Source of the DNA: Pontibacter russatus
GTDB lineage: Bacteria > Bacteroidota > Bacteroidia > Cytophagales > Hymenobacteraceae
Direction: 5' to 3'
Length of the DNA: 64,000 nucleotides
Assembly: GCF_009931655.1 (NCBI RefSeq)
Contig: NZ_CP047984.1
Location: forward strand, 1,860,001-1,924,000
Position 1 is the stretch's first letter. Each line of letters opens with the position of its first letter. Below, in pieces: positions 1 through 64,000 of this stretch. The translations under genes were made by a program, and so were the position numbers. The notes under the pieces are model-generated. The model saw nothing but the letters and a program-made list of their open reading frames with translations, did no database searches and was not told the origin of the DNA.

Positions 1-45
1 GCCGTTCTTTGAGGTCGGCCACGTATTCAAGTACCTCTTGTTCAT
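1..45 (-). CDS. N-terminus of a probable second SusC-like TonB-dependent receptor (partial)
   Basis: An ATG at 45 on the minus strand opens a frame running off the left edge; only 15 residues are visible (MNKRYLNTWPTSKNG). They resemble the start of the SusC protein at 10186 (MKQNYFNTWMLSQRS), sharing K, Y, NTW and S at matching positions. The upstream DNA also repeats the arrangement found before that susC: the palindrome TTGAGCGCTCAA and then a TAnnTTTG element at nearly the same spacing. The natural reading is a second SusC/RagA-type outer-membrane receptor transcribed leftwards. This is inference from 15 residues plus regulatory context; the gene body is outside the window. Confidence 0.5.
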   Translation of the reverse strand, partial: MNKRYLNTWPTSKNG

Positions 46-200
46 ACGTTGTGTTTTGAGATTAGAACTATGATTTTACTGATAACGCTCACTTTGACAA
101 TTACACCCTTTTAGAGGTATGCCAATAAGATTTACACGCAGGCTAATAAGAATGCCAAAGGCTCACGGACCAAAACGCATAGACAGAACAGGCATTTTGA

Positions 201-212
201 TTGAGCGCTCAA
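201..212. promoter_or_regulatory. Palindromic operator TTGAGCGCTCAA (copy 1)
   Basis: A perfect 12-bp palindrome with a central GCGC, 156 nt upstream of the start at 45. The identical 12-mer occurs at 10367-10378 before susC. It lies 15 nt downstream (in the direction of transcription) of a TAnnTTTG element, so it would sit just after the transcription start, as expected for a repressor site. The symmetry with a central CG is typical of LacI-family and some other dimeric repressors. The regulator is not identified. Confidence 0.6.
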
Positions 213-227
213 CCTCCTAATTTATTC

Positions 228-235
228 CAAATCTA
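228..235 (-). promoter_or_regulatory. Bacteroidota -7 promoter element (TAGATTTG)
   Basis: The plus strand reads CAAATCTA, so the minus strand reads TAGATTTG, matching the TAnnTTTG consensus of the Bacteroidota housekeeping sigma factor. I see no clear -33 TTG at the ideal distance. Assigned to the partial SusC-like gene starting at 45. Confidence 0.45.
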
Positions 236-943
236 TGATAAATAGATCAACAATAGTGTATCGGTATCCGATAATTTTTTCTGGTTTTTTTATTGACTTC
301 TGCAGCAACGCGTTCACGCTTCGCTATAGCTGTACCCGTACCGGGTATAGCATGGCTCCGGTGGTGGGCACTTCGGCAGAAAAGCCTCTGTGATGCCGCA
401 TTCCCGCTGTTGCTTGTAAGGTTATCCTCTCTTCAGACAAAAAAACAACACCGTCTGTTTTGCCTTGAGGCATTATTAGGCGCTAAGTGCTTGGGTGGGA
501 CGCCACGAAATGCCGCATGTAGCACAGACGCTGTAACGGAGGCAAAGTATCTTCTAATTCTGCTATTCAGGTACAGCAGTACTAAAATATATAACGGATA
601 TACTTAAACACGATGAAAAGCTGCGCGCATCGGACAGCTATAACCGACTATTACGATTTACGGATAAAGAAGTTAAATAGAAGTTTACTTTGTTCCGTAC
701 CCCGGAGCGAAATACGTATAAACCAGGCGCGGGGGCAGGGCAAAACAAGTATTTATCGCGCCCAACCTGCTGACTGCCTATGCCCGGAAGAACTATATGG
801 CCTGTTTCAAAGTCCGCTCCCGAAGTCTCTCAGCAAACCTGAAACGAAATTTGCTGACTTGCCTGCCCAAAAGTTGCTTTGGTGCAGACCTCCACTCTTT
901 TCTCCGGTTTGTAGGAGGTTTGCGTTCCCGCAGACAGGCAACA

Positions 944-977
944 GGACACCAGTAGCAGGTAGCAAGACACAAGACTT
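944..977. repeat. Dispersed short repeat, copy 1
   Basis: Shares CAGGTAGCAAG-x-CACAAGACTT and most of the preceding bases with 61034-61067 (4 differences in 34). Both lie in gene-free DNA. Confidence 0.6.
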
Positions 978-1283
978 TTCAGAGCCTGTTTAACGGCGGA
1001 TATATCGGATGACAGGGCGCGCTTTTGTGGACAATGCAGGCGGATTTTGCATGGTTATATATAAACCAAGTTGCGATTTACTTTCGCCGTAGAAATTTGC
1101 CCACCCCTACCCTTCCGGCACCGCAGTTCCCGGGCTCTACCGGCTACGGATTGCTGCCGCCGCCGGGGAAGCCTCCCCCTAGTGCTTCCTTGCCAACCAG
1201 CAAAAGGGCCAACCAGGGTTGCATGTCAGAGATTTATATATGCATTGCCTGATGCACGCGCTTTTCTCTCGTTTTCCCTTCTA

Positions 1284-4200
1284 CTATAGCGCCTGCCGGG
1301 TGCGCCCACTGAAATCCTGTATCAGCACAGAGGCCATGTTGCTCGCCAGGGCCAGCTTCCGCGACGACTGTGACAGGTAGGTATGGCCGTAGTAGAGTTC
1401 TTTCACCTGCTGTTTGCCATTCTTGTAGGTGATGGTGACTTTACAGTCCAGCGGCTGGAGCGTTAGTATTTCTGTGTGATCTTGCGCCTTGCCGACAGGC
1501 GCAAAAACCCGCAGGCTGTCGCTGTTCTGGGTGACAAGTGTTAGCTGCCGGCCGTCGGTGCCGAAGAGCTGCGCCACCGCTTTGGCATCCCCATCCACAA
1601 AAAACCCGCTGTTGGCAAGCGCCACCGGCTGGAATCCTCCCCTGCCGTTTCCTTTCAGAAAAAGTCCGGCAAAGGCATCGTAACGGCCCGTAAACACCTC
1701 CGTTCCATAGTCGTTGCCCACCAGCAGCAGGTCGAGGTTGCCGTCTCCGTCCATGTCATCGGGCTGCATGCCATATATGGGCGCAATCTGCGCCGCCACG
1801 GGAAGCGCCTTCAGCTTGAACTTGCCCTGGCCCAGGTTCTCTATATAGCTGCTCTCGAAGTGCGTTGCCTGCCTAATCAAAGCCCCTTGGCGCTCGGCCT
1901 GCGGTATCACCTCATCTATCGTGGCACGGGCATAGTCGGCATAGCGGCGGAAAATACTGCGGGTGCGGGGCATCTGGGCGTTCAGATCATCGCGGGTATG
2001 CATCGGGAAAGATTTCATGGTGCCATCTTCGGCCTTGAGGTAACACGACAGCACGGGATCGATGCTGCCGTTGCTGTCGAAGTCTTTTGCGAAGATGCGC
2101 AGCGGCTGGTTTACTGAGGCCACGTAATTTGTGTTCAGGCCCAGGTTCCCGGCCACATAATCTATATCGCCGTCGCTGTCAAAATCTCCTGCGCTGAGGC
2201 TGTTCCACCAGCCGGTATAGGACGAGAGGCCTGTCGCAGCCGTTACATCCGCGAACCTCCCTCCCTTGTTCTGAAGAAAGGTGACTGGCAGCCACTCCCC
2301 TGCCACCACTAAATCCACGTTCCCGTCTCCGTTAAAGTCAGACCACAGGGCGTCGGTTATCATGCCCAGGTTCTTCAGCCCGGGACTCACCGATGCCGTG
2401 ACATCCGCAAAGCGGCCGCCGTCATTCCGGAGTATATAACTCTCCGGCGCCAGCGGGTACTTGCCGGGCACCACCCGGCCCGCCACTAGTAAATCCAGGT
2501 CGCCGTCTTTATCGTAATCGGCCGCCCTCACACAGGATTTGCTCGCCGTAAGCGCGGGAAGCGCAGCCGCATCCACTCTGAAATTGCCTTTACCGTCGTT
2601 TATATATAGCCGGTCCTGCAGCGCCTCCGAGCCCGCCTCAAATTCATAGCTGCCGCTGGCGGCATAGAGGTCCGGGTCACCGTCGTTGTCCGCGTCGAAG
2701 AACAGCACCCCCATATCCTCGCCGGTTTTACCTCCCGGCATGTTACCTGACGCCATGCGGAAGGTCCCGTCCGGCTGCTGCAGGAAAAGGCCGCCCGCCT
2801 TGCCCGCGGCTCCGCCAATATAAAAGTCGTCCAGACTGTCTCCATTGATGTCGGCGGCAGCAATGCCGGGCCCGTACTGCGACAATTTGTGCGGCAGGGT
2901 GCGCTGCCAGTTAAAGTCTACGGCATCATCCTCTTGGCTTTTGTAGGCAATGCCGAGCGCTTTGGAAACTTCCCTGAAAAGTGCCTGCTGCGGCTGGCCT
3001 CCGCCCTGAGCGGGGAAAACGTGCTGTTGTGTCGCGTTCTTCTGGTCGAGTGTCAGCACCTGGTCTGCCTTTATGTTTCTGAGCAGCTGACACTTTCCGT
3101 TTGGCCATACCACCCTCACAGAATCAACCTTGTCCGCATCGCCCAACCCGAAGTGGGCGACGTTCTCAACAGTAGACAGGTAGCCTTTGTAAATGCTGTT
3201 TTCATGGAACTGCGTTTTGCCGCCGCCATAGTACAGGGTGGCGGTTGCGCCCAGACCGGCTCCGTTCGGGGGAGTTCCCTTAAATTTCAAACGGAGAAAG
3301 TGCTCCTTGCCCGGACCAGTTTCCGCCATATATAACGTGTTCCGGTAGACCAGGGCGCTGTCGTTGATGTTGTTGACCACCAGGTCGAGATCGCCGTCGT
3401 TGTCCAGGTCGGCGTAGGCGGCGCCGTTTGAGAAAGACGGAATATCCAGGCCCCAGCTTTGGGTTTCGTCGCTGAAAGACAGGGCACCGTTGTTCTTAAA
3501 GGCATAGTTCGACACTTTGACCACCGGAATAGAGTCGGCCATGTATTCATATCCCCCTACTCTGCCGACGGGGCCGTTCCGGTACACGCCAAAGTCCTGG
3601 TCTGTTATGTCCTTGGGGAAGCCGTTGGTGATGATGACATCCCGCAGTCCATCGTTATCAAAATCGGCCACCAAAGGCGTCCAGCTCCAGTCGGTCTGGT
3701 GAAGCCCCGCCAACTGGCCCACCTCGCTGAAGACCGGGTGCCCCGCCGGCGTCATGCCCTGGTTCAGCTGCAGCGTGTTCCGGACGTACTGGTGCTCATA
3801 GCCATAGGCATCGTTGTTGAGGTAGGTAGCGTAGTTGTTTGCCATCAGCATCATTTTCTGGCGCTTGTTGTCTTCGGGCAGCATGTCCAGCGCCAGAATA
3901 TCCACCAGCCCGTCGTTGTTGATGTCGGCCACGCTGTTGCCCATAGACGAGTGGCTTGTGTGCTTTATATAGTCTGCTATTTTGTTGGTGAAGGTACCGT
4001 CCTGGTTGTTGATGTAGAGCAGGTCGTTGGAGAGATAATCGTTAGTGACGTATATATCCGGCCAGCCATCCAGGTTAATGTCGTTGACGGCCACACCCAG
4101 GCCGAAGCCCTCGATCAGAATCCCGGCCTCCTGCGAAACATTGGCAAACGTTCCGTCCCCGTTGTTTCGGTAAAGCCGGTCGGTGTTGAGGGCAGATCCA

Positions 4201-4844
4201 TCTGTCAGCTTCTTTCGGTAAGTTTTGGGCACGCCTGCGTTGATGACGCTGATGACTACATATAAATCAAGGTCCCCGTCGTTATCATAGTCAAAGAAAG
4301 CGGCATTGGTGGTGTAGCCTGTGTCGGCGATGCCATATATGGCCGCTGATTCCGTGAAAGTCGGCACGCCGTCTTTGCCCGGCCCGTTGTTTATATAGAG
4401 CAGGTTGGCCCGGCTCAGCGAGTCCTTTTTCATGGTGGCCCCCACATATATGTCCAGCCAGCCGTCATTGTTTATATCCACCAGCGCCACCCCGGAGCAC
4501 CACTTGCCCTCGCCGGTCACACCGGCTTTCTCCGTCACATCATCAAAAGCAAAATCGCCTCTGTTCAGGTAAAGCCTGTTGGAGACCATGTTGCCCGTGA
4601 AGTATATATCCGGCAGCCCGTCGTTGTTGAAATCCCCGATGCCCACGCCACCGCCATTGTAGACATACTCCGATTTCAGGACGTTCAGCGTGTCGGATTC
4701 CGTGATACGGTTTGAGAAGGTGATGCCTGTCTCGCCAGAGGGCATCCGCTCAAAGAGGCGCGCTTCCTGCTGCCTGCAGGCTGGCAAAGCAAGCGCAAAA
4801 AAGGCAAGCAGAAAAAGAAGGGTGTTTTGAGGAAGGCGCATCAT
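1284..4844 (-). CDS. Giant FG-GAP/VCBS-repeat lipoprotein with ASPIC/UnbV-like segment
   Basis: A 1186-residue exported lipoprotein if begun at the ATG at 4844 (another ATG follows at 4841). That start puts a hydrophobic signal and a LPAC lipobox (Cys 23) at the N-terminus. The in-frame ATG at 4943 would add 33 residues that spoil the signal. The body consists of repeated calcium-binding beta-propeller blades with D-x-(N/D)-x-D-G-x-x-D motifs (for example DFNNDGLPDIY, DYDNDGDLDLY). A middle section (roughly 560-650) with a VVWPNGK-type motif is typical of ASPIC/UnbV domains. Such proteins often accompany SusCD pairs in Bacteroidota and are presumed surface-exposed. It follows SusD on the same strand, but a strong terminator at 4991-5028 lies between them, so it may have its own promoter. 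The exact ligand is unknown. Confidence 0.85.
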   Translation of the reverse strand: MMRLPQNTLLFLLAFFALALPACRQQEARLFERMPSGETGITFSNRITESDTLNVLKSEYVYNGGGVGIGDFNNDGLPDIYFTGNMVSNRLYLNRGDFAFDDVTEKAGVTGEGKWCSGVALVDINNDGWLDIYVGATMKKDSLSRANLLYINNGPGKDGVPTFTESAAIYGIADTGYTTNAAFFDYDNDGDLDLYVVISVINAGVPKTYRKKLTDGSALNTDRLYRNNGDGTFANVSQEAGILIEGFGLGVAVNDINLDGWPDIYVTNDYLSNDLLYINNQDGTFTNKIADYIKHTSHSSMGNSVADINNDGLVDILALDMLPEDNKRQKMMLMANNYATYLNNDAYGYEHQYVRNTLQLNQGMTPAGHPVFSEVGQLAGLHQTDWSWTPLVADFDNDGLRDVIITNGFPKDITDQDFGVYRNGPVGRVGGYEYMADSIPVVKVSNYAFKNNGALSFSDETQSWGLDIPSFSNGAAYADLDNDGDLDLVVNNINDSALVYRNTLYMAETGPGKEHFLRLKFKGTPPNGAGLGATATLYYGGGKTQFHENSIYKGYLSTVENVAHFGLGDADKVDSVRVVWPNGKCQLLRNIKADQVLTLDQKNATQQHVFPAQGGGQPQQALFREVSKALGIAYKSQEDDAVDFNWQRTLPHKLSQYGPGIAAADINGDSLDDFYIGGAAGKAGGLFLQQPDGTFRMASGNMPGGKTGEDMGVLFFDADNDGDPDLYAASGSYEFEAGSEALQDRLYINDGKGNFRVDAAALPALTASKSCVRAADYDKDGDLDLLVAGRVVPGKYPLAPESYILRNDGGRFADVTASVSPGLKNLGMITDALWSDFNGDGNVDLVVAGEWLPVTFLQNKGGRFADVTAATGLSSYTGWWNSLSAGDFDSDGDIDYVAGNLGLNTNYVASVNQPLRIFAKDFDSNGSIDPVLSCYLKAEDGTMKSFPMHTRDDLNAQMPRTRSIFRRYADYARATIDEVIPQAERQGALIRQATHFESSYIENLGQGKFKLKALPVAAQIAPIYGMQPDDMDGDGNLDLLLVGNDYGTEVFTGRYDAFAGLFLKGNGRGGFQPVALANSGFFVDGDAKAVAQLFGTDGRQLTLVTQNSDSLRVFAPVGKAQDHTEILTLQPLDCKVTITYKNGKQQVKELYYGHTYLSQSSRKLALASNMASVLIQDFSGRTRQAL

Positions 4845-4990
4845 ATATAAGGGAAACGGACAAGGCATGTTGGCCACCTGGCTCTCACTATCACACAAAC
4901 CAAACCTCTGTTTATTAGGTTCTTTAGAACAGGCAATATGCATAATTAGGGCGAAATTCTGAACTGCCGGTATACTCCGGGCTAAAGAAA

Positions 4991-5028
4991 AAAGAAGCCT
5001 CCGGTGCTAATGCTCCGGAGGCTTCTTT
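4991..5028. terminator. Bidirectional intrinsic terminator after susD
   Basis: A perfect 14-bp stem (AAAGAAGCCTCCGG at 4991-5004 with CCGGAGGCTTCTTT at 5015-5028) and a 10-nt loop. It has T-runs on both strands, so it can stop transcription leaving susD leftwards. Confidence 0.85.
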
Positions 5029-5079
5029 TTATGATTCTCTTCCAACTTACGTCAAAAAGAAAAGAATGCCATGGGCAGG

Positions 5080-6840
5080 TTACAAATACCCAGGGTTCTG
5101 TGTCAACACAGATTCTCCGCCCACCGTCTGCAGGTCTATCTGTCGTTGCGGGATTGGGTAGTAATCGTTTTTGCCCTCCTGGAAGAAACCGCCCTCCACA
5201 TCCGGAAGGATGGCTCCCTCATATTCGAAGAAAGCATTCAGTTCCTCAGCCGCTTTGCCCCAGCGCACCAGATCGAAGAAGCGGTGGCCTTCCAGCGCCA
5301 GCTCCAGTTTGCGCTCAAAGTAGATGGCTTCCAGCGCCTGATCTTTGCCAAGCCCTTCAAAATAACCTGCCGGGTAAGGCGCTATGTTGTAATTGGCTGC
5401 CGGCTGGCTTGTAAAGCCTTCCAATGGTTCTTTCGGATCTACATAGGTATGCACAATGTTCTCAGGCTTCGCTGCTCTGGCACGCACCATATCCACGTAC
5501 TCCTGCGCCTGCGCCAGGTTGCCCAACTGCGCCTCCGCCTCGGCCGCCATCAGCAGCACGTCCGCAAAACGGATGATGAGCACGTTGATGGCAGAACCCG
5601 GAGCCCAGGAGCTCTGGTCTGAGAAGGTTTCTGCTGTGGCCTGCCAGTAGATGAACTTCTTGGCAGAGTACGGGCCGGCAGTAGACTGCTCACGAATCCA
5701 GGCCTGTCCCGGGTGAAGGCCCCAGTCCAGGAAAGGAATGCCGCGACGGCCTACGGTCCAGTCCAGGCGAGGGTCTACGGACTGATCGTCCGGTACAAAA
5801 GCCTTGTCAGAGGTCACGCCCTGGTCGTTCTTGAGCGGGTCAGCATTGTAGTTGTCTATCAGGGGAAGTCCCTGCGGCGTCGTCTGATACGAGTTTGCCA
5901 GGTCCAGGGTAGGCTGATAGAAGCCGCAGCAGCGGAAAGGGCTGTTGTACGGGAAGTTCAGCATCTGGCCCTGGTTGCCATTGGCAATGGTGTTGGTACC
6001 GTCGTTGGCCACCATCTGCACCGCAAAAATCGACTCTTTGTTATTCTCGGCGCTGGCATCGAAGTTATCTTTAAACTTGTCTACAAGACCATACGTCAGG
6101 CCGTTGCTGGTAACGCCTTCCGAAATAACGCGGTCGAACATCGCCTTCGCATCCGCATATTTGTGCTGATACAGGTAGGTTTTGCCGAGGTAAGAGGCTG
6201 CGGCCCACTTATTCGCTCTGCCGACCTCCGCCTGCGAGTTTGGCAGGTTATCGAAAGCGAACTGGAAATCCGCCTCGATATTCGGCCAGATGTCCACGTT
6301 GTTCGGCTGGTTGAACTCAGTGGTTGTCTCATCAATCCAGGGCACCATGTTAAACATCTTCTTCAGTTCGAAGTAATAGTGCCCGCGCAGGAAGCGGGCC
6401 TCCGCTGCCACTCTCTGCTTGTCGGCATCCGACATGTCTTCTGCCAGAGGGAGTATACTCAGCACAGAGTTTGTGCGGGAAATACCCTCGTACATCGCCC
6501 GCCATTTGAGGTTTATAAAACCGTTGCTGGGGTCTATGTTGAACGTCGCGATCGGGTTGATGGCGGGCTGGTCCGCGCCGTTGCTGCCTTTGTGGGCTTC
6601 CCCACCGGCCACGCTGCCATACACCCAGTTGGTAGGGTCTACCTCCCAGTTGCCTATGTCTATTCCATCCAGGGCGGCGTAGGCGCCTATCAGAAGTTTC
6701 TCCACCCCCGCCTTATTGGCCAGCACGTTGTCGCTCAGGGCACCAATGGCTGGCTTCTCCAGGAACTCATCGCCGCAGGAGGTAAACAGCGGCATAGTAG
6801 CCACCATGGCCGCGTAAACTATATATTTAAACCTTTTCAT
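5080..6840 (-). CDS. SusD/RagB-family nutrient-binding outer-membrane lipoprotein
   Basis: A 586-residue surface lipoprotein that pairs with the SusC just upstream (25-nt gap, same strand). Its N-terminus is a lipoprotein signal ending FTSC, with the acylated Cys at 22, followed by the usual SusD opening GDEFLEKP. TPR-like helices of the SusD fold cover residues 80-250. The C-terminal third carries the conserved ELALEGHRFFDLVRWGKA segment characteristic of SusD/RagB. SusD proteins act as a lid on the SusC barrel and bind the incoming glycan. From the adjacent catabolic genes the substrate is probably a GlcNAc-containing oligosaccharide (inference). Full length; no anomalies seen. Confidence 0.95.
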   Translation of the reverse strand: MKRFKYIVYAAMVATMPLFTSCGDEFLEKPAIGALSDNVLANKAGVEKLLIGAYAALDGIDIGNWEVDPTNWVYGSVAGGEAHKGSNGADQPAINPIATFNIDPSNGFINLKWRAMYEGISRTNSVLSILPLAEDMSDADKQRVAAEARFLRGHYYFELKKMFNMVPWIDETTTEFNQPNNVDIWPNIEADFQFAFDNLPNSQAEVGRANKWAAASYLGKTYLYQHKYADAKAMFDRVISEGVTSNGLTYGLVDKFKDNFDASAENNKESIFAVQMVANDGTNTIANGNQGQMLNFPYNSPFRCCGFYQPTLDLANSYQTTPQGLPLIDNYNADPLKNDQGVTSDKAFVPDDQSVDPRLDWTVGRRGIPFLDWGLHPGQAWIREQSTAGPYSAKKFIYWQATAETFSDQSSWAPGSAINVLIIRFADVLLMAAEAEAQLGNLAQAQEYVDMVRARAAKPENIVHTYVDPKEPLEGFTSQPAANYNIAPYPAGYFEGLGKDQALEAIYFERKLELALEGHRFFDLVRWGKAAEELNAFFEYEGAILPDVEGGFFQEGKNDYYPIPQRQIDLQTVGGESVLTQNPGYL

Positions 6841-6865
6841 ATATCGGATTAATTAAGATAAGAAA

Positions 6866-9800
6866 TTAGAAGGAAACATTGAGCCCCACCAGGTACTGGC
6901 GCATGTTCGGATAATTGCCTTCGTCTATACCGAAGGCTGTGGTGCCTCCCGAGATCTCCGGGTCAATGCCCGAGTAGTTTGTAATAGTAAACAGGTTAGC
7001 GGCCTGCACATACACCCGCAAGCTGCCCATGCCGTATTTGCTTATCAGCTCAGTCGGCAGGGAATAACCCAGCTGCACGTTTTTCGCCCGCAGGTAAGAA
7101 CCATTCTCCACGTAATAGGAGTTCGGAACGTTCGAGGTGCTGAAGGATCCCACGTTCTCCTGAATCGGCGCTGTGGCATCGTGGTTTTCCGGGGTCCAGG
7201 CATCATACACGGCGGTGTTGCTTTTCGCGCCCAGGAAGTTCGGGTAGAAGTCCGTCCACCATTTTACCTGGTTCCAGATTTCGTTGCCCTGGCTACCGTA
7301 CAGGAACATACTGAAGTCGAAGCTCTTGTATGTGGCCGCAATGTTCAGACCATATGTGAAGTCCGGGTTCGGGCTTCCCAATATCGTTCTGTCATCAGGC
7401 GTAATGATGCCGTCTCCGTCTGTATCGGCATAGCGGAAGCGACCAACGCTCACATCTGACTGGTAAACGGCATCAGGATTGTCTGTAGCTGCCTGCGCTG
7501 CCTCGTTGGCACTGTTAATCTCTGCCTCGTCGTCCCAGAAGCCCTCGATTTGATAGCCGAAGAAAGAGCTCATGGCATCGCCCACCTGGTTGCGGATAAT
7601 GTTGCTTCCGTTAAAGCGGCGTGACTCCAGGTCAAAGTTCTGCGCACCGTTGGATATCTTCAGAATCTCATTCTTATACGTCGTTACTGTACCCGTAATG
7701 TCGAATCTCAGGTCTGAAGAAGCTTCGATATGACCGGTCACCGCGGCATCAATACCCTGGTTCCGCATCTTGCCAATGTTTACAAACGGCCTGGTAGCTG
7801 CCCCTGAGGTACCCGGAAGCTCCGGGTTGAACAAGAGGTCCTGTATCTCCTTCACATAATAATCGGCGGTCACATCAATCTTACCGTTGAACAAGGTGGC
7901 GTCAATACCAATGTTGCTGTTAATGTTGGTTTCCCACTTGGCAGCCGGGTTACCGATACGGCTCTTCCGGAAGCCTTCTACAGTGCTATTGTTGGTACCA
8001 TTGATGTCGTAGAAGGAAACAGTTCTGCTTGAACCGTAAGTGGTGAAGGCATTGGGCGGATCTACGTTCAGTTGGTTACCCATCACCCCATAGCCCCCGC
8101 GAATCTTCAGGTCTGTAATCCAGGGAATGTCCTGCATAAAGGCTTCCTCGGATATACGCCAGCCGGCGCTCACCGCCGGGAACACCCCATATCTGTTCTC
8201 TTCCCCGAAACGGGAAGACCCATCCCGGCGGATAACAAACCCGAGCAGGTACTTGTCCATCAGGCTGTAATCCACCCTGCCTATCAGGGAGAAGAGGGCA
8301 TCCTCGCTTCTGCCACTGAAGTTGGTTGGAGTGCCCGAACCCGTGCTGAGCGTGGTAAAGTTCGGATCAAAAGAGAAGTAGCCCTGTGTTGAACCGCCCA
8401 CCTCGTTCCAGAAATTGCTGTAGGCCTCCGTTCCCACCACTACACCCAGGTTATGGATCTCGTTGAAGGTGTTTTTATAGGCCAGCGTGTTGGTCCAGGT
8501 CCAGTTGTAGCCGTTGCTGGCGCTCTGGTTGAACTGGTTCACGGTGTTGTTCTCGGCATTCTCGTATTCCGGATAGGTAAAGGACCTGCCAGAGCCACTG
8601 TACATCTCCCCACCGAAGCTGGTGCGGGCCGTGAAGTTCTCCAGGAAGTCTACCTCCGCGAACACATTACCAAAAAGGCGGTTGCCGAGCCCGCTGTTGT
8701 CCCCAATCCTTGTGAGCTGCGCCACCGGGTTCCGGGCGTTGCCAAGGCCATTGCCAAACGAACCGGCAAAGTTGCCCATGATGTCATACACCGGGATAAT
8801 GGTCTGCTGCCGGTAGGCCATGTTGATGGGGTTTTCGCCGCCGCCAACCTGCCGGTCGCTGATGATGGAGTACGACAGGTTTTCCCCCACCCGGATGTTC
8901 TCAGACACGTTATAGGTGCTGTTTGCCCGGATGGTGTACCTCTTAAAATAGGTATTCATCAGAGCCCCCTGCTGGTCGAAATAGTTTGCAGAGAAGTAGT
9001 AATTGCCCATGTCGCTACCGCCGCTCACGGCCACATTGTGGCTCTGGATAGGCGCCGGATCAAAGATTTCCTCAAACCAGTTGGTGCCTTCCTTGTTTGC
9101 CCGCACGATGCGGTAGAAGGAGCCAAGCTCTGTACTACCGCCTGTGTAGAACGGATTCAAGTTGTAGAGCGAGGGGTCCGTGGCCGGGTCTCCTTCCATC
9201 AGGCCTGTACGACTGCCGACAGCCAGATAGTCCGGCAGCACCGGGTTCGCCCCTGCGCCATATAGCGTCTCATTCGGCGCAACCCGGAAGTTCAGTTCGG
9301 CCATCGCCTGCGGGCTAGCCAGATCCCACACGTTGCCCTCCGGCGGCCGCTGCGTGCCGTAGTAGCCGTCGTACTGCACCGTCACTTTGTTCTTTCCTCT
9401 CTTGGTGGTGATGATGATCACCCCATTGGCTGCACGCGAGCCATATATAGAGGCAGACCCGGCATCCTTCAGCACCTGCATCGAGGCGATGTCGTTCGGG
9501 TTGATGTCGTTGATGTTCTGCGTAGGCACACCGTCCACTACGTAGAGCGGGCTGTTGTTCTGAAACGTGCTAAAGCCGCGTATCCGCACCTGCTGCGAGG
9601 CGCCCGGTTGGCCGGAGCCCAGCACCGTCACGCCGGCGGCCCTGCCCTGCAGCATGCTTGTCACCTGCGCCTCCGGCTGCTTGGTCATCTCACTCACGTC
9701 TACCACGGCCACTGCGCCCGTCAGGTCCTTTTTCTCCTGCGTGGCGTAGCCCACCACTACCACTTCTTCCAAGGCCTCCACATCCGTAGAGAGACTAACG

Positions 9801-10186
9801 TCAATCGTAGATCGGTTGTTGACAGGCACCTCCTGCGTCTCATAGCCGATAAAGGATATGACCAGCGTTGCATTGCCGCTCGGCACCGTTAGCGTGAAGT
9901 TACCGTTGGCGTCCGTGGCTGTTCCCACAGTGGTGCCTTTCACCACCACCGTGGCACCGGGCACCCCCTGCCCGTCGTCGCCTACTACCCTTCCGCTCAC
10001 TTCCACGCCCTGCACAAAGGCCGCACCTGACAGGAAGAACGCGTCAGGGGCAAAGGCTTCCGCCTGCATGGGGCTCTGCGACAGGCAGGCGGCCGCCAGC
10101 AGGAGGGCGAGCACCTTCTTCTGAGGCACGGTTTTCACATGGCTGCGCTGCGAGAGCATCCATGTATTAAAGTAATTCTGTTTCAT
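6866..10186 (-). CDS. SusC/RagA-family TonB-linked outer-membrane receptor
   Basis: A 1106-residue TonB-dependent transporter, a usual length for SusC. It has an unusually long N-terminal leader (about 30 polar residues, then a hydrophobic core near 25-45). A carboxypeptidase-regulatory-like beta-sandwich follows (about 60-140, VSGRVVGDDGQGVPGATV), then a TonB-box-like EEVVVVGY, a plug domain containing VLKDAGSASIYGSRAANG, and a C-terminal beta-barrel ending in a terminal aromatic (LVGLNVSF). It imports oligosaccharides across the outer membrane with energy from TonB-ExbBD. It is the first gene of a susCD operon, divergent from the ROK regulator. Control probably involves the palindrome at 10367-10378 and the promoter element at 10395-10402. 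Confidence 0.96.
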   Translation of the reverse strand: MKQNYFNTWMLSQRSHVKTVPQKKVLALLLAAACLSQSPMQAEAFAPDAFFLSGAAFVQGVEVSGRVVGDDGQGVPGATVVVKGTTVGTATDANGNFTLTVPSGNATLVISFIGYETQEVPVNNRSTIDVSLSTDVEALEEVVVVGYATQEKKDLTGAVAVVDVSEMTKQPEAQVTSMLQGRAAGVTVLGSGQPGASQQVRIRGFSTFQNNSPLYVVDGVPTQNINDINPNDIASMQVLKDAGSASIYGSRAANGVIIITTKRGKNKVTVQYDGYYGTQRPPEGNVWDLASPQAMAELNFRVAPNETLYGAGANPVLPDYLAVGSRTGLMEGDPATDPSLYNLNPFYTGGSTELGSFYRIVRANKEGTNWFEEIFDPAPIQSHNVAVSGGSDMGNYYFSANYFDQQGALMNTYFKRYTIRANSTYNVSENIRVGENLSYSIISDRQVGGGENPINMAYRQQTIIPVYDIMGNFAGSFGNGLGNARNPVAQLTRIGDNSGLGNRLFGNVFAEVDFLENFTARTSFGGEMYSGSGRSFTYPEYENAENNTVNQFNQSASNGYNWTWTNTLAYKNTFNEIHNLGVVVGTEAYSNFWNEVGGSTQGYFSFDPNFTTLSTGSGTPTNFSGRSEDALFSLIGRVDYSLMDKYLLGFVIRRDGSSRFGEENRYGVFPAVSAGWRISEEAFMQDIPWITDLKIRGGYGVMGNQLNVDPPNAFTTYGSSRTVSFYDINGTNNSTVEGFRKSRIGNPAAKWETNINSNIGIDATLFNGKIDVTADYYVKEIQDLLFNPELPGTSGAATRPFVNIGKMRNQGIDAAVTGHIEASSDLRFDITGTVTTYKNEILKISNGAQNFDLESRRFNGSNIIRNQVGDAMSSFFGYQIEGFWDDEAEINSANEAAQAATDNPDAVYQSDVSVGRFRYADTDGDGIITPDDRTILGSPNPDFTYGLNIAATYKSFDFSMFLYGSQGNEIWNQVKWWTDFYPNFLGAKSNTAVYDAWTPENHDATAPIQENVGSFSTSNVPNSYYVENGSYLRAKNVQLGYSLPTELISKYGMGSLRVYVQAANLFTITNYSGIDPEISGGTTAFGIDEGNYPNMRQYLVGLNVSF

Positions 10187-10366
10187 ACTAGATTGTTTGG
10201 GATTAGTGAATACATTTCATTATTTAGGAAAAGCCTGATAAGAGCGCTCCTTTACTATCTATGCGTAGGTACCCGGCACCTGTTTAAGCCATATGAGTTA
10301 AAGGAGAGTGTGATACAGAAGGAGGCTTGACAGTCTGGGGGAGATTGCGGGATGCATATGTGGTAA

Positions 10367-10378
10367 TTGAGCGCTCAA
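10367..10378. promoter_or_regulatory. Palindromic operator TTGAGCGCTCAA (copy 2)
   Basis: Identical to the 12-mer at 201-212. It lies 181 nt upstream of the susC start and 16 nt downstream of the leftward TAnnTTTG element, in a position where a bound repressor would block early elongation or initiation. The adjacent ROK regulator is a candidate binder by proximity only; a LacI-type protein encoded elsewhere is equally possible. Confidence 0.65.
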
Positions 10379-10394
10379 ACTCTTTTTGCATTCC

Positions 10395-10402
10395 CAAATA
10401 TA
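10395..10402 (-). promoter_or_regulatory. -7 promoter element (TATATTTG) for susC
   Basis: The plus strand reads CAAATATA; the minus strand matches TAnnTTTG exactly. The transcription start would be expected near 10388, leaving the operator at about +10 to +21. No good -33 TTG is visible. Confidence 0.5.
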
Positions 10403-10547
10403 TACTAAAATTTGATATCCGCTATAGAATTTAAATATTTTTTATTTGGATAAGAGCAAAGTTTATATATTGTCTAAAATACATTTATTTGCAGACAGGG
10501 TGTTTATATCCAACCGAACTAAGCAATAAGGTTTTTATAATATTAAA

Positions 10548-10555
10548 TACTTTTG
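10548..10555 (+). promoter_or_regulatory. -7 promoter element (TACTTTTG) for the ROK regulator
   Basis: An exact TAnnTTTG match about 65 nt upstream of the ATG at 10620, in very AT-rich DNA. The -33 element is not obvious. Confidence 0.45.
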
Positions 10556-10619
10556 AAAAAAAATTATCAAAGCCTTTGCTAATAACCGAAAATTAATCAA
10601 TTTAGCATAAATTTATGCC

Positions 10620-11864
10620 ATGATGGAGCCTTCACTTATAGAAGAGAGGCATTTAGGGAGCCTAAATAACCTGGAGCGCAAGAAGCACTTGCAGAAACTC
10701 AGAATTATCAAGCACCTTTATGTGAAGGGGGCCAAGACCACCACAGACATATGCACGCGGTTTCACATCAGCCCTCCCACCGCCATGGGCATCCTGAACG
10801 AGCTGATTGCGGAGGGATTTGTGGAGAAGCAGGGACAGGGCAAATCCGTGGGCGGGCGCAAGCCGGACCTGTACGGCCTGAAAGACAACTCGCTGTTCGT
10901 GCTGAGCATCGACATGGAGCGGTACAGGACGCGCATGACCATCTTCGACAACAACAACAACAAAATTACCGCCACCCAAACGTACCCGCTGCAGATATCC
11001 AAAGACCTGAGCGCTGTGGAGCAGTTGTACGAGCATGCCAGCAAACTGATTCAGGAGTCTGGTATTAATACAGAGAAGCTGATGGGCATTGGCGTGAGCA
11101 TGCCCGGCCTGGTGGCCTCCGCAAGCGGCAAAAACCACACCTACCTGCTGACGCAGCACATAGAGGAACCCCTGCAGGAAGTGCTGGAGAAGAAATTCGG
11201 CAAGCCCGTCTATATACAGAACGACGTGAAGAGCGCGACGCTGGCCGAGTACCGGTTTGGGCAGGCCCAGAATATGAAGAATGTGCTGGTCCTGTCGATG
11301 GACTGGGGGCTCGGGCTCGGCATCATCATCGACGGCAAACTGCGAACCGGCGCCTCCGGTTTTGCCGGGGAGTTCGGCCATATCCCCCTGATAGAGGGCG
11401 GCGCCCTGTGCCACTGCGGCAAGCGCGGCTGCCTGGAAACGGTGGCCTCCGGCATTGCCCTGGCCCGCATGGCCCGCGAGGGCATCCGGTCGGGGCAGAG
11501 CACCATGCTGCGGTACCTGGAAGAGGAGGACCTGGAGCCGGGGCTCATCATCAACGCCGCCAACGAGGGCGATCAGTACGCCATCAACATCCTGGCGGAG
11601 ACGGGCCGGTACCTGGGCAAGGGCATCGCCATCCTGATCCAGCTGTTCAACCCGGAGGCTATCATCCTGAGCGGCAAGATTGCCGAGGCAAGGCAGTACA
11701 TCACCATCCCGATACAGCAGTCCATCAACACCTACTGCATGACGCAGCTCCGCGAAAACACCACCCTCGCACTGTCTGACCTGGGCAGCGATGCCGGTAT
11801 CCTGGGCTCCGTGGCAACGGTGATGGAGAACATTTTTGAAAAGCAGATTGCATCCGTAAAGTGA
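10620..11864 (+). CDS. ROK-family transcriptional regulator (NagC/XylR type)
   Basis: A 414-residue protein with an N-terminal winged helix-turn-helix (about 20-95; TTDICTRFHISPPTAMGILN, then a wing with GRKPDLYGL). A complete ROK sugar-kinase-like domain follows, with the zinc motif C264-x-C-G-x-x-G-C-x-E (CHCGKRGCLE) and GEFGH before it. Regulators of this class bind a sugar or sugar phosphate and repress catabolic genes. It leads the rightward GlcNAc gene set (next gene 80 nt away) and is divergent from susC, so it probably senses GlcNAc, GlcNAc-6-P or GlcN-6-P and controls both arms (inference). An in-frame second ATG follows directly at 10623. Confidence 0.92.
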   Translation: MMEPSLIEERHLGSLNNLERKKHLQKLRIIKHLYVKGAKTTTDICTRFHISPPTAMGILNELIAEGFVEKQGQGKSVGGRKPDLYGLKDNSLFVLSIDMERYRTRMTIFDNNNNKITATQTYPLQISKDLSAVEQLYEHASKLIQESGINTEKLMGIGVSMPGLVASASGKNHTYLLTQHIEEPLQEVLEKKFGKPVYIQNDVKSATLAEYRFGQAQNMKNVLVLSMDWGLGLGIIIDGKLRTGASGFAGEFGHIPLIEGGALCHCGKRGCLETVASGIALARMAREGIRSGQSTMLRYLEEEDLEPGLIINAANEGDQYAINILAETGRYLGKGIAILIQLFNPEAIILSGKIAEARQYITIPIQQSINTYCMTQLRENTTLALSDLGSDAGILGSVATVMENIFEKQIASVK

Positions 11865-11944
11865 CAGGTGCCGACACGCCGCACCCCGTCCCATATATAT
11901 ACCCTGGTAATCACATCAACAACCACGAATAGCAGTACAAAACT

Positions 11945-13870
11945 ATGGCCCGATTAAATCTTCTGGAAGAAACACGCTTCGAAAAACTGCCGGTGACGGT
12001 ATACCCCGATGAGCACATTGCCTCGGTGAGAGTGGCGCAACGCATCGCGGACCTGATCCGCTCCAAGCAGCGGCAGGGGGAGCAGGCGGTGCTGGGCCTT
12101 GCCACAGGCGCCACCCCCGTAGAGGTATATGCCGAGCTCGTGCGCATGCACCGCGAGGAAGGGCTGAGCTTCCAGAACGTCATCACGTTTAACCTCGACG
12201 AGTACTACCCCATGAGTCCCACCGCCGCCCAGAGCTACGTGACGTTCATGAACGAGAACCTCTTCGACCACATCGACATCCCGAGGGAGAACATCCATAT
12301 CCCGGACGGCACCTTGGCGAAGGAGGAAATAGCGGCCTACTGCCTGGCCTACGAGCGAAAGATAGAAGAGGCAAACGGCCTGGACCTGCAGATACTGGGC
12401 ATCGGCCGGACCGGCCACATCGGTTTCAACGAGCCGGGCTCGGCCCCTAACTCCGGCACCCGCCTCGTCACCCTCGACGACCTGACGCGCCGCGACGCCT
12501 CCCGCGACTTCGGCGGCAAGGAGAACGTGCCCACCAAAGCCATCACCATGGGTATCGGCACCATCTTCAAGGCCCGCGAGATCATCCTGATGGCCTGGAG
12601 CCAGAAGAAAGCGCCCATCATCAAGAAGGCTGTGGAAGGGGAGATATCCAGCGACGTGCCCGCCACCTACCTGCAGCTGTCGGACAAGGTGGAGTTTGTG
12701 CTGGACATGGACGCCGCCTCCGCCCTGACGCGCTTCGACACGCCGTGGCTGGTGAAGGACTGCGTGTGGGACGAGAAAATGACCAAGAAGGCGGTTATCT
12801 GGCTCTCGAACACCATGAAGAAGCCGATACTGAAGCTGACCGAGGAAGACTACAACAACCACGGCATGGCACAGCTGGCCGTGGAGAAAGGCCCTGCCTA
12901 CAACATCAACATCCATATCTTCAACAAGCTGCAGCACACCATCACGGGCTGGCCGGGCGGCAAGCCCAACGCCGACGACTCCCAGCGCCCCGAGCGCGCG
13001 GAGCCTGCCCGCAAGCGCGTGATCATTTTCTCCCCGCACCCCGACGACGACGTGATCTCGATGGGCGGCACGTTCATACGCCTGGTGGACCAGGGGCACA
13101 ATGTGCACGTGGCCTACCAGACCAGCGGCAACACGGCCGTTTGGGACGATGACGTGCTGCGCTACATGGAGTTCGCCATCGACTTCGACAAGAGCATCGG
13201 GGAAGACAGCCAGCGCCTCAAGACTATATATGAGGAGATGCGCACCTTCTTCGAGACAAAGCAGCCGAACCAGCCCGACAGCCAGGAAGTGCGCAACGTG
13301 AAGGGCTTCATCCGCAAGAGCGAGGCCATCGCCGCCGCGCGCTACGCCGGGCTCGACGACGACCATATCCACTTCATGGCCCTGCCTTTCTACGAGGCGG
13401 GCAAGCTGCGGAAGAACTCCGTGACGGACGAGGACATTGAGATGACGATGGACCTGCTCCGCCAGGTGAAGCCGCACCAGCTGTTCGCCGCCGGTGATTT
13501 TGCCGACCCGCACGGCACCCACATTGTCTGCTTCCGCATTATCCTAGAGGCCCTGCGCCGCCTGCGCGAATCCGGGACAGAGGAGTGGATAGAGGACTGC
13601 TGGCTGTGGATGTACCGCGGCGCCTGGCACGAGTTCGAGACACACGAGATTGAGATGGCCGTGCCGCTCTCGCCGCAGGAGGTGGAGCGGAAACGCAACG
13701 CCATCTTCAAGCACCAGTCGCAGAAAGATCGGCCGGTGTTCCCCGGAGACGATGCCCGCGAGTTCTGGGTGAGGGCCGAGGAGCGAAACCGCGAAACCGC
13801 CAAAGACTACGACGACCTGGGGCTGGCCGACTACGAGGCGATGGAGGCCTTTGTCAGGTATCACTTCTGA
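11945..13870 (+). CDS. nagB: Glucosamine-6-phosphate deaminase fused to a PIG-L/LmbE deacetylase domain
   Basis: A 641-residue two-domain enzyme. Residues 1 to about 290 are NagB-like: the DEYYPM motif with the catalytic Asp near 85, and GRTGHIGFNEPGS with His 158 and Glu 163. NagB converts GlcN-6-P to fructose-6-P and ammonia. In E. coli NagB, as I recall, the residue two before the His is Asp (141); here it is Thr 156. Residues about 350-600 form a PIG-L/LmbE domain with the zinc motif SPHPDDDVISMGG (around 363) and a second HxxH ligand set in DPHGTHIV. PIG-L enzymes remove N-acetyl groups from GlcNAc conjugates. This fusion architecture is, to my knowledge, common in Bacteroidota. No nagA is present nearby, so the second domain may deacetylate GlcNAc-6-P (inference). 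Confidence 0.93.
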   Translation: MARLNLLEETRFEKLPVTVYPDEHIASVRVAQRIADLIRSKQRQGEQAVLGLATGATPVEVYAELVRMHREEGLSFQNVITFNLDEYYPMSPTAAQSYVTFMNENLFDHIDIPRENIHIPDGTLAKEEIAAYCLAYERKIEEANGLDLQILGIGRTGHIGFNEPGSAPNSGTRLVTLDDLTRRDASRDFGGKENVPTKAITMGIGTIFKAREIILMAWSQKKAPIIKKAVEGEISSDVPATYLQLSDKVEFVLDMDAASALTRFDTPWLVKDCVWDEKMTKKAVIWLSNTMKKPILKLTEEDYNNHGMAQLAVEKGPAYNINIHIFNKLQHTITGWPGGKPNADDSQRPERAEPARKRVIIFSPHPDDDVISMGGTFIRLVDQGHNVHVAYQTSGNTAVWDDDVLRYMEFAIDFDKSIGEDSQRLKTIYEEMRTFFETKQPNQPDSQEVRNVKGFIRKSEAIAAARYAGLDDDHIHFMALPFYEAGKLRKNSVTDEDIEMTMDLLRQVKPHQLFAAGDFADPHGTHIVCFRIILEALRRLRESGTEEWIEDCWLWMYRGAWHEFETHEIEMAVPLSPQEVERKRNAIFKHQSQKDRPVFPGDDAREFWVRAEERNRETAKDYDDLGLADYEAMEAFVRYHF

Positions 13871-13968
13871 CAACCAGCGCCACAGCCATCTATAAACCCG
13901 CGCTCGAAGAGCCAAAGGCTATATAGGAGGAAGCCGAAAGTTTTTAACTCAAACCGGAAAGGAATGCC

Positions 13969-13997
13969 GGAGTGGCCCTCTATATAGGGGCCACTCC
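13969..13997 (+). other. Intergenic hairpin between nagB and the ROK kinase
   Basis: A 10-bp perfect stem, GGAGTGGCCC/GGGCCACTCC, with the loop TCTATATAG and no T-tract. It sits within the probable operon, 28 nt before the next start. It may be an RNA-processing or stability element, or a leaky terminator. Confidence 0.45.
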
Positions 13998-14024
13998 TAA
14001 ACCATTCAGCATATAGAAAGCAAT

Positions 14025-14900
14025 ATGAAAAGCCAGAAGATCATCTGCATAGACATGGGGGCTACCAAAGTCCATATAGGCGTCGTGCAGGATGGAGTGC
14101 TCCTGACAGAGGTAAGACTGCCCACCTCCGCGCACGCATCGCAGGAGCAGGTGCTGGCCGAGATAGCGGCGGGCATCGCGCCGCTGCTCGATGCGCAGGT
14201 GGCGGGGATTGGGATTGGTGTACCAGGCCTGGTGGACGATGTGGCCGGCTGCGTATATGACGTCGTCAACATCCCGTCGTGGCAGGAGGTGCCCCTGCGG
14301 CAGTACCTCGAAGACCGCTTCCATATACCCGTGTACCTGACCAACGACGCCAACACCTTTGTGCTGGGCGAGAAAATGTACGGCAAGGCGAAGCCTTACA
14401 AAAATGTGGTCGGGATAACGCTTGGCACAGGCATGGGCGCAGGCATCATCATCAACAACAGCCTCTACACCGGCACGCTCTCCGGCGCCGGGGAGTTCGG
14501 CAGTGTTCCCTACTTAGACAAAACCTACGACTCGTACTGCGGCGGAAAATTCTTCCTGAGCAGGTATGGCCTGGAAGGCAGCGTGCTCAGGGAGCGCGCA
14601 TCGGGCGGGGACAAGGAGGCGATAGCAGCTTTCCAGGAATATGGGCAGCACGTTGGCAGCGTTGTCAACCTCATTTTATATACCCTTTCCCCGGAAGCGA
14701 TTTTCCTGGGGGGATCTGTGAGCAAATCCTATCCGCTCTTTAAAGAGGCGATGTTCCAGTGCCTGCGGGCTTTCCCGTTCAAGCGGGTGACAGACAGGCT
14801 GGTCATCGAGCCATCCGACATCGACAATGCAGCCTTGCTGGGAGCCGCAGCGCTTTACCAACTGCGAAGCGCGGAGAAAGCAAGCGTGGCTGCACTATAA
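14025..14900 (+). CDS. ROK-family sugar kinase (probable N-acetylglucosamine kinase)
   Basis: A 291-residue kinase without a DNA-binding domain. The phosphate-binding motif is at the N-terminus (CIDMGATKVHIGVV), with GIGVPGLVD, a second phosphate loop (GITLGTGMGAGI) and the catalytic region LTNDANTFVLGE. The usual ROK zinc motif CxCGxxGCxE is missing: after GAGEFGS comes VPYLDKTYDSYCGGKFF, with only one Cys, and the His normally following GE(F)G is Ser. In this locus it would phosphorylate imported GlcNAc to GlcNAc-6-P. Glucokinase or another hexose kinase is the alternative. Confidence 0.85.
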   Translation: MKSQKIICIDMGATKVHIGVVQDGVLLTEVRLPTSAHASQEQVLAEIAAGIAPLLDAQVAGIGIGVPGLVDDVAGCVYDVVNIPSWQEVPLRQYLEDRFHIPVYLTNDANTFVLGEKMYGKAKPYKNVVGITLGTGMGAGIIINNSLYTGTLSGAGEFGSVPYLDKTYDSYCGGKFFLSRYGLEGSVLRERASGGDKEAIAAFQEYGQHVGSVVNLILYTLSPEAIFLGGSVSKSYPLFKEAMFQCLRAFPFKRVTDRLVIEPSDIDNAALLGAAALYQLRSAEKASVAAL

Positions 14901-14990
14901 TCAATTTTTGAATATGCCGCAGAATATGCCATATTACAGCTCCGGCCAATATCATTCATCCAAAACCTATCAAATAAACAGCACTATCCG

Positions 14991-16313
14991 ATGGCAAACA
15001 ACTCATTAGCAACAGAAGAAAAATTAGCCACAGCCTCGCAGGGGAACGGCACAATGCGGTCGATGCTGATCATTGGCGCACTGTTCTTCATCTTCGGCTT
15101 CGTGACGTGGCTCAACTCCGTCCTTATCCCCTACCTGAAAATCGCCTGCGAGCTCAACAACTTTGAGTCGTACCTCGTGGCCTTTGCTTTTTATGTTGCT
15201 TACCTGGTGATGGCCATCCCCTCCGCCTGGGTGCTTAAAAAAACGGGCTTTAAGAAAGGCATGTCGGTGGGACTGGGCGTGATGGCGCTGGGTGCCCTTA
15301 TCTTTATTCCGGCCGCCATGACGCGGACTTACCTCATTTTCCTGATCGGCCTTTTTGTGCAGGGCACGGGTCTGGCCGTGCTGCAAACGGCTGTGAACCC
15401 TTACGTCACCATACTGGGGCCGCGCGAGAGCGCGGCAAAGCGCATCAGTATCATGGGCATCTGCAACAAAGTGGCCGGCGCGCTCGCGCCGTTCATCCTG
15501 GGGGCCATTATCTTGGATAACGCCGATGCCCTGACAAACAGCCTCAGCGGCATGAGCCTGGCGGAGCAGGCGGCAGCCCTCGACGCACTGGCCACGAAGG
15601 TTATCACCCCTTACCTGGTGATGGCGGGCATACTGGTGGTGCTGGCGGTGCTGGTTTCCTTCTCAGCCCTGCCCGAAATTGACACCGACCAGGAGGATGA
15701 GACCGTGGCCGTTGCCAACACAAACAAAACAAGCATCACGCAGTTTCCGCACCTGCTGCTGGGCGCTTTCACGCTTTTCCTGTACGTGGGTGTGGAAGTG
15801 ATGGCAGGCGACACGGTTATCAGTTACGGCGCCTCCAAGGGAATTGATCTGGTGGATGCAAAAATCTTCACGACCTATACCATGATCGCCATGCTGGTCG
15901 GTTACGTCATCGGTATCTTCGCCATTCCAAAGTATATATCGCAGGCCAAGGCGCTGCAGGTATCGGCGGTGCTGGGCGTGGTGCTCTCGCTTGTCGCAAT
16001 TTTCTCTGAGGGCTATACCTCGGTGATGTCGGTGTCGCTGCTGGGCCTGGCCAACGCTCTGATGTGGCCTGCCATCTGGCCGCTGGCCATCGCAGACCTG
16101 GGCCGCTTCACCAAAATAGGCTCTTCGCTGCTGATCATGGGCATTGCGGGCGGCGCTATTCTGCCCCTGCTCTACGGCTGGCTCGCCGACACCGTGGATC
16201 CGCAGCAGGCCTACTGGATTATGGTGCCCTGCTACCTCGTGATTTTGTACTTCGCGGTATACGGACACAAGATCAGGACAAAGCAACCGGTATCAGGCAG
16301 CCTCCCTCTGTAA
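14991..16313 (+). CDS. Sugar:H+ symporter of the MFS, FucP/NagP type
   Basis: A 440-residue inner-membrane protein with about 12 hydrophobic segments. It carries the features of the fucose permease group: FGFVTWLNSVLIPYLK in the first helix and AVNPYVTILGP in the middle of the N-terminal half. The C-terminal half is separated by a hydrophilic loop (DTDQEDETVAVANTNKT). Members named NagP import GlcNAc in Bacteroidota and Shewanella. Its position between a ROK kinase and a beta-hexosaminidase makes GlcNAc the likely substrate. It probably belongs to the operon with its neighbours (90 nt after the kinase, 24 nt before the GH20 gene). Confidence 0.92.
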   Translation: MANNSLATEEKLATASQGNGTMRSMLIIGALFFIFGFVTWLNSVLIPYLKIACELNNFESYLVAFAFYVAYLVMAIPSAWVLKKTGFKKGMSVGLGVMALGALIFIPAAMTRTYLIFLIGLFVQGTGLAVLQTAVNPYVTILGPRESAAKRISIMGICNKVAGALAPFILGAIILDNADALTNSLSGMSLAEQAAALDALATKVITPYLVMAGILVVLAVLVSFSALPEIDTDQEDETVAVANTNKTSITQFPHLLLGAFTLFLYVGVEVMAGDTVISYGASKGIDLVDAKIFTTYTMIAMLVGYVIGIFAIPKYISQAKALQVSAVLGVVLSLVAIFSEGYTSVMSVSLLGLANALMWPAIWPLAIADLGRFTKIGSSLLIMGIAGGAILPLLYGWLADTVDPQQAYWIMVPCYLVILYFAVYGHKIRTKQPVSGSLPL

Positions 16314-16337
16314 TCAAACCATCCTACAAACAGCATC

Positions 16338-18593
16338 ATGAAAAAATTATTTTTCCTGTTCCTGCTGCTGGCTCACGTCGCGGCGGCACAGGAAGTGAGC
16401 ATCATCCCGAAGCCTTCCAGCGTGCAGGTGAAGCCCGGAAACTTCACCATTACCCGGAACACCACCATCGCTGTAAAGGACAAGGCAGACCGCAAAACAG
16501 CTGAGTTTCTGAACGAGTACCTGCAGGAGGTATATGGCTTTCAGCTGGATATCAAAAAGAAGGGGAAGAAAGACTATATACGCCTCTCGACCGGCAAGCC
16601 CGCTGCGGAAGCCAAAGACGGCTACAGCCTGAACGTGACGCAGGACGGCGTGGCCATTGAAGGCGAGACGCATGCCGGCACGTTCCACGGCCTGCAGTCG
16701 CTGATTCAGCTGCTGCCTGTGGAGAAAAGTGCCTCGCTCGTGATACCAGCAGTGGCCATACAGGACGCCCCGCGCTTTGCTTACCGCGGCATGCACCTGG
16801 ATGTGGGCCGCCATATGTTCCCGTTGGCCTTCATCAAGAAGTACATCGACTACCTGGCCCTGCACAAGATGAACTACTTCCACTGGCACCTGACGGAAGA
16901 CCAGGGCTGGCGGCTCGAGATCAAGAAATACCCGAAGCTGACGGAAGTGGGCGGCTACCGCGACGGCACTATCATCGGCCGCTTCCCCGGCACCGGCAAC
17001 ACCAATAAGCGCTACGGCGGCTTCTACACCCAGGAAGAAGCCAGGGAGATTGTGAAGTACGCCGCCGACAGGCACATCACGGTGGTACCGGAGATTGAGA
17101 TGCCCGGCCACGCCAGCGCCGCCCTCACCTCCTACCCCTGGCTGGGCTGCCCCGGCACCGGCCCTTACAAAGTAGAGCAAACGTGGGGTGTTTTTGATGA
17201 CGTGTACTGCGCCGGCAAAGACTCTACCTTCACGTTCCTGCAGGATGTGATGGACGAGGTAATGGCCATTTTCCCGTCGAAGTATATGCACATCGGCGGC
17301 GACGAAAGCCCCAAGGCCAACTGGAAGGTATGCCCGCTGTGCCAGAAGCGCATTAAGGAGGAAGGCCTGAAAGATGAGCACGAACTGCAGAGCTACTTTA
17401 TCCAGCGCATGGAAAAGTACCTCAACAGCAAAGGCAGAACCATCATCGGCTGGGATGAGATTCTGGAAGGCGGTTTAGCGCCCAATGCCATCGTGATGAG
17501 CTGGCGGGGCGAGGCGGGCGGCATTGCGGCGGCCCAGCAAAACCACTACGTCATCATGACTCCCGGTTCTCACTTGTACTTAGACCACTCCCAGAGCCAG
17601 CGCGAAGACTCCGTGACCATCGGCGGCTTCACCACAGTTGAGAAAACCTACAGCTATAACCCTGTACCGAAGGAACTGACGGCAGCGCAGGCAAAGTATA
17701 TACTGGGCGCGCAGGGCAACGTGTGGACAGAGTATATGAATAACCCGGCCAAAGTAGAATACCAGGTTTTCCCGAGGATGAGCGCCCTGAGCGAAGTGCT
17801 GTGGACGGCCCCGGAGCAGAAAAACTGGGAGGACTTTGAAAAGCGGCTGCTGACGCAGTTCAGGCGCTACGACCTGTGGGGAGCCAGCTACAGCCAGGCG
17901 TTCTACGATGTCGGCACGGAAGTGCTACCGGCACCAGGCAACGAAGGCATCATGCTGAAGCTGGACGGCAAGCAAGACCTGGGCAAGCTGCTATATACCA
18001 TCAAAGGCCAACAGGCCGAGACTCCCTATACGGGGCCGCTTGTGTTGAAGCAGACCTCGGATGTAACCGCTTTATATTACAAAGACAGCAAGCTGCTTGA
18101 TTCTGTAACTGTTAATTTAAACTTCAACAAAGCTACCGGTAAGAAAATAACACTCGCTGAGCCGCCATCCAAAAGTTATCCGGGCAAAGGCGCTTTCACG
18201 CTCAACAATGGTTTCATCAACAAAAACGACAGCCGGGGCTCTGAAGTGCTGGGCTATGCCGGAAGAGACGTGGAAGCAACCATCGACATGGGGACACCCC
18301 AGGAGATAAGCAGCGTGGCAGTGCATGCCATCAACTCAAACGGCGCCTATGTGTACCCGCCAAAGACAGTGGCGATATATGGCTCCGCCGACGGCAAAAA
18401 CTTTCAGCCGCTGGGCACCACAGACACCGTTTCCGAGACGGCTGGCCCCAAAGTTATCATGAAAGTGGATATAAAACCCGCCACGGCGCGCTTCGTGAAA
18501 GTAGCCATACAGAACATCCAGACCGTGCCGGATGGCAAGCCGGGCGCAGGCGAAAAAGCCTGGATTTTGCTGGATGAGATACAGGTGAATTAA
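16338..18593 (+). CDS. Beta-N-acetylhexosaminidase, GH20, with C-terminal F5/8-type module
   Basis: A 751-residue exported enzyme. The Sec signal peptide is MKKLFFLFLLLAHVAAAQ. A GH20b N-terminal domain covers about 20-145. The GH20 TIM barrel follows, with HWHLTEDQGW (182-191), PEIEMPGHA and the catalytic Asp-Glu pair in HIGGDESPKANW (D322, E323); EGGLAPNAIVMSWRG and the conserved WTE motif close the barrel. Residues about 630-750 look like a discoidin/CBM32-like beta-sandwich (DVEATIDMGTPQEISSVAVH). It releases terminal GlcNAc or GalNAc from chitooligosaccharides or glycans in the periplasm by substrate-assisted catalysis. Last gene of the PUL, followed by the hairpin at 18601-18660. Confidence 0.95.
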   Translation: MKKLFFLFLLLAHVAAAQEVSIIPKPSSVQVKPGNFTITRNTTIAVKDKADRKTAEFLNEYLQEVYGFQLDIKKKGKKDYIRLSTGKPAAEAKDGYSLNVTQDGVAIEGETHAGTFHGLQSLIQLLPVEKSASLVIPAVAIQDAPRFAYRGMHLDVGRHMFPLAFIKKYIDYLALHKMNYFHWHLTEDQGWRLEIKKYPKLTEVGGYRDGTIIGRFPGTGNTNKRYGGFYTQEEAREIVKYAADRHITVVPEIEMPGHASAALTSYPWLGCPGTGPYKVEQTWGVFDDVYCAGKDSTFTFLQDVMDEVMAIFPSKYMHIGGDESPKANWKVCPLCQKRIKEEGLKDEHELQSYFIQRMEKYLNSKGRTIIGWDEILEGGLAPNAIVMSWRGEAGGIAAAQQNHYVIMTPGSHLYLDHSQSQREDSVTIGGFTTVEKTYSYNPVPKELTAAQAKYILGAQGNVWTEYMNNPAKVEYQVFPRMSALSEVLWTAPEQKNWEDFEKRLLTQFRRYDLWGASYSQAFYDVGTEVLPAPGNEGIMLKLDGKQDLGKLLYTIKGQQAETPYTGPLVLKQTSDVTALYYKDSKLLDSVTVNLNFNKATGKKITLAEPPSKSYPGKGAFTLNNGFINKNDSRGSEVLGYAGRDVEATIDMGTPQEISSVAVHAINSNGAYVYPPKTVAIYGSADGKNFQPLGTTDTVSETAGPKVIMKVDIKPATARFVKVAIQNIQTVPDGKPGAGEKAWILLDEIQVN

Positions 18594-18600
18594 GTAAGTT

Positions 18601-18660
18601 CACCCATATATAAAGAGGCCGCTCTGCATTTATGCAGAGCGGCCTCTTTATATATGGGTG
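18601..18660. terminator. 29-bp perfect hairpin terminator with TATATA arms
   Basis: Arms 18601-18629 and 18632-18660 are perfectly complementary, with a 2-nt central TT. It lies between the convergent GH20 gene and the hypothetical gene at 18681. Instead of a plain U-tract, the base of the stem carries CCCATATATAAAG and its complement, so the AU-rich part is inside the palindrome. Confidence 0.8.
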
Positions 18661-18680
18661 GCTCAATGGCAGGCAACAAG

Positions 18681-19031
18681 TCAGGCCGAGACAGCCATGC
18701 TTTCCTCTTCAAGAGCGTAGCGGTACTTCAGGCCCTGCAGGATGTGGAGCACCTCGTCCTTCAGCCCGAGGCGTATATGGTCGTCCAGAATGTCGTCCCA
18801 GGAGGTAAATACTTTCCAGGTTTCGCTGTTTTTGCAGGAGGCTCTCTCGCGCGCGGTCAGCCTGCGCTCGAAGAAGGCGGTCAGTTCCATGTCCTCCTCG
18901 CGCATGGGCACCTGCACCACTTCCGAGCTGCTGTTCAGCACCTCGATAATCTCTGATTGCTTTGAAGGGTTGGCCGGGAGGTAAAAGTAGCGCACACAAG
19001 GGCTTTTGCTTTGGGTGTTGAAAGTAAGCAT
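18681..19031 (-). CDS. Small hypothetical protein
   Basis: 116 residues, no signal peptide or membrane segment, mixed alpha/beta in character, fairly acidic, with a Cys and several charged residues. The sequence begins MLTFNTQSKSPCVRYFYLPANP and contains FERRLTARERASC. I do not recognise a family. It is convergent with the PUL, sharing the hairpin at 18601-18660. The start is the ATG at 19031. Codon use looks like that of its neighbours, which supports a real gene over chance, but no function can be stated. Confidence 0.6.
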   Translation of the reverse strand: MLTFNTQSKSPCVRYFYLPANPSKQSEIIEVLNSSSEVVQVPMREEDMELTAFFERRLTARERASCKNSETWKVFTSWDDILDDHIRLGLKDEVLHILQGLKYRYALEEESMAVSA

Positions 19032-19410
19032 GTCAGATAAGGGTGTTTCTAGATCAGTGTTTCAGTGTTTTAGTTGGAGGCACACCTTTGCCGCCACGGC
19101 AACCTGCGTGTTCTACATTGTTGGCTGGCAGCGCACACAGGCTATATGCTACCGGCAAACACGTAAAGAATGCTCCAGTTTTCCGAGCTCAAAATTGCGG
19201 CCTCAGCTTTGATGATAGGCTATACCTACTTACCCCTGAAAGAGTTATGCTTTATAAATACATTTATGCATATTCTATATATAATTAAATTAATATTAAA
19301 AACAAGTGCAATTCCCGCCGTTGTCTTCCCTACCGCCGCCATTTGCATCTATCTTTTTTGGTTCTGATTTGTTAACTTTGCAGCACCTTAACAATTTATA
19401 CAGTATTCCT
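19032..19410. other. Divergent intergenic region
   Basis: 379 bases, GC-rich on the left and strongly AT-rich from about 19240 to 19310. The only signal I can support is the rightward promoter element at 19373-19380. No RNA gene or repeat is recognised. Confidence 0.5.
19373..19380 (+). promoter_or_regulatory. -7 promoter element (TAACTTTG) for the bacilliredoxin gene
   Basis: An exact TAnnTTTG match 30 nt before the chosen ATG at 19411. This supports that start over longer in-frame versions, whose extra residues would be encoded by the promoter. Confidence 0.55.
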
Positions 19411-19830
19411 ATGGCAATGTATCCTGAATATATGGTTGCGCCTATCCGTGAGGACCTTACCTCCGCAGGCTTTGAGCAGCTAATGACACCTGAAGAAGTA
19501 GAGCAGGCTGTTACATCCGAGGGCACCGTACTGGTGGCCGTGAACTCCGTATGCGGCTGCGCCGCCGCAAAGGCGCGCCCGGCCCTTAAAATGGCGGTGG
19601 CCTCCGCTTCCAAGAAGCCAGCGAAGCTGGTAACCGTATTTGCGGGCATGGAGCAGGACGCCGTGGCCAAGGCGCGAGAGCACATGCTGCCTTATCCCCC
19701 GTCATCCCCTTCCATCGCGCTTTTCAAAGACGGTGAACTGGTACACATGATTGAGCGCTACCACATCGAGGGCAACGAACTGAACCGCATCGTGGACAAC
19801 CTGCAGGGCGCTTTCGAGGCTTACTGCTAA
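19411..19830 (+). CDS. BrxA/BrxB-family bacilliredoxin (YphP/YqiW type)
   Basis: 139 residues from the ATG at 19411. The family hallmark CGC motif is present (C48-G-C50 in NSVCGCAAAKARPAL), within a thioredoxin-like fold, followed by FAGMEQDAV, PYPPSSPS and ERYHIEGN, all typical of the DUF1094/YphP family. In Firmicutes these proteins de-bacillithiolate oxidised proteins; bacillithiol or a related thiol use in this organism is not shown here. In-frame sequence upstream to 19306 is not expected to be translated because the promoter element lies within it. Confidence 0.9.
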   Translation: MAMYPEYMVAPIREDLTSAGFEQLMTPEEVEQAVTSEGTVLVAVNSVCGCAAAKARPALKMAVASASKKPAKLVTVFAGMEQDAVAKAREHMLPYPPSSPSIALFKDGELVHMIERYHIEGNELNRIVDNLQGAFEAYC

Positions 19831-19847
19831 GTATATAGCGGCTTATA

Positions 19848-19892
19848 GAAAAAGGCGAAGGCCGGTGAAATTCACCGGCCTTCGCCTTTTTC
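19848..19892. terminator. Bidirectional terminator between brx and purD
   Basis: A 22-bp perfect stem (19848-19869 with 19871-19892) with A-run and T-run ends, between two convergent genes. Core: GGCGAAGGCCGGTGAA and its complement. Confidence 0.9.
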
Positions 19893-19931
19893 TCGTGTTT
19901 GTATATCCCGCTATATTGCCATACCTGTCTG

Positions 19932-21221
19932 TCAGGCGTGGGTGCCCTGCAGGTCGAAGCCAATGTCGTGGCGGTAGTAGCGGTCCTGCCACTGGATGGC
20001 GCTGGCGGCGGCATTCGCTTTTTTCAGCGCCTCCTCCATCGTGTCGCCCAGGGCCGTGACGGCAATCACGCGGCCGCCGTTGTTCACCAGTTTCCCGTTC
20101 ACCATTTTGGTACCGGCATGGAACACCAGCACATCCGCTGGCACGTTCTCAATTCCCGTAATTTCCTTGCCCTTCTCAAACCCCTCGGGGTAGCCACCGG
20201 ATACCAGGAAAACCGTGGTGGCCGTGCGCGGGTCAACCTCCAGTTCAAACTCACCTAGTTTATGGTCGTGCAGCGCCCGGAACAGCTCAAACAGGTCGGA
20301 CTTGATGCGGGGGAGAATGGCTTCCGTCTCGGGGTCGCCGAGGCGCACGTTGTACTCAATCACGTAGGGGTCGCCGTTCACGTTCATCAGCCCGATAAAC
20401 AGGAACCCGGTGTAATCCAGCTGGTCTTCCTGCAGGCCGCGCAGCGTGGGGTTGATGACACGCTCCTTCACCTTCTGCATAAACACGTCGTCCACAAAAT
20501 GCACCGGCGATACAGCGCCCATGCCCCCGGTGTTCAGGCCGGTGTCGCCCTCGCCAATGCGCTTGTAGTCTTTCGCCTCCGGCAGCAGCACATAATCTTT
20601 CCCGTCCGTCAGGATAAACACCGACACCTCGATGCCGTGCAGGTATTCCTCGATCACCACTTTGCTGCTGGCCTTGCCGAAGCGCTTGTTGCGCAGCATG
20701 TCCTCAAGGGCGTCCACCGCCTCGTCATAATCCTTGGCGATGATGACGCCCTTGCCCGCGGCCAGGCCGTCGGCCTTCAGCACCGCCGGGAAACTGTGCG
20801 TGCGCAGGTACGCCGCCGCCTGCGCGAACGTGTCCTCGGTGAACGTCTGGTAACGGGCCGTCGGGATGCCGTGCCGCTGGAAAAACTCCTTGCAGAAGTC
20901 CTTGCTCCCCTCCAGCATGGCACCGGCTTTTTTCGGCCCTATCACCAGGATTTGCTTCAGGTACTCAGAACTCTGGAAATAATCATGGATGCCTTCCACC
21001 AGTGCGTTCTCCGGGCCCACCACAATCATCATGATGTTGAAATCGGTGGCAAACTTGGCCAGTTCATCAAAGTTGTGGATGTCTACCGCGGCGGTGGTGC
21101 CGTATTGTGCGGTGCCCGCGTTGCCGGGAGCCACGAACACCTTGTCGCAGTATTCGCTCTGGCTCAGTTTCCAGGCAATGGCGTGCTCGCGCCCACCGGA
21201 TCCTATTATCAGTACGTTCAT
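19932..21221 (-). CDS. purD: Phosphoribosylamine-glycine ligase
   Basis: 429 residues, normal length for PurD (GAR synthetase), the second step of purine synthesis: phosphoribosylamine + glycine + ATP gives GAR. The N-terminus has the GARS signature MNVLIIGSGGREHAIAWKL. The ATP-grasp centre follows (FPAVLKADGLAAGKGV, VIEEYLHGIEVSVF), then the GDTGLNTGGMGAVSP loop, FRFGDPE-type metal site as YNVRLGDPETEAIL, and the C-terminal GARS domain (VSGGYPEGFEKGKEI). It stands alone on the minus strand between recQ and the terminator at 19848-19892. Confidence 0.97.
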   Translation of the reverse strand: MNVLIIGSGGREHAIAWKLSQSEYCDKVFVAPGNAGTAQYGTTAAVDIHNFDELAKFATDFNIMMIVVGPENALVEGIHDYFQSSEYLKQILVIGPKKAGAMLEGSKDFCKEFFQRHGIPTARYQTFTEDTFAQAAAYLRTHSFPAVLKADGLAAGKGVIIAKDYDEAVDALEDMLRNKRFGKASSKVVIEEYLHGIEVSVFILTDGKDYVLLPEAKDYKRIGEGDTGLNTGGMGAVSPVHFVDDVFMQKVKERVINPTLRGLQEDQLDYTGFLFIGLMNVNGDPYVIEYNVRLGDPETEAILPRIKSDLFELFRALHDHKLGEFELEVDPRTATTVFLVSGGYPEGFEKGKEITGIENVPADVLVFHAGTKMVNGKLVNNGGRVIAVTALGDTMEEALKKANAAASAIQWQDRYYRHDIGFDLQGTHA

Positions 21222-21234
21222 TGGGGGATAATTG

Positions 21235-21390
21235 AGTTGTTAATTATTGGTTGTTGGGTTGCTGAATGGCTACATGGTTGGATGGCTAAATGGCTGGTCA
21301 CTGTTTGGGCAGCGGCAATATCGGGCCATATATACCCCGACAATCAACAATTTAACCATTCAACAATTCAACCATTCAGCCATTCAATTG
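21235..21390. repeat. Degenerate AATGGTTG/CAACCATT short tandem-like repeat tract
   Basis: Between recQ and purD. The left part (about 21235-21297) is built of variants of ATGGTTGG/ATGGCTGG. The right part (about 21341-21390) is built of the complementary unit, CAACCATT/CAACAATT. The two halves are partly complementary and could form a long imperfect hairpin. The tract runs into the last codons of recQ (stop at 21384-21386). Confidence 0.65.
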
Positions 21391-23564
21391 GCGTACTCCG
21401 ACATGAATTTCACGCGCATCAGGCGCAGATCTTCCTCGGTGTAGTCGTCGGTGCCGAGTTCTTTCACCGCTGCGGCGATGTTGTCGGTGCTGGCGCTCAT
21501 AAAGTAATCGTAGATTTCCTCCTGGCGCTCCTGGTCCAGCACGTTATTGATGTAGTAGTTCAGGTTGAGTTTGGTGCCTGAGTAGCATATATGCTCAATC
21601 TCCTCTATCAGCTCCTGCATGGTCAGGTCTTTGGCCGCCGCTATTTCCTCCAACTCCACCTTTTTGTCAATCTGCTGGATGATGTAGATCTTGATTTTCG
21701 ACTTGTTGACTGTGGTTTTCACCACTACGTCAGCCGCCGTCACAATATCGTTTTCATCCACATACTTGCTGATGAGGTCCAGGAAAGGCTTTCCGAATTT
21801 CTGTACCTTGCCCATGCCCACGCCGCCTATATGCGCCAGGTCATCTTTTGTGGTCGGGTATACGGTGGCCATCTCCTTCAGCGACGGGTCCTGAAAGAGC
21901 ACATAAGGCGGCAGGCCTTTCTCCTTCGCCAGCTTCCTGCGCAGGTTCTTCAGCAGGTCGAACAGCACCTCGTCGTGCCCGGCAGAGGCCTGTGTCTCTT
22001 CCTTCTCTTCGTCCTCTTTTACCTCCTGCTCGTAGTTGTGGTCTTTTGTCAGCTGAATCGGCTGTGGGTTCTTTATAAACTCCTCCCCTTTCTGCGTCAG
22101 CTTCACGATTCCCAGGCTTTCAATGTCCTTCTCCAGGTAGCCCGACAACAGCACCTGCCGGACGACGGAGCTCCAGAACTGGGCATCCTGCTCTTTTCCT
22201 GCCGCAAACACTTCCAGTTTGTCGTGGTCGTAGCTGGTGACGTATTGGTTGCGCAGGCCGGTGAGCACTGCTGTGATATGGTCAATGCCGAAACGCTGGC
22301 CCGTCTGCTCCACCGCCCGCAGCGCCAGTTGCACTTCCTTCTGCGCCTCAAAACGCTCCTTCGGGTGCAGGCAGTTGTCGCAGAAGCCACAGTCTTTCTC
22401 GTAGGCCTCCCCGAAGTAGTGCAGCAGCTGTTTGCGGCGGCACACGGCAGAGTCGGCGTAGGCGGCCATCTCCTGCAGCAGCAGCTTGGAATTGTCGCGC
22501 TCCGTCACCGGCTTGTCCTTGTTGAACTTCTCCAGCTTCACGATGTCGTCGTAGCTGTAGAACATGATGCAGTTGCCCTCCAGGCCATCGCGCCCGGCGC
22601 GGCCGGTCTCCTGGTAGTAGCCCTCAATGGACTTTGGCGTGTCGTAATGGATCACAAAGCGCACATCCGGCTTGTCGATACCCATGCCAAAGGCAATGGT
22701 CGCCACAATCACATCGGCGTCCTCGTTCAGGAAAGCATCCTGATTGGCCATCCGTATGTTGGCATCCAACCCGGCGTGGTAGGGCAGCGCCTTCACGTCG
22801 TTCACGCGCAGCAGCTCGGCAATCTCCTCCACCTTTTTGCGGCTCAGGCAATACACAATCCCGCTTTTGCCCTTGTGCTTTTTTACGTACTGGATGAGTT
22901 GCTTTTTTGTATGGTGCTTCGGGCGCACCTCATAGTACAGGTTGGTGCGGTTAAAAGAGGATTTGAACACCGAGGCCTCGTCCATCTGCAGGTTGCGCTG
23001 AATGTCGAGCTGCACCTTGGGCGTGGCCGTGGCGGTGAGCGCGATAATGGGCAGGTTGCCGATCTGGTCGATGATGCCCCGGATGCGGCGGTACTCCGGC
23101 CGGAAGTCGTGCCCCCACTCCGAGATGCAGTGCGCCTCGTCGATGGCCACAAAAGAAATGTTGGAACTGCGCAGGAACTCGACGTTTTCCTCCTTCGTCA
23201 GCGACTCCGGCGCCACGTACAGCAGCTTCACCTCGCCGGAGAGCGTTTCTTTCTTCACCTTGTTTATCTCGGATTTCGACAGGGTGGAGTTCAGGAACTG
23301 GGCATTCACCCCGAACGCGTTCAGTTGGTCCACCTGGTTCTTCATCAGCGCGATGAGCGGCGAGATGACGATGGCGGTGCCCGGCAACGAAAGGGCAGGC
23401 AGCTGGTAGCACAACGACTTGCCCGCGCCTGTCGGCATGATCACGAAGGTGTTCCGGCCGTTGATAATGTTGTTTATTATCAACTCCTGGTTTCCCCTGA
23501 ATTGATTATACCCAAAAACTTCTTTTAATTTGTTCTTGAGATTGATCTCTTGTTTTACTGACAT
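21384..23564 (-). CDS. recQ: ATP-dependent DNA helicase RecQ
   Basis: 726 residues. Superfamily 2 helicase core with Walker A MPTGAGKSLCYQLPA (about 39-53), DEAH box AIDEAHCISEWGHDFRPEY, and motif VI region QETGRAGRDG. The RecQ zinc-binding segment is present (CRRKQLLHYFGEAYEKDCGFC, with four Cys), followed by an RQC winged helix. An HRDC domain (LAKEKGLPPYVLFQDPSLKEM) and an extra C-terminal helix-turn-helix region (about 620-726) are as in the longer Bacteroidota RecQ form. It unwinds DNA 3' to 5' in recombination and replication repair. A leftward promoter element lies at 23619-23626. The stop codon is embedded in the short-repeat tract downstream. Confidence 0.96.
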   Translation of the reverse strand: MSVKQEINLKNKLKEVFGYNQFRGNQELIINNIINGRNTFVIMPTGAGKSLCYQLPALSLPGTAIVISPLIALMKNQVDQLNAFGVNAQFLNSTLSKSEINKVKKETLSGEVKLLYVAPESLTKEENVEFLRSSNISFVAIDEAHCISEWGHDFRPEYRRIRGIIDQIGNLPIIALTATATPKVQLDIQRNLQMDEASVFKSSFNRTNLYYEVRPKHHTKKQLIQYVKKHKGKSGIVYCLSRKKVEEIAELLRVNDVKALPYHAGLDANIRMANQDAFLNEDADVIVATIAFGMGIDKPDVRFVIHYDTPKSIEGYYQETGRAGRDGLEGNCIMFYSYDDIVKLEKFNKDKPVTERDNSKLLLQEMAAYADSAVCRRKQLLHYFGEAYEKDCGFCDNCLHPKERFEAQKEVQLALRAVEQTGQRFGIDHITAVLTGLRNQYVTSYDHDKLEVFAAGKEQDAQFWSSVVRQVLLSGYLEKDIESLGIVKLTQKGEEFIKNPQPIQLTKDHNYEQEVKEDEEKEETQASAGHDEVLFDLLKNLRRKLAKEKGLPPYVLFQDPSLKEMATVYPTTKDDLAHIGGVGMGKVQKFGKPFLDLISKYVDENDIVTAADVVVKTTVNKSKIKIYIIQQIDKKVELEEIAAAKDLTMQELIEEIEHICYSGTKLNLNYYINNVLDQERQEEIYDYFMSASTDNIAAAVKELGTDDYTEEDLRLMRVKFMSEYAN

Positions 23565-23618
23565 GTAACCGTACTAAAATTAATCAGGCAGCAACGTACT
23601 CCCTTAGAGTATACTATA

Positions 23619-23626
23619 CAAATTTA
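23619..23626 (-). promoter_or_regulatory. -7 promoter element (TAAATTTG) for recQ
   Basis: The minus strand reads TAAATTTG, an exact TAnnTTTG match about 55 nt upstream of the recQ ATG, in the 64-bp space shared with the divergent kdsD. Confidence 0.45.
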
Positions 23627-23628
23627 AT

Positions 23629-24600
23629 TTGAATCTCTCACATAAAATAACCCTCACCGCAAAAAAAGTCTTACAACTTGAGGCAGAGGCAATCGCCAGG
23701 CTGGCAGAATTCATTGACGAAGGGTTTGAGGAGTGTGTCAAGGCCATCCTTTCCATCAAAGGGCGCGTGGTGGTGACGGGCATCGGCAAGAGCGCGAACA
23801 TCGCCCAGAAGATAGTAGCCACGCTGAACTCCACGGGTACGCCCGCCCTCTTTATGCACGCCGCCGATGCCATACACGGCGATCTGGGCATGATTCAGCA
23901 GGACGACTTCGTTATCTGCATCTCCAAAAGCGGCAACACCCCGGAGATAAAGGTGCTGGTGCCGCTGCTGAAGCGCAAAGACTCCAAACTGGCCGCCCTG
24001 GTCTCCAGCACCGACTCTTACCTCGCCAAGTGCGCCGACTATGTTTTGAACGCCCATGTGGAGCGCGAGGCCTGCCCCTTTAACCTGGCCCCCACCACCA
24101 GCACCACGGCGGCCCTTGCCCTCGGCGATGCGCTGGCCATATGCCTGCTCGAGGCCAGGGGGTTCAGCAGCGACGACTTTGCGCACCTGCACCCGGGCGG
24201 CTCGCTGGGCAAGCGCCTCTACCTGAAAGTGGGCGATTTATATACCCAGCACGAGGCGCCGCACGTATCGGAGAACGCCAGGCTGAAAGAGATTATCATT
24301 GAGATTTCCTCCAAGCGGCTGGGGGCCACCGCCGTTTTGGCAGCAGATACGGAAGAACTGGTCGGCATCATCACGGACGGCGACCTGCGGCGCATGCTCA
24401 ACAAGTACGACTCGGTTGAAGGCATCACCGCCACCGACATCATGACACCGGCCCCGCTCACCATCGAGGCGTCGGCCTATGCCGTGGAAGCCCTGGCCCT
24501 CATGCAGCATAAAAGCATAACACAGCTGATTGTGACAAATTCAGGTAAATTTGGGGGCTTTGTACACCTGCACGACTTATTAAAGGAAGGACTTATATAG
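23629..24600 (+). CDS. kdsD: KpsF/GutQ-family arabinose-5-phosphate isomerase
   Basis: 323 residues from a TTG start at 23629 (an ATG does not occur where the family normally begins). SIS domain about 35-170 with GIGKSANIAQKIVATLNSTGTP, HGDLGM and SKSGNTPE, all conserved in KdsD. Two CBS domains follow (about 205-323; LVGIITDGDLRRML, MTPAPLTIE). It interconverts ribulose-5-P and arabinose-5-P, the entry to Kdo for lipopolysaccharide. The next gene, manC, begins 2 nt after its stop, so the two are co-transcribed and likely both serve cell-surface glycan synthesis. Confidence 0.93.
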   Translation: MNLSHKITLTAKKVLQLEAEAIARLAEFIDEGFEECVKAILSIKGRVVVTGIGKSANIAQKIVATLNSTGTPALFMHAADAIHGDLGMIQQDDFVICISKSGNTPEIKVLVPLLKRKDSKLAALVSSTDSYLAKCADYVLNAHVEREACPFNLAPTTSTTAALALGDALAICLLEARGFSSDDFAHLHPGGSLGKRLYLKVGDLYTQHEAPHVSENARLKEIIIEISSKRLGATAVLAADTEELVGIITDGDLRRMLNKYDSVEGITATDIMTPAPLTIEASAYAVEALALMQHKSITQLIVTNSGKFGGFVHLHDLLKEGLI

Positions 24601-24602
24601 AT

Positions 24603-25679
24603 ATGAGAAACGACACTTACGTGGTCATTATGGCGGGCGGCATCGGAAGCCGCTTCTGGCCCTTCAGCCGCACCAATTACCCGAAACAGTTCCACGATGT
24701 GCTGGGCACAGGCGAAAGCATGCTGCAGATGACCATGAACCGCTTCCGGGACATATGCCCGGTCGAGAACGTGTTTGTGGTGACGAACAAGGACTACAAA
24801 GGCCTGGTGCAGCAGCAGTTACCGGACCTCAGCGAAAACCAGGTCTTGCTGGAGCCTATCGGCCGCAACACCGCCCCCTGCATCGCCTACGCCTCCTACA
24901 AAATCGCGCAGCTAAACCCCAACGCCAACCTGGTGGTGACGCCCTCCGACCACGTGGTGCTGAAGCAGAACGAGTTCACCAGCGTGATCAAGGAAGCCGT
25001 GGAGGCCGCCGCCCAGGATGATGTGCTGATTACGCTGGGCATCACGCCAAGCCGCCCCGACACCGGCTACGGCTATATACAGTACATCAACGACGATGCG
25101 CAGCGCATCAAAAAGGTGAAGACCTTTACTGAGAAGCCGAACCTCGAACTGGCCCAGATGTTCCTGGACAGCGGCGATTTTGTCTGGAACTCGGGTATCT
25201 TTATCTGGAACGTGCAGAGCATTCTGCGGGCATTCCGCCAGCAATTGCCCGAAATAAGCGAGATTTTCGAGGAGGGCACTTTGGCCATGAACACGCCGGA
25301 GGAGCAGAACTTTATTACGAGAGCCTACTCGCACTGCCGTAACGTGTCCATCGACTACGGCATTATGGAGAAGGTGGACAACGTGTTTGTGCTGCTGGCC
25401 GACATCGGGTGGTCTGACCTGGGCACCTGGAACTCGCTCTACACCATCAACGAGAAAGACGCGAACGGCAACGTGGTGGACGGCGAGGTGATGCTGTATG
25501 ACACCAAAAACTGCATCGTGAAAACGCCAAAGGAAAGACTGGTGGTGCTGCAGGGCCTGGAGGATTACATCGTGGCCGAGTATGACAATGTGCTGATGAT
25601 CTGTAAGAAGGGCGAAGAGCAGAAAGTGAAGGACTTTATGGCCGACGCCAAGTCCAAAAAAGGGCCGGATTATATATAG
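24603..25679 (+). CDS. manC: Mannose-1-phosphate guanylyltransferase
   Basis: 358 residues, the single-domain GMP form lacking the C-terminal isomerase domain of bifunctional ManC. The nucleotide-binding loop is MAGGIGSRFWPFSRTNYPKQF (GGxGSRxWPxSR-type). Further conserved parts are LLEPIGRNTAPCIA, VTPSDHVV, EKPNLELAQ and FVWNSGIFIWN, with the sugar site GIMEKVDNVFVL and IGWSDLGTW. It makes GDP-mannose from mannose-1-P and GTP, the donor for mannose- and fucose-containing surface glycans. It overlaps the expression unit of kdsD and ends at the terminator 25722-25781. Confidence 0.94.
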   Translation: MRNDTYVVIMAGGIGSRFWPFSRTNYPKQFHDVLGTGESMLQMTMNRFRDICPVENVFVVTNKDYKGLVQQQLPDLSENQVLLEPIGRNTAPCIAYASYKIAQLNPNANLVVTPSDHVVLKQNEFTSVIKEAVEAAAQDDVLITLGITPSRPDTGYGYIQYINDDAQRIKKVKTFTEKPNLELAQMFLDSGDFVWNSGIFIWNVQSILRAFRQQLPEISEIFEEGTLAMNTPEEQNFITRAYSHCRNVSIDYGIMEKVDNVFVLLADIGWSDLGTWNSLYTINEKDANGNVVDGEVMLYDTKNCIVKTPKERLVVLQGLEDYIVAEYDNVLMICKKGEEQKVKDFMADAKSKKGPDYI

Positions 25680-25721
25680 GCAACTGGTTTTAAACGGAAA
25701 CAACCGCCTGCTTTGACAAAG

Positions 25722-25781
25722 GAAGAAGGGCAAGCGGCAAGGTGCTTAATCATGATAGCACTTTGCCCCTTGCCCTTCTTC
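25722..25781. terminator. Bidirectional terminator between manC and rlmB
   Basis: A long imperfect stem: 13 bp (GAAGAAGGGCAAG with CTTGCCCTTCTTC), one mismatch, 5 bp, one wobble, 5 bp. It lies between convergent genes; the outer arm provides the A/T-rich ends. Confidence 0.8.
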
Positions 25782-25822
25782 TGTTACGATCCTTTTATAT
25801 ATAACTTACGCTGTTACCGGCT

Positions 25823-26650
25823 TCAGTGGCTGGTGTTGCTGCTGCTGTCATGGAGGCGCTGCTTCATGGCTTCGTACAGGATGATGCCGGTTGCCACGGA
25901 TACATTGAGCGACCCGATCTGGCCCATCAGCGGGATGCGCACCCTTGCATCGGCGCGTTTCAGGTACTCCGGCGATATACCGTCCTCCTCGCTGCCCATG
26001 ATGATGGCGGTCGGGCCTACCATATCTAATTCCGCATCCGTCAGGTTCTGCTCTGTTTTCTCGGTACAGGCCACCACCTGGAAGCCCGACTCCTTTAGAT
26101 AGTCGATGGTGTCTTTCAGGTTCGGCTCGCGGCACACCGGCATGAGGTGCAGTGCCCCGGCGGAGGTCTTCACGGCATCCGCGTTTATCTGGGCGCCGCC
26201 GCGGCTCGGGATCACGATGGCGTGCACGCCCATGCACTCGGCGTTACGGGCGATGGAGCCGAAGTTCCGCACGTCCGTCACCCGGTCCAGGATCAGCAGC
26301 AGGGGGTTCTTGCCCTGTTCAAACAGCGCCGTCACAGTTTCCTGCAGCGGCACATAGGAGATGGGCGAAATAAGGGCCACGGCGCCCTGATGGTTCTTGC
26401 GCGTGAGGTTGTTGAGTTTCTCCAGCGGCACGGTTACCACCGGCACCTCAAACCGCTTCGCCAGCTGCACAATCTCGTCGGTGGCCGGGTTCCTGGCCCC
26501 GCGCTGCAGGAAAATCTTCTCCAGCTCTTTTCCGGCCGACAGCGCCTCCAGGATGGGGCGGGTCCCGAAAATCATCTCACTTTTATCGTCCCTTGATGTC
26601 CTGGGGCCACCGGGGCGGTTGCCTATGTACTTATTCTGCCTGCTCTCCAT
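25823..26650 (-). CDS. rlmB: TrmH/SpoU-family 23S rRNA 2'-O-methyltransferase (RlmB type)
   Basis: 275 residues from the ATG at 26650. An in-frame TTG at 26671 would add seven residues, but the ATG is the usual N-terminus of Cytophagales homologues. It has an N-terminal RNA-binding domain (IFGTRPILEALSAGKELEKIF) and then the SPOUT knot motifs: motif 1 NFGSIARNAECMG, motif 2 IIMGSEEDGIS, motif 3 IPLMGQIGSLNVSVATGI. Family members methylate G2251 of 23S rRNA using SAM. The start overlaps the stop of the upstream GWxTD gene by 28 nt, which suggests translational coupling. Confidence 0.92.
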   Translation of the reverse strand: MESRQNKYIGNRPGGPRTSRDDKSEMIFGTRPILEALSAGKELEKIFLQRGARNPATDEIVQLAKRFEVPVVTVPLEKLNNLTRKNHQGAVALISPISYVPLQETVTALFEQGKNPLLLILDRVTDVRNFGSIARNAECMGVHAIVIPSRGGAQINADAVKTSAGALHLMPVCREPNLKDTIDYLKESGFQVVACTEKTEQNLTDAELDMVGPTAIIMGSEEDGISPEYLKRADARVRIPLMGQIGSLNVSVATGIILYEAMKQRLHDSSSNTSH

Positions 26651-27855
26651 TTTGCTACTGCGCTGTACCAACTGTCGCCGTACTCGCGCCGCCGTATCAG
26701 CTCATAATGATTTCGGGTAAAGGTATTCTCTTTTTTGGTAAAAACGAATTTGATATAGGGCCGCTCCGCCGCGTCGCGGTATATCCAGGTGATATCAGAG
26801 CCGTTTTCAGTAACCTGGCTGGGCTGCCCGAAGACGATGTAAATCATGCCCCTGTCGGTGGACCAGCCCGCCTTGTGCGAGGAGAAGCGCCTGTTCGCCA
26901 GTTCCACGCGCTTATAAAACTCCCGGATGAGGGCGCGCGCTTCGGCCTTGCTGCCGCCCAACTGCAGCCAAAACCTGTCCATAGCGGCCTTGGCATTTTT
27001 CGCCTCCGAAAGCGCCTTCCGCTCCTCTGAGGTAGTCAGGTACACGAGGGGCTGCAGCATTTCCTGTGGCCGCGTTATCAGCGGGAAACGGTTCGGCATC
27101 ACCAGCAGGCCCCTGGCAAAGGCTGTGTTTGGGTCCAGGAGGTATATCCCCTCCTGCCGCAGCGCCACAGTGTCCGCGGCCCCGATGGTATACGTGTCGG
27201 TTGCGGAGAGCGTGCGCGGGCCCGCAGGGGCCCGCATGGACATCGGCGGTGCGGCGGGCATAAAGTCGGGCTCGAAGCGCTGCACCGTTACCGTACCTGA
27301 ATCTGCCCCGAAATGCTGCACCCGTAATCTATCGGACGTGGTGGCGTAGTTCTGCAGCAGCGGCTGGCCGGTGGTGGCGTTTACCAGCAGGTAGTTCTTC
27401 TGCAGCATGCTGCTGTGCAGGGGCAGTCTGAACTTCGTTTCCATCAGTTCCTGCCCCATCAACTGCTGCCACAGCCGGAAGTGCAGCACATGGCCATCCT
27501 GTACCACCTGCGCCGGCAGCGCCACCTCCACCGTCACTTCCCCTTCCTTATCTGTTATTTTTCTTTTGGGCATGTCCACGGAGTCGCTGGCCACCACCGC
27601 GTCTTTCTCTGAGCCCCCTGCCCTTATGGCGTACTCATAGGAGGTGGCGGCCTGCAGGGGGTCCAGCACCTGTCGTGCATCCTCAATCCGCAGGATCAGG
27701 TGCAGGCTGTCGTTGCTGGCGTAATAGCTGTGCTGCATCATCATCTCCGGCGACTCCTGCTTCACGACAACGGGCTGTAGCCTCTCGGGCGGCAGCCCGC
27801 CACCGCATCCTGTCATCAGCAACAGCAAAAGGAGGAGCGCAGCGGTGTTTTTCAT
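26623..27855 (-). CDS. GWxTD-domain lipoprotein
   Basis: 410 residues. Lipoprotein signal MKNTAALLLLLLLMTGC with the acylated Cys at 17. The C-terminal domain contains the signature KAGWSTDRGMIYIVFGQP and ends with a Trp/Tyr-rich stretch, as in the Bacteroidota GWxTD family. The N-terminal 250 residues are beta-rich and variable. The function of the family is not established. It lies between the DUF2723 protein and rlmB, all on the minus strand, and overlaps rlmB. Confidence 0.9.
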   Translation of the reverse strand: MKNTAALLLLLLLMTGCGGGLPPERLQPVVVKQESPEMMMQHSYYASNDSLHLILRIEDARQVLDPLQAATSYEYAIRAGGSEKDAVVASDSVDMPKRKITDKEGEVTVEVALPAQVVQDGHVLHFRLWQQLMGQELMETKFRLPLHSSMLQKNYLLVNATTGQPLLQNYATTSDRLRVQHFGADSGTVTVQRFEPDFMPAAPPMSMRAPAGPRTLSATDTYTIGAADTVALRQEGIYLLDPNTAFARGLLVMPNRFPLITRPQEMLQPLVYLTTSEERKALSEAKNAKAAMDRFWLQLGGSKAEARALIREFYKRVELANRRFSSHKAGWSTDRGMIYIVFGQPSQVTENGSDITWIYRDAAERPYIKFVFTKKENTFTRNHYELIRRREYGDSWYSAVAKWRAGRIST

Positions 27856-27890
27856 TTCCGGTTATATATGAGGTACCAGCATCAATCAGA

Positions 27891-27926
27891 AAGGCCGGAC
27901 AGTAGTACTACTATCCGGCCTTTTTT
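27891..27926. terminator. Intrinsic terminator between DUF2723 and GWxTD genes
   Basis: The stem AAGGCCGGA/TCCGGCCTT encloses a self-complementary AGTAGTACTACT, giving an almost continuous hairpin. A T6 run follows on the plus strand and a weaker TTTCTG on the minus strand. For the minus-strand gene 27949-30903 it would act as a modest terminator. Confidence 0.6.
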
Positions 27927-27948
27927 ACTGCATCTGCAGCGGTTTTGT

Positions 27949-30903
27949 TTAGCGGCGCATGCGCTGCAGGTACTGCATAAACTGCTGCTGCAACTGCGCT
28001 GCGCGGTCCTGCAGACCGAGGCTCTCGGCAGCGCCAATCAGTTGCTGCAGCACCACCATGTTTGTCTGTATCTCGGTGTCGAACAGGGCACCCTTGGCAA
28101 AGTAGTAGTCAAGGGCCTTCTGCGAGTCCTGCGCCATCTCGTTCAGCAGTTGCTCAGCCTTCTCAGGCTCTCCCAGGGCGTCATATATAGGGATGAACTG
28201 CGGCGTGTAGTAGTCGTAGGGCACAGTGCTGCCCGGCAATACCTTGAAGGCGTAATCTACAACCTCTTTTGCTTTAGCGGTGTTGCCATCTTCCAGGTAA
28301 GCCTCTGCCAGGCGGGCGAACTTGTCGCGGGCGTTGGCCGAGAAGCGGTAGTAGTTCTCGTCGTAGAAGATGTCGGGGTCATCGAAATTGCGGAACTCGA
28401 ACTCCTTCATCATGTTCTCATACATCACCTCCTTGTTCACGAAGCCCGCCTCCTCCGGATCCGTTGACTTGACAGGCACCACCCTGTAGGCCAGGCCCTC
28501 TAGCTGGAAATAGTCGGAGAGCCCCATGAAGTCGGCGCTGTTGACGGTGGTGGAGAAGTAGATTGGCCGCTCCCAGTCGTTGGTGGCCAGCAGGTCCAGC
28601 ATCACCAGGTGCTTCTTCTCCAGCAGCGACTTGTTGATGGTCCACTGCATGCGGCTCACAATCTCGTCTTCCTTCTCGTCGGCCACAAAGCCCATTTCCC
28701 GCACTTTTTCCGGGTCTACGTTCAGGCTAAATATTTTGGTGGGCATGGTGAGCAGCGTGGTGCCCTGGCCATACTCCACCTGCAGGGCCGGGTGGTTTTG
28801 CTTCACGAGGTCGATGTACTGGTCGAGGTCGATGCCAGAGGCCACCTGCGGGCGCTCCACATAGGGCAGATAGTCGTTGGTGCCCTGGCGGTAGTTCTTC
28901 ATCTCCAGCGTCAGCGGCCAGGGCGCCGACTCATAAGACGGGCGCTTCATCTGCTCAATGTACCAGTCCGTGTTCAGATAACTGAGTACGGCCACCCGCA
29001 CGTCGGTGCGGTAGCCCTCCACTTCCTGCGCATACCACAGCGGGAACGTGTCGTTGTCGCCGTTCGTGAACAGGATAGCATTCGGGGCTACGGAATCAAG
29101 CAGGTTCTTGGCAGAGTCCACGGAGTGGTAGCGGCCGGACCGGTCGTGGTCGTCCCATCCCTCGGCAGCCATGATGGCCGGCACGGCCAAGCCGATGACG
29201 GTGGCTGTGACCGCCCGCGCCTGCTTGTTTTGGAGGAACCTCCCCAGCAGGTCAGCCAGCCCCATCACGCCCAGGCCAATCCAGATACTGAAGGCGTAGA
29301 ACGAACCGGCGAAGGTATAATCGCGCTCCCGCGGCTCCACGGGGGGCTGGTTCAGGTAGAGGGCAATGGCGATGCCCGTGAAGAAGAACAGCAGGCCGAT
29401 CACAAAAGCGTCGCGCTCCGCCTTCCGCACCTGGTATATAAGCCCCAGCACGCCGATGAGCAGCGGCAGCAGGAAAAAGTAGTTGCGGGCCTCGCTCTCG
29501 AGCACACGTTCCGGTATGCTGGAGTCATTATTTGGGAACCACAGCACCCCGGCATTCTGCACATCGCTCTCTCGCCCCACGAAGTTCCAGAGGAAGTAGC
29601 GCCAGTACATGAACCCCAACTGGTAGCGCATCAGGAAACTCAGGTTTTGCCCAAACGTCGGCGCCTGGCCTTCGCGCAGGTCCACCCACTTTTTATAGGC
29701 GTCTATATGCTGCGACTGGTCGCTGTAGATGCGCGGCAGCAGGGTTTTGTCTTTGCTGTCATATATGGGTTCGATCTTGGGGCTGGTGGGTATATAGCGG
29801 TCTTCGCCCCGGATGTAGCGCGGCTCGCCCTCTTCCTGCGCAATCGGCTGGGCGTTGTACTGCGGGCCATATAGCAGCGGCCGGTCGCCGTACTGCTCGC
29901 GCTTGAGGTACGACACAAACGAGAGGATATCGTCCGGGTCGTTCTCGTCGATGGTCGGGTCGTAGGAGGATCGGATCGGGATCATCATATAGGATGAGTA
30001 GCCAATCAGCACGAACACAAAGGAGAGCAGGGCCGTGTTGAGGATGCGGTTGCTGTGTTTGATAGAGTAGCGCAGGCCAAAGATGATCAGCCCCACCAGC
30101 AGGATTACAAAAATGATGAGCCCGGAGCCGAACGGCAGCCCGAAGGAGTTCACGAAAAACACCTCGAAGTTACCCGCCAGCGTCGGAAGGCCCGGAATAA
30201 TGCCCCAGAGAATGGCCATCACGATGACGGCGCTGATGGCAAAGGCGATGACGCCTCCCCAGAAAGTGGGCTTGTAGAGGCGGAAGTAATAGATGAATGC
30301 CAGCGCGGGGATGGTGACCAGGTTGAGCAGGTGCGCCCCGATGGAGAGCCCCACCAGGTAAGCGATCAGGATCAGCCACTTATCAGAGTGGGCCTCCCCC
30401 ACCTTCGCCTCCCAGCGCAGCATGGCCCAGAACACGATGGCGGTGAAAAAGGAGGACATGGCATATACCTCCGCCTCCACAGCCGAAAACCAGGCCGAGT
30501 CGGAGAAAGTGTAGGCCAGCGCTCCCACGGCGCCGCTGCCCATAATCAGCAGCACGTTGCCTGTTGTCGGCTCCGCCCCCTCCCTGACCAGCAGCCTGCG
30601 CGCCAGTATGGTGATGGTCCAGAACAGGAACAGCACCGTGAAGGAACTGCAAAGCGCCGAAAGCAGGTTCACCCACCAGGCCACCTGCGACGGCTCGGAG
30701 GCGAACATGGAGAACAGGCGGCCCACCAGCAGGTAGAAAGGAGCCCCGGGCGGGTGCGGCACCAAAAGCTTATAGGAACTGGCGATAAATTCGCCGGCAT
30801 CCCAGAAGCTGGCCGTCGGCTCGAGCGTGAGAACATAGGTTAGCGTCGCGATAAAGAAAACGACCCAGCCCACGATGTTGTTTATCTTCCGATAATTCGT
30901 CAT
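27949..30903 (-). CDS. DUF2723 / GT117-family multi-pass membrane protein
   Basis: 984 residues. The N-terminal half (about 1-560) has some 11-12 hydrophobic segments and the DUF2723 hallmark LEPTASFWDAGEFIA close to the start, with HPPGAPFYLLVGR after it. The C-terminal half is soluble, containing LFTNGDNDTFPLWYAQEVEG, conserved in this family, and helical repeats near 850-984. The fold is that of polyprenol-phosphate-dependent (GT-C) glycosyltransferases; Bacteroidota members have been proposed to act in protein O-mannosylation or a related surface glycosylation. The acidic pair in WDAGEF fits the catalytic loop of GT-C enzymes. The acceptor is not deducible from the window. Confidence 0.9.
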   Translation of the reverse strand: MTNYRKINNIVGWVVFFIATLTYVLTLEPTASFWDAGEFIASSYKLLVPHPPGAPFYLLVGRLFSMFASEPSQVAWWVNLLSALCSSFTVLFLFWTITILARRLLVREGAEPTTGNVLLIMGSGAVGALAYTFSDSAWFSAVEAEVYAMSSFFTAIVFWAMLRWEAKVGEAHSDKWLILIAYLVGLSIGAHLLNLVTIPALAFIYYFRLYKPTFWGGVIAFAISAVIVMAILWGIIPGLPTLAGNFEVFFVNSFGLPFGSGLIIFVILLVGLIIFGLRYSIKHSNRILNTALLSFVFVLIGYSSYMMIPIRSSYDPTIDENDPDDILSFVSYLKREQYGDRPLLYGPQYNAQPIAQEEGEPRYIRGEDRYIPTSPKIEPIYDSKDKTLLPRIYSDQSQHIDAYKKWVDLREGQAPTFGQNLSFLMRYQLGFMYWRYFLWNFVGRESDVQNAGVLWFPNNDSSIPERVLESEARNYFFLLPLLIGVLGLIYQVRKAERDAFVIGLLFFFTGIAIALYLNQPPVEPRERDYTFAGSFYAFSIWIGLGVMGLADLLGRFLQNKQARAVTATVIGLAVPAIMAAEGWDDHDRSGRYHSVDSAKNLLDSVAPNAILFTNGDNDTFPLWYAQEVEGYRTDVRVAVLSYLNTDWYIEQMKRPSYESAPWPLTLEMKNYRQGTNDYLPYVERPQVASGIDLDQYIDLVKQNHPALQVEYGQGTTLLTMPTKIFSLNVDPEKVREMGFVADEKEDEIVSRMQWTINKSLLEKKHLVMLDLLATNDWERPIYFSTTVNSADFMGLSDYFQLEGLAYRVVPVKSTDPEEAGFVNKEVMYENMMKEFEFRNFDDPDIFYDENYYRFSANARDKFARLAEAYLEDGNTAKAKEVVDYAFKVLPGSTVPYDYYTPQFIPIYDALGEPEKAEQLLNEMAQDSQKALDYYFAKGALFDTEIQTNMVVLQQLIGAAESLGLQDRAAQLQQQFMQYLQRMRR

Positions 30904-30979
30904 AACGGTAATTGATTCAGCCCCGAAAATAATAAATAATGTAAAGCGGCTGCGTAATAATTAGATGTTTATAAAGAAA

Positions 30980-31001
30980 AAGCCGACCAGTTGGTCGGCT
31001 T
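30980..31001 (-). terminator. Terminator after the T9SS cargo gene
   Basis: A 10-bp perfect stem, AAGCCGACCA/TGGTCGGCTT, with a 2-nt centre. On the minus strand it is followed by TTTTTCTTT, the classical U-tract, 28 nt past the stop of the gene at 31029. Confidence 0.85.
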
Positions 31002-31028
31002 ATATATTCATTGCGGATCAGAGCAGCC

Positions 31029-31619
31029 TTACTTTTGGAGCACCAGGCGCTTTGTCTCCACCGTTTTGTCGTTCACCAGCAGGCTGTAAAAATACACGCC
31101 GGAGGGATAGCTGCTCAGGTCCAGCTCTACTTCCATGGTTTCGGCTGGCGCCAGCTCATGCACCCTGATCACGCGGCCAATGGTGTTGGAGATGCGGATC
31201 TTGTAGCTGTTGTCGCCGGGCAGGCTGAGCGCCAGGCGCGTGATGCCGCGCGACGGGTTAGGGTACGCGTTGATGGAAGGCACCGGCTTGATTTCACGCC
31301 CCGGAGCCAGCGTAGCCAGGGTGATGCGGGCATATGCCGCCTTATCTGATTTTGCCTCCACCACATGAAACGCCTGGCTTACGGCAGATGCATATAGCCT
31401 GGAGCAGGTGTGCTTCTGTGGATTCGCTACAAAGGCCGGTCGGGAGTTATTCGCAGAAACAACCAGCTGTCCGCCGCCCTTCTCCGTCATAAGCTTCCAG
31501 ATGGTGCCTCCGCCATTACTTGCCGGAGCCACGCTCCCGTTCACGCCGGTTGCCGCAAAACTCAGCAGGTGCGTGGCGATAAGTGTCACTACTAATATTG
31601 CTCTTGTAAAAATTCTCAT
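31029..31619 (-). CDS. Small T9SS type A sorting-domain protein
   Basis: 196 residues with a Sec signal peptide (MRIFTRAILVVTLIATHLLSFAA). The C-terminal 80 residues form the type IX secretion sorting domain: AYPNPSRGITRLALS, IRISNTIGRVIRV, ELDLSSYPSGVYFYSLL and VETKRLVLQK, matching the usual YPNP...G.Y...k.v...K pattern. The protein should cross the outer membrane through the T9SS and be released or anchored. The roughly 90-residue passenger between signal and sorting domain has no recognisable domain. It has its own promoter element (31666-31673) and terminator (30980-31001). Confidence 0.88.
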   Translation of the reverse strand: MRIFTRAILVVTLIATHLLSFAATGVNGSVAPASNGGGTIWKLMTEKGGGQLVVSANNSRPAFVANPQKHTCSRLYASAVSQAFHVVEAKSDKAAYARITLATLAPGREIKPVPSINAYPNPSRGITRLALSLPGDNSYKIRISNTIGRVIRVHELAPAETMEVELDLSSYPSGVYFYSLLVNDKTVETKRLVLQK

Positions 31620-31665
31620 GTATAGCTCGCTTTTATAAACCGTCGAAGATAAGACCCACGTACTC

Positions 31666-31673
31666 CAAATATA
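31666..31673 (-). promoter_or_regulatory. -7 promoter element (TATATTTG) for the T9SS cargo gene
   Basis: An exact TAnnTTTG match on the minus strand, about 47 nt upstream of the ATG at 31619. Confidence 0.45.
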
Positions 31674-31936
31674 GCCTAAATTAACTTAAAACCCCGCACG
31701 TTATTTTAAATATCTGTCATCCCGCCATACTAACAGCCAGTTTCTACCGTTAAGCGCCCCCGCCCCCCTTTCAGGATCATCAACTACCATGCCTTTTTCT
31801 GGCGGACTTGCATTCTTTATAAATAAAAAAGCACAGCGCCCGCGGGCAAGGAACGTCACCGCACCCGTACCTGTAAGCGGGCGGCCATATATAACCCGGG
31901 CACAAAAGCCTATGTAACTTTACAGGGAACGATTGT

Positions 31937-32002
31937 TTCAGCTGCTTCTAAGCGGGCTTCAGTCCGCTTAGAAGCAGCTGAACCGCGGACTGAAGCCCGC
32001 TT
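31937..32002. repeat. REP-like nested palindrome with two alternative stems
   Basis: Stem A pairs 31937-31955 (TTCAGCTGCTTCTAAGCGG) with 31964-31982, a perfect 19 bp. Stem B pairs 31950-31967 (AAGCGGGCTTCAGTCCGC) with 31985-32002, a perfect 18 bp. They share bases, so only one can form at a time. The GCGGACTGAAGCCCGC core looks like REP/BIME-type extragenic palindromes. No second copy is visible in this window. Confidence 0.7.
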
Positions 32003-32097
32003 CTTCACTGGTTTGGCTCTCTCAGGCAGCTTATATATAACTCAGGCCATATATAAAACTGGCTCGGAAAGCCCGGGGCTGGACCAAAAGCACCCGG

Positions 32098-32847
32098 TCA
32101 GAGGATATAGCTGACTTCCTTGAAGCCGAAGTACCGCAGCCTGTTCCCGATTTCCAGCGCCAGGCGGCCTTCCTCGTCCACGCCCACTAGCTGGGCCCGC
32201 ACCTGCCGGCCGTCGATGCTGTAGGCATGCACCTCCTGATAGCGGTAAAGTGCCTGCAGGTAGGCGTGCCGCAACTCGCTGGCCTGGCCACTGCGCAGCT
32301 GCAGGTAGCGCTTTTCCAGCAACTCCAGCAGCCGCACCGTCACAGTCTCCACCTCCAGGGCAGCGCCCGCCGCGCAGGCCATCGAAGTGGCCGTGGGGCT
32401 CTCGAACCGTAACTGGTTCACATTTAAACCAATCCCGACGATGCTGTGTTGTAGCCTATGACCGTTGACAGAATTTTCTATCAGAATCCCGCCGAGTTTC
32501 TTATCTTGAAAATATAAATCGTTTGGCCACTTGACCTGCGCCCCCGTCAGGCCCTGCTCACGGAGCAGGTCGAGCGCTGCCAGCGACACCGCCATGTTGA
32601 GGTAAAACTGCCGCCGGGCGGCCAGGAACGAGGGGAACAGGATCACAGAGAGGGTCACGTTTTTTCCCGGCTCGGCCTCCCATGTATTGCCGCGCTGCCC
32701 ACGCCCCTGGGTCTGGTGGCCGGCCACAATGGTGCAGCCCTCTGTGGCCTCGTTTTTGATAAGGAGCAGGTGAGCTTCTGCGTTGGTAGACCCGCAAACT
32801 GGCAGAAAATAAAGCTGCTGGCCTACAAACAGTGTATGAGGCAACAT
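32098..32847 (-). CDS. birA: Biotin--[acetyl-CoA-carboxylase] ligase (monofunctional)
   Basis: 249 residues. Catalytic biotin-ligase domain with the adenylate-binding GRGQRGNTWEAEPGKN (GRGRxGxxW type), VKWPNDLYFQDKKLGGIL and GIGLNVN, then the C-terminal SH3-like segment. It lacks the N-terminal winged helix of bifunctional BirA repressors, so it is an enzyme only. It attaches biotin to the AccB subunit. It is divergent from rsfS, and the 49-bp gap holds the rightward promoter element at 32866-32873. Confidence 0.94.
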   Translation of the reverse strand: MLPHTLFVGQQLYFLPVCGSTNAEAHLLLIKNEATEGCTIVAGHQTQGRGQRGNTWEAEPGKNVTLSVILFPSFLAARRQFYLNMAVSLAALDLLREQGLTGAQVKWPNDLYFQDKKLGGILIENSVNGHRLQHSIVGIGLNVNQLRFESPTATSMACAAGAALEVETVTVRLLELLEKRYLQLRSGQASELRHAYLQALYRYQEVHAYSIDGRQVRAQLVGVDEEGRLALEIGNRLRYFGFKEVSYIL

Positions 32848-32865
32848 ATATACGCGTAAAATTAG

Positions 32866-32873
32866 TACTTTTG
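32866..32873 (+). promoter_or_regulatory. -7 promoter element (TACTTTTG) for the rsfS-ftsH operon
   Basis: An exact TAnnTTTG match 24 nt before the rsfS ATG; it would give a very short leader. It lies in the divergent gap with birA. Confidence 0.55.
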
Positions 32874-32896
32874 TAGACCAAATTTAAAGAGCACAA

Positions 32897-33268
32897 ATGA
32901 AAGAAACCAAGGTTGAGGCTACTTCAGACATATTGGCAGAGCTAGTGGTAAAGGGAATGCAGGAAAAGAAAGCGACCGATATTGTTGTGATCAACCTCAA
33001 ATCGCTTAAAAACGCTGTATCCGACTACTTCGTCATAGCATCCGCCAACTCCGACACGCAGATAGACGCCATCGCCACCTCCATCGAAGAGGAGGTCTTC
33101 AAATCAGTGCGGCAGAACCCGTGGCAAAGCGAGGGCCGCACCAACAACGAGTGGGTGCTGCTGGACTACGTAAACGTAGTGGCGCACATTTTCCTGAAAG
33201 ACAAGCGCGAGTTTTATGCGTTGGAGGAGCTTTGGGGCGACGCCAAAATAGAGCACGTAGCGTCATAA
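32897..33268 (+). CDS. rsfS: Ribosome silencing factor RsfS
   Basis: 123 residues, the usual RsfS/Iojap/DUF143 length. Conserved segments: VVINLKSLKNAVSDYFVIASANSD, EGRTNNEWVLLDYVNVVAHIF and FYALEELWGDAKI. It binds L14 of the large ribosomal subunit and blocks subunit joining in starvation. First gene of a likely operon with ftsH, 71 nt downstream. Confidence 0.95.
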   Translation: MKETKVEATSDILAELVVKGMQEKKATDIVVINLKSLKNAVSDYFVIASANSDTQIDAIATSIEEEVFKSVRQNPWQSEGRTNNEWVLLDYVNVVAHIFLKDKREFYALEELWGDAKIEHVAS

Positions 33269-33339
33269 CAAACATTTATGGCCGCACCCGAACATTTCGT
33301 GCAGGCCTGTGTTTCTCATGTATCTGAATTTAAACATCA

Positions 33340-35475
33340 ATGGCAGAAAATAATAACAAAGGCAACAACAAGAAGAAAAAGCCGATGATCCCGAACACGC
33401 CGCCACGGCCCACCATGCAGTTGTGGATGCTGGCGGTGCTCATTCTGCTGATCTTCGGGCTGACTTACCTGAACAAGAGCAACTCCACCGTAGAAACCAC
33501 CCAACAGGAGTTTGAGGAGATGCTGCTGAGCGGCGACGTGAAGAAGCTGACCATCGTGAACGGGAAGACCGTGGAGGTGACCCTGAAGGAAGAGGCGCTG
33601 CAGAACGACAAGTACAAGACGGAGCTGAACAACCAGGATGCCCTCGGAGGGATAGAGCAGGGACCGCATTACCACTTCCAGATTATCTCTGCTGAAACCT
33701 TTAAGGAAGACCTGGAGAAGATGCAGGAGAACGTCCCGAAAGACCAGCGGGTGGGCTACACCCTGGATACCCGCTCCAGCTTTGCCGACTTCTTCCTGCA
33801 GTGGGGCTTCCTGATTCTGCTGGTGTTCGGCTTCTGGTTCCTGATGCGCCGTGTCACCACGGGTGGCGCAGGAGGCCAGATATTCAACATCGGCAAGTCG
33901 AAGGCGGCCCTTTTTGATGCGGAGAACAAGGTAAAGATCACGTTTAAGGACGTGGCGGGCCTGGAAGAGGCAAAGGAGGAGGTGCAGGAGATCGTGGAGT
34001 TCCTGAAGACGCCATCTAAGTTCACCATACTCGGCGGTAAAATACCGAAAGGCGCGTTGCTGGTGGGCCCTCCGGGTACAGGAAAAACCCTTCTGGCGAA
34101 AGCCGTGGCGGGTGAGGCGGACGTACCGTTCTTCTCGCTGTCCGGCTCCGACTTCGTGGAGATGTTTGTGGGGGTGGGCGCTGCCCGTGTGCGCGACCTG
34201 TTCAAGCAGGCGAAGGCCAAGGCGCCTTGTATCATCTTTATCGATGAGATTGACGCCATTGGCCGCCACCGCAGCCGCGGCTCGACGCCCGGCGGCAACG
34301 ACGAGCGGGAGAACACCCTGAACTCCCTGCTGGTGGAGATGGACGGCTTCGCCACTGACTCCGGGGTGATTATCCTGGCCGCGACCAACCGCCCTGACAC
34401 ACTGGACTCTGCCTTGCTGCGCCCCGGCCGTTTCGACCGCCAGATCAGCATCGACAAGCCCGACATTAACGGCCGCACCGAGATCTTTAACGTACACCTG
34501 AAGCCACTGACGCTGGCCCCGGACGTGAACGCAAAGAAACTTGCCGCCCAGACCCCGGGCTTTGCGGGCGCCGAAATCGCGAACGTCTGTAACGAGGCGG
34601 CCCTTATCGCGGCCCGCCGGAACAAGAAAGCGGTAGACCAGCAGGACTTCAACGACGCGATTGACCGTGTGATTGGCGGTCTGGAGAAGAAGAACAAGAT
34701 TATATCTCCGGAAGAGAAGAAAATTGTGGCGTACCATGAGGCGGGTCACGCAGTGGCTGGCTGGTTTCTGGAGCACGCCGACCCGTTGGTGAAGGTGAGC
34801 ATCGTGCCGCGCGGTGTGGCGGCATTAGGCTACGCGCAGTATCTTCCGAAAGAGCAGTTCTTATATACGACTGAGCAGCTGATAGACGAAATGTGCATGG
34901 CACTTGGCGGCCGTGCCGCAGAAGAGCTTGTGTTCGGCAAAATCTCGACGGGCGCCCTGAGCGACCTGGAGCGCATCACGAAAATGGCGTACAGCATCGT
35001 GACGATGTACGGCATGAACAAGAAGATCGGCAACGTGTCGTTCTATGACTCGAAGCAAAGCTCCGACTATACCTTCAGCAAGCCCTATTCCGAAGCTACT
35101 GCCCAGACAATAGACGAGGAAGTGCGCGTGATCATCCAGGCGGCTTACGACCGCACCAAACAACTGCTGACGGATAAGGGTCCGGAGTTGGAAGTAATAG
35201 CCCAGGAGCTGCTGGCGAAGGAAATTCTGTTCCAGAGCGATTTGGAGCGCCTGGTGGGTCCGCGTCCGTTTGAGGCGCTCACCGCTTACCAGGCACACAC
35301 CGCCGGTACGGACCGCAGCCAGACGCTGAGCGAAGTGGAGCAGCACGCTCCCGTGGAGCAAGGCTTGACGCAGCACCCGGAGCAGGAAGAAGGCCAGGTG
35401 CCGGGCACTCCACTCAACGGCAACGGCAACATCCCCGCGGAGCAGGACGATTCTGTAAACTCAAGAAGAGCTTGA
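33340..35475 (+). CDS. ftsH: ATP-dependent zinc metalloprotease FtsH
   Basis: 711 residues. A basic N-terminal cytoplasmic stub, TM1 (about 28-46), a periplasmic region, TM2 (about 148-168), then the AAA+ module with Walker [19 protein letters not shown], Walker [13 protein letters not shown] and [22 protein letters not shown]. The M41 protease domain has HEAGH and the third zinc-ligand region. The C-terminus (about 630-711) is a hydrophilic, Gln/Glu-rich tail typical of Bacteroidota FtsH. It degrades membrane proteins and short-lived regulators. The next gene starts 11 nt after its stop. Confidence 0.97.
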
Positions 35476-35486
35476 CCTGAACAGGC

Positions 35487-36140
35487 ATGTACGAAGCAAA
35501 ATCAAAAGAAATAGTTTTAAGAAGAGTAAGAGAGGCGCTGGCTAAGTCGGCGCCTTTTCTGCCTCCTACCCCTGATTTCACCTCGCCGCTGTACCCGGTG
35601 GTGCCCATCGAGGATATGTCCATCCTGTTCGCGGAGAACTTTATCCGCAATGCCGGGGTGTTCATCTACTGCGAGAACCAGGAAGACTTCTTCGACCAGC
35701 TTTATATATATAAAAAAGAGCAGCACCTGCAGCACCTGTACGTATGGGAGCGCAACCTGCAGGCAGCCCTCGCGCATGCGGGCATCGAGTTCAGCGACAA
35801 TGACGAAACTTTTGTGCAAGACGCGGAGGCCAGCCTCACCACCTGCGAGTCCCTCATCACCCGCACGGGCAGCATTCTGGTGAGTTCGGCAAACGCCGGA
35901 GGCCGCCGGCTGAGCATCTATCCGCCCACCCACATGGTGGTGGCGCAGGGCAGCCAACTGGTGCCGGATATAAAAGACGCCCTGCAGCGCCTGCGCAACA
36001 AGTATAAAGAGAATTTCCCATCCATGGTTTCGGTGGTGAGTGGGCCAAGCCGCACAGCTGACATTGAGAAGACGCTGGTGATGGGTGCCCACGGCCCGAA
36101 GCAGCTAGTCCTGTTCCTGATTGATGACCTTCCGCATTAA
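35487..36140 (+). CDS. LUD-domain (LutC/YkgG-like) protein
   Basis: 217 residues with the LUD fold. Conserved features are a C-terminal LITRTGSILVSSANAGGRRLSIYPPTHMVVA segment (substrate and cofactor region of LutC-like proteins) and SVVSGPSRTADIEKTLVMGAHGPKQL. LUD proteins in lutABC operons take part in lactate oxidation. The stand-alone Bacteroidota version beside ftsH has no proven function, and lutA/lutB are absent here. It overlaps lpxH by 17 nt. Confidence 0.88.
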   Translation: MYEAKSKEIVLRRVREALAKSAPFLPPTPDFTSPLYPVVPIEDMSILFAENFIRNAGVFIYCENQEDFFDQLYIYKKEQHLQHLYVWERNLQAALAHAGIEFSDNDETFVQDAEASLTTCESLITRTGSILVSSANAGGRRLSIYPPTHMVVAQGSQLVPDIKDALQRLRNKYKENFPSMVSVVSGPSRTADIEKTLVMGAHGPKQLVLFLIDDLPH

Positions 36141-36894
36141 CGAACTCTTACCAGGAAAGAAAGTATACTTTGCCTCTGATTTCCATTTGGGCGTGCCCGA
36201 TGCCGAGACCAGCAGGGCAAGGGAGCAGAAGATAGTGCGGTGGCTGGAGACGGCGCGGCAGGATGCGGCGGCAGTGCTGCTTGTCGGGGACATCTTCGAC
36301 TTCTGGTTTGAGTACAGGCACACCATCCCGAAAGGCTTTGTGCGGCTGCAGGGCAAGCTGGCCGAGCTGACGGACAGTGGCATTCCGGTGCTGCTCTTCA
36401 CGGGCAATCACGACATGTGGATGTTCGACTACTTCCCCACGGAACTTAATATACCGGTGCTGCGCGAGCCTATTTCCACTACTTTTGGAGACAAAACATT
36501 CTATATAGGACACGGCGACGGCCTCGGCCCCGGTGACCACACCTACAAGCTGCTGAAGCGGGTGTTTGACAACAAGGCCTGCCAGTGGCTGTTTGGGCGG
36601 GTGCATCCGAACCTGGGCATCGGGGTGGCGAACAGGTGGTCGAGGAGGAGCCGCATCAGCAACAACAAGAAAGATGAGGCCTTTATGGGCGAAGAGGAGT
36701 GGCTGCTCCAGTATTGCCGCGAGGTGGAGAAAGTGCAGCACCATGACTATTATATCTTCGGGCACCGCCACCTGCCCCTCGACCTGCCCATCGGCGACAG
36801 CAGCCGCTACCTGAACCTGGGGGAGTGGGTCAATTTTTGCACCTACGCCGTATATGACGGCGACACGCTACAACTGAAGACCTTTGAAGACTAA
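36124..36894 (+). CDS. lpxH: UDP-2,3-diacylglucosamine diphosphatase (LpxH-like)
   Basis: 256 residues from the ATG at 36124 (a TTG one codon earlier is also possible). It is a calcineurin-type metallophosphoesterase with all metal-binding blocks: FASDFHLG, VGDIFDFWFEYR, FTGNHDMWM, IGHGDGLGPGD and FGHRHLPLDLP. LpxH removes UMP from UDP-diacyl-GlcN to form lipid X in lipid A synthesis. The Bacteroidota branch of the family is slightly longer than E. coli LpxH, as here. Translation is likely coupled to the LUD gene (17-nt overlap) and to the following gene (11-nt overlap). Confidence 0.9.
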   Translation: MTFRINELLPGKKVYFASDFHLGVPDAETSRAREQKIVRWLETARQDAAAVLLVGDIFDFWFEYRHTIPKGFVRLQGKLAELTDSGIPVLLFTGNHDMWMFDYFPTELNIPVLREPISTTFGDKTFYIGHGDGLGPGDHTYKLLKRVFDNKACQWLFGRVHPNLGIGVANRWSRRSRISNNKKDEAFMGEEEWLLQYCREVEKVQHHDYYIFGHRHLPLDLPIGDSSRYLNLGEWVNFCTYAVYDGDTLQLKTFED

Positions 36895-37702
36895 GGCATA
36901 TAAATACCTGCTGCTGCTGGTGCTGCTTCTGGCTCCCGGGTATGCCTCCTTTTCTCAGCAGTTGCGCTATAGCCACAGCTTCCCGATCAGTTCCCCAACC
37001 ACTATCTCGCAGGACCGCAACGGCTATATATACCTGCTGGACCCGCTGCACAACCTCGCGCGCCTCGACTCGGTGGGCCGCCCCGTGGATACCTTCTCCC
37101 CTCCTACCCGTGGCCGCATCAGCAACATAGAGGCCTGGAACCCGATGAAAATCCTGCTTTTTTATGAAGACCGGCAGTCGCTTCTTTTGCTCGACAGGTT
37201 CCTGCGCCCTATCAGCAGCACCGAACTGCGCGACCTCAACTACCAAGGCATCGCCAAGGTTGCCACGCTCGCTGCCGATGACGGCTTCTGGCTCTTCGAC
37301 GAAACCAACCTCACCTTGAGCAAGCTGGACCTGCGCCTGCGCAGCGTATCCGCGGAAACACCCCTCAACCTTATCCTGGACAAGGCCCGCTTCGATGTGC
37401 GGCAGTTGCGGGAGTACCAGAACATGCTCTACCTGCTGGACTACAACAACGGCATTTATGTGTTCGACAACCTGGGCAACTACAAGAAAAGCATGCCGCT
37501 AAAGGGCATCAGTCATATCGGCTTCCGGGGAAACAAGCTGTTCTTTGTGCAGGAGGGGCAGCTGCACTTTTATGATTTATATACCTCCGAAAAGCGAAGC
37601 ATCGACCTGCCGGAGCAGAAGTTATATATAACCGCCCTCGCCGGGGATAACCACCTGTACCTTTTCACAGACGACGCGGTGGACATATATAACTGGCAGT
37701 AA
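36884..37702 (+). CDS. Exported hypothetical protein with propeller-like repeats
   Basis: 272 residues starting at a TTG that overlaps the lpxH stop. This start gives a clean Sec signal peptide (YKYLLLLVLLLAPGYASFSQ). The rest is beta-rich with repeated hydrophobic-D/N-G motifs (DRNGYIYLLDPLHNLARLD, NNGIYVFDNLGNYKK, DNHLYLFTDDAVDIYN) resembling NHL/beta-propeller blades. The sequence is too divergent for me to assign a family. It is the last gene of the rsfS-ftsH unit and is convergent with the SMR gene, with only 3 nt between stops. Confidence 0.75.
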   Translation: MKTKAYKYLLLLVLLLAPGYASFSQQLRYSHSFPISSPTTISQDRNGYIYLLDPLHNLARLDSVGRPVDTFSPPTRGRISNIEAWNPMKILLFYEDRQSLLLLDRFLRPISSTELRDLNYQGIAKVATLAADDGFWLFDETNLTLSKLDLRLRSVSAETPLNLILDKARFDVRQLREYQNMLYLLDYNNGIYVFDNLGNYKKSMPLKGISHIGFRGNKLFFVQEGQLHFYDLYTSEKRSIDLPEQKLYITALAGDNHLYLFTDDAVDIYNWQ

Positions 37703-37705
37703 CGG

Positions 37706-38035
37706 TTACTTTGCCCCGGAAAACACCTTCAGCCCCACCACACCCGCTATAATCAGCAGGAGGCAAATGACCCGGATAAGGTCGCGCGGCTCGTTGAGAA
37801 ACACCATTCCGAGTATGGCCGTGCCCGCCGCCCCGATGCCTGTCCAGATGCCGTAGGCGGTGCCCAGCGGCAGGTGCTTCATCGCCTGCGCCAGCAGCAC
37901 AAAGCTCAGAATCATCACGATAACGGTTACCACGCTCACGCCTATTTTCGTGAACCCTTCGCTGTACTTCAGCCCGAAGGCCCAGCCAATCTCACAGATG
38001 CCCGCCAGAATCAGGTATACCCACGCCATGTTCAT
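37706..38035 (-). CDS. sugE: Small multidrug-resistance family exporter, Gdx (SugE) type
   Basis: 109 residues with four transmembrane helices. It has the essential membrane Glu (GICEIGWAFGLKYSEGF) and the block KHLPLGTAYGIWTGIGAAGTAILG, which matches guanidinium exporters (Gdx, formerly SugE) and not the EmrE/QacE branch. Gdx proteins act as dual-topology dimers exchanging guanidinium for protons. I looked upstream for a guanidine riboswitch and did not recognise one. It is a single-gene unit. Confidence 0.88.
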   Translation of the reverse strand: MNMAWVYLILAGICEIGWAFGLKYSEGFTKIGVSVVTVIVMILSFVLLAQAMKHLPLGTAYGIWTGIGAAGTAILGMVFLNEPRDLIRVICLLLIIAGVVGLKVFSGAK

Positions 38036-38210
38036 TTCTCAGGTGTTGGTTTAGTTGAGGCGCAAAGATACGAAATAGATTCGCCGGGTTCACACTGGTT
38101 ATATATAGCCAGGCGTATTCGAGCTGCATGAAATGAACCTGCCTGTGGCACAGGCAGCATATATAAATTTATATATAACCCGAGCGCAAAGTATATAGAA
38201 AGTGCCCGGC
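38036..38210. other. Short intergenic region with palindromes
   Basis: Lies between the GNAT stop and the SMR start. It contains the near-perfect palindrome CTGCCTGTGgCACAGGCAG (38139-38157), immediately followed by an AT palindrome around 38160-38177 (ATATATAAATTTATATAT). Possibly a terminator for the GNAT gene on the minus strand. Confidence 0.4.
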
Positions 38211-39083
38211 CTATACGACGATCGGAAGCAGCATCTCGTATTGCCGGAGCACATGGCTGAAGTGGCGCCGCCCGAGGTATGAGACAAGGGAGGTGGTGTC
38301 AAGATCAATATTTACGAACATGAGCGCGGGAGCCGAAGTGTGTTGCACCGCCTCGCGCAGCAGGGCCGTGCCAATGCCTTTGCCGCGTCTGCGGGCGTCT
38401 ACGGCAAACTGCGCCACAGAACCAGTATGGGGAAAGAAAGCGATATAGCCGGCAATTTCCTGCTCCGTATCCCGGGCCTCCAGCATTATTTTCTCATCGG
38501 GGCTTTTCCGGATGGCCTCCGCCGTGTTTTGCCACGATGGTTCCGCATCCCTAAAGCGGCTATATGCCTCCCAATCAGGCCTTGTGGTGGCGGCAACGGT
38601 TATACCCTCCGGTTCCGCCACGCCCAGCAGCAACTCGCTCTTCTGCGCCCTGAACAAATCCAGCGTGCGCGTCACCCTGAACCCGATGGCCTTGTAAGAC
38701 CGCAGCGCGGGGGCGTTCTCCCGTATCACCTCCAGCAGGCACTGCTCCATGCCGCTCTCCCTTAGCTTGGGCAGCATAAAAGCATATAACTGTTGCGTCA
38801 GGTTGTAGCCCCTGTACTGCGGCAGCACGCCCGTGCCGGCATTGTAGGCCGTCGGCCTGCCCTGCCACTCCCCCAGGCCTGTCAGGACGAAGCCCACCAT
38901 CCCGGTGCCCACATAAGCCGCCACACAGAAGGACGGCACGATTCCCTCCCGCTTGATTTTAGCCCTGAACTGCTCCGCGCTCAGGTGGACAGGCATCAGG
39001 TAATCCGCAAACGCCTGCAGAAACGTCTCGTGCAGTTGGGGCAGGTCTTTTTCCGCGAGAAAGTTAAATCGAAAGTCGGGCAT
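38211..39083 (-). CDS. GNAT-family N-acetyltransferase (two-domain)
   Basis: 290 residues from the ATG at 39083. A much longer in-frame extension to 39557 crosses the divergent promoter region and the first codons of the dehydrogenase on the other strand, so I reject it. The N-terminal half has a complete GNAT core (GTGVLPQYRGYNLTQQLYAFMLPKLRESG, then VIRENAPALRSYKAIGF). The C-terminal half has a second acetyl-CoA loop, VDARRRGKGIGTALLREAV. Tandem GNAT domains of this type acetylate small molecules or peptides; the substrate is unknown. Confidence 0.85.
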   Translation of the reverse strand: MPDFRFNFLAEKDLPQLHETFLQAFADYLMPVHLSAEQFRAKIKREGIVPSFCVAAYVGTGMVGFVLTGLGEWQGRPTAYNAGTGVLPQYRGYNLTQQLYAFMLPKLRESGMEQCLLEVIRENAPALRSYKAIGFRVTRTLDLFRAQKSELLLGVAEPEGITVAATTRPDWEAYSRFRDAEPSWQNTAEAIRKSPDEKIMLEARDTEQEIAGYIAFFPHTGSVAQFAVDARRRGKGIGTALLREAVQHTSAPALMFVNIDLDTTSLVSYLGRRHFSHVLRQYEMLLPIVV

Positions 39084-39251
39084 GCTTGCTGTATCCGGTA
39101 AGGCTGTAGTCTGTCTACGTTTAACCACAGAAAGATAGTTGCCTCTGCCGCCACTGTGCCGGTATATAACTTGCCTTACCTGAGCGCCGTTTATAGTAGC
39201 TACACTTTGCCAGCGCAGCCGGCAAGGCATCTTCAAACTAAAGCAATAGCT

Positions 39252-40409
39252 ATGAAAGCAGCAGTATTCCACAAAATGAAAGACATCCGGGTGGACAACG
39301 TGGAGGACCCCAGAATCCTTGATCCGCGCGATGCCATTGTCCGGGTTACCTCCACCGCCATCTGTGGCTCCGATCTGCACATCTACAACGGGATGATTCC
39401 GCAGGCGAAAAACATGGTGATGGGCCACGAGTTTATGGGCGTGGTGGAGGAGACCGGCGCGCAGGTGCGGAACATTAAAAAGGGCGACCGCGTGATCGTG
39501 CCCTTCCCTATCTCCTGCGGCAGCTGCTTCTTCTGCCAGCAAGGGCACTATCCGCACTGCGAGAACTCCAACCCCGAAAACTACGGACCCGAGGGCGGCC
39601 TGATGAGTGAAAAAGGCGCCGCCCTATATGGCTACACGGATCTATATGGCGGCTATGCCGGCGGGCAGGCCGAGTATGTGCGGGTGCCCTTTGCCGATGT
39701 GGGCCCCGTAAAAATCTCCGACCAGTTCACAGACGAGCAGGTGCTCTTCCTGACCGACATCTTTCCGACTGGCTACACGGCGGTGCATTGGGGCGAGGTG
39801 AAAGGCGGCGAGACGGTGGCCGTGTTCGGGTGCGGCCCGGTTGGCCTGATGGCGCAGAAAGTGGCCTGGATAAAAGGCGCGAAGCGCGTGATAGGCGTAG
39901 ACCTGGAGAACTACCGCCTCGATATGGCGCGGCGCTCCGCCAAGTCAGAAACCATCAACCTGAGAGACGTGGACCCCATCGAGGCCATCCGCGACATGAC
40001 CGATGGCCGCGGCGCCGACGTCTGCATCGACGCCGTGGGCATGGAGGCCGACAAGTCTATTCTCGACCGTGCCCTGTCTGTGGTGCATATGGAAAAAGGA
40101 ACCATTAACGCGCTCAAGATGTGTTTCAGCGCGGTGCGCCGGGGCGGCATTGTGTCGGTGGTGGGGGTATATGGCTCACCTTACGACAACTTCCCGCTGT
40201 ACCAGGTCTTCGACAAAGGCCTCACCATCCGTGCCGGGCAAGCGCCGGTGCAGCTCTTTGTGGACGAGCTGTACAGTTGGGTGGACCAAGGCAAAATTGT
40301 GCTGGACGACATTATCACGCACACGCTGCCGCTGGAGCAGGCCTCCCACGCCTACGACATCTTTAACAAGAAAGAAGACAACTGTGTGAAGGTGGTGCTG
40401 AAGCCGTAA
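39252..40409 (+). CDS. Zinc-dependent alcohol dehydrogenase (FdhA-like MDR family)
   Basis: 385 residues from the ATG at 39252. Catalytic-zinc region CGSDLHIYNG and GHEFMGVV; structural-zinc cluster CGSCFFCQQGHYPHC; Rossmann loop FGCGPVGLMAQ followed by GVDLENYRLDMA (NAD preference). The extended loop with YGYTDLYGGYAGGQAEYVRVP is like the glutathione-independent formaldehyde dehydrogenase group. It probably oxidises an alcohol or formaldehyde. Single gene, divergent from the GNAT gene, ending at the hairpin 40432-40451. Confidence 0.9.
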   Translation: MKAAVFHKMKDIRVDNVEDPRILDPRDAIVRVTSTAICGSDLHIYNGMIPQAKNMVMGHEFMGVVEETGAQVRNIKKGDRVIVPFPISCGSCFFCQQGHYPHCENSNPENYGPEGGLMSEKGAALYGYTDLYGGYAGGQAEYVRVPFADVGPVKISDQFTDEQVLFLTDIFPTGYTAVHWGEVKGGETVAVFGCGPVGLMAQKVAWIKGAKRVIGVDLENYRLDMARRSAKSETINLRDVDPIEAIRDMTDGRGADVCIDAVGMEADKSILDRALSVVHMEKGTINALKMCFSAVRRGGIVSVVGVYGSPYDNFPLYQVFDKGLTIRAGQAPVQLFVDELYSWVDQGKIVLDDIITHTLPLEQASHAYDIFNKKEDNCVKVVLKP

Positions 40410-40431
40410 AAATTATCACTTTATATCCAGT

Positions 40432-40451
40432 CCTGACTCACATGAGTCAGG
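40432..40451. terminator. Small hairpin between convergent genes
   Basis: A 9-bp perfect stem, CCTGACTCA/TGAGTCAGG, with a 2-nt centre, overlapping the stop of the minus-strand gene at 40447. It lacks a strong T-run. Confidence 0.5.
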
Positions 40452-41499
40452 GCTTGGGTATGAAGCGTACCAAATCTTTGAAAATCCTTGGCACCTCATC
40501 AACACGCTGCTTATAGGCAGCGTCATCTTCGGCAAGAAACAGCGCGAATGAGTATGTCTTTCTTCCGCACAACGCAGCATACAGTGCAGCAGAGCTTAAA
40601 AACACATAAAAGTTAAGATTTTTAACATCGGGGTCTGCTGCTAACTCCTCCAGGCTTTGGTTTTGTCTAACTTCAACAACTGTAATGCTCTTTTTAATCT
40701 CATCGATGAGATTTTTTGAGCGGCTTAGCTGTACGGAATCCTTGTATTGCTTCGGGTGAAATCTGATCAGCAGTTTCTTGTATCCCTCTTCCTGAAGGTA
40801 CTGGAATATTTCCTCAAGCGCTTTTCCGAACTGTTCCCAGGTTATAACCCCATAATCCAGAAAAGAATCCAGCACCAACACTGCATCAGCAGGGGCAGTG
40901 CTGTCGTTCGTAACCTTCTTAAACGGAAAAGGCACAATATTCCTGTTCCTGAACCCCGGAAAAGCCTCTGGACTAATGCCAAAAACAGCAGCATAGCCCG
41001 AAGCCAGGAAATACTTCTGTTGCTCCAGCCTTCCCGCATAGTTCAGAAGAATCAGCAGTTTGTAAAATAAACTTGGTTTTCCAACAGGGGGGCAAAGCAC
41101 CGTGTTGATAAAATCAAAGGGATAGTAGGAATACAGACCTTCCTCTATAAAAGAAAACCCTCGGCAGTTCCTGTGGCTGATAAACAGCCTGATAAAATCC
41201 AGGCCTGTCTGATTCGTGTATATATGAAAATTTAAATCCTGCGTGAGGCCCCGTACGTATTTGTCGAAGGTGGTTAGTCTAAACCAGCTCTTCCAAAACT
41301 GCCTCTCCATCGGGAAAGAGCTTTGGGGGTAGTGCGTAAATGGAAGATCTACTTCTAAAGCCACAGCTCCCGCCCTTGCAGGTCTGAACCCTCTCCCATA
41401 CATAAAGACACAATCAGCATGATTTAACTGCTTGTACTTTATTACCTCCAAACCAACAAAATACGTGATGTAGCTATGGATATAGAATAAGTGCTTCAT
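40447..41499 (-). CDS. Putative bacterial sialyltransferase-superfamily glycosyltransferase
   Basis: 350 residues, no signal or membrane segment. Three short motifs occur in the order known for GT38/GT52/GT80-type sialyltransferases: acidic-acidic-Gly (FIEEGLYSYYP, E119-E120-G121), His-Pro (LIRFHPKQ, H248-P249) and Ser-Ser (VFLSSAALYA, S302-S303). Overall layout and length also fit polysialyltransferase-like proteins. It would transfer an acidic sugar (sialic, Kdo or similar) to a surface glycan; donor and acceptor are unknown. The DNA here is more AT-rich than its flanks, like the next gene, which suggests transfer together. A weak leftward TAnnTTTG element (41618-41625) lies upstream. Confidence 0.6.
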   Translation of the reverse strand: MKHLFYIHSYITYFVGLEVIKYKQLNHADCVFMYGRGFRPARAGAVALEVDLPFTHYPQSSFPMERQFWKSWFRLTTFDKYVRGLTQDLNFHIYTNQTGLDFIRLFISHRNCRGFSFIEEGLYSYYPFDFINTVLCPPVGKPSLFYKLLILLNYAGRLEQQKYFLASGYAAVFGISPEAFPGFRNRNIVPFPFKKVTNDSTAPADAVLVLDSFLDYGVITWEQFGKALEEIFQYLQEEGYKKLLIRFHPKQYKDSVQLSRSKNLIDEIKKSITVVEVRQNQSLEELAADPDVKNLNFYVFLSSAALYAALCGRKTYSFALFLAEDDAAYKQRVDEVPRIFKDLVRFIPKP

Positions 41500-41817
41500 C
41501 GCCCGATAGATATACAGGTTAATGCCTGTTGCCAGGAAAGCGCATTTTTGGTAAACATTTGCCTGATGAACTCATGTTGTTCTAATCTGTTGATATACTG
41601 CAGCCTGATTACTAAGACAAAGCTAGGCAAAAGGAATCCACTTTACCAGCGTTGACTGCATGTTCTATATATTAAAGAGCATATTACTGCTGTAATGGTT
41701 TATCATGTTCTCTGGTATATATTTAAGCTGCGGCTTTATCTTAAAATCCGGCTAACAGCAGTAACTTAAGGTGCCTAATCAGCGCTTTCTGTACAGACTG
41801 ACTCAAAGCACAAATCT
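41500..41817. other. AT-rich divergent intergenic region
   Basis: 318 bases, clearly more AT-rich than the flanking housekeeping DNA. The only supported signal is a minus-strand TAGCTTTG element at 41618-41625. No RNA gene or repeat recognised. Confidence 0.5.
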
Positions 41818-42816
41818 ATGATCCATTACCTCCGCCATCACCAGATAGACAAGCAAAAGTGGGATGCCTGCATAGAGGCATCCAAGGAAGGGGTAATATG
41901 TGTTCTTTCATGGTACCTGGATATCGTCTCCCCGAATTGGAATGCCCTGGTAGATAAGGAGAATGGTATATATATGTCTGTGATGCCTTTAACCGGTAGC
42001 TCCAAGATGGGTTTCGCACGGCTTGGCTCTCCCCATTTTTGCCAGCAGTTAGGCATTATTTCTATTAGACCGCATGTAGACGCTTTAACAGCAGAGCAGT
42101 TCCTAAAAGAGACCGTCCGGCATTTCCGCTTTGTTCACAACTACAAATTCATCACAGGCAACACAGATGCGCTGGCGCAGCTATCAACGAGGTTCCATCT
42201 CTCTTCGCGCCACACCCGCTATTTGGACTTAAGCAGCACCTATGACAACCTATACAAAGGCTACAACCGCGACAGAAAAATGAATCTGAAGCGTGCCAAG
42301 CGTGCAGGTTTAAATATGACGGAAAGTGACGACATAGAACCGATGCTGGATTTCTTTAAAGCGCACGTTGCTCATAAAGTAGTTGGAGGCGTAGCCGAAC
42401 CCACCTACCAGATGTTGCGCGACCTGTATTCAAAAATGATAACAAACGGCCTGGGGAAACTGTTCTATACCTCAAAAGGTGGTGTGCTAAACGCCGGTTG
42501 CCTGTTCACTATATATAAAGGCAAAATCAGTTACACCTTCAATGCCGCGGACCTGATAGGGCGGACATTAAATGGGAGGACATTAATTCTTGACGAGGTA
42601 ATCCGGCAGCACGCTGGTTCAGCCTGTATATTTGATTTTGAAAGCCCTGCCATTGAACAGATCGACTATTTCTACGCCAGCTTTGGTGCAGCACAGGTGA
42701 AGTACTTTGCTTTGCATCATAATGCGTTGCCCCTGCCGATCAGACTTATCCGAGATATAAGAATACAGGTCTATCATGCGCTGAAACTGAACAAAGGCAT
42801 AGCTGAAGAGGAATAG
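41818..42816 (+). CDS. FemAB/BioF2-like GNAT-fold protein
   Basis: 332 residues from the ATG at 41818. Two GNAT-like lobes: the N-terminal lobe with WNALVDKENGIYMSVMPL, and a central lobe with YNRDRKMNLKRAKRAGL and LFYTSKGGVLNAGCLFTIYKGKISYTFNAAD, followed by LNGRTLILDEVIRQHAGSACIFDFE. These are features of FemAB-like aminoacyl or acyl transferases found in exopolysaccharide and capsule clusters. It may acylate an amino sugar of the glycan made by its neighbours (inference). Codon use is AT-richer than the surrounding genes. Confidence 0.75.
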   Translation: MIHYLRHHQIDKQKWDACIEASKEGVICVLSWYLDIVSPNWNALVDKENGIYMSVMPLTGSSKMGFARLGSPHFCQQLGIISIRPHVDALTAEQFLKETVRHFRFVHNYKFITGNTDALAQLSTRFHLSSRHTRYLDLSSTYDNLYKGYNRDRKMNLKRAKRAGLNMTESDDIEPMLDFFKAHVAHKVVGGVAEPTYQMLRDLYSKMITNGLGKLFYTSKGGVLNAGCLFTIYKGKISYTFNAADLIGRTLNGRTLILDEVIRQHAGSACIFDFESPAIEQIDYFYASFGAAQVKYFALHHNALPLPIRLIRDIRIQVYHALKLNKGIAEEE

Positions 42817-42927
42817 TGCCTTTCGCCCATTCTTATCAGTCTTGCACATACAAGTCGCAACCCCTTCTCTATCAGTATTTGGACATTGTATTTCAGCCGT
42901 TGCGGAGCTTACATCAAAGGCCTAATA

Positions 42928-44340
42928 TCAATCTATGTTTTTCTTTTTGTATAGGTAAAATAGTACAGCCATAATTAAAACAGCACTTATCGAGAGCTTC
43001 ACCATCATATCCACATCCGCCAGAAAATAAACCCCCAGCAGGGCCACTACGTTTACCGGCAGCCAAAGCCAGGGCAGGTAATCCACCTGCCTGATTTGCC
43101 GGTACTCTTTCAGTAGGTAGCCGGCGTAGCCCATGTACATCAGGGCCGCAAATGTGGTGAAAGCGGCTGCCTCCATGCCGAACAGCGGCACAAAGATAAA
43201 GTTAAGCGCCACATTGCTGGCGCCTGCCACGGTTGAGATCTTCCACAGGGCTTTCGACTTCTCCCGGTACACCAGTTGGTTGATGACCGCCAGGTACATG
43301 GGTTTATAGTTATAACCCATCAGGATGATGATGGCCAGGGGATAAGCAGCCTGTAGTTCCTCGTTCTTTATCAGCAGCGTAAATATCTCCCTCATCCAGA
43401 GCCCCAGCAAAGAGGTCCCGGCCAGGTATAGCACCTGCAGCGAGAACGTGAGCTGCCTTGCCTGCAGCGCGGCTTCCCGGTCTGCGGAAGCCGCGTACAG
43501 ACGCATATAAAGCGGCCCCGCCGCCTGCACAATGGCACTGGACGCCGCAGAAAAATATTGCCCGAAGCTGGAGGCGATGTTATAGAGTCCTATCCGGGAG
43601 ACGGGCACCCGCAGCGCATCCAGCACCAGGCGGTCAGAGGTATCCAGCAGGAAGAACGAGAAATGGTGCGGCACCACCGGGAGCGACACATGAAGCGACT
43701 GCCGGATGCGGTGCCACTTGAACCTGAGGATGGGCCACATCTGCTCGTGCCGGTACATCATATAGCCATATATGAGAAAGCTCAGCGCCCCTCCCGCAAA
43801 ATTAGAATAAAACCAGCCCATATAGCCCAGCCGGAGGTGGGCAATGGTGTAGATGTTAAGCGCCACCACCAGCGCCCCTGCCACAAAAGAGTTCAGCGCG
43901 ATAGGAAGGGGCCGCTGCTGCATCTGGAAATAGAGCCCCCCGAACAGCCCCACGCCGTTGAAAAACATAGCGGGCAACGCATACAGGGCCACGATAAGCC
44001 ATCTGTTCCCGGCTGCGTTGTCCGGTATGGCCCAGTACAGCACAGCCCCCAGCACCAGGCCATATACCACCGACCACAGCAGCGTGAACCCGTGCAACTG
44101 CCGCCAAACCCACCTGTAGCGCGTGGGGTAGCGGGCAAAGCTGTTCACCATCACCACCGACAGCCCCAGCGACTGCAGGATGCCCAGGGCGCTGACGTAG
44201 GCGGCCACCACACCGGCAACGCCATAGTCGGTGGTGGTCAGGTAGCGGGTGATGATGGGCAATGCCAGCACTCCCGCCAGTCGCGGCACCTGCGCCGCCA
44301 GCCCATATATGGCCGCATGTGAGAGAAGTTTCCGAAGCAT
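42928..44340 (-). CDS. Oligosaccharide flippase (Wzx/MOP superfamily)
   Basis: 470 residues with about 14 hydrophobic helices, the standard layout of Wzx/RfbX polysaccharide exporters in the MOP superfamily. The N-terminus (HAAIYGLAAQVPRLAGVLALPIITRYLTTTDYGVAG) is typical, with its TDYG motif. It ends in a basic tail (YLYKKKNID). It flips undecaprenyl-linked glycan repeat units across the inner membrane. Together with the two preceding genes it makes a small surface-glycan group; the rest of such a pathway is not in the window. Confidence 0.88.
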   Translation of the reverse strand: MLRKLLSHAAIYGLAAQVPRLAGVLALPIITRYLTTTDYGVAGVVAAYVSALGILQSLGLSVVMVNSFARYPTRYRWVWRQLHGFTLLWSVVYGLVLGAVLYWAIPDNAAGNRWLIVALYALPAMFFNGVGLFGGLYFQMQQRPLPIALNSFVAGALVVALNIYTIAHLRLGYMGWFYSNFAGGALSFLIYGYMMYRHEQMWPILRFKWHRIRQSLHVSLPVVPHHFSFFLLDTSDRLVLDALRVPVSRIGLYNIASSFGQYFSAASSAIVQAAGPLYMRLYAASADREAALQARQLTFSLQVLYLAGTSLLGLWMREIFTLLIKNEELQAAYPLAIIILMGYNYKPMYLAVINQLVYREKSKALWKISTVAGASNVALNFIFVPLFGMEAAAFTTFAALMYMGYAGYLLKEYRQIRQVDYLPWLWLPVNVVALLGVYFLADVDMMVKLSISAVLIMAVLFYLYKKKNID

Positions 44341-44504
44341 CGCCTAAAATTATGCTTTAATTCCCAGCCCGGACTTACCCGGAGCCTTTTTAGTGCCTGC
44401 CCGCCATATACGATTTTTTTGCTGTTGTCGCACCAAATGCGACCCATAGCTGTTACGAAACCCGGTAGTTTTGGGGCTTATCGCAAAAAAGCCTGAAAAA
44501 TTAT

Positions 44505-44512
44505 TATATTTG
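44505..44512 (+). promoter_or_regulatory. -7 promoter element (TATATTTG) for ricT-gldH
   Basis: An exact TAnnTTTG match 57 nt before the GTG start of ricT. Confidence 0.5.
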
Positions 44513-44568
44513 TTAATTAACTGATTTAGAAAACACGAATAGCCTGGCTATTATAAAGCGATATAAAA

Positions 44569-46044
44569 GTGGGATGTAGTTCATGTTCTAGTGGCGGATG
44601 CAGCACCGGCGTAAGCGGCTGCAAAAGCAACGGCGGGTGCAGCACAGGGGGCTGCAACCGTTTAAATGTGTTCGACTGGCTCAGCGACATGGAATTGCCC
44701 ACGTCGTTTGAGGAGTTCGATATCATAGAAGTAAGATTCAAGGGAGGGCGCAAGGACTTCTTCCGCAACACCAACAGGTTGGACCTGACCACTGGCGACG
44801 CGGTGGTGGTAGACGTACCGAGCGGCCACCATATCGGTTTCGTGTCGCTGAAGGGCGAACTGGTGCGCCTGCAGATGCTGAAGAAGAAGGTGGACAACAA
44901 CGAGGAGATCCGCTCTATCTACCGCATCGCCAACGAGCGCGACATGGAGAAGTTCCAGGAGGTGCGCGACCTGGAGGCAGGCACCATGTACCGCGGCCGC
45001 GAGATTATCCAGCAGTTGCGGCTGCGGATGAAGCTGTCGGACGTGGAGTACCAGGCAGACAAAAGCAAAGCCACCTTCTACTACTCCGCCGACGACCGCG
45101 TGGACTTCCGCGACCTGATCAAGAAGCTGGCAGAGGAGTTTAAAGTACGCATTGAGATGCGCCAGATCAGCCTGCGCCACGAGGCCGGGCGGCTGGGCGG
45201 CATTGGCTCGTGCGGCCGCGAGCTCTGCTGCTCCACCTGGCTCACCGATTTCAAGAGCGTGTCTACCACGGCGGCCCGATACCAGAACCTTTCGCTCAAC
45301 CCGAGCAAACTCTCGGGGCAGTGCGGCCGCCTGAAGTGCTGCCTCAACTATGAGCTGGAGACTTATATGACGGCCCTGAAGGATATACCAAGCGTACACC
45401 GCCCTTTGCAGACGCAGCAAGGCGACGCCGTGCTGCAGAAAACCGACATCTTTAAGCGGATGATGTGGTTTGGCTACAAGGGCGACAACACCTGGTATCC
45501 GGTGCCGGTGGAGCGGGTGCAGGAGATCCTCGCGGCAAACGCCAAAGGGGTGGCCGTGGAGGCCCTGCTGCTGGAAGTGCCCGATGAGCCGAAGCAGAAT
45601 GAGTTTGTGGCACAGGTAGAGGGGAACCTCGAGCGGCTCGACGACAAGTTCAAGAGCAAAAAGAAGAAAAAGAAGAAAAGCAGAAAGCCTCTCGGCGATG
45701 CTGCCCAGCCGGAGCAGGCGGAACCCCGCGAGCCGGCGCTGAAGCAGGACAGAAGCCAGAGCCAGCCGGAGAAGCAGAGCGAGGCAACGGCCAGGCAGCA
45801 ACGCCCGCCGCGCAACCGCAACCGGAATAAGGAGGGAAGGCCTCCCCGCGAGGACAGGGAAAACCGTGCCCCACGTGAGAGCCGCGAAGGAAGAGACAAC
45901 AGGCCGCCTAAGGCAGCCAAGCCGGGGCCACCTGCAGGCCAGCCAGGAGCGGAAGGGCAGCAGCCCGACCGGAAACCGCGGCCACGCAAGCCCTTCCGGG
46001 GCAGGAAGCCGGACCAACCTAATCCCCCGCGCACCGATGCTTAG
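44569..46044 (+). CDS. ricT: PSP1-domain protein RicT (YaaT) with long basic tail
   Basis: 491 residues from a GTG at 44569. The first 30 residues hold eight Cys in GCSSC, GGCSTG, SGCK and GGC motifs, a likely iron-sulfur or zinc site, followed by LNVFDWLSDM, which is conserved in Bacteroidota. The PSP1 domain spans about 45-290 with GSCGRELCCSTWL and GQCGRLKCCLNYE, the characteristic Cys pairs. From about 355 to the end it is disordered and rich in Lys, Arg, Pro, Gln and Glu (KKKKKKK, RPPREDRENR), resembling an RNA-binding tail. RicT in Bacillus works with RicA/RicF on RNase Y activity; RicA and RicF are not seen here. Its stop overlaps the start of gldH. Confidence 0.9.
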   Translation: MGCSSCSSGGCSTGVSGCKSNGGCSTGGCNRLNVFDWLSDMELPTSFEEFDIIEVRFKGGRKDFFRNTNRLDLTTGDAVVVDVPSGHHIGFVSLKGELVRLQMLKKKVDNNEEIRSIYRIANERDMEKFQEVRDLEAGTMYRGREIIQQLRLRMKLSDVEYQADKSKATFYYSADDRVDFRDLIKKLAEEFKVRIEMRQISLRHEAGRLGGIGSCGRELCCSTWLTDFKSVSTTAARYQNLSLNPSKLSGQCGRLKCCLNYELETYMTALKDIPSVHRPLQTQQGDAVLQKTDIFKRMMWFGYKGDNTWYPVPVERVQEILAANAKGVAVEALLLEVPDEPKQNEFVAQVEGNLERLDDKFKSKKKKKKKSRKPLGDAAQPEQAEPREPALKQDRSQSQPEKQSEATARQQRPPRNRNRNKEGRPPREDRENRAPRESREGRDNRPPKAAKPGPPAGQPGAEGQQPDRKPRPRKPFRGRKPDQPNPPRTDA

Positions 46045-46516
46045 AACAGTGGTGACATGGGCGGCGGTATTGCTGCTGCTGGCTGGCTGCGACCCGGACC
46101 GGATATATGAGCAGAACGTGGAGTTGCCCGGGGGCGACTGGTACATTGACAACGCCCCTGTTCTCGAATTCGAGATTGAGGACACAACGGCGGCCTATAA
46201 CATCTTTTTCAATGTGCGCTACAATCTGCAGTACGATTACTACAACCTGTACCTGCGCCACCAGTTGGTAGGACCTGACGGCAGGCAGCTGTCGGCGTCG
46301 CTGCACGAGTTGCTGCTGATGGATCCTAAAACGGGGAAACCGCTTGGCAGCGGTTTCAGCGACACGTACGATCTGCAGACACTGGCCCTAAAAGAAGTGC
46401 GCTTCCCGAAGGCGGGCACCTACAAACTGAAGCTGACGCAGTACATGCGCCGCGACCCGCTGCCTCAGGTGCTGGCAGTTGGCGCGCGGGTGGCCAAAGC
46501 ATCCGGGCAACGGTAG
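46037..46516 (+). CDS. gldH: Gliding-motility lipoprotein GldH
   Basis: 159 residues from the ATG at 46037 (longer in-frame versions lie inside ricT). Lipoprotein signal MLRTVVTWAAVLLLLAGC. Conserved body: PGGDWYIDNAPVLEFEIEDT, NIFFNVRYNLQYDYYNLYL and FPKAGTYKLKLTQYMRRDPL. GldH is needed for gliding and chitin use in Flavobacterium; homologues also occur in non-gliding Bacteroidota. The overlap with the end of ricT indicates coupling, a gene order common in this phylum. Followed by the palindromic terminator 46525-46581. Confidence 0.93.
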   Translation: MLRTVVTWAAVLLLLAGCDPDRIYEQNVELPGGDWYIDNAPVLEFEIEDTTAAYNIFFNVRYNLQYDYYNLYLRHQLVGPDGRQLSASLHELLLMDPKTGKPLGSGFSDTYDLQTLALKEVRFPKAGTYKLKLTQYMRRDPLPQVLAVGARVAKASGQR

Positions 46517-46524
46517 CATCACAG

Positions 46525-46581
46525 CCTATATATGAACAGCCCCTGGCAGCGCAAACCTGCCAGGGGCTGTTCATATATAGG
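46525..46581. terminator. Perfect palindromic terminator with TATATA ends
   Basis: A 25-bp perfect stem (46525-46549 with 46557-46581) and a 7-nt loop, CGCAAAC. The outer part is CCTATATATGAACAG and its complement, without a simple T-tract; the same style as 18601-18660. Confidence 0.8.
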
Positions 46582-46704
46582 CGTCCTTCATATAAGCGCC
46601 CTTATTTTTACCTGGCGCCGTTCGTATTCCGTACTAGCTTTTACATCGACAACAAAACGCTTTTCACATGAGTATGTACTATCCCATCATAAGTTTCTGA
46701 AAGA

Positions 46705-47805
46705 ATGAAAAACACCCTCGTCATACTTGGCTTTGTTTTCACCCTGTTCTCCTTTCTCCCGCTTATCCGAACACCCTTGTGGTGGATCAGAGTCCTTGAT
46801 TTTCCGCGTTTGCACGTTGCCATACTGCTGTCCATTACCACCATAGCCTATGTGTCTATATATGGGGTGGAGGGAACAGCCGGGATAGCGATGATCTCAC
46901 TTTGGGTGTTGGGCGTCCTGAACGAGGTCCGCTATATATATCACTTTACCCCCATGGCAAAAGTAGAGGCGCTGCGCACCAAGCAGGCCACACCCCAGAA
47001 CGCATTCACGCTGATGATCTCGAATGTGCGCATGGTGAACAAGAAGTACGACAAGTTTCTGCAGCTGGTGCTGAAGGAGGACCCGGATATGCTGGTGATG
47101 AACGAGCCGGACGATGCCTGGCACGAGTACGTGCGGCAGGAACTGGACAAGCGCTACCCCTACACAATCAAGAAGCCGCTGCCCAACACCTACGGCATGC
47201 TGTTCTGGAGCAAACTGAAACTGCACGAAAGCGAAATCAGATTCTTGGTGGAAGACGGCATCCCATCCTTTCACACGGTGGTGGAATTCCCCAGCGGAAA
47301 AAAGTTCGACTTCTTCACCGTACACCCACAGCCGCCCCGCCTGATGAAGAACACCGAGACGCGCGAGGCGGAGCTTCTGCTGGTAGCCAAGCAGTCTAAG
47401 AAGACGAAGTACCCCAGCGTGGTGGCCGGCGACCTGAACGATGTGGCCTGGTCTAAAACCACAAAGCTGTTCAAAGAGATAAGCGGCATGATAGACCCGC
47501 GTGTGGGCCGTGGCTTTTACAACACCTACAATGCCTATATCCCCCTGTTCCGCTACCCCCTCGACCACGTGTTTTACAGCCCCGAGTTCAGGCTGGTGTC
47601 CCTGAGGAGGCTGGACAAGTTCGGGTCAGACCACTTTCCGATTGCCATTACGCTGAACTACGAACCGCAGCACGAAGAAGAGCAGGAGCACCCCGTAGCT
47701 GACCACGAAGACCGCCATGAAGCGAATGAGCTGATACAGGAGGGGCTGGAGAAAGGCGAGGAGCGCAACCGGGAAAAGCAGGAAGATAAAAAACCCGCTC
47801 AGTAG
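46705..47805 (+). CDS. Endonuclease/exonuclease/phosphatase-family membrane protein
   Basis: 366 residues. Three hydrophobic helices at the N-terminus (about 3-80), then an EEP catalytic domain with MISNVRMVNKKY, the metal-binding MNEPDDAWHEY, VHPQPP, the diagnostic VVAGDLNDVAW and GSDHFPIAITL. The C-terminal 40 residues are highly charged (EEQEHPVADHEDRHEANEL). Such membrane-bound EEP proteins are widespread and mostly uncharacterised; the active site could cut nucleic acid or a phosphodiester lipid. The stop codon lies within the hairpin 47793-47817. Confidence 0.88.
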   Translation: MKNTLVILGFVFTLFSFLPLIRTPLWWIRVLDFPRLHVAILLSITTIAYVSIYGVEGTAGIAMISLWVLGVLNEVRYIYHFTPMAKVEALRTKQATPQNAFTLMISNVRMVNKKYDKFLQLVLKEDPDMLVMNEPDDAWHEYVRQELDKRYPYTIKKPLPNTYGMLFWSKLKLHESEIRFLVEDGIPSFHTVVEFPSGKKFDFFTVHPQPPRLMKNTETREAELLLVAKQSKKTKYPSVVAGDLNDVAWSKTTKLFKEISGMIDPRVGRGFYNTYNAYIPLFRYPLDHVFYSPEFRLVSLRRLDKFGSDHFPIAITLNYEPQHEEEQEHPVADHEDRHEANELIQEGLEKGEERNREKQEDKKPAQ

Positions 47806-47817
47806 AACTGAGCGGGT
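47793..47817. terminator. Hairpin spanning the EEP gene stop codon
   Basis: ACCCGCTCAG/CTGAGCGGGT, a 10-bp perfect stem with a 5-nt loop, preceded by AAAAA and followed by CAAAATAG. The U-tract on the minus strand (TTTTT) would suit termination of leftward transcription from cspA. Confidence 0.6.
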
Positions 47818-47862
47818 CAAAATAGATGGAATGATTGCCTTTCGGCACTATATGTCTTTAAC

Positions 47863-48054
47863 TTAGATGCGCTCTACGTTAATAGCATTCAATCCTTTTT
47901 TGCCATCCTTCACTTCGAAAGACACACGGTCATTCTCGCGAATTTCGTGGATCAGACCAGACTGATGCACAAAGATGTCCTGGTTAGTGTCATCAGCAAC
48001 AATGAAACCGAAACCCTTAGAAACGTTGAAGAACTTTACTTTACCTGTTTTCAT
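47863..48054 (-). CDS. cspA: Cold-shock protein (CspA family)
   Basis: 63 residues, a single OB-fold cold-shock domain. Both RNA-binding motifs are present, RNP1 as KGFGFIV and RNP2 as DIFVHQS; the end KKGLNAINVERI is typical of Bacteroidota Csp proteins. It binds single-stranded RNA/DNA as an RNA chaperone. Its promoter element is at 48081-48088 on the minus strand. It is divergent from the low-complexity protein gene at 48476. Confidence 0.95.
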   Translation of the reverse strand: MKTGKVKFFNVSKGFGFIVADDTNQDIFVHQSGLIHEIRENDRVSFEVKDGKKGLNAINVERI

Positions 48055-48080
48055 TATAAAAAATTAATTAATTAATATAG

Positions 48081-48088
48081 CAAAGGTA
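48081..48088 (-). promoter_or_regulatory. -7 promoter element (TACCTTTG) for cspA
   Basis: An exact TAnnTTTG match on the minus strand 27 nt upstream of the ATG, predicting a short leader. Confidence 0.5.
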
Positions 48089-48461
48089 AGTATTAGTTCT
48101 GAAATAACAGCCTCTTTCAAAAAATAATTAAGCCGTACAACGCCAGCCACTTACCCGGTTCCCGACGGCATTTTCTACAAACCGCCCGGTGCTTCAGTGT
48201 CGCTCCCGTCGCCGCACGGCGGCCTCTGCTTTACCTATCCTGTCCAGCCTGCGGGCGGCCTCCATCACGCGGCAGAAGCACTTCCCCACAATAACCATGT
48301 GCCGTGCGGTTCGTATAGCTAAGACATTCAGTCACACTATAAAAACAGCATAAATGCTTTACATTTTAGTGTAACGGAATCTTATTTTTTACCACATCTG
48401 CTGCCCCTGTGGCTAACGTGTGCGGGGCCTGCAACAAACTTAATTTTAAACTATTATTCTC

Positions 48462-48467
48462 AAGGAG
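48462..48467 (+). promoter_or_regulatory. Strong Shine-Dalgarno before the low-complexity gene
   Basis: AAGGAG with 8-nt spacing to the ATG at 48476. Most starts in this window have no such site, so high translation or special control of this gene is plausible (inference). Confidence 0.6.
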
Positions 48468-48475
48468 ACCAAACT

Positions 48476-50422
48476 ATGAAAGACACAGAGAGAAATCAGA
48501 ACTCAAACGACGCGACGACCTCTTCGGATAGCTCGTTCGGAACACAGGGATCATCATCCTCAGGCAGCACTGCAAGCAACAGTAGCAGCAACAGCGGCGG
48601 AAGCAGCAGCGGGTTCGGATCGAACCAGAATTCCGGCATGGGCGCTACATCCGGCTCGTCCTCGTCATCTCCATCAGCGAAAGACGACAGCAGCAAAGCC
48701 TCTGCGTCCAGCTCAAAGTCATCTTCCTCAAAAGCCAAGTCAGGCGCCTCTTCTACTTCTAAAAAGGAGGCCAAAACGACCGATTCCAAGAGCGCGAAAT
48801 CCGCAGGGGCAACGGGCTCAGGCAGTAAATCATCTCAAAGCGGTTCAGACTCGAACCGCAGCCAAGGCCAGCTTTCTGAATACGGCAACTACGGCTCTAT
48901 GAGCAGCAGCGGCAGTTCAGACCAAACATCCCAGACCAGCACGGGCCAGGGAAGCTATGGCAACCAGAACTATGGCCAGGGCGGCAGCCAGGGCAACCAG
49001 AACAGCGGCTACGGATCGCAGGGAGGCTACGGATACGGCTCGCAGAACAGTAACTACGGCGGACAGAGCGGCTATGGGTACCAGGGCGATTATGGCTCGC
49101 AGAGTGGAAGCGGAAGCGGCTATGGAGGCTCCTACAACCAGAGCGGCGGCTACGGCAGCCAGAGCAGTTACGGGTCTCAGGGAAGCTACGGCGGCTCGCA
49201 GGGCGGCTTTAACTATGGCAGCCAGGGCGGCATGGAGGGTAACCGCGTTCGGAACCAGGACCAGGACTTTGGCGCGAGCAGAGGCGGCATGCAGGGCGGC
49301 TACCAGGATAGGGAAGGCGACAGCCAGGGTGGTGTTATTTCGGGCGGTACCTCCGGTGCCTTTGGCACGCAAGGCAACTCCTCGCAGGGGAACTATGGCA
49401 GCTACGAGAGCGGCCAGGGCGGCTACTCCAGCAGCAACCAGGGACCGAGGGGGGGCCAGGGCGGATCTTCTTCCAATAGAGGAGGCTACGGAAACCAGGG
49501 TGGCTACGGCTCTCAAAGCAGCTACGGCAGCAACCAGGGCGGATCGTGGCAGAGCGGCAGCCAGGACCGTGACAGAGGATATGGCATGATGAACGACCAG
49601 GGCGGCATGGGCCGCTACAACCAGCAGGGCTCACGCGGCCAGGGAGGCTACGGCTCGCAAGGCAATTATGGCTCTGCCTCGCAGGAATACGGCTATGGCT
49701 CGCAGGGTGGCTACGGTTCAGGCCGATCCTCCAACAGCGGCAATAACTACGGCGACAGAGACCGCTATGGCTCCCAGGGCTACGGCTCGTCCAGAGGCAT
49801 GAGCGAATACGACCACGACAACCAGGGCTCGGCAAGGGGCTATGACTCCCAAAGCTCGATGCAGGGCGGATATAGCAGCCAGGGCGGCTACGGCGGCTCC
49901 AGGGGCGGCTCTTACAACGACGAGTATGGCAGCAGCGGACGCTCCGCCCGCTACGGCTCCCAGGGCAGCGACTACGGCCAGGGGGGCTACGGTTCTGCTG
50001 GTGGCTACGGTAGTTCTGCCAGTAGAGGCGGTGGCTACGGCTCATCCTCCGACAGAGAAGACAGGGGCGGCTACGGCGACAGCAACAGCAGCCGCGGCAT
50101 AAGCGGTGGCTACGGTTACGGTTCAGGCAGTTCCAACCAGGGCGGCGACTTCTCTGGCCGCTACGGCCAGAGTGGCTATAGCGCAGGGGGTTACCAGCAG
50201 GGCGGCCGTGGCGGCGACCAAAGCCGATATGGCGCTATGGACAGCGGCACCTCATACTACAGCGACAACCGCGGCTCCAACTCCCGCGAGAACTACCGCA
50301 GCTACGGCAATCAGGATCAGGGGGGCTATGGCTCCTCCAACCAAGGAAACACCGGGCGCGACCAGGATCGCTTCGAATCCCGCCGCAGCGAGCGCTACAG
50401 AAACATGGGCAGAGGAGAATAA
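48476..50422 (+). CDS. FUS/EWS-like Gly-Ser-Tyr-Gln low-complexity protein
   Basis: 648 residues made almost wholly of low-complexity sequence; no signal peptide, membrane segment or folded domain. Residues 1-130 are Ser/Asn/Gly/Lys-rich (SSKASASSSKSSSSKAKSG). From about 135 to 470 there are dense imperfect repeats of GYGSQ, SYGSQ, NYGSQ and GGYG, with Tyr spaced every 6-10 residues. From about 360 onward Arg and Asp enter (RDRYGSQGYGSSRG, SRGGSYNDEYG), and the end is basic (ESRRSERYRNMGRGE). This [G/S]-Y-[G/S]-Q pattern with later R/D-rich parts is the sticker-spacer grammar of eukaryotic FET proteins that form condensates. The frame is intact over its whole length and base use is like the neighbours. 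It has its own terminator (50453-50484). Function unknown; I do not recognise a described bacterial family. Confidence 0.85.
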   Translation: MKDTERNQNSNDATTSSDSSFGTQGSSSSGSTASNSSSNSGGSSSGFGSNQNSGMGATSGSSSSSPSAKDDSSKASASSSKSSSSKAKSGASSTSKKEAKTTDSKSAKSAGATGSGSKSSQSGSDSNRSQGQLSEYGNYGSMSSSGSSDQTSQTSTGQGSYGNQNYGQGGSQGNQNSGYGSQGGYGYGSQNSNYGGQSGYGYQGDYGSQSGSGSGYGGSYNQSGGYGSQSSYGSQGSYGGSQGGFNYGSQGGMEGNRVRNQDQDFGASRGGMQGGYQDREGDSQGGVISGGTSGAFGTQGNSSQGNYGSYESGQGGYSSSNQGPRGGQGGSSSNRGGYGNQGGYGSQSSYGSNQGGSWQSGSQDRDRGYGMMNDQGGMGRYNQQGSRGQGGYGSQGNYGSASQEYGYGSQGGYGSGRSSNSGNNYGDRDRYGSQGYGSSRGMSEYDHDNQGSARGYDSQSSMQGGYSSQGGYGGSRGGSYNDEYGSSGRSARYGSQGSDYGQGGYGSAGGYGSSASRGGGYGSSSDREDRGGYGDSNSSRGISGGYGYGSGSSNQGGDFSGRYGQSGYSAGGYQQGGRGGDQSRYGAMDSGTSYYSDNRGSNSRENYRSYGNQDQGGYGSSNQGNTGRDQDRFESRRSERYRNMGRGE

Positions 50423-50452
50423 CAGCCCTGCCTGAGAATAAAGTATAAGTAG

Positions 50453-50484
50453 AAAAGCCACTCCTGTTTTGGGAGTGGCTTTTT
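50453..50484 (+). terminator. Intrinsic terminator after the low-complexity gene
   Basis: The stem AAAAGCCACTCC with GGGAGTGGCTTTT, a 6-nt loop and a following T-run. Confidence 0.9.
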
Positions 50485-50530
50485 TTTATAGGTTTATATA
50501 TAGGACAGATGCAGGAAGCCGTTTCGGAAG

Positions 50531-51403
50531 CTATATAAAACACTCCCGGTAGTCCTGCGCAAACTGCCGGAAAGAATGTGGCGGCCTGCCAGCCAGTTGC
50601 CCGACCGTGTCGGTGGTTTCGCTGAACCGGTTTTGCTTGTAGGCTTGCTCCAGTTCCAGCATGGCATCCACCATCCACTCCGGCATATGCTGCTGCAGCA
50701 TGCTGTTTCTGGCGGCCTCCTCCGGCACATCCACAAACGCCACCTGCCTGCCGGTTGCCCCGCTCAGCATGTCCGCCACCTCCTGGTTCGACAGCGCCTC
50801 CGGCCCGGTCAGTTCATATGCCTTTCCCTCATGCCCTGCCCCGGTGAGTACCTCCACGGCCACGGCGGCAATGTCCCGCACATCAATGCAGCTTACCTTG
50901 CCGCTACCCGTGGCATGATAGAACCTGCCGTCGCGCTTGATGCTGGCCGCGTCGTAGTTGGAGTAGTTCTGCATAAAAGATGATGGGCGCAGGAAGGTAT
51001 AGGCAATGCCACTGTCCTCTATATACTTTTCCACCTCCCTGTGCCAGCGGCCGATCATCGTTTCCGGCACAGCGTCCGCTTTTATGACAGAGAGTTTCAC
51101 AATGTGCTTTACGCCTGCGGCCTTTGCCTCATCTATCAGCGTTTTCGCCATCGCCACCTGTTCATCCGAGAAGGGCGTTATCAGGAAAACTTTATCCACG
51201 TGCGTGAAAGCCGCGTGCAGCGAATCGCGGTTCCTGAAATCCATCTCCACCACTTCCACATCGGGCAGGCGCTTCAGGTTCTCGCCTTTTATGATGGAAT
51301 GCACCCCAGCCCTCACCCGCACGCCGTCTATGATGGAAAGCTGTATCACCACCTCCCTGCCCACTGTGCCTGTAGCGCCTGTTACCAATATCGTATTATG
51401 CAT
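50531..51403 (-). CDS. NmrA-like SDR (NAD(P)H-binding) oxidoreductase
   Basis: 290 residues. Rossmann motif at the N-terminus (MHNTILVTGATGTVGREVV). The body fits the atypical SDR5/NmrA group: VEMDFRNRDSLHAAFTHVDKVFLITPF, VKHIVKLSVIKADAV, YTFLRPSSFMQN, then the substrate domain with GKVSCIDVRDIAAVAVEVL. Close relatives act as NAD(P)H:quinone oxidoreductases or redox sensors. The typical SDR catalytic Tyr-x3-Lys is not evident, as usual for this subgroup. Confidence 0.88.
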   Translation of the reverse strand: MHNTILVTGATGTVGREVVIQLSIIDGVRVRAGVHSIIKGENLKRLPDVEVVEMDFRNRDSLHAAFTHVDKVFLITPFSDEQVAMAKTLIDEAKAAGVKHIVKLSVIKADAVPETMIGRWHREVEKYIEDSGIAYTFLRPSSFMQNYSNYDAASIKRDGRFYHATGSGKVSCIDVRDIAAVAVEVLTGAGHEGKAYELTGPEALSNQEVADMLSGATGRQVAFVDVPEEAARNSMLQQHMPEWMVDAMLELEQAYKQNRFSETTDTVGQLAGRPPHSFRQFAQDYRECFI

Positions 51404-51488
51404 ATCTGATTCTGAGTATAGTTTCCTCTTACTACGGCTTAGTCCCGGTTCTGTTCGTGCCCTTATATATACACCGGATTGTGCCGGT

Positions 51489-52346
51489 TTATTTTTTCCG
51501 CAAGGTAACCAGGTACACTTTTCCGTTTTCGTTGGTGAGAAGCAGTTGGGTAGGCGAGAGATACGTCAGGGCCTCGGCCTGGCCGGTTTTGCCGATGGGC
51601 AGGCACCTCCGCTTTCCACCGAAGTCTACTCTCCCGTTTTCCATCCCGAACAGGTACAGCCTCCCGTAGCCCAGCAGCGCGAACTGGTCCTGGGCCGGGG
51701 ATATGCCCGCCGCCGTCACCGGCGATTTTAGCCGAAGCTCCTCCTGCGGCTCGACAGTATACTCTCCGCCTTTAGCTGGCAAGGTGTAGTGCCGGGTGAT
51801 TGTCTTGCGGAGGGCGCGGCTTTTGGTGAACAGGTGCAGGCTGTCGGCGTGGTAGAGAAAGCCCTCTAAATCGTAGTGCCGCTGCTGTGGCGGTGGCGGG
51901 AACTCTGTTTGGTCGGCGTAGCGGAAGCGGATGGTGTCGGTTACCGTCTTCGCATCCTGCTGCAGGGTATATAGGCGCAGGTTCCGGCGGTTGTTGAAGT
52001 TGTTGCCCACGTCGCCAATATATAAATTCCCCCTTCCGTCCTGCGCCATATCCTCCCAATCATGGTTCGGCAGCTGCAACGGCACCGTCTGCAACAATTC
52101 CCCTTGCAGGTTGAAGCGGTATAAACTGCTGGGAGAGCCGCCATCACCGTGCGTCCAGAAGGTGCTGTCGGAGGCGCGGGCGAGCCCGGAGCTTTCGGAG
52201 ATGCGGCTGTCGAGGCGGGCGATACGCTGCACCGTCACGTGGTAATCTTTCCGCAGGCGTTCGAAGTCGCTGTTGCGCCTGTCGGAGCCACAGCCACAGA
52301 GCGCGGCCTGCAGGTACACATATACAGTAAAGAGTTTAATCAGCAT
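51489..52346 (-). CDS. Propeller-like lipoprotein (SdiA-regulated / phytase-esterase-like)
   Basis: 285 residues with a lipoprotein signal (MLIKLFTVYVYLQAALCGC). It then has a beta-propeller-like repeat pattern: RISESSGLARASDSTFWTHGDGG, HDWEDMAQDGRGNLYIGDVGNNFNNRR and QRHYDLEGFLYHADSLHLFTKSR. The WEDM/DVGDN-like blocks are typical of the SdiA-regulated and esterase-like-phytase propeller group. Activity unproven. Single gene. Confidence 0.72.
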   Translation of the reverse strand: MLIKLFTVYVYLQAALCGCGSDRRNSDFERLRKDYHVTVQRIARLDSRISESSGLARASDSTFWTHGDGGSPSSLYRFNLQGELLQTVPLQLPNHDWEDMAQDGRGNLYIGDVGNNFNNRRNLRLYTLQQDAKTVTDTIRFRYADQTEFPPPPQQRHYDLEGFLYHADSLHLFTKSRALRKTITRHYTLPAKGGEYTVEPQEELRLKSPVTAAGISPAQDQFALLGYGRLYLFGMENGRVDFGGKRRCLPIGKTGQAEALTYLSPTQLLLTNENGKVYLVTLRKK

Positions 52347-52517
52347 TTATATATCTATCCTGTTACTCCGGCTTAACTATCCTCCTTCGCCGCTGTTTCG
52401 TGTTCTCACCAACAGCTTGCTGGCCAAAAGACACAGCAAGAGCGGCTTTGAAGTTGAGCAGTTATATATACAGTTTGCTCGCCATAGTGCCTAAAACGTT
52501 TCCTTTTTATATATGCG

Positions 52518-55500
52518 TTACATAGATTGCAGCCTGCGCAGCACTTCTTCCTGATCGGCCCAGAACTGGCGGCTATATACTTTCAGGTAGGGCCAATGCC
52601 GCTGCTGCAGCAGGTAGGGCACGTCTGCGTGCGAGTGGCGAACCGAGAGGTGGCTGTGGTATAAATCGTCATCCGTCAGCACCACGCCCGTATATTGCTG
52701 GTCGTGCTTACTGGTGAGGTCGGCGAAAGGCACTTCCTGCTCCAGCGTCCCGACCTCCTCCTGCAGCCGCTCCTTCAGCATCGGCACCTGCGTGGCCAGC
52801 GGTGTCTGCTTCGGTTTGTATTCAAAATACCGGCGGCTCACCTGCTGCGCATATTGCAGGTAGGCCTGCAGCAACTTCGGCCCCATATGCAGCGTGTTCT
52901 CCACCTGCAGTTGCTCTGCCCGGATGCTGCTCACTACCAACACCTGCTGCCTGGCGCGGGTGATGGCCACATTCAGGCGGTTCTCGCCCCCGGCCTGGTT
53001 CAGGCTGCCAAACTGCATCGCCAGCCGCCCCTGTGCATCGGGCGCGTAGCCCACCGACAGGATAATCACCTCCTTCTCATCGCCCTGAATGTTCTCAATG
53101 TTTTTCACCAGCACGGATGCAGGCAGAACCATATCCAGTTCCTGTGCCTTGTTTTCCAGCAGGTCCTGCACCAGCATCTGCTGCGCATAGTTGAAGGTGA
53201 TGACGCCCACCTCCTCCTGCCCCGCCTGCAGCAACTGCAGCACCAGTTCCACCACCTTCTCCGCCTCCGGCAGGTTGGTATTGTCCTGCCACAGACCGTG
53301 AACCTTCACAAATTGAATGGCGGGCGTGCGGGAGTTGGCGTCCTGCAGCTCGGGAATCAACTCCAGCCTGTAGCCATAAAAAAAGCGGTTTGAGAAATCT
53401 ATCAACTCCGGGTAGCGGCTGCGGTAGTGTTGCGTGAGCATGGTCTGGGGCAGGTAGAGGCCGCACAACTGCAGCAGCGATTCGGCAGACAGTTCCTCTG
53501 CCTCCTCTCCCCCACTGGCGCTCCAGCGGGCACGGTACAGGTCTGACGGCTTCAGCTGCTGCTCGTCGCCGGCCACCACCACCTGCCGCCCGCGCTGCAT
53601 GGCAGGTATACCCGACTCGGCATAGCACTGCGAGGCCTCATCGAAAATCACCAGGTCGAAGCAGGCCTCCAGCGGCAACGCCGCCGACACTGTTTCGGGC
53701 GAGGCCAGCCAGCAGGGCACGAGGTCCAGCATCTCGGCGGCGAACAGCGCGAACAGTTTTCGGATGGGGTACAGGCTGCGCTTTTTGATCACCTGCGCCT
53801 GCAACCTGCGGTACGTCACGGTGTTGCCCAAACGGTTCTGCTCCAAATTGCTGTAGGTCTGCTCCCGCAACTGCGAGAGCACAATCTCCGTGCTCAGGCG
53901 CTGCTTTTCCTGCAACAGTTCCTGCAACTCCGCCTCCAGCCGCTCCAGTTCCCCGTTAGAAGGCATCCGCAGTTCAGGGTGCTCGGTCTCCAGCTCGTTT
54001 ATCCAGGCCAGGTACAGGCTGTTCAGGAACAGCTTTTCTCCCGCTTCCGCCGAGGCGCCGCACTCTGCCATCAGCAGCTGCGCCACCTCCCGCTCGGGCT
54101 TGGTGAGCGCGGCATATACGGTGTCGTGCGCCACCAGCGGTTCGAAGTGTTTTTCCAGCTCCTGCAATAGCCTGTTGCCGTGCTGTGGCTGCGCCACCAG
54201 CGCCTTTACCTGCGCCTCCGGCAGCCACTTCAGCCACGCGTTGTATTGCGTGGCAAAAGCCTGGATGGCCTGCGTCAATGCCTTCAGGTGCGCGACCAAA
54301 TCTACTTTCTGCAGTATTTTCTCTTCCAGCACCCTTTCGCGGTGCAGCTGGCGCAGCAGTTTGTGCGCTGCAAGCGCCTGCTCCACTGCCTTCAGCTTTT
54401 GCAGCACCGCCTCTTTCGGCTCCGTAGCCTGCAGGGAGTAGTTGACGCTCTTGTTCAGCTGTTGCAGTTGTTCCTGCGCCTGCTGGCGAAGGATTAGCCG
54501 TTGCTGCAGCAGGGCCACGTTCTCTTCGCTCAGCTCCTGCCTATACAGGCCCAGCGCCTGCTGCAGCAGCTTTTTATCCTCCGAAAAAATCCAGCTGATG
54601 CTTTTGAGCCAGTCGGTGCGCTGCTCCCCGTAGGCGGCAATCGCCTTTTTCAGGGCCGGCAGCTGCAAGGCAGGAATCGTGGTGTCCGGGGCAGGCGTGG
54701 CCGTATAAAGCTTCTCTGTCTTTACCGCCAACAACTTCAGCTCCTCGGGTTTTACCTGCCCCTGCACGAGCGCCTGCACCGTTGGCAGCACATCCGGCAA
54801 GCGCAGCAGCTTTTGCAGCTCGGTCATGTTCTGGAGCGCCACTTTATAGGCCGTGAAATTCGCTAAGGTAAACGGGAAGCCGCTGAGGCTGCTGATGCTT
54901 TGCTGTAACTCGGCATACTGCTCCGGAAGCTTCTTTATCGCCTGCTCCAGTTGCTGCCGCTCCGGCCAGCCGAAGCCCTTCATGCTGTGCCGCTCCTTCC
55001 ATATAAAATCTTCCTGCTGAAAAGGGACGGCCTTCTGCAGGTACTCCCGCAGGCGCGGCAGAAACTCGGAGACGGTGGTGGCGGTAAAGTACCTGAAGTC
55101 TGTGGGGAGCAGGATGTGCGGCTGCTGCAGGCTGCTGCGCAGGTACAGTTCTTTGGCAGACCAGCCGCAGCGGCCCGTATCGAAGAGGGCTTGCTTGAAA
55201 GATGTCAGTTTCATCAGGCACCTGTTAATGTCACGGCTCACTTCCAAAAACTGCCGGTCGGTGTAGAGGCTGTTGAGGGCGAGGTTCTGCTTTTTATAGT
55301 CGTCTATGGCTTCAATCTGGCGGAGCAGCTGGCCATATATGCTGCTGCGGTCGGCGTTGATGTCATGCACCAGCCCTGCGAACGGACCGAGCCCTTTCTG
55401 CGACAGGCGCTTATAAACCACGTCGAGGGCGGCGCGTTTCTGGCTCACCACCAGCACTTTCTTGCCCCGCGCCGTGAAGTCCGACACCAGGTTGCAGATG

Positions 55501-56456
55501 AGCTGCGATTTGCCCGTGCCCGGCGGCCCCTGCACCACCAGCGATTTCCCCTGCTTCACGGCCTGCAGCGCCGCCTCCTGCGAAGCATCCATCTCAAACA
55601 CAGTAAAAGTCTGCTGTGCCTGGTTCACGGCCGGTGTGTTCTCAGCCATTGCCGGCGCAAACAGGTCCTCCATCTCCTGCAATTCGCCCCGTTCCAGCAG
55701 CGCATCATAATCTGCGAGCAGGTAGGAGGCCGCCTGCGGGTATATACCCAATACCGCCTCCTGCACCAGATGGAGTTGCCCCGGCTGCAGCGCCTCCTCG
55801 TATTCTGTTTTTTTATAATCTCGGAAAGGCGTGAGCTTGTCTGCAAAAAACCCGCTCCCCACGTTCAGCTCCAGTTGGTGCTCCTTCAGCAATTCATATA
55901 CCTTCGTCCGGAACTCCAGCGGCTGGCGCGGCAGCGTGCTTATATCCAACTCCGTGAGCGCCTCCGCCAGCGGCGTGCCCATGTAGTGCGCGTAAGCCAG
56001 CAGAAAGCTCTGGTTAAACTGCGGCGGCTGCGAGGCATCGGGCACCACCTCCCACTCCTGCGCCGCGTTCACCTGCAGCTGCACCGGGAAGAACAGCAAG
56101 GGCGAACGCACGGCGGTGCCGTCAGAGAATTTACCATGCACGAAAGGCCAGCCTATATATAACTCGCGGCTGCCGCGCTCCTCAAAAATTATCTCCGCCT
56201 TGCGCCGGATATAGCGCAGCCGCTGGCTCACCGCTGCCACCGGGGCATGGCGGCTGTCGGCATAAGGGCTCAGGCTGATGCTAGCTTTGCCCGACAGCAG
56301 CTTCTCCACCACTGCAAAGGCTGGCTGGCTGTTCAGGAAATCGAGCGCCTCCACATCCAGGTGCATCTCCCGCGACAGGCGCAGCAGCAGCAGGGCTCTG
56401 TTGCTGGAGCCTATGTTGAGTAGCCTGCGCCGATAGTTTTTGAGGATGTCTTTCAT
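52518..56456 (-). CDS. DUF4011-type SF1 helicase with degenerate C-terminal nuclease-like domain
   Basis: 1312 residues. The N-terminal 1-260 resembles the DUF4011 domain (RLLNIGSSNRALLLLRL). Walker A VVQGPPGTGKSQLICNLV is near 305-320. A Leu/Gln/Lys-rich, mostly helical insertion of about 600 residues follows. The second half of the motor has VIFDEASQCYAESG (about 935), VVAGDEQQLKPSDLY and NVAITRARQQVLVVSS (about 1165). The last 80 residues align in pattern with the REase_MTES_1575 (VSR-like) nuclease domain: TDDDLYHSHLSVRHSHADV, then HWPYLKVYSRQFWADQEE. The usual IExDG acidic pair reads VVLTDDD, so catalysis may be lost. Related helicases occur in stress and anti-phage contexts, but no partner defence genes are next to it. 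Confidence 0.82.
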   Translation of the reverse strand: MKDILKNYRRRLLNIGSSNRALLLLRLSREMHLDVEALDFLNSQPAFAVVEKLLSGKASISLSPYADSRHAPVAAVSQRLRYIRRKAEIIFEERGSRELYIGWPFVHGKFSDGTAVRSPLLFFPVQLQVNAAQEWEVVPDASQPPQFNQSFLLAYAHYMGTPLAEALTELDISTLPRQPLEFRTKVYELLKEHQLELNVGSGFFADKLTPFRDYKKTEYEEALQPGQLHLVQEAVLGIYPQAASYLLADYDALLERGELQEMEDLFAPAMAENTPAVNQAQQTFTVFEMDASQEAALQAVKQGKSLVVQGPPGTGKSQLICNLVSDFTARGKKVLVVSQKRAALDVVYKRLSQKGLGPFAGLVHDINADRSSIYGQLLRQIEAIDDYKKQNLALNSLYTDRQFLEVSRDINRCLMKLTSFKQALFDTGRCGWSAKELYLRSSLQQPHILLPTDFRYFTATTVSEFLPRLREYLQKAVPFQQEDFIWKERHSMKGFGWPERQQLEQAIKKLPEQYAELQQSISSLSGFPFTLANFTAYKVALQNMTELQKLLRLPDVLPTVQALVQGQVKPEELKLLAVKTEKLYTATPAPDTTIPALQLPALKKAIAAYGEQRTDWLKSISWIFSEDKKLLQQALGLYRQELSEENVALLQQRLILRQQAQEQLQQLNKSVNYSLQATEPKEAVLQKLKAVEQALAAHKLLRQLHRERVLEEKILQKVDLVAHLKALTQAIQAFATQYNAWLKWLPEAQVKALVAQPQHGNRLLQELEKHFEPLVAHDTVYAALTKPEREVAQLLMAECGASAEAGEKLFLNSLYLAWINELETEHPELRMPSNGELERLEAELQELLQEKQRLSTEIVLSQLREQTYSNLEQNRLGNTVTYRRLQAQVIKKRSLYPIRKLFALFAAEMLDLVPCWLASPETVSAALPLEACFDLVIFDEASQCYAESGIPAMQRGRQVVVAGDEQQLKPSDLYRARWSASGGEEAEELSAESLLQLCGLYLPQTMLTQHYRSRYPELIDFSNRFFYGYRLELIPELQDANSRTPAIQFVKVHGLWQDNTNLPEAEKVVELVLQLLQAGQEEVGVITFNYAQQMLVQDLLENKAQELDMVLPASVLVKNIENIQGDEKEVIILSVGYAPDAQGRLAMQFGSLNQAGGENRLNVAITRARQQVLVVSSIRAEQLQVENTLHMGPKLLQAYLQYAQQVSRRYFEYKPKQTPLATQVPMLKERLQEEVGTLEQEVPFADLTSKHDQQYTGVVLTDDDLYHSHLSVRHSHADVPYLLQQRHWPYLKVYSRQFWADQEEVLRRLQSM

Positions 56457-56706
56457 GTGTCGCTGCCCCGTTAACGGAGATACGGGGGCAATAGTCTATT
56501 AAAAAAGAAGCAAGTTAGGATGATTTGGGTAGAGTCGGAAGTGCCGCCGCCGCAGGAAGTGCTGGAAGGCTTGGTAAACTGAGTAAAGCGGCTTTTGCTA
56601 TATGCCTGATTGTTATGTTTGAGCCTGCACCCAGATGCACCTGAACCCGACTTGCGGCAACACAGTAAACAACTATGCGCGGCATCTATCCGGCAGCGTG
56701 CTCATC

Positions 56707-57198
56707 ATGCCTAAATCCCAGCAGTTCAGTTTGTTTCCGGAGGGGCCAAAACTCCCGGTGTTCGAACAGGTCTCCGCAGGCGGCGTTGCCTTTCGCCATA
56801 TAGCCGCTGGAGTTGAGGTGGCCCTTGTTTCAGTTGGCCCTGCCAGGCGTTGGCAACTCCCGAAAGGGCTGGTGGACGCGGGTGAGGCACCGGAAGCAAC
56901 GGCTGTGCGCGAAGTGCGGGAAGAGGCGGGCATTAAGACGGAAATCCTCCGGAAAATCGAAACAATAGAGTACTGGTACGTGGGAGACAAAGGGAAGCAG
57001 CGGGTGCGTTTTCATAAGTTTGTTCACTTTTTCCTGCTGCGCTATATAGCCGGGCAGGTGAGCGACCACGATTGGGAGGTAAACGAAGCGCGGTGGGTGC
57101 CAATAGTTCAGGCGGTGAAGATACTTGCCTTCAAAAGTGAGCGGCAGGCGCTGGAGAAGGCGATAGATATGATAAAGGCGCTGCCGCAGCAGGGGTAG
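56707..57198 (+). CDS. NUDIX hydrolase
   Basis: 163 residues from the ATG at 56707; an in-frame ATG at 56635 would add 24 residues of unconvincing sequence. Complete Nudix box GLVDAGEAPEATAVREVREEAGI (G-x5-E-x7-REUxEE-x-GU). The SAGGVAFRHI start and the C-terminal WEVNEARWVPIVQAVKILAF are standard. The form resembles diadenosine-tetraphosphate or nucleotide-sugar pyrophosphatases; substrate unknown. Single gene, at the border of an AT-rich patch. Confidence 0.92.
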   Translation: MPKSQQFSLFPEGPKLPVFEQVSAGGVAFRHIAAGVEVALVSVGPARRWQLPKGLVDAGEAPEATAVREVREEAGIKTEILRKIETIEYWYVGDKGKQRVRFHKFVHFFLLRYIAGQVSDHDWEVNEARWVPIVQAVKILAFKSERQALEKAIDMIKALPQQG

Positions 57199-57590
57199 GT
57201 GCATTTAATTTTGACCTAAGCCTCCCAAGCTTACAATTTCTGTCATCCTGAAAGTTCTAAATCCCGAACTTGATTCGGGGGAACTTGTGGGAAGAGGGCC
57301 CCTACCCCCAGTAGCATCTGCCTAACTTCCCTCAACCAAAATCCTTCCAGAAGGACAGCATTGATTTATATTCGGGAACATTCTGAACATGACTTCAACA
57401 TAAAACCAGCTTTTAGGGGTTCCTATACTTTACCACAAAATTAGCTCCGGAAGGAAAATTCTACACCATCCGCAGTTAGAAATTCGAGTCAGTTATATCT
57501 AAGCGTACAGCATATACAACGGGCTGATAGATAAAGTGGCAAGGCGCAGTTGAAGCTTACCTTGTGGGTGTCGTTGGGCGAAGCTGTTCT
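57199..57590. other. AT-richer intergenic region
   Basis: 392 bases with no gene. It includes the small palindrome TCCCGAA-cttga-TTCGGGG near 57266-57284, next to CTGTCATCCTGAAAG. That sequence resembles dispersed intergenic elements of this phylum, but a family cannot be confirmed from one copy. Composition shifts from the neighbouring GC-rich genes. Confidence 0.45.
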
Positions 57591-57995
57591 TTAGTCATGC
57601 AGCTTAAAGAATATGAGCTTGCTGTCTTTATGTTGCAGGTCAATACACTTGCTTGTTATTTGATTACTTCCAGAAACAGTAACCCTTATTTCAGATTGTG
57701 CAGGATTAGTGAAGATGCACCCAAAGCAAGAATCAGTAACCTCGATAGTTGGACATGATTCTAAATGTTTAATGAGTTCTTGTAGGTTTTTTTCCTGCCC
57801 CTCTACAGAACTACCATTGATGCCACGGAGCAACTGATTTATTTCAACTTCAACTTTGTCCGAGTCGTTTGCAATAAGTGCATTAGCAAGTTTAGAGCAA
57901 TTTAGGCTTTGTTCGGGTGAAACATCATTTTCAGAATCACATCCAGTAGCCAATAGAGGTAGCAATACCAAAATCCTGAGTATGAAGTTCTTCAT
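57591..57995 (-). CDS. Small orphan Cys-containing lipoprotein
   Basis: 134 residues. Lipoprotein signal MKNFILRILVLLPLLATGC, then an acidic linker and a small domain with five Cys, four of them near the C-terminus (ESCPTIEVTDSCFGCIF, SKCIDLQ). No family recognised. It lies in an AT-rich patch (about 57200-58120) whose composition and codon use differ from both flanks, so it may have been acquired. The Cys spacing suggests disulfides in the periplasm or on the surface. Confidence 0.65.
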   Translation of the reverse strand: MKNFILRILVLLPLLATGCDSENDVSPEQSLNCSKLANALIANDSDKVEVEINQLLRGINGSSVEGQEKNLQELIKHLESCPTIEVTDSCFGCIFTNPAQSEIRVTVSGSNQITSKCIDLQHKDSKLIFFKLHD

Positions 57996-58122
57996 GGCAA
58001 TAACTTTGTATGGTGAGTTCTTTATAATATAAGCATGTTTGCTTCAAAAAGGTTGCATCACAATTATAAGCTTATATGCCAGTAAATTATATTACAAATT
58101 ACAGTCCCGCCCAGCCGACGAG

Positions 58123-59073
58123 TTATAACTGCAGATATGGCTTCAGCTTTCCGAACAGCTCAGGCGTTACCAGTTTCACTTTCTGCACATCCTCCAGTTG
58201 CTCATAATTGCCGTGCTGCTCCCGGTACGCGACCAGCGCCCTGGCCACATTAGAGGTTATATAGGGGTGCTTGTTCAGTTCATCGGCGGTGGCGGTGTTG
58301 ATGTTCAGTTGCTGCGGCGTGTACGCATCTGGCACGAAGGTGTACTTCTGCAGGCTGTCCACTACCTCGGGCTGCAGGCCATATACCTCCTGCAACTGGC
58401 TGGCACTGTGGAAGCCGCCCAGCCCGTCCCGGTACTTCACGATGCGCGCCGACAGTTTGGACCCAATGCCCCTTATTTGCTTCAGTTGGGTAGTGTCGGC
58501 GGTATTGATGTTGAAGGGGGCGAGAATGAACCGCTCACGCGGCGGGCGGTTGCCGCTCCAGTCCGGATTAGGCGCGGGGCGTTCTGGGCGGGCTACGTAG
58601 GCTCTGCGCTTGTAACGGCTGGGTCGCTCCTCCGGCAGTTGTATATAGGGCAGCAGTCTTCGGAAAACAGAATCGGGCAGGCCATATATCTTCCCCAGCT
58701 CCGCCCTGTAGCTGAAGTCGCCGACTTTGCTGCGGTAGTTGAGGATGCGCTGCGCCAGGTACTTGGGCAAGCCAAATGCCTGCCACTCCTCCACCGTCAG
58801 TTGGTTGGGGTTGAACGGCCGCAGCGCCACGGTGGGCACCCTGTAGCGGTTATTGCCGGGTTCCGGCTGCCGGGCCTCCAGCTGCGCCACCAGGCTGTCC
58901 AGCGTTTGCCTGTCGGAGGCGCTGCTGCTGTCGAACGCGGGGGTGCGGAGCGCGTGCAAAAGAAATGGTGCCGCCATCAGCAGCACCATCAAACCAAGCA
59001 GCCACAGAAATCCGTTCACCTCGCCTTGCGAAAAGCCGAAGTAGCGCCGGATCCAGTGCCTGATGCGTCTCAT
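58123..59073 (-). CDS. Helix-hairpin-helix (ComEA-like) protein
   Basis: 316 residues. One N-terminal transmembrane helix (about 20-43: VNGFLWLLGLMVLLMAAPFLLHAL). Three ComEA-type HhH segments follow: FNPNQLTVEEWQAFGLPKYLAQRILNYR, FNINTADTTQLKQIRGIGSKLSARIVKYR and LNINTATADELNKHPYITSNVARALVAYR, separated by Arg/Pro-rich linkers. ComEA-like proteins bind dsDNA non-specifically, often in DNA uptake. This membrane-tethered triple-HhH type is common in Cytophagales and its role is unproven. It begins 7 nt after the small transporter subunit, so it is probably co-transcribed. Confidence 0.88.
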   Translation of the reverse strand: MRRIRHWIRRYFGFSQGEVNGFLWLLGLMVLLMAAPFLLHALRTPAFDSSSASDRQTLDSLVAQLEARQPEPGNNRYRVPTVALRPFNPNQLTVEEWQAFGLPKYLAQRILNYRSKVGDFSYRAELGKIYGLPDSVFRRLLPYIQLPEERPSRYKRRAYVARPERPAPNPDWSGNRPPRERFILAPFNINTADTTQLKQIRGIGSKLSARIVKYRDGLGGFHSASQLQEVYGLQPEVVDSLQKYTFVPDAYTPQQLNINTATADELNKHPYITSNVARALVAYREQHGNYEQLEDVQKVKLVTPELFGKLKPYLQL

Positions 59074-59080
59074 TTATATA

Positions 59081-59242
59081 TCAGCAGCCAGGTACCTGGC
59101 GCTCCGGTTCATCATCGTTGTCCAGGTAAGAGTCTGGCTCCGGCTTGGGAGGGGCGCTCAGCACCTTCCAGAAGAAAAACACCGTGAGCCCGGTTACCAG
59201 CAGCATGGTGGTAAGCATGATAACAAGTGCGGATGTATTCAT
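59081..59242 (-). CDS. MetS-like small subunit of the NSS transporter
   Basis: 53 residues, beginning MNTSALVIMLTTMLLVTG. One transmembrane helix (about 5-24), then FWKVLSAPPKPEPDSYLDNDDEPE, a short acidic tail. It lies 6 nt after the stop of the sodium-dependent transporter and 7 nt before the HhH gene, in the same orientation. Small single-helix subunits (MetS) are known to pair with MetP-type NSS transporters in Corynebacterium, and similar small genes sit beside NSS genes elsewhere. Size, topology and position fit; family membership is inferred from those, not from a strong motif. Confidence 0.7.
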   Translation of the reverse strand: MNTSALVIMLTTMLLVTGLTVFFFWKVLSAPPKPEPDSYLDNDDEPERQVPGC

Positions 59243-59248
59243 AGTCTT

Positions 59249-60901
59249 TTAAATTCTACCTTCTCTGACTCTTTTTTTGTACGCCATATATACGAGCAAC
59301 GCCAGGCTCAGCCACACGGCCAGCAGCAGCAGGCGCGAGGCGTTCACGAAAAGCAGCGTGTCCTGCAGCCGCTCAACCGCGGCGGGGTCTGTGGCCGCCG
59401 CGAGCTGCTCTTTCAGCCCCGAGTTCATCAGCTTCTTGATGATGGAGCCGTTGTCCAGCACCCAATCGCCCCGCAGCGCCGCGCCCCAGTCACCATCCTT
59501 CGGTGTAACCAGCGACCCGATGAACACCCAGAGCAAGAGCAGGGGCGTCACAAATTTGATGATGAATTTATATATGTCCGGCACCTTGATGTCGGAGCCG
59601 GAGATAATCTCGCGCCAGCCTCTGTCCATGCCGAACACCCAGGCAAACAGGATGGTCTCCACCAGCGCAAACAGCACCAGCGACACCGTACCGGCCCAAT
59701 AGTCGTACTCATCAAACACGCCATACTGGAAGAAAAGCACCGTGGGCATCCCCAGCAGGAATACAATTAAGCCAAAGGACCAGGCCGCGGACTTGCGCTT
59801 CCAGTTAAACTCGTCCTGCAGGAAACCGATCCAGGGCGTGCCCATGGCCAGCGAGGACGTGATACCGGCAAAGAAAAGCAGCCCGAACCACATAACGCCG
59901 GCGAAAGCCCCCATGACATCGCCCCACTGGAAAAACAGGTACGGCAGCGTCTGGAAGGCAAGGCCCAAACCACCTGACTGCACCATTTCCGTCACCCTGT
60001 CCACACCGAGGTAGCCGATGGAAATCGGGATCAGGATAGAGGCACCCAGCACCACTTCCACAAACTCGTTCATCCAGCCCGCCGACATCGCGTTCAGGGC
60101 TATATCGTCTTTGGATCGGACGTAAGAGGCGTAACACTGCACGGTGCCCATCCCCACCGACAGCGTGAAGAAGATTTGCCCGGCGGCGGCCAACCAAACC
60201 GTCGGCGACCACAGTTCCTCGAAATTCGGAGTCCAGAGGAAGTTGAGGCCCACCGAGCTGTCGTTGATGGCGCCGTCTACGCCCGCCTCGATGGTGAAGC
60301 CTTTGAATGCCAGGAAAGCGCCAAATAAAATCAGCAGGGGCATGCCCACTTTCGCCACCCGCTCCACGCCACCGGCCAGGCCCTGCGACAGGATCCAGGT
60401 GTTCAGCAACAGGCACAGCACGTAAAATACAACCGGTTCCAGCGGAACGCCAAGGGTAGACGTACCCAAGCTCACATAGGTGCTAAAGAAAGCCGCCACC
60501 CCCTCCTGGTCCAGGTCACTGAAGGTGCCTATCAGGGAGTGCAGCACATAGGAGAGCGTCCACGACTCAATGTAGCAGTAGTAGGCGGCCACGGCAATGT
60601 TAGTCCAGATGCCGAACACGCCAATGTATTTCCAGAGGCGGTTCTTGCCCATGGTGTCCACAATAAAGGGTGTGGAGTGGTGCCCGAACTTGCCCCCGAA
60701 GCGCCCCATCGACCATTCAATCCATAACAGCGGGATACCCATCACCAGAAAGCAGACAAGGTAAGGAATGATAAAGGCGCCGCCGCCGTTCTGTACTGCC
60801 TGCACCGGAAAGCGGAGGAAGTTCCCGAGGCCCACTGCGTTTCCGGCCATGGCCAGAATCAGCCCGACCCGTGAACCCCATGATTCTTTGTTAGCACTCA
60901 T
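59249..60901 (-). CDS. Neurotransmitter:sodium symporter (SNF) family transporter
   Basis: 550 residues with about 12 helices. The N-terminal signature is WGSRVGLILAMAGNAVGLGNFLRFPVQAVQNGGGAFIIPYL, which includes the unwound TM1 sodium and substrate site. TM6 contains TLSVGMGTVQCYASY. It resembles LeuT/MhsT/MetP-type amino-acid transporters, probably for neutral amino acids. It is followed closely by the MetS-like gene, making a two-gene transporter unit. Confidence 0.92.
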   Translation of the reverse strand: MSANKESWGSRVGLILAMAGNAVGLGNFLRFPVQAVQNGGGAFIIPYLVCFLVMGIPLLWIEWSMGRFGGKFGHHSTPFIVDTMGKNRLWKYIGVFGIWTNIAVAAYYCYIESWTLSYVLHSLIGTFSDLDQEGVAAFFSTYVSLGTSTLGVPLEPVVFYVLCLLLNTWILSQGLAGGVERVAKVGMPLLILFGAFLAFKGFTIEAGVDGAINDSSVGLNFLWTPNFEELWSPTVWLAAAGQIFFTLSVGMGTVQCYASYVRSKDDIALNAMSAGWMNEFVEVVLGASILIPISIGYLGVDRVTEMVQSGGLGLAFQTLPYLFFQWGDVMGAFAGVMWFGLLFFAGITSSLAMGTPWIGFLQDEFNWKRKSAAWSFGLIVFLLGMPTVLFFQYGVFDEYDYWAGTVSLVLFALVETILFAWVFGMDRGWREIISGSDIKVPDIYKFIIKFVTPLLLLWVFIGSLVTPKDGDWGAALRGDWVLDNGSIIKKLMNSGLKEQLAAATDPAAVERLQDTLLFVNASRLLLLAVWLSLALLVYMAYKKRVREGRI

Positions 60902-61143
60902 AGATGATGGTAGAAGTGTTTGAATAGATTAGGTTGATGATGGAATTGTGTTTGTGGATGGAATTAGGAGATACAATATAGACAAAGCATCCGACAGCGC
61001 CATAAAAATCAAATATTTTATATATAAGTAGAAGGACACAGGTATCAGGTAGCAAGGCACAAGACTTATGATGCCCTATTCGGTGTACCCTCCATAGATG
61101 GTGGCATATAATGCTATGGGTAGTGCAGCCACAGTTTCGCCCG
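60902..61143. other. Intergenic region with a dispersed-repeat copy
   Basis: 242 bases. Positions 61034-61067 are a near copy (30 of 34 identical) of 944-977; see the repeat entries. AT-rich around 61010-61030. No gene. Confidence 0.5.
61034..61067. repeat. Dispersed short repeat, copy 2
   Basis: See copy 1 at 944-977. This copy is upstream of the NSS transporter start and downstream of the RmlD-like gene. Confidence 0.6.
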
Positions 61144-62058
61144 CTATGGTGCTGCCTGTGCCGCCTGCTCCGCCACCATTTGTATGCCCTGCAGAAAAGT
61201 GTGTGGATGATACCCGAGTTGGGTCTCGGCCTTGCGTATATAAAACCCTGTGCGGGCGGGGCGTTTGGCTGGCTGCGTAAAGGTGCTGCTGTCTGCCTTG
61301 TCTATCAGCGAGTTGTCCAGCGCGAAGAACTCCGCCACCTGCATGGCCATCTCGTAAGGGCTCATCATCTCGCTGCCGGATATATGGAAAATGCCTTCGG
61401 CGTCCTTTTCAACGGCCAGCCAGCAGCCCATCGCCAGGTCCTCGGCCAAGGTCGGCGTCCGGAGCTGGTCGGTCACGACTTTGATGACTTTGCCCGCCTG
61501 CAGGCTGTCGCGCACCCACAGCACAATGTTGGTGCGGCCGTAATCGTGGGCCACGCCATATACCAGCACGGTGCGCAGGATGGCCCATTTGCAACTGGCC
61601 TGCTTTACGATCTCCTCTGCCTGCAGCTTCGTTTCGCCGTAGAAGTTCACCGGGTTGCCGATGGCCTCCTCGTCGTAGGGTCCGTCCGCCCCGTCGAAGA
61701 TGAAGTCAGTAGACACATGCACCAGGTGTACATCGTACTTCTCGCAGGCACCCACCAGGTACTGCACGGCATCGCGGTTCAGGAGCAGGGCACCGGCGTG
61801 GTCGTTCTCACACTGGTCCACGTTCGTCATGGCGGCGGTGTGGATGAGGTGGGTCGGGCGGAATTCGCTTATCACCTGCTCCACCTGCTCCGGCTTTGTC
61901 ACGTCCATGCTCCGGAAGGGCAGCGTGGGCAGCCGTTCCGCCAGTTTGTTCTCTCCCCGGCTGGTGGCCAGCACCTCCACGCCCTGCCTTGGCAGCAGCA
62001 GTTCGGCCAGTTTCTGGCCCAGCAGGCCGTTGGAGCCCGTAATCAGGATTCGCTTCAT
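61144..62058 (-). CDS. RmlD-like dTDP-4-dehydrorhamnose reductase family protein
   Basis: 304 residues. Rossmann motif MKRILITGSNGLLGQKLAELL, then the RmlD-type blocks: FRPTHLIHTAAMTNVDQCE, VHLVHVSTDFIFDGADGPYDE, NPVNFYGETKLQAEE (Tyr-x3-Lys) and AILRTVLVYG. C-terminal region: TLAEDLAMGCWLAVEK and FHISGSEMMSPYEMA. It could be dTDP-L-rhamnose synthase, but no rmlABC are nearby; a sugar-nucleotide reductase of another pathway is possible. It starts 6 nt after the stop of the cyclophilin gene, so they likely form one transcript. Confidence 0.85.
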   Translation of the reverse strand: MKRILITGSNGLLGQKLAELLLPRQGVEVLATSRGENKLAERLPTLPFRSMDVTKPEQVEQVISEFRPTHLIHTAAMTNVDQCENDHAGALLLNRDAVQYLVGACEKYDVHLVHVSTDFIFDGADGPYDEEAIGNPVNFYGETKLQAEEIVKQASCKWAILRTVLVYGVAHDYGRTNIVLWVRDSLQAGKVIKVVTDQLRTPTLAEDLAMGCWLAVEKDAEGIFHISGSEMMSPYEMAMQVAEFFALDNSLIDKADSSTFTQPAKRPARTGFYIRKAETQLGYHPHTFLQGIQMVAEQAAQAAP

Positions 62059-62064
62059 ATGCGC

Positions 62065-62712
62065 TTATTTCTGCAGGGTTTGGGTGCTGTAATCGTAGTC
62101 GTACTTCCGGGCTATCTTTTTTCGGCTCACGTTTTCCACCGTCACTTTCATTTTAATGTCTGTCAGGGGTCGGTCGCGGCCATCGGCCGGTTGCGCCGCA
62201 ATCTTATCGATCACGTCCAGCCCGTCCACCACCTGTCCGAACACCGTGTATACGCCGTCCAGCATGGGGGTGCCGTCGTGGTTCTCCACGATATAAAACT
62301 GCGAGCCGCTGGAGGCTTTGGAGGGGTTCACCCTGTCGTCCTGGCGGGCGGCGGCCACGGCACCGCGCACATGCTTGTGGGCCGGGCTGATTTCAGAGGG
62401 CACCGTATAGCCCGGGTTGCCCGTCCCGTCGTTCCGGGGCTCGCTGTCTTTGGTGTTGGGGTCTCCGCCCTGTATCATGAATCCGTCGATGACGCGGTGA
62501 AAGGTGGTGCCGTCATAAAAGCCTTCTTCCGCCAGTTTCAGGAAGTTGGCTTTGTGCTGTGGCGTGTCCTCAAAGAGCACCAGCTTTATCTCGCCCTGCG
62601 GCGTTTCGATGGTCACCAGTTTGTCTTTGCCTTTTGGTTGCTGCGCCAATACAAGGGCAGGCGACAAAATCCCTATCAAGGCTATAAGGGCGATGCTTTT
62701 GAGCAGTTTCAT
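62065..62712 (-). CDS. Cyclophilin-type peptidylprolyl isomerase (exported)
   Basis: 215 residues. Sec signal (MKLLKSIALIALIGILSPALVLAQ). Cyclophilin core: FHRVIDGFMIQGGDP, SGSQFYIVENHD (as in other bacterial cyclophilins) and VFGQVVDGLDVIDKIA. It catalyses proline isomerisation in the periplasm. First gene of the pair with the RmlD-like gene; promoter element 62771-62778 with a plausible -33 TTG. Confidence 0.94.
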   Translation of the reverse strand: MKLLKSIALIALIGILSPALVLAQQPKGKDKLVTIETPQGEIKLVLFEDTPQHKANFLKLAEEGFYDGTTFHRVIDGFMIQGGDPNTKDSEPRNDGTGNPGYTVPSEISPAHKHVRGAVAAARQDDRVNPSKASSGSQFYIVENHDGTPMLDGVYTVFGQVVDGLDVIDKIAAQPADGRDRPLTDIKMKVTVENVSRKKIARKYDYDYSTQTLQK

Positions 62713-62770
62713 TTGCTGTAAAATCTGTATAGTGAGCCGTTCTTTTACCTGGATACAGTTATCAGGTTTT

Positions 62771-62802
62771 CAAATTTAAGCCTTTTTAGCACTGCATCGC
62801 AA
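62771..62802 (-). promoter_or_regulatory. Promoter for the cyclophilin gene
   Basis: The minus strand has TAAATTTG (62771-62778, -7 element) and TTG at 62800-62802, 21 nt away, matching both parts of the Bacteroidota promoter consensus. The best-formed promoter I found in the window. Confidence 0.6.
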
Positions 62803-62889
62803 TTTGGTGGCATTTTCTGCGGCTTTTTCAGAACGCGTTCGGAGCAACAGGCTGGCATCAACCGGTTTATATATCCCTGTATTCCGGTG

Positions 62890-62923
62890 TAGCCTGTGCC
62901 GCCTGTGAAGACGGCACAGGCTA
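62890..62923. repeat. Intergenic hairpin
   Basis: A perfect 12-bp stem, TAGCCTGTGCCG/CGGCACAGGCTA. It lies in a divergent region, so it is not an ordinary terminator. The shared CCTGTG...CACAGG core recalls the palindrome at 38139-38157, but the two are not clearly one family. Confidence 0.5.
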
Positions 62924-63149
62924 TATATAAGTATCATATGTAAGTACCATGCATGGGCAGGTTTTCCGGTGTCAGCTGGCTTTATGCACATCAGGTGCAG
63001 CACATCAGCCCGCTGCTTTGTCTCCGCCGCTCAGTTGTGATATATGAATCGCTTATTGAACTTCTGCAGGTAAATCAGGTACATTTTTCAGTTTTCGGAC
63101 AGAGTTGTTTATATTTAAGATAATCACAAACCAAAAAATAAATTTCCTG

Positions 63150-64000
63150 ATGACGAAAACGATACTGTTCACAGTACTTTCCCTCATTTCTAGCAACAGC
63201 CTTTCAGCACAGACACCGGCAGCAGCACCCGCTCTTTCCATCGATGAAAAAATAGACGCCGCCGTAGCCCCTACCGCGCAGTTCATCTCCGACATCATTT
63301 TTTATGAAGTAACCATCGCCGGCGCTTCAATTCCGCTTATCCTGATCTGGTTGCTGGCGGGGGCTGTGTTTTTCACGGTTTACCTTGGCTTCATCAACAT
63401 CCGGGGCTTCAGGCACGCCCTCGACATTGTGCGCGGCGGGTACGACCAGCCCGATGCCCCCGGCGAGGTGTCGCACTTCCAGGCGCTCACGGCTGCCGTG
63501 TCGGGTACGGTGGGCCTGGGCAATATAGCCGGGGTGGCCATCGCCATCTCCCTGGGCGGTCCGGGCGCTACTTTTTGGATGATTATGGCCGGTGTGCTGG
63601 GCATGTCGTCTAAATTTGTATCGTGTACGCTGGGCGTGAAGTACCGCGACGTGCATGCCGACGGCACCGTGTCGGGCGGCCCGATGCAGTACCTGAGCAA
63701 AGGCCTGCGTGAGAGGGGCATGGGCAAGACCGGCAAGTTTCTGGCGGGCTTTTTTGCGCTGATGTGCATCGGCGGCTCCATCGGGGCGGGCAACATGTTT
63801 CAGGTGAACCAGGCCGCGCAGCAGTTCGTGAGCGTGACGGGTGGCGAGGCCTCCTTCTTTGCCGCCGGCAACGCCTGGATCTTCGGCCTGATTATGTCGG
63901 TGCTGGTGGGGCTGGTCATCATTGGCGGCATGAAGAGCATCGCGCAGGTGACGGAGAAGATAGTGCCCCTGATGTGCGGGATATATGTACTGGCCGCTAT
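63150..64000 (+). CDS. Alanine/glycine:cation symporter (AGCS) family protein (5' part)
   Basis: 283 complete codons from the ATG at 63150 to the right edge; the rest is outside. A signal-like N-terminus ([21 protein letters not shown]), then a hydrophobic helix and the family hallmark blocks: [48 protein letters not shown] and [17 protein letters not shown] transporters import alanine or glycine with sodium. The cleavable-looking leader before TM1 is common in Bacteroidota members. Confidence 0.92.

Follow-up and report, generated by a model that had tools for sequence, protein, structure and literature searches.

The LC Gene and Its Product

The window analysed in this work, i.e., the whole stretch of 64,000 nucleotides from the genome of Pontibacter russatus (contig NZ_CP047984.1), harbors at positions 48476–50422 (+) an intact ORF coding for a protein of 648 amino acids, which is predicted to be wholly disordered and is referred to here as the low-complexity (LC) protein. 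It is known from six genera of one family (Pontibacter, designated g1, and five others designated g23 to g27), mostly at the same chromosomal address. The first-pass annotation of this DNA had described a frame rich in Ser, Gly, Tyr, and Gln, and the residue counts agree with it: 169 Gly, 156 Ser, 61 Gln, 58 Tyr, 42 Asn, 37 Arg, 33 Asp, and 12 Lys, with no Cys.

The chain opens with the motif MKDTERNQ (48476–48499, +), whose usual form in the genus is MKDNEKNQ or MKENEKNQ, and carries near its C-terminus the heptapeptide RRSERYR (50381–50401, +; usually RRSDRYR). Three parts can be recognized. The first one, up to about residue 130, is Ser/Thr-rich and contains a Lys block (the Ser/Thr/Lys block, residues 66–120, 48671–48835, +) with a net charge of +7. 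The second part is a Tyr/Gly/Ser/Gln tract, the first Tyr being residue 136, and the third is a longer tract to which Arg and Asp/Glu are added in equal numbers, with a net charge of 0 over residues 251–648. Lys and Arg are segregated along the chain, the Lys block coming first and the Arg block later: after residue 200, no Lys occurs in 62 of the 71 sequences read from g1, g23, g24, and g27, and a single one in the other nine. The Arg-rich, RG-like character that had been attributed to the C-terminal half was found as described, since the second half contains 31 of the 37 Arg of a protein with 14 RG and 7 RGG. The same annotation had suggested nucleic acid binding through a basic C-terminal end; this was rejected, because the last 60 residues have a net charge of +1 and the basic end on which the suggestion rested is absent.

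The AlphaFold2 models, both based on shallow alignments, had a mean pLDDT of 37.8, all residues scoring below 70, for the window LC protein (20 rows) and a mean pLDDT of 43.2 for a short form from g26 (15 rows). No family of Pfam or NCBIfam was matched; neither an RNA recognition motif nor a zinc finger was found with these models, nor any RNA-binding or nucleic acid-binding domain, nor a known sorting domain. Among 109 family members, no signal-peptide-like hydrophobic stretch was detected in the first 45 residues (0/109), and no Cys (0/109). The family models, the pLDDT values, and the N-termini hence agree with the initial impression that a folded domain, a signal peptide, and a sorting domain are lacking. 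As for other candidate relationships, kinship with FUS at the sequence level was rejected, the only phmmer match in the PDB being a chance one with an antibody light chain (E = 5.6), with the proviso that the bias correction of phmmer may mask low-complexity matches. A link with defence systems (no PADLOC family for the window LC protein or the short g26 form), a structured RNA (no Rfam match between 47500 and 51000), and a spread by plasmids (no match in a plasmid search) were rejected too.

Conservation in Pontibacter and in the Related Genera

All the 36 further genomes of Pontibacter were matched by the LC protein in a protein search in which every genome was listed, versus 0/22 genomes belonging to other families of the order. 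In a draw from the family, a match was found in each of the 49 other genus genomes among those listed; the draw also held 79 genomes without a match beyond those listed. The relatives harboring the protein include Pontibacter sp. E15-1, P. pamirensis, P. diazotrophicus, an uncultured Pontibacter, and Botryobacter ruber. In all the 50 genus loci read, the frame is open and codes for 565–717 amino acids; several search rows flag one TAA within the match range, and the extracted frames are open over their whole length. The dN/dS ratio of 11 pairs of LC genes ranged from 0.042 to 0.136, versus 0.03–0.12 for the neighbouring exo gene, some of these pairs sharing one clade and dS being near saturation in the two pairs involving the window gene. 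The cleanest pair (707 codons, no indels) differs by 10 non-synonymous and 63 synonymous changes. The other eight close pairs show 7 to 14 indel runs, and the two pairs with the window protein show 27 and 17, so that the tract grows and shrinks in frame. The view that the intact frame reflects selection is thus well founded: the loss of the frame in close relatives, which the first-pass annotation had named as what would speak against its condensate reading, was not seen in the 50 loci, and the comparison of homologues that it had proposed disclosed homologues family-wide and purifying selection.

Outside the genus, BLAST returned one match (E = 2.6e-4), and the wider family was disclosed by synteny and motifs. 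At the loci anchored on the exo gene, an LC frame of 533–729 amino acids was present in all the 21 loci read of g23, g24, and g27; these represent 21 of the 25 close exo matches outside the genus, locus L058 having been found through the LC protein itself. When 120 family genomes were searched with a degenerate DNA pattern encoding GGSY-x-[DE]EY, a single match was obtained in each of 84, i.e., 42/44 in g1, 8/8 in g24, 16/16 in g27, 5/8 in g25, 13/42 in g26, and 0/2 in g23, where M replaces the last Y of the signature. The backward control of this pattern gave 1 match, and none of 246 genomes from other families of the order was positive, in a draw in which the pattern occurred in 20 of 45 family genomes. 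A profile built from 15 g25/g26 members matched 84 of 160 family genomes, all of them belonging to g25 or g26 and including every g25 (8) and g26 (42) genome shown in the pattern search; locus L191, devoid of a profile match, was excluded from the counts of the loci read. Since the profile did not match the g1 members among these family genomes, the link between g1 and g25/g26 rests on the slot, the motif, and the composition, not on a profile score.

The genes for PSP1, GldH, or SdiA adjoin the LC gene in all seven g25 loci and in 23 of the 31 g26 loci read. In the other eight g26 loci (L208, L210–L212, L214–L216, and L223), the LC homologue lies away from these three genes. As far as the genomes searched can tell, the LC gene is usually single-copy and is family-wide; a second copy is possible in some g26 genomes, such as G095. 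Downstream of the LC gene, a large helicase-type protein (52518–56456, −) matches the PADLOC candidate defence model PDC-S37 (E = 1.2e-150), and is perhaps a housekeeping protein, since it recurs at this position in the genus loci.

Tyrosine Spacing and Its Loss in Part of g26

The spacing of the aromatic residues in the window LC protein is more even than in shuffled sequences (z = −3.8), which bears out the evenly spaced Tyr stickers described at first sight, and the unit [GS]Y[GS] occurs 29 times, versus a shuffled mean of 14.8. The "dozens" of longer [GS]YG[SN]Q units were an overestimate, a strict count giving 10 (shuffled mean 0.2). Both properties extend to all the 71 sequences from g1, g23, g24, and g27, with z from −3.0 to −5.3 for the spacing and [GS]Y[GS] above the shuffled mean in every case. 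Tyr retention over the 11 pairs is 94.7%, a value exceeded only by those of K and Q. The even spacing may in part be a by-product of the growth of GYGSQ-like repeats. Residues 131–648 contain 12.4% aromatic residues, which is lower than the 15–20% reported for prion-like domains (PMC9748015).

Beyond these four genera, all the seven g25 members and 10 of the 31 g26 members read are Tyr-rich, one of the latter (L181) having nonetheless a net charge of −26. The other 21 g26 members are Tyr-poor forms with 3–5% Tyr, richer in Pro/Ala and with a net charge of −18 to −37; in these the even spacing fades (z from −0.1 to −2.1), while the gene and the short motifs are retained. The 31 members were not randomly drawn, 13 having been retrieved by the motif pattern and 18 from the profile list, so that 21/31 is not to be taken as a frequency. 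The Tyr content was also compared with a tree of the linked genes (PSP1, GldH, and SdiA), obtained for 65 of 75 loci by a quick search and rooted at the midpoint; ten loci with too little linked sequence were left out, namely eight without PSP1, GldH, or SdiA nearby and hence outside the slot (L208, L210, L211, L212, L214, L215, L216, and L223), as well as L099 and L108. Five changes across a threshold of 6% Tyr were counted, and all the Tyr-poor rows fall within g26, so that, with the midpoint as the only root, the Tyr-rich state is probably ancestral. The FUS-like grammar therefore looks ancestral but dispensable. Since in g26 the gene and its motifs outlast the Tyr stickers, Tyr-driven condensation, if it occurs, cannot be the whole, indispensable function of this family; no other result weighs as heavily against a purely FUS-like reading.

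Motif Islands

The alignment of the genus members consists of near-identical islands amid indel-rich sequence. Island 1 (residues 178–208, 49007–49099, +; GYGSQGGYGYGSQNSNYGGQSGYGYQGDYGS) is nearly invariant in the 20 aligned genus members. Island 2 (residues 243–282, 49202–49321, +; GGFNYGSQGGMEGNRVRNQDQDFGASRGGMQGGYQDREGD) might be the counterpart of ENxxSGASRGEFG in g25/g26, a possible pairing made by eye. Island 3 (residues 440–484, 49793–49927, +) ends in the signature GGSYNDEY (49904–49927), and Island 4 spans residues 571–606 (50186–50293, +; GGYQQGGRGGDQSRYGAMDSGTSYYSDNRGSNSREN). The islands of g25/g26 read ENxxSGASRGEFG..TQGGYGN, NDNGS..GYSxDYGxSS, RNQxEDY, GSxGGSYNDEY, RGDY, and DYGS, some further g26 members having GGSYNDP or GGSYNDA in place of GGSYNDEY. 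The alignment across genera, from g1 to g26 (20 rows), contains 2 invariant columns and is weak outside GGSYNDEY, which is the sole obvious cross-genus motif, the other pairings having been made by eye.

Regulatory Signals and Expression

An intergenic block at 48290–48344 (+), including GGTTCGTATAGCTAAGACATTC at 48308–48329 and located between the csp gene and the LC gene, some 150 nt upstream of the start codon of the latter, is conserved among 50 genus genomes, with many columns kept in 70% to more than 90% of them and most of the flanks not kept; it is a probable promoter or operator. The block consensus, allowing up to 3 mismatches, was found once in each of 4 out of 12 genomes (4/6 of the genus and 0/6 of the others), always upstream of the LC gene; a regulon sharing this block was consequently rejected. 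Directly downstream of the gene, a hairpin followed by a T run (50453–50487, +), terminator-like as read from the sequence, suggests that the LC gene forms its own transcription unit.

The start codon is preceded by the Shine–Dalgarno (SD) sequence AAGGAGA (48462–48468, +), whose predicted pairing with the 16S tail is −8.3 kcal/mol. An SD (GGAGA or longer) is present in 49/50 loci of g1, 11/12 of g27, and 2/2 of g23 (62/64 in total), and was not found before the LC gene in g24 (0/7), g25 (0/7), and g26 (0/31); the last value is less certain because the g26 starts were set by a simple rule and some of them are doubtful, falling inside the frame (e.g., L181, L210–L212, and L214). At eight neighbouring genes, an SD occurs at 5 of 223 starts, four of these five being at PSP1, whose start is uncertain. 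This PSP1-domain-like gene (44569–46044, +) has AGGAGA upstream in 4 of the 5 readable genus starts. In the genome of the window, AGGAGA or GGAGG precedes 4 of 263 background genes, and a pairing of −7 kcal/mol or stronger was computed for 28 of 263 genes versus 39 of 263 mock windows (one genome, with genes and starts set by a crude rule). It follows that SD use is not general and that a lone site of −8.3 kcal/mol would be unremarkable if it were not conserved. The LC gene combines a conserved strong SD with an otherwise SD-poor genome and, on these comparisons, its SD is conserved and unusual.

In the ribosomes of Bacteroidia, the anti-SD is reported to be hidden by bS21, and ribosomes lacking bS21 to prefer mRNAs with a strong SD (McNutt et al., PMC9976891); the same work reports that rpsU is stimulated only through an extended pairing (below −13 kcal/mol), and describes, in some Bacteroidia, SDs of about the strength of that of the LC gene at other genes for ribosomal proteins. 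The pairing of the LC gene in the genus (median −8.5, strongest −11.2 kcal/mol) falls short of the extended one. Its SD may be used by altered (bS21-lacking) ribosomes and, being conserved, could serve to test whether ribosomes with an exposed anti-SD control further genes of Bacteroidia besides those for ribosomal proteins. An autoregulation of rpsU by its SD in this family was rejected, all the 15 rpsU leaders being weak (−0.3 to −5.1 kcal/mol).

As regards the expression level, the LC gene reaches, with respect to 199 background genes, the 97th percentile of amino-acid-corrected codon adaptedness; this is at most a weak hint, since its raw CAI is average (0.744 versus a background mean of 0.745) and the bias of ribosomal proteins is mild in this genome (0.770). 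The main text of a Pontibacter transcriptome study (PMC4460873) contains no mention of cold shock, glycine, highly expressed, or up-regulated.

Possible Role of the LC Protein

Judging from its sequences, the protein singled out by the first-pass annotation is real and unusual: it belongs to a family that is predicted to be disordered and has conserved motifs, and most of the lineages read display the FET-like wording, which is lost in part of g26. The reading that we tentatively prefer is that of a cytoplasmic, multivalent, disordered scaffold, prone to condensation in the Tyr-rich lineages. Motif islands such as GGSYNDEY would bind one or more putative partners, and evenly spaced Tyr together with Arg would drive self-association and condensation in Pontibacter, g23, g24, g25, g27, and part of g26. 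In the Tyr-poor members of g26, the chain would probably have lost its self-association wholly or in part, and persist as an acidic, hydrophilic carrier of the motifs. The synthesis of the protein would probably be conditional, governed by the conserved block upstream of the gene and, in g1, g23, and g27, by an SD that normal Bacteroidia ribosomes reportedly ignore. A condensate scaffold had already been proposed from the window sequence: the even-Tyr grammar across genera, the retention of Tyr, the lack of an export signal, and the conserved frame speak for it, while the basic end has fallen and the Tyr-poor g26 members weigh against it. The family also permits a direct question about the purpose of the sticker grammar, in that a core-like gene with a product predicted to be disordered throughout is under purifying selection comparable to that of an enzyme and has both Tyr-rich and Tyr-poor homologues.

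The strongest rival is a hydrophilin-like protectant, that is, an abundant, hydrophilic, Gly-rich disordered chain shielding proteins or membranes during drying or freezing, with no condensate required. Hydrophilins have more than 6% Gly and a hydrophilicity index above 1, and all the 109 members (88 Tyr-rich and 21 Tyr-poor) fit these numbers, with Gly above 6% and a GRAVY of −2.05 to −1.09, i.e., below −1, also where the Tyr grammar is lost. The cold-shock gene that adjoins the LC gene in the genus and the high corrected codon adaptedness point in the same direction; however, the raw CAI does not, and a bulk protectant would need neither nearly invariant islands nor even Tyr spacing nor a dN/dS of about 0.06. 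We consider this explanation possible, though on the unlikely side.

A role linked to RNA appears rather improbable. According to this explanation, the LC protein would form, through its Lys block and its Tyr/Arg tract, a scaffold with the neighbouring cold-shock protein, giving rise to a ribonucleoprotein body under stress or cold. The gene for this CspA-type protein (63 amino acids, PF00313; 47863–48054, −) is divergent from the LC gene and lies upstream of it in all the 50 genus loci read, 347–584 bases away, as well as in 9 of the 21 loci of g23/g24/g27 and in 23 of the 31 g26 loci; the net charge of +7 of the Lys block is also in keeping with such a role. However, no csp gene was found upstream in the 12 g27 loci (within 1.2 kb) or in the 7 g25 loci (within 1.5 kb), both genera being Tyr-rich; the chain is otherwise neutral, an RNA-binding domain was not found by the family models, and divergent neighbours may act separately. 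More improbable still is the most elaborate version, in which the LC protein would be a stand-alone, FET-like analogue of a stress-granule scaffold, fixed throughout the family, translated by anti-SD-exposed ribosomes and condensing with the RNA chaperone encoded by the adjacent cold-shock gene; the lineages of g26 that lost the stickers and kept the client-binding motifs would then be a natural case in which condensation and recruitment are uncoupled.

An exported or matrix protein, adhesive or silk-like, is suggested by the Gly/Ser/Tyr composition, which resembles that of structural proteins, but it is very unlikely, given that none of the 109 members has a hydrophobic N-terminal stretch or Cys and that no known sorting domain was found. 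Lastly, the low complexity of the region, together with the overlapping frames present on both its strands, might recall a repetitive junk frame open by chance, an explanation that can practically be dismissed in view of the 50 open genus loci, the slot kept in 21/21 loci of other genera, and a dN/dS of 0.04–0.14.

Comparison with Known Systems

The LC protein was not found in the literature searched on bacterial prion-like, low-complexity, disordered, or condensate proteins and on Pontibacter or Hymenobacter, of which few subscription papers were covered; for disorder in Pontibacter, the titles retrieved deal with curli, bacterial amyloid, and biofilm matrix filaments, and none with the LC protein. 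With hydrophilins and LEA-like proteins it shares a Gly content above 6% and a strong hydrophilicity, to which it adds motif islands and Tyr stickers that, to our knowledge, are not part of that class. PopZ is a bacterial disordered condensate scaffold, and the idea of a disordered multivalent scaffold is common to both; unlike PopZ, the LC protein has no predicted folded oligomerisation module, and its motif has so far been detected in a single family.

The FET proteins (FUS, EWS, and TAF15) carry an RNA recognition motif, a zinc finger, and a basic RGG tail. The LC protein resembles them in the Gly/Ser/Gln/Tyr composition, in the [GS]Y[GS] units, and in the Arg/Gly of its later part; a Tyr-rich prion-like domain with evenly spaced aromatics is present, but a basic RGG tail is not, the RG and RGG repeats lying in a tract of net charge 0 (residues 251–648). 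In contrast with FET proteins, the LC chain stands alone, with no RNA recognition motif or zinc finger, has fewer aromatic residues, and bears a Lys block in front. If it condenses, it would represent a FET-like grammar in a bacterium in the absence of an RNA-binding domain. An even spacing of the aromatic residues (PMC9748015) and a strong conservation of Tyr (PMC7947763) are reported for FUS, as in the LC protein; however, the prion-like domain of FUS is reported to evolve three times faster than the rest of the protein (PMC7947763), whereas the LC chain evolves about as slowly as the neighbouring exo enzyme. Among bacteria, the Rho factor of Clostridium botulinum is described as a prion-like protein (PMC4703818). 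Both proteins have a prion-like composition, with the difference that in Rho it is confined to a domain of a termination factor, whereas the LC protein is predicted to be disordered throughout.
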